This document shows positions 1-14,863 of a DNA stretch of 14,863 nt, one piece after another. The notes under the pieces were generated by a model, which was given only the letters and a program-made list of their open reading frames with translations, did not search any database and had not been told where the DNA came from. Every line of letters starts with the position of its first letter. The stretch's first letter is position 1. The DNA is from a bacterium (GTDB taxonomy: Bacteria; Vulcanimicrobiota; Vulcanimicrobiia; Vulcanimicrobiales; SCRA01): NCBI GenBank assembly GCA_004298675.1, contig SCRI01000052.1, forward strand, positions 1 to 14,863. Direction: 5' to 3'. Made by a program: the position numbers and the translations under genes.

Positions 1-38
1 GAGAGTAAACGTGTACGAAGTTGTTGCTGTTTCTGCAT
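1..38 (-). CDS. Possible 5' end of a gene leaving the left edge
   Basis: On the minus strand an ATG at 36-38 is preceded by a complete Shine-Dalgarno core, AAGGAGGTG (46-54), at a good distance. Only about twelve codons (MQKQQQLRTRLL) remain before the window ends, so no family can be named. A second minus frame, starting at an ATG near 101 and open to the edge, overlaps it and reads like plausible protein; in that frame the SD-like bases would simply be codons for Lys-Glu-Val. The short plus-strand frame over 11-241 is a third option with no ribosome site. The call rests on the SD match alone. Confidence 0.3.
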   Translation of the reverse strand, partial: MQKQQQLRTRLL

Positions 39-261
39 CCCTTACCACCTCCTTGAGCAAAATGCGTACCCCGAATAACGCATCTCTCACGGCGAACATT
101 CTTTTCCGGGCGCCGAGCAGCAGGAGGCCGCAGGTGGTTTGGACAACTTCCTCCGGCCGCGCTGAAGGCGTTTTTGTGAGCGAGTCCCCAAAACGAATGG
201 AAGGCCCGGCCGAAGAAGCGAGCGAAATGCGCGCCGGGTAGTGACGGAGGTCACCGCACGG

Positions 262-336
262 TCCCCGATAGCTCAATGGTAGAGCATCTGACTGTTAATC
301 AGAGGGTTCCTGGTTCGAGTCCAGGTCGGGGAGCCA
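262..336 (+). tRNA. tRNA-Asn (anticodon GTT), CCA encoded
   Basis: A full cloverleaf can be drawn. The acceptor strands are TCCCCGA (262-268) and TCGGGGA (326-332), followed by discriminator G333 and a genomic CCA (334-336). The anticodon stem TCTGA/TCAGA (287-291/299-303) encloses the seven-base loop CTGTTAA with GTT at 294-296, giving asparagine. The T arm contains GGTTCGAGTCC. The tRNA decodes AAC and AAU. A 5-bp hairpin GTGAC/GTCAC (241-254) lies just upstream and could help 5' processing, but that is inference. No clear promoter was seen upstream. Confidence 0.97.
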
Positions 337-341
337 TGTTG

Positions 342-380
342 AAAGCCCGCGAGACGTAACGTCCGCGGGCTTTTCGATTT
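342..380 (+). terminator. Rho-independent-type terminator after tRNA-Asn
   Basis: The arms AAAGCCCGCG (342-351) and CGCGGGCTTT (364-373) are perfectly complementary over 10 bp. The loop contains a further GACGT/ACGTC pairing. The 3' arm runs into TTTTCGATTTTT. It starts five bases after the tRNA CCA, which suits transcription ending after a single-tRNA unit. On the opposite strand only a short T run follows, so stopping minus-strand transcription from tetR would be less efficient. Confidence 0.85.
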
Positions 381-463
381 TTCGTGTGTGAACCGCTTCG
401 AAGTGCGCTCGCGGTGGGCGTCGAGCGGACGTCCTGCGGGAGCGCTCCACGTACGGAGATATG

Positions 464-484
464 GCTGATACGTCACGTATCGGC
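464..484. repeat. Near-perfect 21-bp palindrome over the tetR stop codon
   Basis: GATACGT (467-473), a single C, and ACGTATC (475-481) form a perfect 15-bp dyad. Allowing one T:G wobble it extends by GC/GC to 464-484. It covers the TGA of the TetR gene (473-475). A loop of one base is too tight for a good RNA hairpin, and there is no T tract, so a protein-binding dyad is likelier than a terminator. A second 10-bp palindrome, GGAGCGCTCC, sits at 439-448. Function unknown. Confidence 0.5.
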
Positions 485-1057
485 GCGCAGCGGGGCAAGA
501 GCTCCTTGTGCAATCATGCCGAGCGAGCGCCCGTTCGTGCCGCCTCTTGCCATCGCCTCCATTCCGCGGATGACGGCGAGCAACATCAGCCCCGAACGAC
601 GGGCATCGAGCCGCGCCGGAACGTCTCCCTCGCGCTGCGCTTGGCGCACGGCCGCGACGAGCTGGTCCCCAAGCTCTTCGAACGTTTTCGAGATGATCGC
701 GTTCACCTCGTCGTCCTGTCTACCTAGCTCCGCAGCGGCTTTGGAAAGAAGACATCCTCGCGGTGACTGCATCTCGCGCGTCAGGTGCTGTACGTACTTC
801 TCCAACCGCTGCAGCGCCGAGCCGCTCGGTGCATGGAGAAACGATGTGGCCATCGCGACCATGCGCTCGCAATAGAGGCGCAGGCCTTGGACGAACATAT
901 CATGCTTCGATCCAAACGCAGCGTAGAGGCTCCCCTTGCCGAGCCCCGTCGCCTCCGTGAGATCGTCGAGCGAAGTGGCGCAATAGCCTTGGTCCCAAAA
1001 GCTTGCGCAAATCGCATCCAGCGCCTCAGTTTCCGAAAACGTTCGTGGACGTCCCAT
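473..1057 (-). CDS. TetR-family regulator, NemR-like
   Basis: A 194-residue protein of normal TetR length, likely a homodimeric DNA-binding repressor. Residues 10-55 hold the helix-turn-helix with the family pattern GLGKGSLYAAFGSKHDMF. The ligand domain contains RGCLLSKAAAE around residues 100-110. NemR of E. coli has a matching GCL segment around its redox-sensing Cys106, so Cys102 here is a candidate electrophile or oxidant sensor (inference). Other cysteines are at 17, 26 and 63. The gene diverges from the peroxiredoxin-like gene across 127 bp containing two promoters and two TGGTCCA boxes, so it probably represses itself and the plus-strand genes. The ATG gives the usual MGRPRTFSE start. 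Transcription from its promoter would begin only about 10 bases upstream, leaving little room for an SD. Confidence 0.9.
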   Translation of the reverse strand: MGRPRTFSETEALDAICASFWDQGYCATSLDDLTEATGLGKGSLYAAFGSKHDMFVQGLRLYCERMVAMATSFLHAPSGSALQRLEKYVQHLTREMQSPRGCLLSKAAAELGRQDDEVNAIISKTFEELGDQLVAAVRQAQREGDVPARLDARRSGLMLLAVIRGMEAMARGGTNGRSLGMIAQGALAPLRADT

Positions 1058-1074
1058 CGTAAGTTTATAATCCT

Positions 1075-1103
1075 ATCTTATAAGAACTGGACCAAGTTGT
1101 CAA
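1075..1103 (-). promoter_or_regulatory. Sigma70-type promoter for tetR
   Basis: On the minus strand TTGACA (1098-1103) is followed after exactly 17 bp by TAAGAT (1075-1080). The -35 is a perfect consensus match and the -10 matches four of six. The predicted start of transcription is near 1068, about ten bases from the tetR ATG. The spacer carries TGGTCCA three bases after the -35. Confidence 0.75.
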
Positions 1104-1137
1104 GAATTCCAAGCCACGTTATTGACTATATGGTCCA
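1088..1137. promoter_or_regulatory. Paired TGGTCCA boxes, probable TetR operators
   Basis: TGGACCA at 1088-1094 and its reverse complement TGGTCCA at 1131-1137 each lie in the spacer of one of the divergent promoters, three bases after its -35. Each is a 7-bp odd-centred dyad (TGG-T-CCA). Their centres are 43 bp apart, close to four helical turns. Two matching sites at the same promoter position is strong circumstantial evidence for a shared repressor. The adjacent TetR gene is the obvious candidate. NemR-type operators use a related GACC/GGTC core (recalled family knowledge). Confidence 0.65.
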
Positions 1138-1150
1138 CTATCCGTATACT
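1122..1150 (+). promoter_or_regulatory. Sigma70-type promoter for the peroxiredoxin-like gene
   Basis: TTGACT (1122-1127), 17 bp of spacer, then TATACT (1145-1150): five of six matches in each hexamer at optimal spacing. Transcription should start near 1157, leaving a leader of about 28 bases that contains the GAGAGG ribosome site. This promoter rules out the in-frame ATG at 1122 as a start codon, because that ATG would overlap the -35 box. Confidence 0.8.
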
Positions 1151-1184
1151 ATGCACACTTCCCGATCTGAACATGAGAGGAACC

Positions 1185-1838
1185 ATGGCAACTCTTAAAG
1201 AGCGACTCGAGGCGATGCGCAATGGCAGCAAGCTCAAGCCCGAGATCGAAGCGGCATTCGCTCGCTACTTTTCCGAGGCGCATCCCGAGCCGCTTGCGAA
1301 TGGCTCGCGAATTCCCCATTTCTCCTTACCGGATCACGCAGGCCGGATCGTAAGTTCGATCGACCTTTTGCAGCAGGGCCCACTGGTGATCACGTTCTTC
1401 CGCGGTACATGGTGCCCTTACTGCAACGCGGAGATGGCGGCGCTTAACGACGCCTACGACTCGATCCGCGCGACAGGAGCAGAGCTCGTTGCGATCTCCC
1501 CTCAATCCGCGCAAAGTGCCGGTGACTATCGAAGCGAGCATCCGCTGAAGTTCTCCGTGCTCATCGACACCAATGCAAGGGTCGCCGAGTCCTTCGGCCT
1601 CGCATACATCCTCCCAGATTACCTGCAGGCGTTTTATCGCCACGCCTTCCGTACCGACTTGACTGCCATTAACGACGGAAAGACGTGGCGTTTGCCCGTA
1701 CCGGGTCGTTTCATCGCCGATCGCGACGGCACGATCGTGGATGTCGAGGCAAATGCGGACTATCGCTTCCGTCCGGAGCCGGAGGCAATCGTCCCGATCC
1801 TCAAGCGGCTGGCCCTCGGTCCAGTAAGAAAGGCGTAG
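1185..1838 (+). CDS. Peroxiredoxin-like (AhpC/TSA-type) thiol oxidoreductase
   Basis: A 217-residue cytoplasmic protein with a thioredoxin fold. Residues 66-105 read GPLVITFFRGTWCPYC, then the alpha-2 helix, then ELVAISPQ. The CPYC pair (Cys77, Cys80) lies where classical peroxiredoxins have one peroxidatic Cys in TxxC, so this belongs to the peroxiredoxin-like branch with a vicinal dithiol. The VPGRFIADRDGTIVDVEANADYRFRPEPE segment near 172-200 holds the cis-Pro region typical of redoxins. It probably reduces hydroperoxides or protein disulfides. I chose the ATG at 1185 because GAGAGG (1175-1180) precedes it and the promoter lies just upstream; ATG 1173 is a less likely alternative. It is the first gene of a row ending in a quinone reductase, which fits oxidant or electrophile defence. 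Confidence 0.85.
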   Translation: MATLKERLEAMRNGSKLKPEIEAAFARYFSEAHPEPLANGSRIPHFSLPDHAGRIVSSIDLLQQGPLVITFFRGTWCPYCNAEMAALNDAYDSIRATGAELVAISPQSAQSAGDYRSEHPLKFSVLIDTNARVAESFGLAYILPDYLQAFYRHAFRTDLTAINDGKTWRLPVPGRFIADRDGTIVDVEANADYRFRPEPEAIVPILKRLALGPVRKA

Positions 1839-1900
1839 CGAAGTGATCCCTCCGGCCCTGCGTGGCGTTTACGGTTGTACCTTAGGAGGAGGTTAGAAGC

Positions 1901-2038
1901 ATGAAATACCTTGTCGCACTGGCGCTTGTAGGGGCGCTCGCCGCCCCCGCGCTTGCAAACGATCATTTCGCAAACGTGCCCCACGAAATGAATCTTGGAA
2001 CGTTGGAGGGGCGCGGAGCATTGCGACCACGACGATGA
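1901..2038 (+). CDS. 45-residue exported peptide (possible gene remnant)
   Basis: An AGGAGGAGG ribosome site (1884-1892) lies eight bases before the ATG. The product begins MKYLVALALVGALAAPALA followed by ND, a clean Sec signal peptide with an AxA cleavage site. That leaves only 26 mature residues (NDHFANVPHEMNLGTLEG... ending LRPRR). Its TGA overlaps the next gene's ATG as ATGA (2035-2038), suggesting coupled translation. The near-perfect SD and signal peptide argue that it is expressed. The short, Arg-rich tail could mean the body of a longer periplasmic protein was lost by a deletion that joined it to the half-CcdA gene. No family recognised. Confidence 0.55.
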   Translation: MKYLVALALVGALAAPALANDHFANVPHEMNLGTLEGRGALRPRR

Positions 2039-2313
2039 TCGTCGGTCTCTCGTGCGCGCTCGTGGCGACGCCGTGCGCGAGCGCTGTGCTCGGAGCGGCT
2101 ACGGTCCAAGGGAGCGTGGTTGTTACGATCGCCGCGATGGCACGATATGCCCTCGGTTACACCATCATGCTGTGGCTCGCATCGGCGTTTTCCGGCATCG
2201 TCGTCACTTCGCGGCGAATTCGCGAGCATGGCGAGCTTGTAACGTGCCTTAGTGCCGCCGCGCTATTGCTCTTGGGAGCTGGCTTCGTCTACTACGGCTT
2301 TCAACAGCTGTAG
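2035..2313 (+). CDS. CcdA/DsbD-like membrane protein, C-terminal half only
   Basis: A 92-residue, three-helix membrane protein. It opens with GLSCALVATPCASAVL, matching the fourth transmembrane helix of CcdA-type thiol transporters, whose usual pattern is G-LV-SPC--PVL with an active cysteine (here Cys14). Two more helices follow (about 32-52 and 69-90), joined by a basic loop RRIREHGE, as in the end of CcdA. Full CcdA has two such three-helix halves, about 230 residues; the first half and its cysteine are missing. Upstream codons in this frame are open to about 1897 but hold no ATG and no CcdA-like sequence. It may be a remnant or a working half-size protein passing electrons to periplasmic thiols. 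The ATGA overlap suggests coupling to the exported peptide. Confidence 0.6.
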   Translation: MIVGLSCALVATPCASAVLGAATVQGSVVVTIAAMARYALGYTIMLWLASAFSGIVVTSRRIREHGELVTCLSAAALLLLGAGFVYYGFQQL

Positions 2314-2337
2314 GGCATCAACGAGGAATTCAGGGAA

Positions 2338-3312
2338 ATGCAAGCGATCGTACTGACGGGTTTCAACGGCGTCGAGAGCCTTCGAGTGGCGGAGGTCGAC
2401 GAGCCGCGTCCGGAGGCCGGAGAGGTGCTGATCAAGGTGCGCGCGGCAGGCATCAACTATGCCGAGCTCGAGCAGACCTTGGGGCGCTATCCATTTCAGC
2501 GGCCGCTTCCCGGTATTATGGGCTTCGAGGCTGCCGGGGAAGTCGTCGAGCTCGGCGAGGGGGTGAGCGGTTTGAGCATCGGCGACAGGGTGGTTGCGCC
2601 GGTCTCGAGTGGGGGCTACGCCGAGTACGCCACTGCGAGCGCGGAGCTCGCGTTGCCCATTCCCGAAGGAATAACCTTTGCGCAGGCGACGAGTATTGTG
2701 ATTCAGGGCGTCTCCGCATACGCGCTGCTGTGGCTTACCGCAAGGCCGAAACCGCACGAGACCGTGCTGATTCAAGCCGCGGCCGGTGGCGTGGGGCTCT
2801 ATCTCGTGCAGCTCGCAAAGGTCATGCCGGTTGGGCGGATCATCGCTCTAGCAAGCTCGGCGGAAAAACTCGAGCTGGTAAGGGCACTCGGCGCCGACGC
2901 CGCGATCGATTATTCAGCCGAGGGGTGGCCGGAGCGCGTACTCCAAGAGACCCGCGGGAGGGGCGTTGACGTCGTGCTCGAGATGGCTTCCGGCGATGTT
3001 GGAAAAGCCAGCTTTGGCCTGCTCGCGCCGTTCGGCCGTTTCGTCATGTACGGCGCCAAGAACGTGCAAGACACGTTCACAGCCGCGCAAGTGCGCCAGC
3101 TGATTCACAACAACCAATCGATCGTCGGGTTCAACGTGCCGACCATAGAACGCAAAGACGTAGCGCGATGTGTTCCCCAGCTGCTCGGGCTGATCGCTCA
3201 GGGGAAGATTCGAATCTTCGCCGACACGGCGTTTCCGCTAGCCGAGGTCAAGTCGGCGTTCGATGCGCTCGCCGGGCGCGGCACGATCGGGAAGGTCGTG
3301 CTGGTTCCGTAG
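2338..3312 (+). CDS. Zinc-independent NADPH:quinone oxidoreductase (MDR family)
   Basis: A 324-residue cytosolic enzyme of normal length. The GroES-like N-terminal domain contains GFEAAGEVVELGEGV and IGDRVVAP (62-88). The Rossmann fold follows with AAAGGVG at 147-153 for NADPH, and ALGADAAIDYS afterwards. The structural and catalytic zinc cysteines of alcohol dehydrogenases are absent, placing it with quinone oxidoreductase/zeta-crystallin enzymes that reduce quinones or enones. GAGGA at 2323-2327 gives the ribosome site. It begins 24 bp after the half-CcdA gene and is probably the last gene under the 1122 promoter. With a NemR-like regulator and a peroxiredoxin-like protein it suggests detoxification of quinones or reactive electrophiles. 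Confidence 0.88.
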   Translation: MQAIVLTGFNGVESLRVAEVDEPRPEAGEVLIKVRAAGINYAELEQTLGRYPFQRPLPGIMGFEAAGEVVELGEGVSGLSIGDRVVAPVSSGGYAEYATASAELALPIPEGITFAQATSIVIQGVSAYALLWLTARPKPHETVLIQAAAGGVGLYLVQLAKVMPVGRIIALASSAEKLELVRALGADAAIDYSAEGWPERVLQETRGRGVDVVLEMASGDVGKASFGLLAPFGRFVMYGAKNVQDTFTAAQVRQLIHNNQSIVGFNVPTIERKDVARCVPQLLGLIAQGKIRIFADTAFPLAEVKSAFDALAGRGTIGKVVLVP

Positions 3313-3323
3313 TGGCGCGCGCC

Positions 3324-3387
3324 GCAGCGGTCGCGATCGCTGCTGCGAAGTCTAGGCGGGGCCCGTGCTCGCCGGGCGGCCCGGCGA
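3324..3387. other. Two GC-rich dyads between convergent genes
   Basis: A 20-bp dyad spans 3324-3343 (GCAGCGGTCG against CGATCGCTGC, one G:T wobble). A perfect hairpin follows with 8-bp arms TCGCCGGG (3369-3376) and CCCGGCGA (3380-3387) and a CGG loop. Neither has a T tract. They sit between the end of the quinone reductase gene and the end of the copper ATPase gene, where they could slow both polymerases or protect mRNA 3' ends. AGGAGCTCCT (3417-3426) is a further short palindrome. Nothing gene-like lies in 3313-3525. Confidence 0.4.
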
Positions 3388-3525
3388 TGATCTCACGCCT
3401 ACGAATCCCCCCGCGAAGGAGCTCCTAGATCACGTTCGTTTCCTTCCGCAGAAAGCGCGCCTGTGGAGGCCAAAACAAGCGTCAACTTAGCGAGTTTGCA
3501 AAAATCCGCGCTGGCTGGAGATCGG

Positions 3526-5718
3526 TCAGACGCGGACCGTGCGTAGGCGTAGCGCGTTGGTGATCACCGAGACGGAGCTGAACGACATGGCCGCCGCGGC
3601 GATGATCGGCGAGAGGAGGATGCCGAAGGCTGGGTAGAGCACGCCCGCCGCGATCGGCACGCCCAAGGCGTTGTAGACCAGCGCGAAGATCAAATTCTGC
3701 CAGATGTTGCGCATCGTCGCTTCGCTCAGGTGCCGCGCGCGCACGATACCGCGCAGGTCGCCTTTGACCAAGGTGATTCCGGCACTCTCCATGGCGACGT
3801 CCGTCCCCGTGCCCATCGCAATGCCGACTTGGGCCTGGGCCAGCGCCGGCGCGTCGTTGATGCCGTCGCCGGCCATCGCAACGAATCGTCCCTCGCTCTG
3901 GAGGCGCTTGACGATCTCCGCCTTCTGCTGCGGCAGCACCTCGGCGACGACCTCGTCGATGCCCAGGCGAGAGGCAACGGCCTTGGCCGTCGTGGCGCTG
4001 TCGCCCGTGAGCATGACGATGCGGATCCCGGCGTCGTGGAGGGCTCGAATCGCTTGGGGTGTCGTGGCTTTGACGGGATCGGCAACGGCCACCAATCCCG
4101 CCGGCCGTCCGTCGATCGCGACGAACATCGCGGTCTTCCCCTCAAGTCGCAGCGTCTCGGCACGCGCGGCCAGCACCCCGGTCTCGACGTGAAGCGTCCG
4201 CATGAGCGCCGCGTTGCCCAACGCTACCAGATCGCGCCCGATGCGGCCGCGCACACCTTGCCCTGGAATTGAACTGAAATCCTCGACCTGCTCGAGTGCC
4301 AGCTTTCGATTCTCGGCGCCCTGTACGATCGCCGAAGCCAACGGGTGCTCGCTACCCCGCTCGAGCGAGGCGCCGAGTTGCAGCACCTGCTGCTCGCTGA
4401 ATCCGTTCGCGGCCACCACGTCTTGCAGGCGTGGGCGCCCCTCGGTGAGGGTGCCGGTCTTGTCGACCACGAGCGTGTCCACGCGCCGTAACGTTTCGAT
4501 CGCCTCGGCGCTCTTGAAGAGCACGCCGAAGGTGGCGCCTTTGCCCGCCGCTACCATCACGGACATGGGGGTCGCTAGGCCCAAAGCGCACGGGCAGGCG
4601 ATGATGAGCACGGAGACGGCGTTGATGATGGCGTAGGCGAGTGCGGGGCGCGGGCCTACGAGCAGCCAGACGACGAACGTGAGCGCGGCGATCGTGACGA
4701 CGCCGGGAACGAAGTATGCGGAGGCGATGTCGGCGACGCGCTGGATCGGCGCGCGGCTGCGGCTGGCTTCGCTCACCATGTGCACGATCTGCGCCAGCAG
4801 CGTCTCGCTGCCGATGCGGCGCGCTTCCATCACGAAGGTGCCGTTCCCGTTGACCGTCGCGCCGATGACGCGCTCACCGGCAACCTTCTCGACGGGCAAC
4901 GGCTCGCCGGTGATCATCGACTCGTCGACCGAAGAGCTGCCGCCGATCACGAGGCCGTCGACGGGAATCTTCTCCCCCGGCCGCACGCGCAGGCGATCGC
5001 CCACTCGGACATCGTCCAACGGCACGTCCTGCTCGGAGTCGTCCGCGTTGACGCGGCGTGCGGTCTTGGGAGCCAGCCCCAAGAGCGTCCTAATAGCGGC
5101 GTTGGTCCGGCTGCGTGCGCGCAGCTCCAGGACCTGCCCCAGGAGCACGAGCGTCGTGATGACGGCGGCAGCCTCGAAGTAGACGCCGACGACACCCGAC
5201 GCTTCGTGGAACGAGGGCGGAAAGATCTCGGGAGCGGCGACGGCGACGACGCTATAGAGATACGAGACGGCAACGCCCAAACCGATCAACGTGAACATGT
5301 TGAGGTTGCGGGTGATCAGCGAGTTCCAGCCCCGGACGAAGAAGGGCCAGCCGCCCCAGAGCACAACGGGCGTGCTCAGCAGCAACTGCAACCAAGCGGA
5401 GAGCGACGGCGGAACCGGGTTGCGCGCGGCGAGCGCCGGAACGTATCCCGGCATCGTGAGCACGAGCAGCGGCAGCGTGAGCGCGACGCCGGCCCAGAAG
5501 CGTCGCGTCATGTCGACGAGCTCGGTGTTCTCCTCCTCAGCGGCGACGGCGTCGCGCGGCTCGAGCGTCATACCGCACTTCGGGCACGTGCCCGGCCCGG
5601 GGCGGACGATCTCCGGGTGCATCGGGCAGGTGTAGACCACCGGTTGCCTCTCCGCCGTCATCTTGACTAACTCTTTCCTCATGTGCTCGGATACGGCTCG
5701 CTTGGCGGCATCAAACAT
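3526..5718 (-). CDS. copA: Cu(I)-exporting P1B-1 ATPase with N-terminal HMBD
   Basis: A 730-residue inner-membrane pump that hydrolyses ATP to move Cu(I) out of the cytoplasm. Residues 29-54 form a heavy-metal-binding domain (YTCPMHPEI...GTCPKCGM) in place of the more common CxxC HMA domain. The core has TGE (270-272), the membrane motif CPC (375-377), the phosphorylation site DKTGT (419-423), HP (458-459) and GDGINDAP (617-624). All three P1B-1 signatures are present: CPC with Pro383, YN-x4-P (682-688) and M-x2-SS (711-715), so copper or silver is the expected substrate. It is at the downstream end of the minus-strand block, 246 bp from its neighbour, so it may have its own promoter. An alternative start is the ATG at 5659-5661 (711 residues), which has AGGAAAGAG upstream and keeps the HMBD. 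Confidence 0.95.
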
Positions 5719-5757
5719 ACCCTAGAATTGCGAATACGCCGTGAAAGAGGCGGAGCG

Positions 5758-5934
5758 ATGCGACAAGTTGATGCGGTGCTGCGAACGCTCGCGCTCTGGT
5801 CCGCCGTTGTAGCCGCTCTGTCGGCTGTTCCAGGCCGCGCGACGGCGGACCAGAGCGCCAACGCCCGGGAGCCGATGAGGCGGATGCCCTTCGTTCACGT
5901 GGACTTAGGAGTCAACGAGAGAGCCGGAGCGTAG
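5758..5934 (+). CDS. Possible 58-residue exported peptide divergent from copA
   Basis: A short frame beginning MRQVDAVLRTLALWSAVVAALSA, then PGRATADQSANA, looks like a signal peptide with an AxA-type site near residues 27-29. AGAGGCGGAG upstream could be a ribosome site. The mature part would be only about 30 residues, ending LGVNERAGA. It lies on the plus strand inside an otherwise minus-strand block, and the 17-bp inverted repeat at 5791-5858 lies within it, which could by itself create the open frame. The hydrophobic N-terminus may be fortuitous. No family recognised. Confidence 0.25.
   Translation: MRQVDAVLRTLALWSAVVAALSAVPGRATADQSANAREPMRRMPFVHVDLGVNERAGA
5791..5858. repeat. Perfect 17-bp inverted repeat upstream of copA
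   Basis: GCGCTCTGGTCCGCCGT (5791-5807) is the exact reverse complement of 5842-5858. The 34-base loop contains a second hairpin, AGCCG/CGGCT (5811-5815/5822-5826), so RNA from either strand would fold into a long branched stem. It lies 73 bp upstream of the copA start, between copA and the small membrane protein gene. No T tract follows on either strand, so it is not a standard intrinsic terminator. It could be an mRNA processing or attenuation structure in a shared transcript, a protein-binding site or a small mobile repeat. Confidence 0.75.
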
Positions 5935-5964
5935 CAAACCTCGCGATGCTGGATCGTTGGCGTC

Positions 5965-6270
5965 TTATGGATGCGTTGCCGTCGGCGGTAAGGGCCCTTG
6001 CCGCGTCGCGGCGTCGCGTGTGGTGCGCGTGCCGATCACCGCGTTGTAGACCCAGGCCACGATTGCTCCGCCTAGCGCCGCAAGCGCAACGCCCCAAAGG
6101 AGGCCCAGAAGGCCAAAACCGGGCCAGCCTGTGGCGCCCAACCCCATCATCGAGCCCATACCGAGCATGAAGGGCATGCCCATGGAGAAGGCACCCAACA
6201 GGGCTAAGACCGCGAATGCGACGGCCATCGCCGCGGGGCTCAAGGGTTGATAACGATCACTTTCGTTCAT
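5965..6270 (-). CDS. Small glycine-rich membrane protein, DUF5676-like
   Basis: A 101-residue protein with two predicted membrane helices. The first (about 13-43) is Met/Gly rich (LLGAFSMGMPFMLGMGSMMGLG). The second (about 50-75) reads GLLGLLWGVALAALGGAIVAWVYNAVIG. The ending AWVYN after a Gly-rich helix resembles small DUF5676-type proteins, which I recall near copper ATPases; this is a resemblance, not proof. The C-terminal tail is polar. AAGGAG lies about eight bases upstream of the ATG. It follows the exported protein gene by 18 bp and probably shares its transcript. Six methionines in the first helix could bind Cu(I), which is inference. Confidence 0.65.
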   Translation of the reverse strand: MNESDRYQPLSPAAMAVAFAVLALLGAFSMGMPFMLGMGSMMGLGATGWPGFGLLGLLWGVALAALGGAIVAWVYNAVIGTRTTRDAATRQGPLPPTATHP

Positions 6271-6288
6271 GGGGCACTCCTTTCGTGC

Positions 6289-6666
6289 TCACTTCGAAGC
6301 CTGCACGCTCACGCGCTCGCCGGGGCTCAAACAAGGCACGGCGCGCATGTCATGATCGTGACGAATGACCAAGAGGGTGCCGTCCGTCAGGCGCAGTTCG
6401 TTGATGCAATGTGAGACGCCGAGCCGATCGGGCTGACAGTTTGCATCGGTCAACGTCATGGCGGCCGTGGCGCCGGGCGGTAGCGCTCCAGCGAGCAGGT
6501 GGACGCTCTCAATTCGCGCATCCGGTACGTCGCTGCGGATGATCGCGATCACCGGAGCATGACTCGCGGGCGCAGCGGCAACGGAAGCGGGGGCCGCAAG
6601 GCTTGTCGCCGCCATGGCGAGAGCCGCGACTGCGATGGCAAGGGGAAACCTTCCGATCGAATTCAT
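6289..6666 (-). CDS. Exported protein with conserved-looking Cys/His C-terminus
   Basis: A 125-residue protein starting MNSIGRFPLAIAVAALAMA, a Sec signal peptide probably cut near residues 28-32 in an Ala-rich stretch. The mature part is a compact domain of about 90 residues with three cysteines (NCQPD, SHCINE, VPCLSPGE) and the cluster RHDHDM, which could bind metal or form a disulfide. I do not recognise a named family. I chose the ATG at 6664-6666 because it precedes the signal sequence directly and a promoter-like pair (TTCACA, 17 bp, CATTAT) ends ten bases upstream. The frame stays open to about 6876, but that part overlaps the histidine kinase gene. It lies between the kinase and the small membrane protein gene, suggesting an envelope or metal role. 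Confidence 0.7.
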   Translation of the reverse strand: MNSIGRFPLAIAVAALAMAATSLAAPASVAAAPASHAPVIAIIRSDVPDARIESVHLLAGALPPGATAAMTLTDANCQPDRLGVSHCINELRLTDGTLLVIRHDHDMRAVPCLSPGERVSVQASK

Positions 6667-6675
6667 GGCTCGAGC

Positions 6676-6704
6676 ATAATGCCCGCGTGTGGAGAGCGTG
6701 TGAA
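6676..6704 (-). promoter_or_regulatory. Possible internal promoter for the exported protein gene
   Basis: On the minus strand TTCACA (6699-6704, five of six) and CATTAT (6676-6681, four of six) are 17 bp apart in the 64-bp gap after the histidine kinase gene. The implied start is only a few bases before the ATG at 6666, giving a leaderless or nearly leaderless message; no SD is seen at that ATG. It would let the two downstream genes be expressed apart from the two-component system. Confidence 0.4.
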
Positions 6705-6730
6705 CGGCGTGCAACTCGTTCACCCGTACC

Positions 6731-7771
6731 TTAGCGTGGAAGGCGCACTTCGACACGGGCCCCCGAATCGGCGGGCCCGACGTCCAGCGTAGCGCCGATC
6801 GCCCTGGCCAGCGCCTGCACCACCCGCAGTCCCAAGCCCGATCCACGCCCGTCGAGCGCGCCACGGATGGCGGCAACGGCTTCCGAGCCCGCCGAGTCTT
6901 CGATGCGCACGACAGCCATCGCGTCGTGGAAACGAACGGTCACGGCCACGCGTCCCTCTGGGGGCGTCGCCTGCAGCGCGTTCACGAGCAGGTTGGCAAC
7001 GATGCGTGCCAGGTGGCCCTCGTCGGTGCGCGCCACCACGGGCACGGGCCCTGGGTCGACGTCGAGGACGATACCTTTACGCGTGGCGAGGTCGCCGTAC
7101 GAGGCGGCGGTGCGACGCACGGTTGCCGCGACGTCGACGCCGTGCCGATCGACGCGCAAGAGTCCAGCCTCGGCGGCGGCTACGTCGCGCAGATCGGCCA
7201 CCGTCGTCTCCAGCGACCCGATGTCCGTTAGTAGGCGCGTGAGCATGCGCGGATCGTCCGGAGCGATCAATCCGTCCCGCTGCGCCTCGATGGTTCCGCG
7301 CATTGCCGTCAACGGATGCGCGAGATCGTGAGCAATTCCGGCAACCAGCTCGCGCTCGGAACGCCGCGCCCTGCTCAGCTCCTGCGCCATGCGATTGGCA
7401 CGCTGCGCCACGCGCTCCAGCTCCGGCGCGCCGATTGCGGGAATCGGCTGATCGAGCAGGCCGCTGGCAAAGCGCGCCAACCCTCGATCGAGCACGGTAA
7501 CCGAGCGCACGAGTTCCCAGGCTACGAGCAGGCCAACCACCACCCCCAAGAAGACGGCGATCGCCAAGGAGAGCGCGAGAATCTGGTCGAGGAGGCCATA
7601 GATTGTCTCGAGATCGGGGCCCCAGCCCAGCGTGCTCCGCATGGTCGCGAAATGACCCGCGAAGGGCGCGAGATAGGCTCGCACGACCCAGTGCACGAGA
7701 CCGGCCGCGGCGAGCATCGCCAGCATCGTCACTGCCGCGGTACCCAGGATGATCCGCCCTCCGAGGCTCAT
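6731..7771 (-). CDS. Sensor histidine kinase of an OmpR-type two-component system
   Basis: A 346-residue membrane kinase. Helix 1 (8-30) and helix 2 (64-88) enclose a periplasmic loop of only about 33 residues containing His40 and Met44. A HAMP-like linker (about 90-140) is followed by the HisKA box GIAHDLAHPL with His148. The ATPase domain has an N box around RIVANLLVNALQATP (Asn260/Asn264) and a G2 box GRGSGLGLRVVQ (308-319). The G1 region reads IEDSAGSEAVAAIRGAL rather than DxGxG, and the F box is short, so the lid is degenerate. Its ATG overlaps the response regulator's TGA (ATGA, 7768-7771), showing translational coupling. The small sensor loop suggests detection of a metal or membrane signal, possibly copper by context. 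Confidence 0.9.
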   Translation of the reverse strand: MSLGGRIILGTAAVTMLAMLAAAGLVHWVVRAYLAPFAGHFATMRSTLGWGPDLETIYGLLDQILALSLAIAVFLGVVVGLLVAWELVRSVTVLDRGLARFASGLLDQPIPAIGAPELERVAQRANRMAQELSRARRSERELVAGIAHDLAHPLTAMRGTIEAQRDGLIAPDDPRMLTRLLTDIGSLETTVADLRDVAAAEAGLLRVDRHGVDVAATVRRTAASYGDLATRKGIVLDVDPGPVPVVARTDEGHLARIVANLLVNALQATPPEGRVAVTVRFHDAMAVVRIEDSAGSEAVAAIRGALDGRGSGLGLRVVQALARAIGATLDVGPADSGARVEVRLPR

Positions 7772-8436
7772 TGGGCGTTCCGCGCGGCGTAGCCTACGCC
7801 CACGATCGTCTCGATCAGCGGATCCTGCGCGCCGGCCTCGCGCAGCTTCTTGCGAATGTTCTTCACGTGCGAGTCGATGGTACGTTCGGAAGTCTCGAGG
7901 TCCAGGTTCAGCACGTCGGCAAGATCGGCGCGTGTGTAGACGCGCCCCGGATGGCGAGCCAAACGCTCCAAGAGCGCGTACTGCGTTGCCGTCAACGCTA
8001 CGTCCCGGCCATGGACACGTACCGACTGAGCCTCGCGATCCAGCTCGACGCCGTCCGAGAGCCGGAGACGCGTAGCGCCTTGGCGGCGCAGCACGACCGC
8101 GATGCGGCGCGCGAGCTCGGCCACACTGAACGGCTTGGTGACGTAGTCATCGGCGCCGAGGTCGAAGCCTGAGAGGCGCTGCGCCTCTTCGCTGCGCGCA
8201 GTGAGCATCAAAAACGGGATTTCGCGCGCGCGCAGCTTCGGCGCGAGCTCGTCGCCCGGCTGCCCTGGGAGTCCGCGATCGATCAGCGCCACCGCGGGAA
8301 CCTGCTGCTCGATGGCGCGCTTTGCCTCGGTAACCGAACGTGCCCAGCGCAGTTCCCATCCCTCGCGTCCCGCATACGGCGCGAGCGTGTCGTAGATCGA
8401 GGGGTCGTCCTCGACCAAGAGCAGCGAGATAGCCAT
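7768..8436 (-). CDS. OmpR/PhoB-family response regulator
   Basis: A 222-residue cytosolic transcription factor. The receiver domain has the acidic pocket E9-D10-D11, the phospho-acceptor Asp53 in ALIDRGLPG, Thr79 in MLTAR and Lys101 in TKPFS. The C-terminal winged helix (about 125-220) contains LTATQYALLERLARHPG and the recognition helix SERTIDSHVKNIRKKL, ending GVGYAARNAQ. I placed the start at the ATG of 8434-8436 because MAISLLLVEDD is the normal receiver start; the open frame continues to 8544 but that part overlaps the ABC1 kinase gene. Only five bases separate it from that upstream gene, so both are probably cotranscribed, with the histidine kinase coupled downstream. Confidence 0.93.
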   Translation of the reverse strand: MAISLLLVEDDPSIYDTLAPYAGREGWELRWARSVTEAKRAIEQQVPAVALIDRGLPGQPGDELAPKLRAREIPFLMLTARSEEAQRLSGFDLGADDYVTKPFSVAELARRIAVVLRRQGATRLRLSDGVELDREAQSVRVHGRDVALTATQYALLERLARHPGRVYTRADLADVLNLDLETSERTIDSHVKNIRKKLREAGAQDPLIETIVGVGYAARNAQ

Positions 8437-8441
8437 GCGCC

Positions 8442-10058
8442 TTACCGCCGCCGCGCGTGCTGCAACGTCAAGACCGCAAAGGCGCTCAGGATAGCCGCGG
8501 CTGCGAAACCGAAGATAAACGCGGGCCCCGCCCAACGCTCCCATCCGGAGGGATGATAAACGATCATCAAGACGGCTAGCGCGTTGATAAACGCGGCGGC
8601 GATAATGCTTAGACCCAAGCGCGCGGTCAGCGTTTCGAGCGCCTTCAAGATCGGCTCATAGCCAGCCGGCCGCGTGTAAATCTCGAGTGTTCCCCGCTCC
8701 AGCAATCCGATGAGACGGCGCGCGTGCGCGGGAAACTCCGCAGCCGCCGTTGCGGTGGCAAGTGCCAGGGCCGGCGTGCGTTTGAGCCACTGCTCGGGCG
8801 AATAGCGCCGCGCGAGTACCTGCTTCACGTAAGGCGCGAAGTAGGTCGCCGTGCTTGCTCCAGGCGCCAGTTCCGCCACCACGCCCTCGACCATCAGCCA
8901 GGTCTTGAAGACGAGGGCAAGGTTCACCGGGAGGTGGAGACGGTGACGGCGCACGACGTCGAAGATATTCTCAAGCATCCTGCCGACAGCCAGCTCCGCT
9001 AATGGGCGCCCCCAGTACTCGGCCACCAGCCGCTCGACGTCGCGCTGCAGCAGCACGCGGTCCACGGGCACGCGAGCCGCCCCGATGTCCAGCAGCACGT
9101 CGACCATGCCCGCTGCGTCGTGGCCCTCGATTGCCGCGAAGATGTCGCCGAGTTGTTCGCGTGTCGCCTCTTCCAAGGTTCCGACCATGCCGAAGTCGAT
9201 AAGGCCGATCGTACCGTCTGGCTCGATGAAGTAGTTACCTGGATGCGGGTCGGCGTGGAAGAAGCCTTCGTCGAAAACCATCGTCAAGTAGAGCTGCGCC
9301 AAGCGCATGGCGAGACTCTGGCGCTCGATGCCGGCCGCCGCCAGTGCCGCCGTATCTCCAACCTTGGCGCCCGTCATGCGTTCGAGCGTGAGCACGCGCG
9401 AGGTCGTGGTCTCCCAGAATATCCGCGGAATGTGGACCTTCGCCTTGCCGGCCAGGGCCTGGGCCAGGCGCTCGGCGTTGTGCCCCTCGGTGATGTAGTC
9501 CAACTCAGCGCGCAGCGTGCGCGCGAACTCGTCCACCAGCTCCGGTGCGTCGTAGGGCGCCTCCGGTCCGAGGCGCCGCGCAATGACGGCGGCGAGATCC
9601 CCAAGGATGTGGAGGTCCTCGTCCACCCGCTCCACGACTCCGCGTCGCCTCACCTTGACGATGACGGCAGTACCGTCGTGCAGCACCGCGCCGTGCGCCT
9701 GCCCGATGGAGCCGGCGGCAACCGGCGACCAATCGAAGGAGGCAAAGAGCTCCTCAACCGGGCGTCCGAGCTCCTCCACCAGGACCTCCTCGATTGCCGT
9801 GCGCGCTTCAGGCGGAACCTGGTCTTGCAGTTTAGCGAGTTCGCGTTGGAGCTCGGGGGACACGATGTCAGAGCGTGTGGAGACCACTTGCCCCAGCTTC
9901 ACGAAGGTCGTGCCGAGGTCTTCAAGGGCGAGCCGAACGTGCTCCGCCTCGGTGTACGGTTCCGGTCGCCTCAGGTGGCCGAGCAGGCCACGGTGGAAGG
10001 GCACGAGCCGCTCCAAGCCCAGGATGCCCATGAGATAACCAAGGCCGTGACGTGCCAC
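8442..10058 (-). CDS. ABC1/UbiB-family atypical kinase
   Basis: A 538-residue kinase-like protein. The KxGQ signature is at 54-57 (FVKLGQVVSTRSD). The Ala-rich nucleotide loop AAGSIGQAH (114-122), Lys135, the ExD motif (AELDY, 184-188), FFHADPHPGN (266-275) and IDFG (287-290) follow in the expected order. Two C-terminal helices (about 474-495 and 508-530) anchor it in the membrane. Members assist ubiquinone or other prenyl-lipid metabolism; ATPase activity is known for COQ8, and protein kinase activity is uncertain. The start taken is the GTG at 10056-10058, but the same frame upstream encodes RRIRYREIASA, which looks like the usual family N-terminus and has no ATG, GTG or TTG. It heads the minus-strand block, five bases before the response regulator. 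Confidence 0.92.
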   Translation of the reverse strand: MARHGLGYLMGILGLERLVPFHRGLLGHLRRPEPYTEAEHVRLALEDLGTTFVKLGQVVSTRSDIVSPELQRELAKLQDQVPPEARTAIEEVLVEELGRPVEELFASFDWSPVAAGSIGQAHGAVLHDGTAVIVKVRRRGVVERVDEDLHILGDLAAVIARRLGPEAPYDAPELVDEFARTLRAELDYITEGHNAERLAQALAGKAKVHIPRIFWETTTSRVLTLERMTGAKVGDTAALAAAGIERQSLAMRLAQLYLTMVFDEGFFHADPHPGNYFIEPDGTIGLIDFGMVGTLEEATREQLGDIFAAIEGHDAAGMVDVLLDIGAARVPVDRVLLQRDVERLVAEYWGRPLAELAVGRMLENIFDVVRRHRLHLPVNLALVFKTWLMVEGVVAELAPGASTATYFAPYVKQVLARRYSPEQWLKRTPALALATATAAAEFPAHARRLIGLLERGTLEIYTRPAGYEPILKALETLTARLGLSIIAAAFINALAVLMIVYHPSGWERWAGPAFIFGFAAAAILSAFAVLTLQHARRR

Positions 10059-10229
10059 GGCGCTAGCGATTTCGCGGTAGCGGATACGTCGTAAACTCGC
10101 CGGGTTGAGCGCCCGTACTACGCTCGCTATCCTCGCAAAAACACCGGAAGAAACGAGGAACGAGACGCGAAGGCCAGTTCCGCTGCTCCTTCGTGAACTC
10201 GTAGCGCACCATGGCTACGATCATGACGC
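10059..10229. other. Divergent spacer between ABC1 kinase and GH130 genes
   Basis: This 171-bp gap should hold promoters in both directions, but I see no convincing -35/-10 pair. On the minus strand a 49-codon frame runs from an ATG at 10210-10212 to 10063 and lacks an SD. In the ABC1 frame the minus strand is open back to a TAG near 10207 and carries family-like N-terminal residues with no standard start codon. A weak -10-like TACGAT (10216-10221) precedes the GH130 ATG without a matching -35. Confidence 0.4.
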
Positions 10230-11369
10230 ATGAGCTACAGTCGCCATGGTCTTAGCAGTCCTCCATCTTCCGTCCAGGTGCGCCGGCTGGGCGTTGTGAT
10301 GGAACCGGATCCAAGCAGCGCATTGGAAGTCGAAGGGGTCTGCAATCCCGGCGTTGCGCGTGGCATCGACGGGGAGCTCTACCTCTTCCCGCGCCTGGTG
10401 GCGCGGGACAACTACTCCCGCATCGGAATCGCACGCGTACGCTTCAACGCGGATGGCGATCCGATTGGCGTTGAGCGTCTTGGTATCGCCTTGGAGCCGT
10501 CTGCGCCGTATGAGCGCGCGGGGCCGGGGCAGGGCGGTTGCGAGGATCCGCGCGTGAGTTACTTGGCGCCGCTTGGCCGCTACGTTATGAGCTATACGGC
10601 TCTCGGCTCCGAGAGTCCCCGCATCGCGCTGGCGACTTCCGATGACCTCTTCAGGTGGGAACGGCTTGGTCTCGTATGGTTTGAGGATCCAGCATTAGGC
10701 GTAGATTTCAATGCTGTCAACGACAAAGACGCCGTCTTCTTCCCTCAGGCCACCGTGGATGCGCATGGTCGGCCTGCCCTGGCGCTGGTGCACCGGCCGT
10801 TGTTTCCTCGTTCGATGCCGGGAGACGCGGCAACGGCGCCGGTACCCCGGACGCTGGATCTCGATCGTGAAAGCATGTGGCTGTCCTATTGCTCGCTGAA
10901 AGCGGCTACCTGCAATAGGCACCTGCTCTGCCACTTCACCACCCATTGTCGTTTGGCGTCGCCGGTCTCGCCGTGGGAACGCTTAAAGATCGGTGCCGGT
11001 ACGCCGCCGGTCGCTACCGAGCACGGTTACGTGATGTTATATCACGGCGTTGCCGGCGATGTTGTTGATGATGTTCGGACGATGACCTATGCGGGCGGTT
11101 TGATGGTCCTCGATAAGAAAGACCCACGCGTTATCCGCTATCGATCGCCAGAGCCTGTGCTCGAGCCGCAGCAGCCTGAGGAGCTCAAGGGAACCGTCGA
11201 CCGCGTGGTCTTTCCAACCGGCGCGGACCTACGGACCGATCTCGGACTTCGCCATCGGCTCGACGTCTATTACGGCATGGCGGATCAGAGAATCGGCGCA
11301 GCCTGCATCGATCTCCCGCGGTCTTTCCCTGTAGGGGCACCAGCCGACCGATCAGATCATTGCATTTGA
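10230..11369 (+). CDS. GH130-type glycosidase/phosphorylase (five-bladed propeller)
   Basis: A 379-residue cytosolic protein with GH130 hallmarks. GCEDPRVS (103-110) carries the family's conserved Asp. NAVNDKDAVFFP (161-172), HRP (188-190), WERLKIGAGTPPVATEHGYVMLYHG (249-273), VVFPTGA (326-332) and YYGMADQRIGAA (347-358) follow in order. GH130 enzymes phosphorolyse or hydrolyse beta-mannosides, with phosphate as nucleophile in the phosphorylases. Substrate cannot be set from here. The stretch YCSLKAATCNRHLLCHFTTHC has five cysteines; flanking motifs stay in frame, so I see no frameshift. No SD is evident at the ATG; ATG 10299 (MEPDPSS) is an alternative that keeps the core. It stands alone, convergent with the M56 gene. 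Confidence 0.85.
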   Translation: MSYSRHGLSSPPSSVQVRRLGVVMEPDPSSALEVEGVCNPGVARGIDGELYLFPRLVARDNYSRIGIARVRFNADGDPIGVERLGIALEPSAPYERAGPGQGGCEDPRVSYLAPLGRYVMSYTALGSESPRIALATSDDLFRWERLGLVWFEDPALGVDFNAVNDKDAVFFPQATVDAHGRPALALVHRPLFPRSMPGDAATAPVPRTLDLDRESMWLSYCSLKAATCNRHLLCHFTTHCRLASPVSPWERLKIGAGTPPVATEHGYVMLYHGVAGDVVDDVRTMTYAGGLMVLDKKDPRVIRYRSPEPVLEPQQPEELKGTVDRVVFPTGADLRTDLGLRHRLDVYYGMADQRIGAACIDLPRSFPVGAPADRSDHCI

Positions 11370-11374
11370 GCAAC

Positions 11375-11394
11375 GCTGGCGGCGCGCCGTCAGC
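11375..11394. other. 20-bp GC-rich dyad between convergent genes
   Basis: GCTGGCGGCG (11375-11384) faces CGCCGTCAGC (11385-11394) with one G:T wobble. It starts six bases after the GH130 stop codon and overlaps the M56 stop. No T tract is present. Its place between convergent genes suggests a shared transcription pause or mRNA end. Confidence 0.4.
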
Positions 11395-12178
11395 AGTGAT
11401 GAATCTGTAAGTATGCCAAATGGGTGACGACTGCAACGTGGCTAAGCGCTACCAATAGGACGAGGGCGAATGGGGTCACGGATGCGAAGGCGGACGAGAG
11501 CTTGCGAGCCGGGATTCGTGCAACCTGAAAGGCGGCGACAGGCGCGGTCGAACAGAGGCCAGCCCGTTGAAAGCGGGCGGTCAACGCGTCATATGCCGGC
11601 GGATCGAGGATTCGAGCGATAGCATCGGCGTAGCGTTCCCGGCGGCGATAGAGCGCGTTCTCGAGCGCGTCGAAGCCAGGCACCACCAGCCCGGCAAACA
11701 GGAGGTGCCATAACAGCGCGCGGATGGCGTCTCCGCGTCGCGCGTGCGCCACTTCGTGCCTAGCGACGAGGTCCAACTCCGTCGCATCCAGTGCGTCGAG
11801 CATGCCGCGCGAGAAAACGATGCGGCGCCCTGGGATGGCGAAGCAAAAAATCGCCGGAACGTCGACATAGATGACCGCAACCGGACGGGATTCAAGCCGC
11901 TCGCCCGCGCGCGCGAATGCCGCACTGACCTCGGCCGGGGGTTCGGAACAGAGCTCCTCGATGGAGAGAAGAGCGCCTTGGACGCGCGCGACGCGCAGCA
12001 GCGCCGCCACCACAAGCAGGCCGCCGTAGACAACAAAAACCGCGATCATGTGCTCATGCAGCCACAGCAAGCCGTGGTATGTTACATCGACGAAGTCGAG
12101 CCAGCAGAAGCGTTTGGCGAAAAATCCGAGCGGCACGAGCGACAATGCGACGAGGCCGGCCCGCAGATACCGGGACAT
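11390..12178 (-). CDS. M56-family (BlaR1/MecR1-type) membrane metalloprotease
   Basis: A 262-residue protein with membrane helices near 5-22, 36-62, 152-168 and 235-256. The zinc motif HEVAH is at 141-145, with a likely third ligand in RERYAD (Glu181, the ExxAD pattern). This is the protease core of BlaR1/MecR1, which cleaves or triggers loss of the BlaI repressor after a signal. The large extracytoplasmic penicillin-binding sensor of staphylococcal BlaR1 is absent, so the signal must reach it by its own loops or a partner. It starts one base after the BlaI-type gene's stop, a standard pairing. The chromosomal neighbour is an RND pump, not a beta-lactamase. Confidence 0.88.
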   Translation of the reverse strand: MSRYLRAGLVALSLVPLGFFAKRFCWLDFVDVTYHGLLWLHEHMIAVFVVYGGLLVVAALLRVARVQGALLSIEELCSEPPAEVSAAFARAGERLESRPVAVIYVDVPAIFCFAIPGRRIVFSRGMLDALDATELDLVARHEVAHARRGDAIRALLWHLLFAGLVVPGFDALENALYRRRERYADAIARILDPPAYDALTARFQRAGLCSTAPVAAFQVARIPARKLSSAFASVTPFALVLLVALSHVAVVTHLAYLQIHHC

Positions 12179-12179
12179 A

Positions 12180-12596
12180 TCACCGCCGTCTGCGTTTGAG
12201 CGCCGTACGCAGCTCGGCCATCATCGCCTCGTCCTGTGCGACGAGGTCCACGAAGCCATGTATCGCTGCCGCACCATGAGCCTGTACCAATTCGTTCAGC
12301 GTGTCGGACATACGGCGCTCGAGATATTGCTGCCGTGACAATGCCACATCATACTTCGTCTCAAGACTACGGCCGCTCTTGGTGACCAAGCCTTTCTGCA
12401 AAAGGCGCGAGAGCTCCGTATGGATCGTAGTATAGGCGAGCTCGTCCCGGCGTGACAATGCGGCATGCAGATCGGTTGCGGAAGTAGGGCCGTGACCCCA
12501 GAGATAACTCAAGATCATGGCCTGACGATGGCCGAGCGGGCCGAGGGGCAGCTGTTCATGACGTCGTGATGTCACTGTCTGCGGCTCGTTCTCCAC
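12180..12596 (-). CDS. BlaI/MecI/CopY-family repressor
   Basis: A 138-residue winged-helix protein. PLGPLGHRQAMILSYLWGHGPTSATDLHAALS (17-48) and the recognition segment AYTTIHTELSRLLQKGLVTKSG (54-75) match the family. The C-terminal helices (87-135) would form the dimer and hold the site cut in BlaI-type control. The start is GTG (12594-12596) with only a weak SD; no better in-frame start was found. It is cotranscribed with the M56 protease and diverges from the RND permease across 94 bp. It probably represses both directions. CopY-type members sense copper through C-terminal CxC pairs; none is present here, so direct metal sensing is unlikely. Confidence 0.9.
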   Translation of the reverse strand: MENEPQTVTSRRHEQLPLGPLGHRQAMILSYLWGHGPTSATDLHAALSRRDELAYTTIHTELSRLLQKGLVTKSGRSLETKYDVALSRQQYLERRMSDTLNELVQAHGAAAIHGFVDLVAQDEAMMAELRTALKRRRR

Positions 12597-12605
12597 GCCT
12601 GCGGT

Positions 12606-12640
12606 GCCATCCTATCCGGCGCGAAAGCAAGCCGGATGGC
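12606..12640. promoter_or_regulatory. Nested inverted repeats in the blaI-RND divergent spacer
   Basis: ATCCGGC (12614-12620) and GCCGGAT (12631-12637) are perfect arms around a 10-base loop. GCCATCC (12606-12612) can instead pair with GGATGGC (12634-12640). The dyads lie just upstream of the blaI start, where an operator would be expected. The sequence does not match the TACA/TGTA core of known BlaI/CopY operators, so assignment to this BlaI is inference. Confidence 0.4.
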
Positions 12641-12648
12641 CGCGGCCG

Positions 12649-12678
12649 TTGACGCGTTACTACAGGGCGTGGTATTGT
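12649..12678 (+). promoter_or_regulatory. Probable promoter for the RND permease, with BlaI-like half-site
   Basis: TTGACG (12649-12654, five of six), an 18-bp spacer, then TATTGT (12673-12678, four of six) preceded by the TGn of an extended -10. Transcription would start about six bases before the ATG, and no SD is visible, so the message is probably leaderless. The spacer contains TACTACA (12658-12664), identical to the left half of a BlaI operator (TACTACA/TGTAGTA as recalled for mycobacterial BlaI). The right half is poorly kept. Confidence 0.5.
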
Positions 12679-12690
12679 GGCTCGGTACAC

Positions 12691-14863
12691 ATGAAGTTCG
12701 CCGATTTCGCGATGCAGCACGCACGCGGCATACTCGTCACGCTCTTGGTCCTCGTCGTCCTAGGCCTTGTCTCCGTCGGCTCGTTGCCGATGTCCATCTA
12801 TCCGCGAGTGGCGTTTGCACGCGTCGTCATCGTCGCGGGGAACGGGGAGATGACGCCGGCGCAGGTACAGCAGAATATCACGCGCCCCATCGAGCAAGCC
12901 GTATCTACCGTGATCGGGGTTCAGCTCGTTCAGGGGAATACCGCCCAGGACGCCGCACAAGTGTCGATTACCTTCGATCCGAAGATCGACGTCAACCTAG
13001 ATCTGCAGCGCGTCAACGCCGCCCTCACGCAAGGGAGCGCAGCGCTGCCCCCGGGCACCAACGTCTCAGCCCAGATCGTCAATCCGAACATCTTTCCGGT
13101 TCTCGGATACGTGGTCAAGATCCCAGGCAGATCGATGACCCAGACGCGAGATATCAGTGAGTACCAGCTGCGCCCATTGCTGACCGGCCTACCGGGGATC
13201 GCGCAGGTTCGCACGATCGGTGGGCGGTTAAAGGAATACTGGGTCTCCGCCGACCCGCGGCAGGCTGCGGCTCTCGAGATACCGTTGGACAGCATCGCAA
13301 ACGCTATTGCAGCGAACAACCAGGTCACCGCCATCGGTCATTTCAACGCGTTCGATCAACGCCCGATCGTGCTTGTAAGCGGCGCACCCAGGAGTCCGGA
13401 AGACATCGCTGCGATCGTGGTGGATAATCGTCATGGGACGCCCATAACGGTTGGGCAGCTGGCAAGCGTCCACGAGGCCCTCCAGCCGCAGACGTCGATT
13501 GTTTCCGCGCACGGCGGGGACGCGGTGCTGCTCAACGTGTATGCCCAGCCCGGCGGGAACATCGTTCGGATCTACGACGAGGCTAACGCCGTGCTCCAGC
13601 ACGAGGTACGTGCGCTTCCGCCCGGAGCGAGCATTGAGCCGTACTGGAACCAGGCGACGCTCGTGGGGGATGCGGTGAAGAATCTCCGCGACGCGATCAT
13701 CGTCGGGGCGCTGCTTGCGGTAGCGGTTATATGGCTATTTCTGGGGTCCATTCGCAGCACGCTCGTCGCCGCCACGGTGATTCCACTGGTCATCGTCATC
13801 GCATTTTTTTTCATGCGTCTGGCAGGTCAGGGCCTCAACCTGATGACCCTAGGTGCGCTGGCGATCGGCGTGGGCCTGGTGATCGTGGATGCGATCTTCG
13901 TCGTGGAGAACATATGGCGGCATCTGCAGGCAGGTGAGGGCCGCGTGGCCGCCGTCCGGAGTGCAATGGGCGATATCGCCGCCCCAATGATCGGTTCCAC
14001 GGTCACGACGATCGTCGTGTTCGTGCCGATGGCGTTACTGTCGGGTGTGACCGGCGCATTCTTCGTCGCGCTCTCGGTCACGCTTACGATCGCGCTGGCG
14101 CTCTCGCTCCTCTTCGCGCTCTACGTGACCCCACTGCTGTCTGCGTATTTCATACGTGTCCGCGAGCCCGGCGCCGCCCAGCGCACGCCTGCCGGCCAGC
14201 GTGTGATGGCGTGGCTGCTAGCCCGGTACGAGCCCGCGCTGCGTTGGATGCTGCATCACCGCGGCGCCGCCTATGGCATGACGGCCGCCGTGGTCTTGGT
14301 TACCGTGCTGCTCGCCCGCGGTCTAGGCGCGGACTTCATGCCGGCGATGGATGAGGGTGCCTTCGAGCTGAACTTCACGATGCCGCCGGGCACGTCTCTG
14401 GAGGAGACCGGCCATGCACTGAAACAACTCGAGAACATCCTCGGCAAGAATCCGAACATCACGAGCTACGGTGCGCTCACCGGTCTGGACCCATCGGGTT
14501 TCTTTCCCGCATCAGAAAGTTCGGGCAACGTGCGCGCGACGCTGTTGGAGCGCGATCGGCGCCAAGGCAAGGAGGGCGCCGACGAAATTTTTGATGATCT
14601 CCGCGCGCAGATTACGGCGAGGCTTCCGATTGTGAGGTTCACGATCACGCAGATCCTGCAAGATCTGCTGAACGATCTATCGAATGCGCCGGCGACGATC
14701 GAGATCAAGGTATTCGGAAACGATCAGGACGAGCTGATGCGGATCGCGCGGCAGGTCGACCAGCGGATCTCCAGAGTCCCCGGTGTCGTCGACGACTTCG
14801 ATGGGATCGTATATTCGAACCCCAATACGTTGGTGCGGTTGCGCCCTTATGCAGGCAGTCGAG
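12691..14863 (+). CDS. RND efflux permease, N-terminal 724 residues (partial)
   Basis: The frame opens at ATG 12691 and has no stop before the right edge; RND permeases are usually about 1,030 residues. Helix 1 follows MKFADFAMQHARGILVTLL. The porter domain contains PRVAFARVVIVAGNGEMTP and ITRPIEQAVSTVIGVQ. Helices 2-6 run from about residue 333, including MTLGALAIGVGLVIVDAIFVVENI (TM4). GADFMPAMDEGAFE begins the second porter half. These proton-driven inner-membrane pumps export drugs, metals or lipids with an adaptor and outer-membrane channel. In TM4 only Asp400 is present; the usual preceding Asp is Val399. No adaptor gene lies upstream. Its divergent blaI/M56 neighbours probably regulate it. 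Confidence 0.92.
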   Translation, partial: MKFADFAMQHARGILVTLLVLVVLGLVSVGSLPMSIYPRVAFARVVIVAGNGEMTPAQVQQNITRPIEQAVSTVIGVQLVQGNTAQDAAQVSITFDPKIDVNLDLQRVNAALTQGSAALPPGTNVSAQIVNPNIFPVLGYVVKIPGRSMTQTRDISEYQLRPLLTGLPGIAQVRTIGGRLKEYWVSADPRQAAALEIPLDSIANAIAANNQVTAIGHFNAFDQRPIVLVSGAPRSPEDIAAIVVDNRHGTPITVGQLASVHEALQPQTSIVSAHGGDAVLLNVYAQPGGNIVRIYDEANAVLQHEVRALPPGASIEPYWNQATLVGDAVKNLRDAIIVGALLAVAVIWLFLGSIRSTLVAATVIPLVIVIAFFFMRLAGQGLNLMTLGALAIGVGLVIVDAIFVVENIWRHLQAGEGRVAAVRSAMGDIAAPMIGSTVTTIVVFVPMALLSGVTGAFFVALSVTLTIALALSLLFALYVTPLLSAYFIRVREPGAAQRTPAGQRVMAWLLARYEPALRWMLHHRGAAYGMTAAVVLVTVLLARGLGADFMPAMDEGAFELNFTMPPGTSLEETGHALKQLENILGKNPNITSYGALTGLDPSGFFPASESSGNVRATLLERDRRQGKEGADEIFDDLRAQITARLPIVRFTITQILQDLLNDLSNAPATIEIKVFGNDQDELMRIARQVDQRISRVPGVVDDFDGIVYSNPNTLVRLRPYAGSR

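Follow-up and report, generated by a model that had tools for sequence, protein, structure and literature searches.

Paired candidate operators in the divergent promoters of a TetR-family regulator and a peroxiredoxin-like gene

Analysis of a 14,863-nucleotide stretch of DNA (the window) from a bacterium of the order Vulcanimicrobiales suggests that a gene for a TetR-family regulator (tetR) and the divergently transcribed gene for a peroxiredoxin-like protein (prx) share an autoregulated switch. In this switch, the TetR repressor would act on twin 16-bp inverted repeats, one in each of the two facing promoters. Sequence comparison leads us to regard this operator and repressor part of the proposal as probable, and we hold it with good confidence. 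The identity of the inducer is a separate matter and is taken up below.

Divergent promoters and paired inverted repeats

A promoter scan recovered both divergent promoters independently, where 0.3 were expected, and both have the 17-bp spacers that had been proposed for them (Table 1). The window contains just two copies of the heptamer TGGTCCA, one at 1088-1094 (-) and the other at 1131-1137 (+). The original prediction had placed it three bases past the -35 element of both promoters, on opposite strands and 43 bp apart from centre to centre, and each of these details was borne out. As a bare heptamer the pair is unremarkable: two copies in the window were reached in 57 of 200 shuffles, and the genome holds 206 copies in 3.03 Mb. 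What stands out is where the two copies lie.

The heptamer proved to be one arm plus the centre of a longer element. Each site is a 16-bp imperfect inverted repeat, TTGAC-N6-GTCCA (TGGAC-N6-GTCAA on the opposite strand), in which one arm, TTGAC, coincides with bases 1-5 of the -35 hexamer and the other is GTCCA. Both boxes lie three bases past the -35 because the TTGAC arm sits in that hexamer. The boxes proposed as the operator are therefore real, but the site is the 16-bp dyad including the -35, not TGGTCCA alone. The distance from one dyad centre to the other is 34 bp, and the TTGAC arms are turned inwards, one on either side of the spacer's middle. The two candidate operators (A in the tetR promoter and B in the prx promoter) match the consensus equally and stand in identical register. 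The degenerate pattern TKGAC-N6-GTCMA is found twice in the 127-bp spacer, a double occurrence that was seen in none of 20,000 randomised spacers.

Table 1. Features of the tetR-prx locus, with positions in the window
Feature	Position	Strand	Description	Basis
TetR-family regulator, 194 aa	473..1057	-	Cys102 in RGCLL motif	TetR_N and TetR_C_13 domains
tetR promoter	1075..1103	-	-35 TTGACA (1103-1098), 17-bp spacer, -10 TAAGAT (1080-1075)	promoter scan
Operator A (candidate)	1088..1103	-	TTGACAACTTGGTCCA, over the -35 and the upstream half of the tetR promoter spacer	sequence, randomisation, relatives
Operator B (candidate)	1122..1137	+	TTGACTATATGGTCCA, same register within the prx promoter	sequence, randomisation, relatives
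prx promoter	1122..1150	+	-35 TTGACT (1122-1127), 17-bp spacer, -10 TATACT (1145-1150)	promoter scan
Peroxiredoxin-like protein, 217 aa	1185..1838	+	GTWCPYC active-site segment	AhpC-TSA, E 3.7e-24
45-aa ORF	1901..2038	+	signal-peptide-like start; no Pfam match; possible operon member	sequence only
92-aa hydrophobic ORF	2035..2313	+	4-bp overlap with preceding ORF; no family match; possible operon member	
NAD(P)H:quinone oxidoreductase-like protein, 324 aa	2338..3312	+	PIG3-type	ADH_zinc_N, E 1.4e-25

In the mechanism that we propose, a dimer of the TetR-family protein would bind each imperfect repeat and would cover the -35 and the first half of the spacer at each promoter, so that both promoters would be shut to sigma-70 RNA polymerase. 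The dimer would be freed from the DNA by an inducer, which may be an electrophile or oxidant that acts in the pocket beside Cys102. Release would turn on tetR together with the genes for the peroxiredoxin-like protein, the two small ORFs and the quinone-reductase-like protein, four ORFs that presumably form one operon. By analogy, the proposed switch would work as known TetR repressors with divergent targets do, so the type of mechanism is a familiar one; switches that pair a repressor with a detoxification operon are common in bacterial responses to chemical stress.

The regulator, Cys102 and the inducer

Both domains of the regulator scored above their Pfam cut-offs (TetR_N, 42.1 bits against 24; TetR_C_13, 45.4 bits against 27). 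A trait of the TetR_C_13 group is an inverted-repeat operator in the regulator's own divergent promoter region, a part that the dyads at 1088-1103 and 1122-1137 would play here. Among proteins of solved structure, 2i10 and CifR are closest to the regulator.

The cysteine of the GCL segment had been likened to the redox-active Cys106 of NemR. With the NemR sequence in the alignment verified against PDB 4yze, Cys102 falls in the same column as Cys106, and the two proteins share the segment GCL..K..AE; to this extent the comparison stands. However, all 39 relatives examined have Cys102, as do CifR and 2i10, so it is not special to the window protein. Lys175 is the proposed partner of NemR Cys106 in a sulfenamide bond. 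Its position is occupied by Arg171 in the window protein and by arginine in most relatives, so that the exact NemR chemistry is not supported.

Cys102 is also among only seven invariant positions in an alignment of 27 diverse relatives with varied neighbours. It is kept beside genes as different as those for an MFS pump (L047) and a 2-dehydropantoate reductase (L083), and its invariance even where neighbours differ means that its role is perhaps structural. This invariance and the arginine at the Lys175 position both favour an alternative in which the repressor and operators are the same, Cys102 is structural and induction is by an ordinary ligand that binds non-covalently, such as a carbonyl compound or another substrate of an SDR (short-chain dehydrogenase), aldehyde dehydrogenase or quinone reductase. 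CssR, a TetR repressor with cysteines that lack a redox role (PMC8176726), points the same way, whereas the studied regulators of the NemR and CifR kind (NemR, CifR and AltR) answer reactive electrophiles or oxidants. We give a non-covalent ligand a substantial probability, somewhat short of even. Sensing of an electrophile or oxidant through Cys102 is the weakest step of our own proposal and is about evenly balanced; because CifR answers epoxides and AltR uses Cys100 for thiosulfinates, an electrophile is a fair guess and no more.

Several known systems bear on the proposal. CifR of Pseudomonas aeruginosa (E 2.9e-13) is one of the solved proteins nearest in sequence. It too is divergent from its target operon, and it has the same cysteine in an RGCL motif, which appears as Ser in the 6nsm chain. 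Going by the title of Ballok et al. 2012, CifR reportedly has two binding sites, and two predicted operator sites lie in the divergent promoter region here; the likeness concerns the regulator and the number of sites. It differs in its target, since an epoxide hydrolase gene (cif) is absent among 1185-3312, where the targets are peroxiredoxin-like and quinone-reductase-like. Epoxides release CifR from DNA (PMC8244358).

NemR, the bleach- and electrophile-responsive TetR repressor of Escherichia coli, controls electrophile-detoxifying enzymes, which we count as a likeness alongside the equivalent cysteine. Besides the Lys175 substitution, the nemA/gloA context is absent here and the overall similarity is low. 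Operators A and B closely resemble the box of E. coli RutR, TTGACCAnnTGGTCAA. RutR nevertheless controls the rut pyrimidine genes and binds uracil, no rut genes are present in the operon here, and it is not known to have a cysteine-sensor role. The RutR operator is a palindrome of approximately 16 bp (PMC10891134). The TetR repressor AltR of Pantoea ananatis likewise acts at an inverted repeat and has one key cysteine, Cys100 (PMC13178969), but its operator, CAATCTAC-N6-GTAGATTG, is unlike the window dyads and it answers thiosulfinates only. An oxidative-stress TetR of Acidovorax (PMC4204640) belongs to a different gene cluster, and the searched passages of that paper contain no operator sequence.

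Inverted repeats beside related regulators

The closest TetR relative found (L042; 43% identical) comes from another genus of the same order, and its gene faces that of an SDR. The intervening spacer holds two dyads, TGGACCACTCGGTCAA and TGGACCAACCGGTCGT, 33 bp apart. The SDR promoter identified by the scan (TTGACC-17-TATGGT) begins on the first dyad, and a regulator promoter on the second (TGGACC-17-TAAGAT) fits by eye, at a score below the scan threshold. Dyad pairs 31-32 bp apart also were found beside Streptomyces and Arthrobacter relatives that are 34-41% identical (L044, L074, L078, L081 and L080), where the genes facing the regulator encode SDRs or aldehyde dehydrogenases. The consensus of the aligned sites is TGGAC-N6-GTCAA.

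In order to assess this recurrence, the 200 bp upstream of the relatives, with the window and L042 left out, were scored for TGGACC-N4-GGTCCA and for all rearrangements of its half-sites. TGGACC-N4-GGTCCA ranked first of 180 arrangements. Sites matching at least 9 of 12 positions lay upstream of 11 of the 18 near relatives, where the runner-up had 6, and of 19 of the 37 relatives overall, only about half, where the runner-up had 10. After near-duplicates were dropped, a pair 31-34 bp apart was present in 3 of 18 near relatives, a number reached by none of the 179 rearranged half-sites; when all 35 relatives are counted, one of the rearrangements attains 3 as well. The pairing test is based on three independent loci plus L127. 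The latter is one of six further loci that were fetched once the motif was fixed. It has two full matches 31 bp apart and adjoins an SDR gene, and its regulator shares 45% identity with that of L042. Another of the six, L130, has a single site (9/10), and no site was found in the four more distant ones. The dyad pair also was absent from more distant relatives, and from beside the 30%-identical tetR paralogues in the same genome (C39 and C16).

Regulators with the recognition helix GLG[KR]GSLY have better sites than the others (mean 8.9/10 versus 7.2/10; p = 2e-4), in a test made on related proteins and sequences that are not independent and partly circular because several of the scored sites helped define the motif. 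In more distant relatives (L047, L048, L050, L052 and L053) the dyads vary in sequence but keep the 16-bp geometry (TGGAGCGATTGCTCCA, TGGCCCGAACGGTCCA, CGGACTAATCGGTCCG and CGGACCAACTGGTCCA), and some directly precede the tetR start codon. The operator thus seems to drift along with its regulator.

The original prediction had placed a repressor-type site in both promoters and had named spacers of relatives without the boxes as evidence against it. The dyads are kept beside related tetR genes, which argues for such a site, and among the near relatives the contrary evidence did not appear. Several relatives (L045, L076 and L079) have just one good dyad, near tetR, and this arrangement would suit a model in which the window regulator acts through operator A to repress tetR alone, operator B is fortuitous or weak and the prx operon is otherwise controlled. 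We consider this model unlikely, given the equal match and common register of A and B and the recurrence of the paired arrangement at 31-34 bp in relatives. That AT-rich promoter DNA, -35 hexamers and a coincidental 7-mer produced the pair by chance is very improbable, for although the bare 7-mer is common and two per window are ordinary, randomised spacers did not yield two full dyads and the dyad is conserved in relatives.

A wider reading has a fair probability, somewhat below even, and we put it forward tentatively. A distinct and widely scattered TetR subgroup with the GLG[KR]GSLY helix, the invariant Cys102 and twin TGGAC-N6-GTCAA operators 31-34 bp apart might constitute a portable electrophile switch, joined in unrelated phyla to different oxidoreductases (an SDR, an aldehyde dehydrogenase or, here, a peroxiredoxin and a quinone reductase). 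Pairs of TGGAC-N6-GTCAA 31-34 bp apart offer a searchable operator for a group of uncharacterised TetR repressors from Streptomyces, Arthrobacter and an uncultured lineage, and tie this group to oxidoreductase targets. Together, the operator and the targets make the question of the inducer directly testable. The predicted operator/repressor pair also could serve as a biosensor part.

Target genes and genomic surroundings

Domain matches agree with the peroxiredoxin-like and quinone-reductase-like targets that had been predicted. Relatives of the prx product carry the annotation 'peroxiredoxin-like family protein', and the quinone-reductase-like protein matched the PIG3 family at E 4.3e-68 with 230 bits, below the 297-bit cut-off. 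The two small ORFs lie between these genes at close spacing. Elsewhere, prx relatives often adjoin LysR regulators, not this TetR, and the prx-TetR pairing was not seen at any other locus among those examined. On plasmids of other bacteria, prx relatives lie beside genes for glutathione transferases, alkene reductases and SDRs, neighbourhoods that fit the detoxification theme. Plasmids of Methylobacterium and Rouxiella (L122, L123 and L124) have a conserved cassette of LysR, glutathione transferase, peroxiredoxin-like protein and SDR.

Within the phylum, a TetR relative at E < 1e-25 was found in only 2 of 149 genomes (the window genome and that of L042), so that the occurrence of tetR is patchy; prx was found in 7 of the 149. 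Viral contigs and two genome samples, each of about 350, yielded no close tetR relatives. A tRNA-Asn (GTT) gene at 262-336 (+) lies a short way downstream of the tetR stop codon, and this gene and the patchy occurrence of tetR and prx may be the mark of an acquired gene block.

The pattern TKGAC-N6-GTCMA is not enriched in the genome, where it occurs in 17 places versus 16 for the reversed pattern. Since there is no genome-wide excess, the switch looks local, which fits the 'self-contained' switch first envisaged. A regulon beyond the locus was rejected on these counts and because three places that were checked lie inside long ORFs. Contig C26 has a further TGGTCCA pair, spaced 57 bp, which also was rejected as a pair of operators because both copies fall within the start of a reading frame that looks peptidase-like and adjoins a LysR gene. 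A third TTGAC-N6-GTCCA dyad in the window, TTGACTCCTAAGTCCA at 5900-5915 (-), is located about 180 bp upstream of a copper-type P-ATPase gene. It lies inside a plausible small secreted-protein frame with no promoter match, and we take it to be a chance occurrence. Models of beta-1,2-mannobiose phosphorylase matched 10230-11369 (+) with scores well below their cut-offs. The copper-type P-ATPase (3526-5718, -) scored above the TIGR01511 cut-off, and its N-terminal CPMHPEI segment is a possible metal-binding site.
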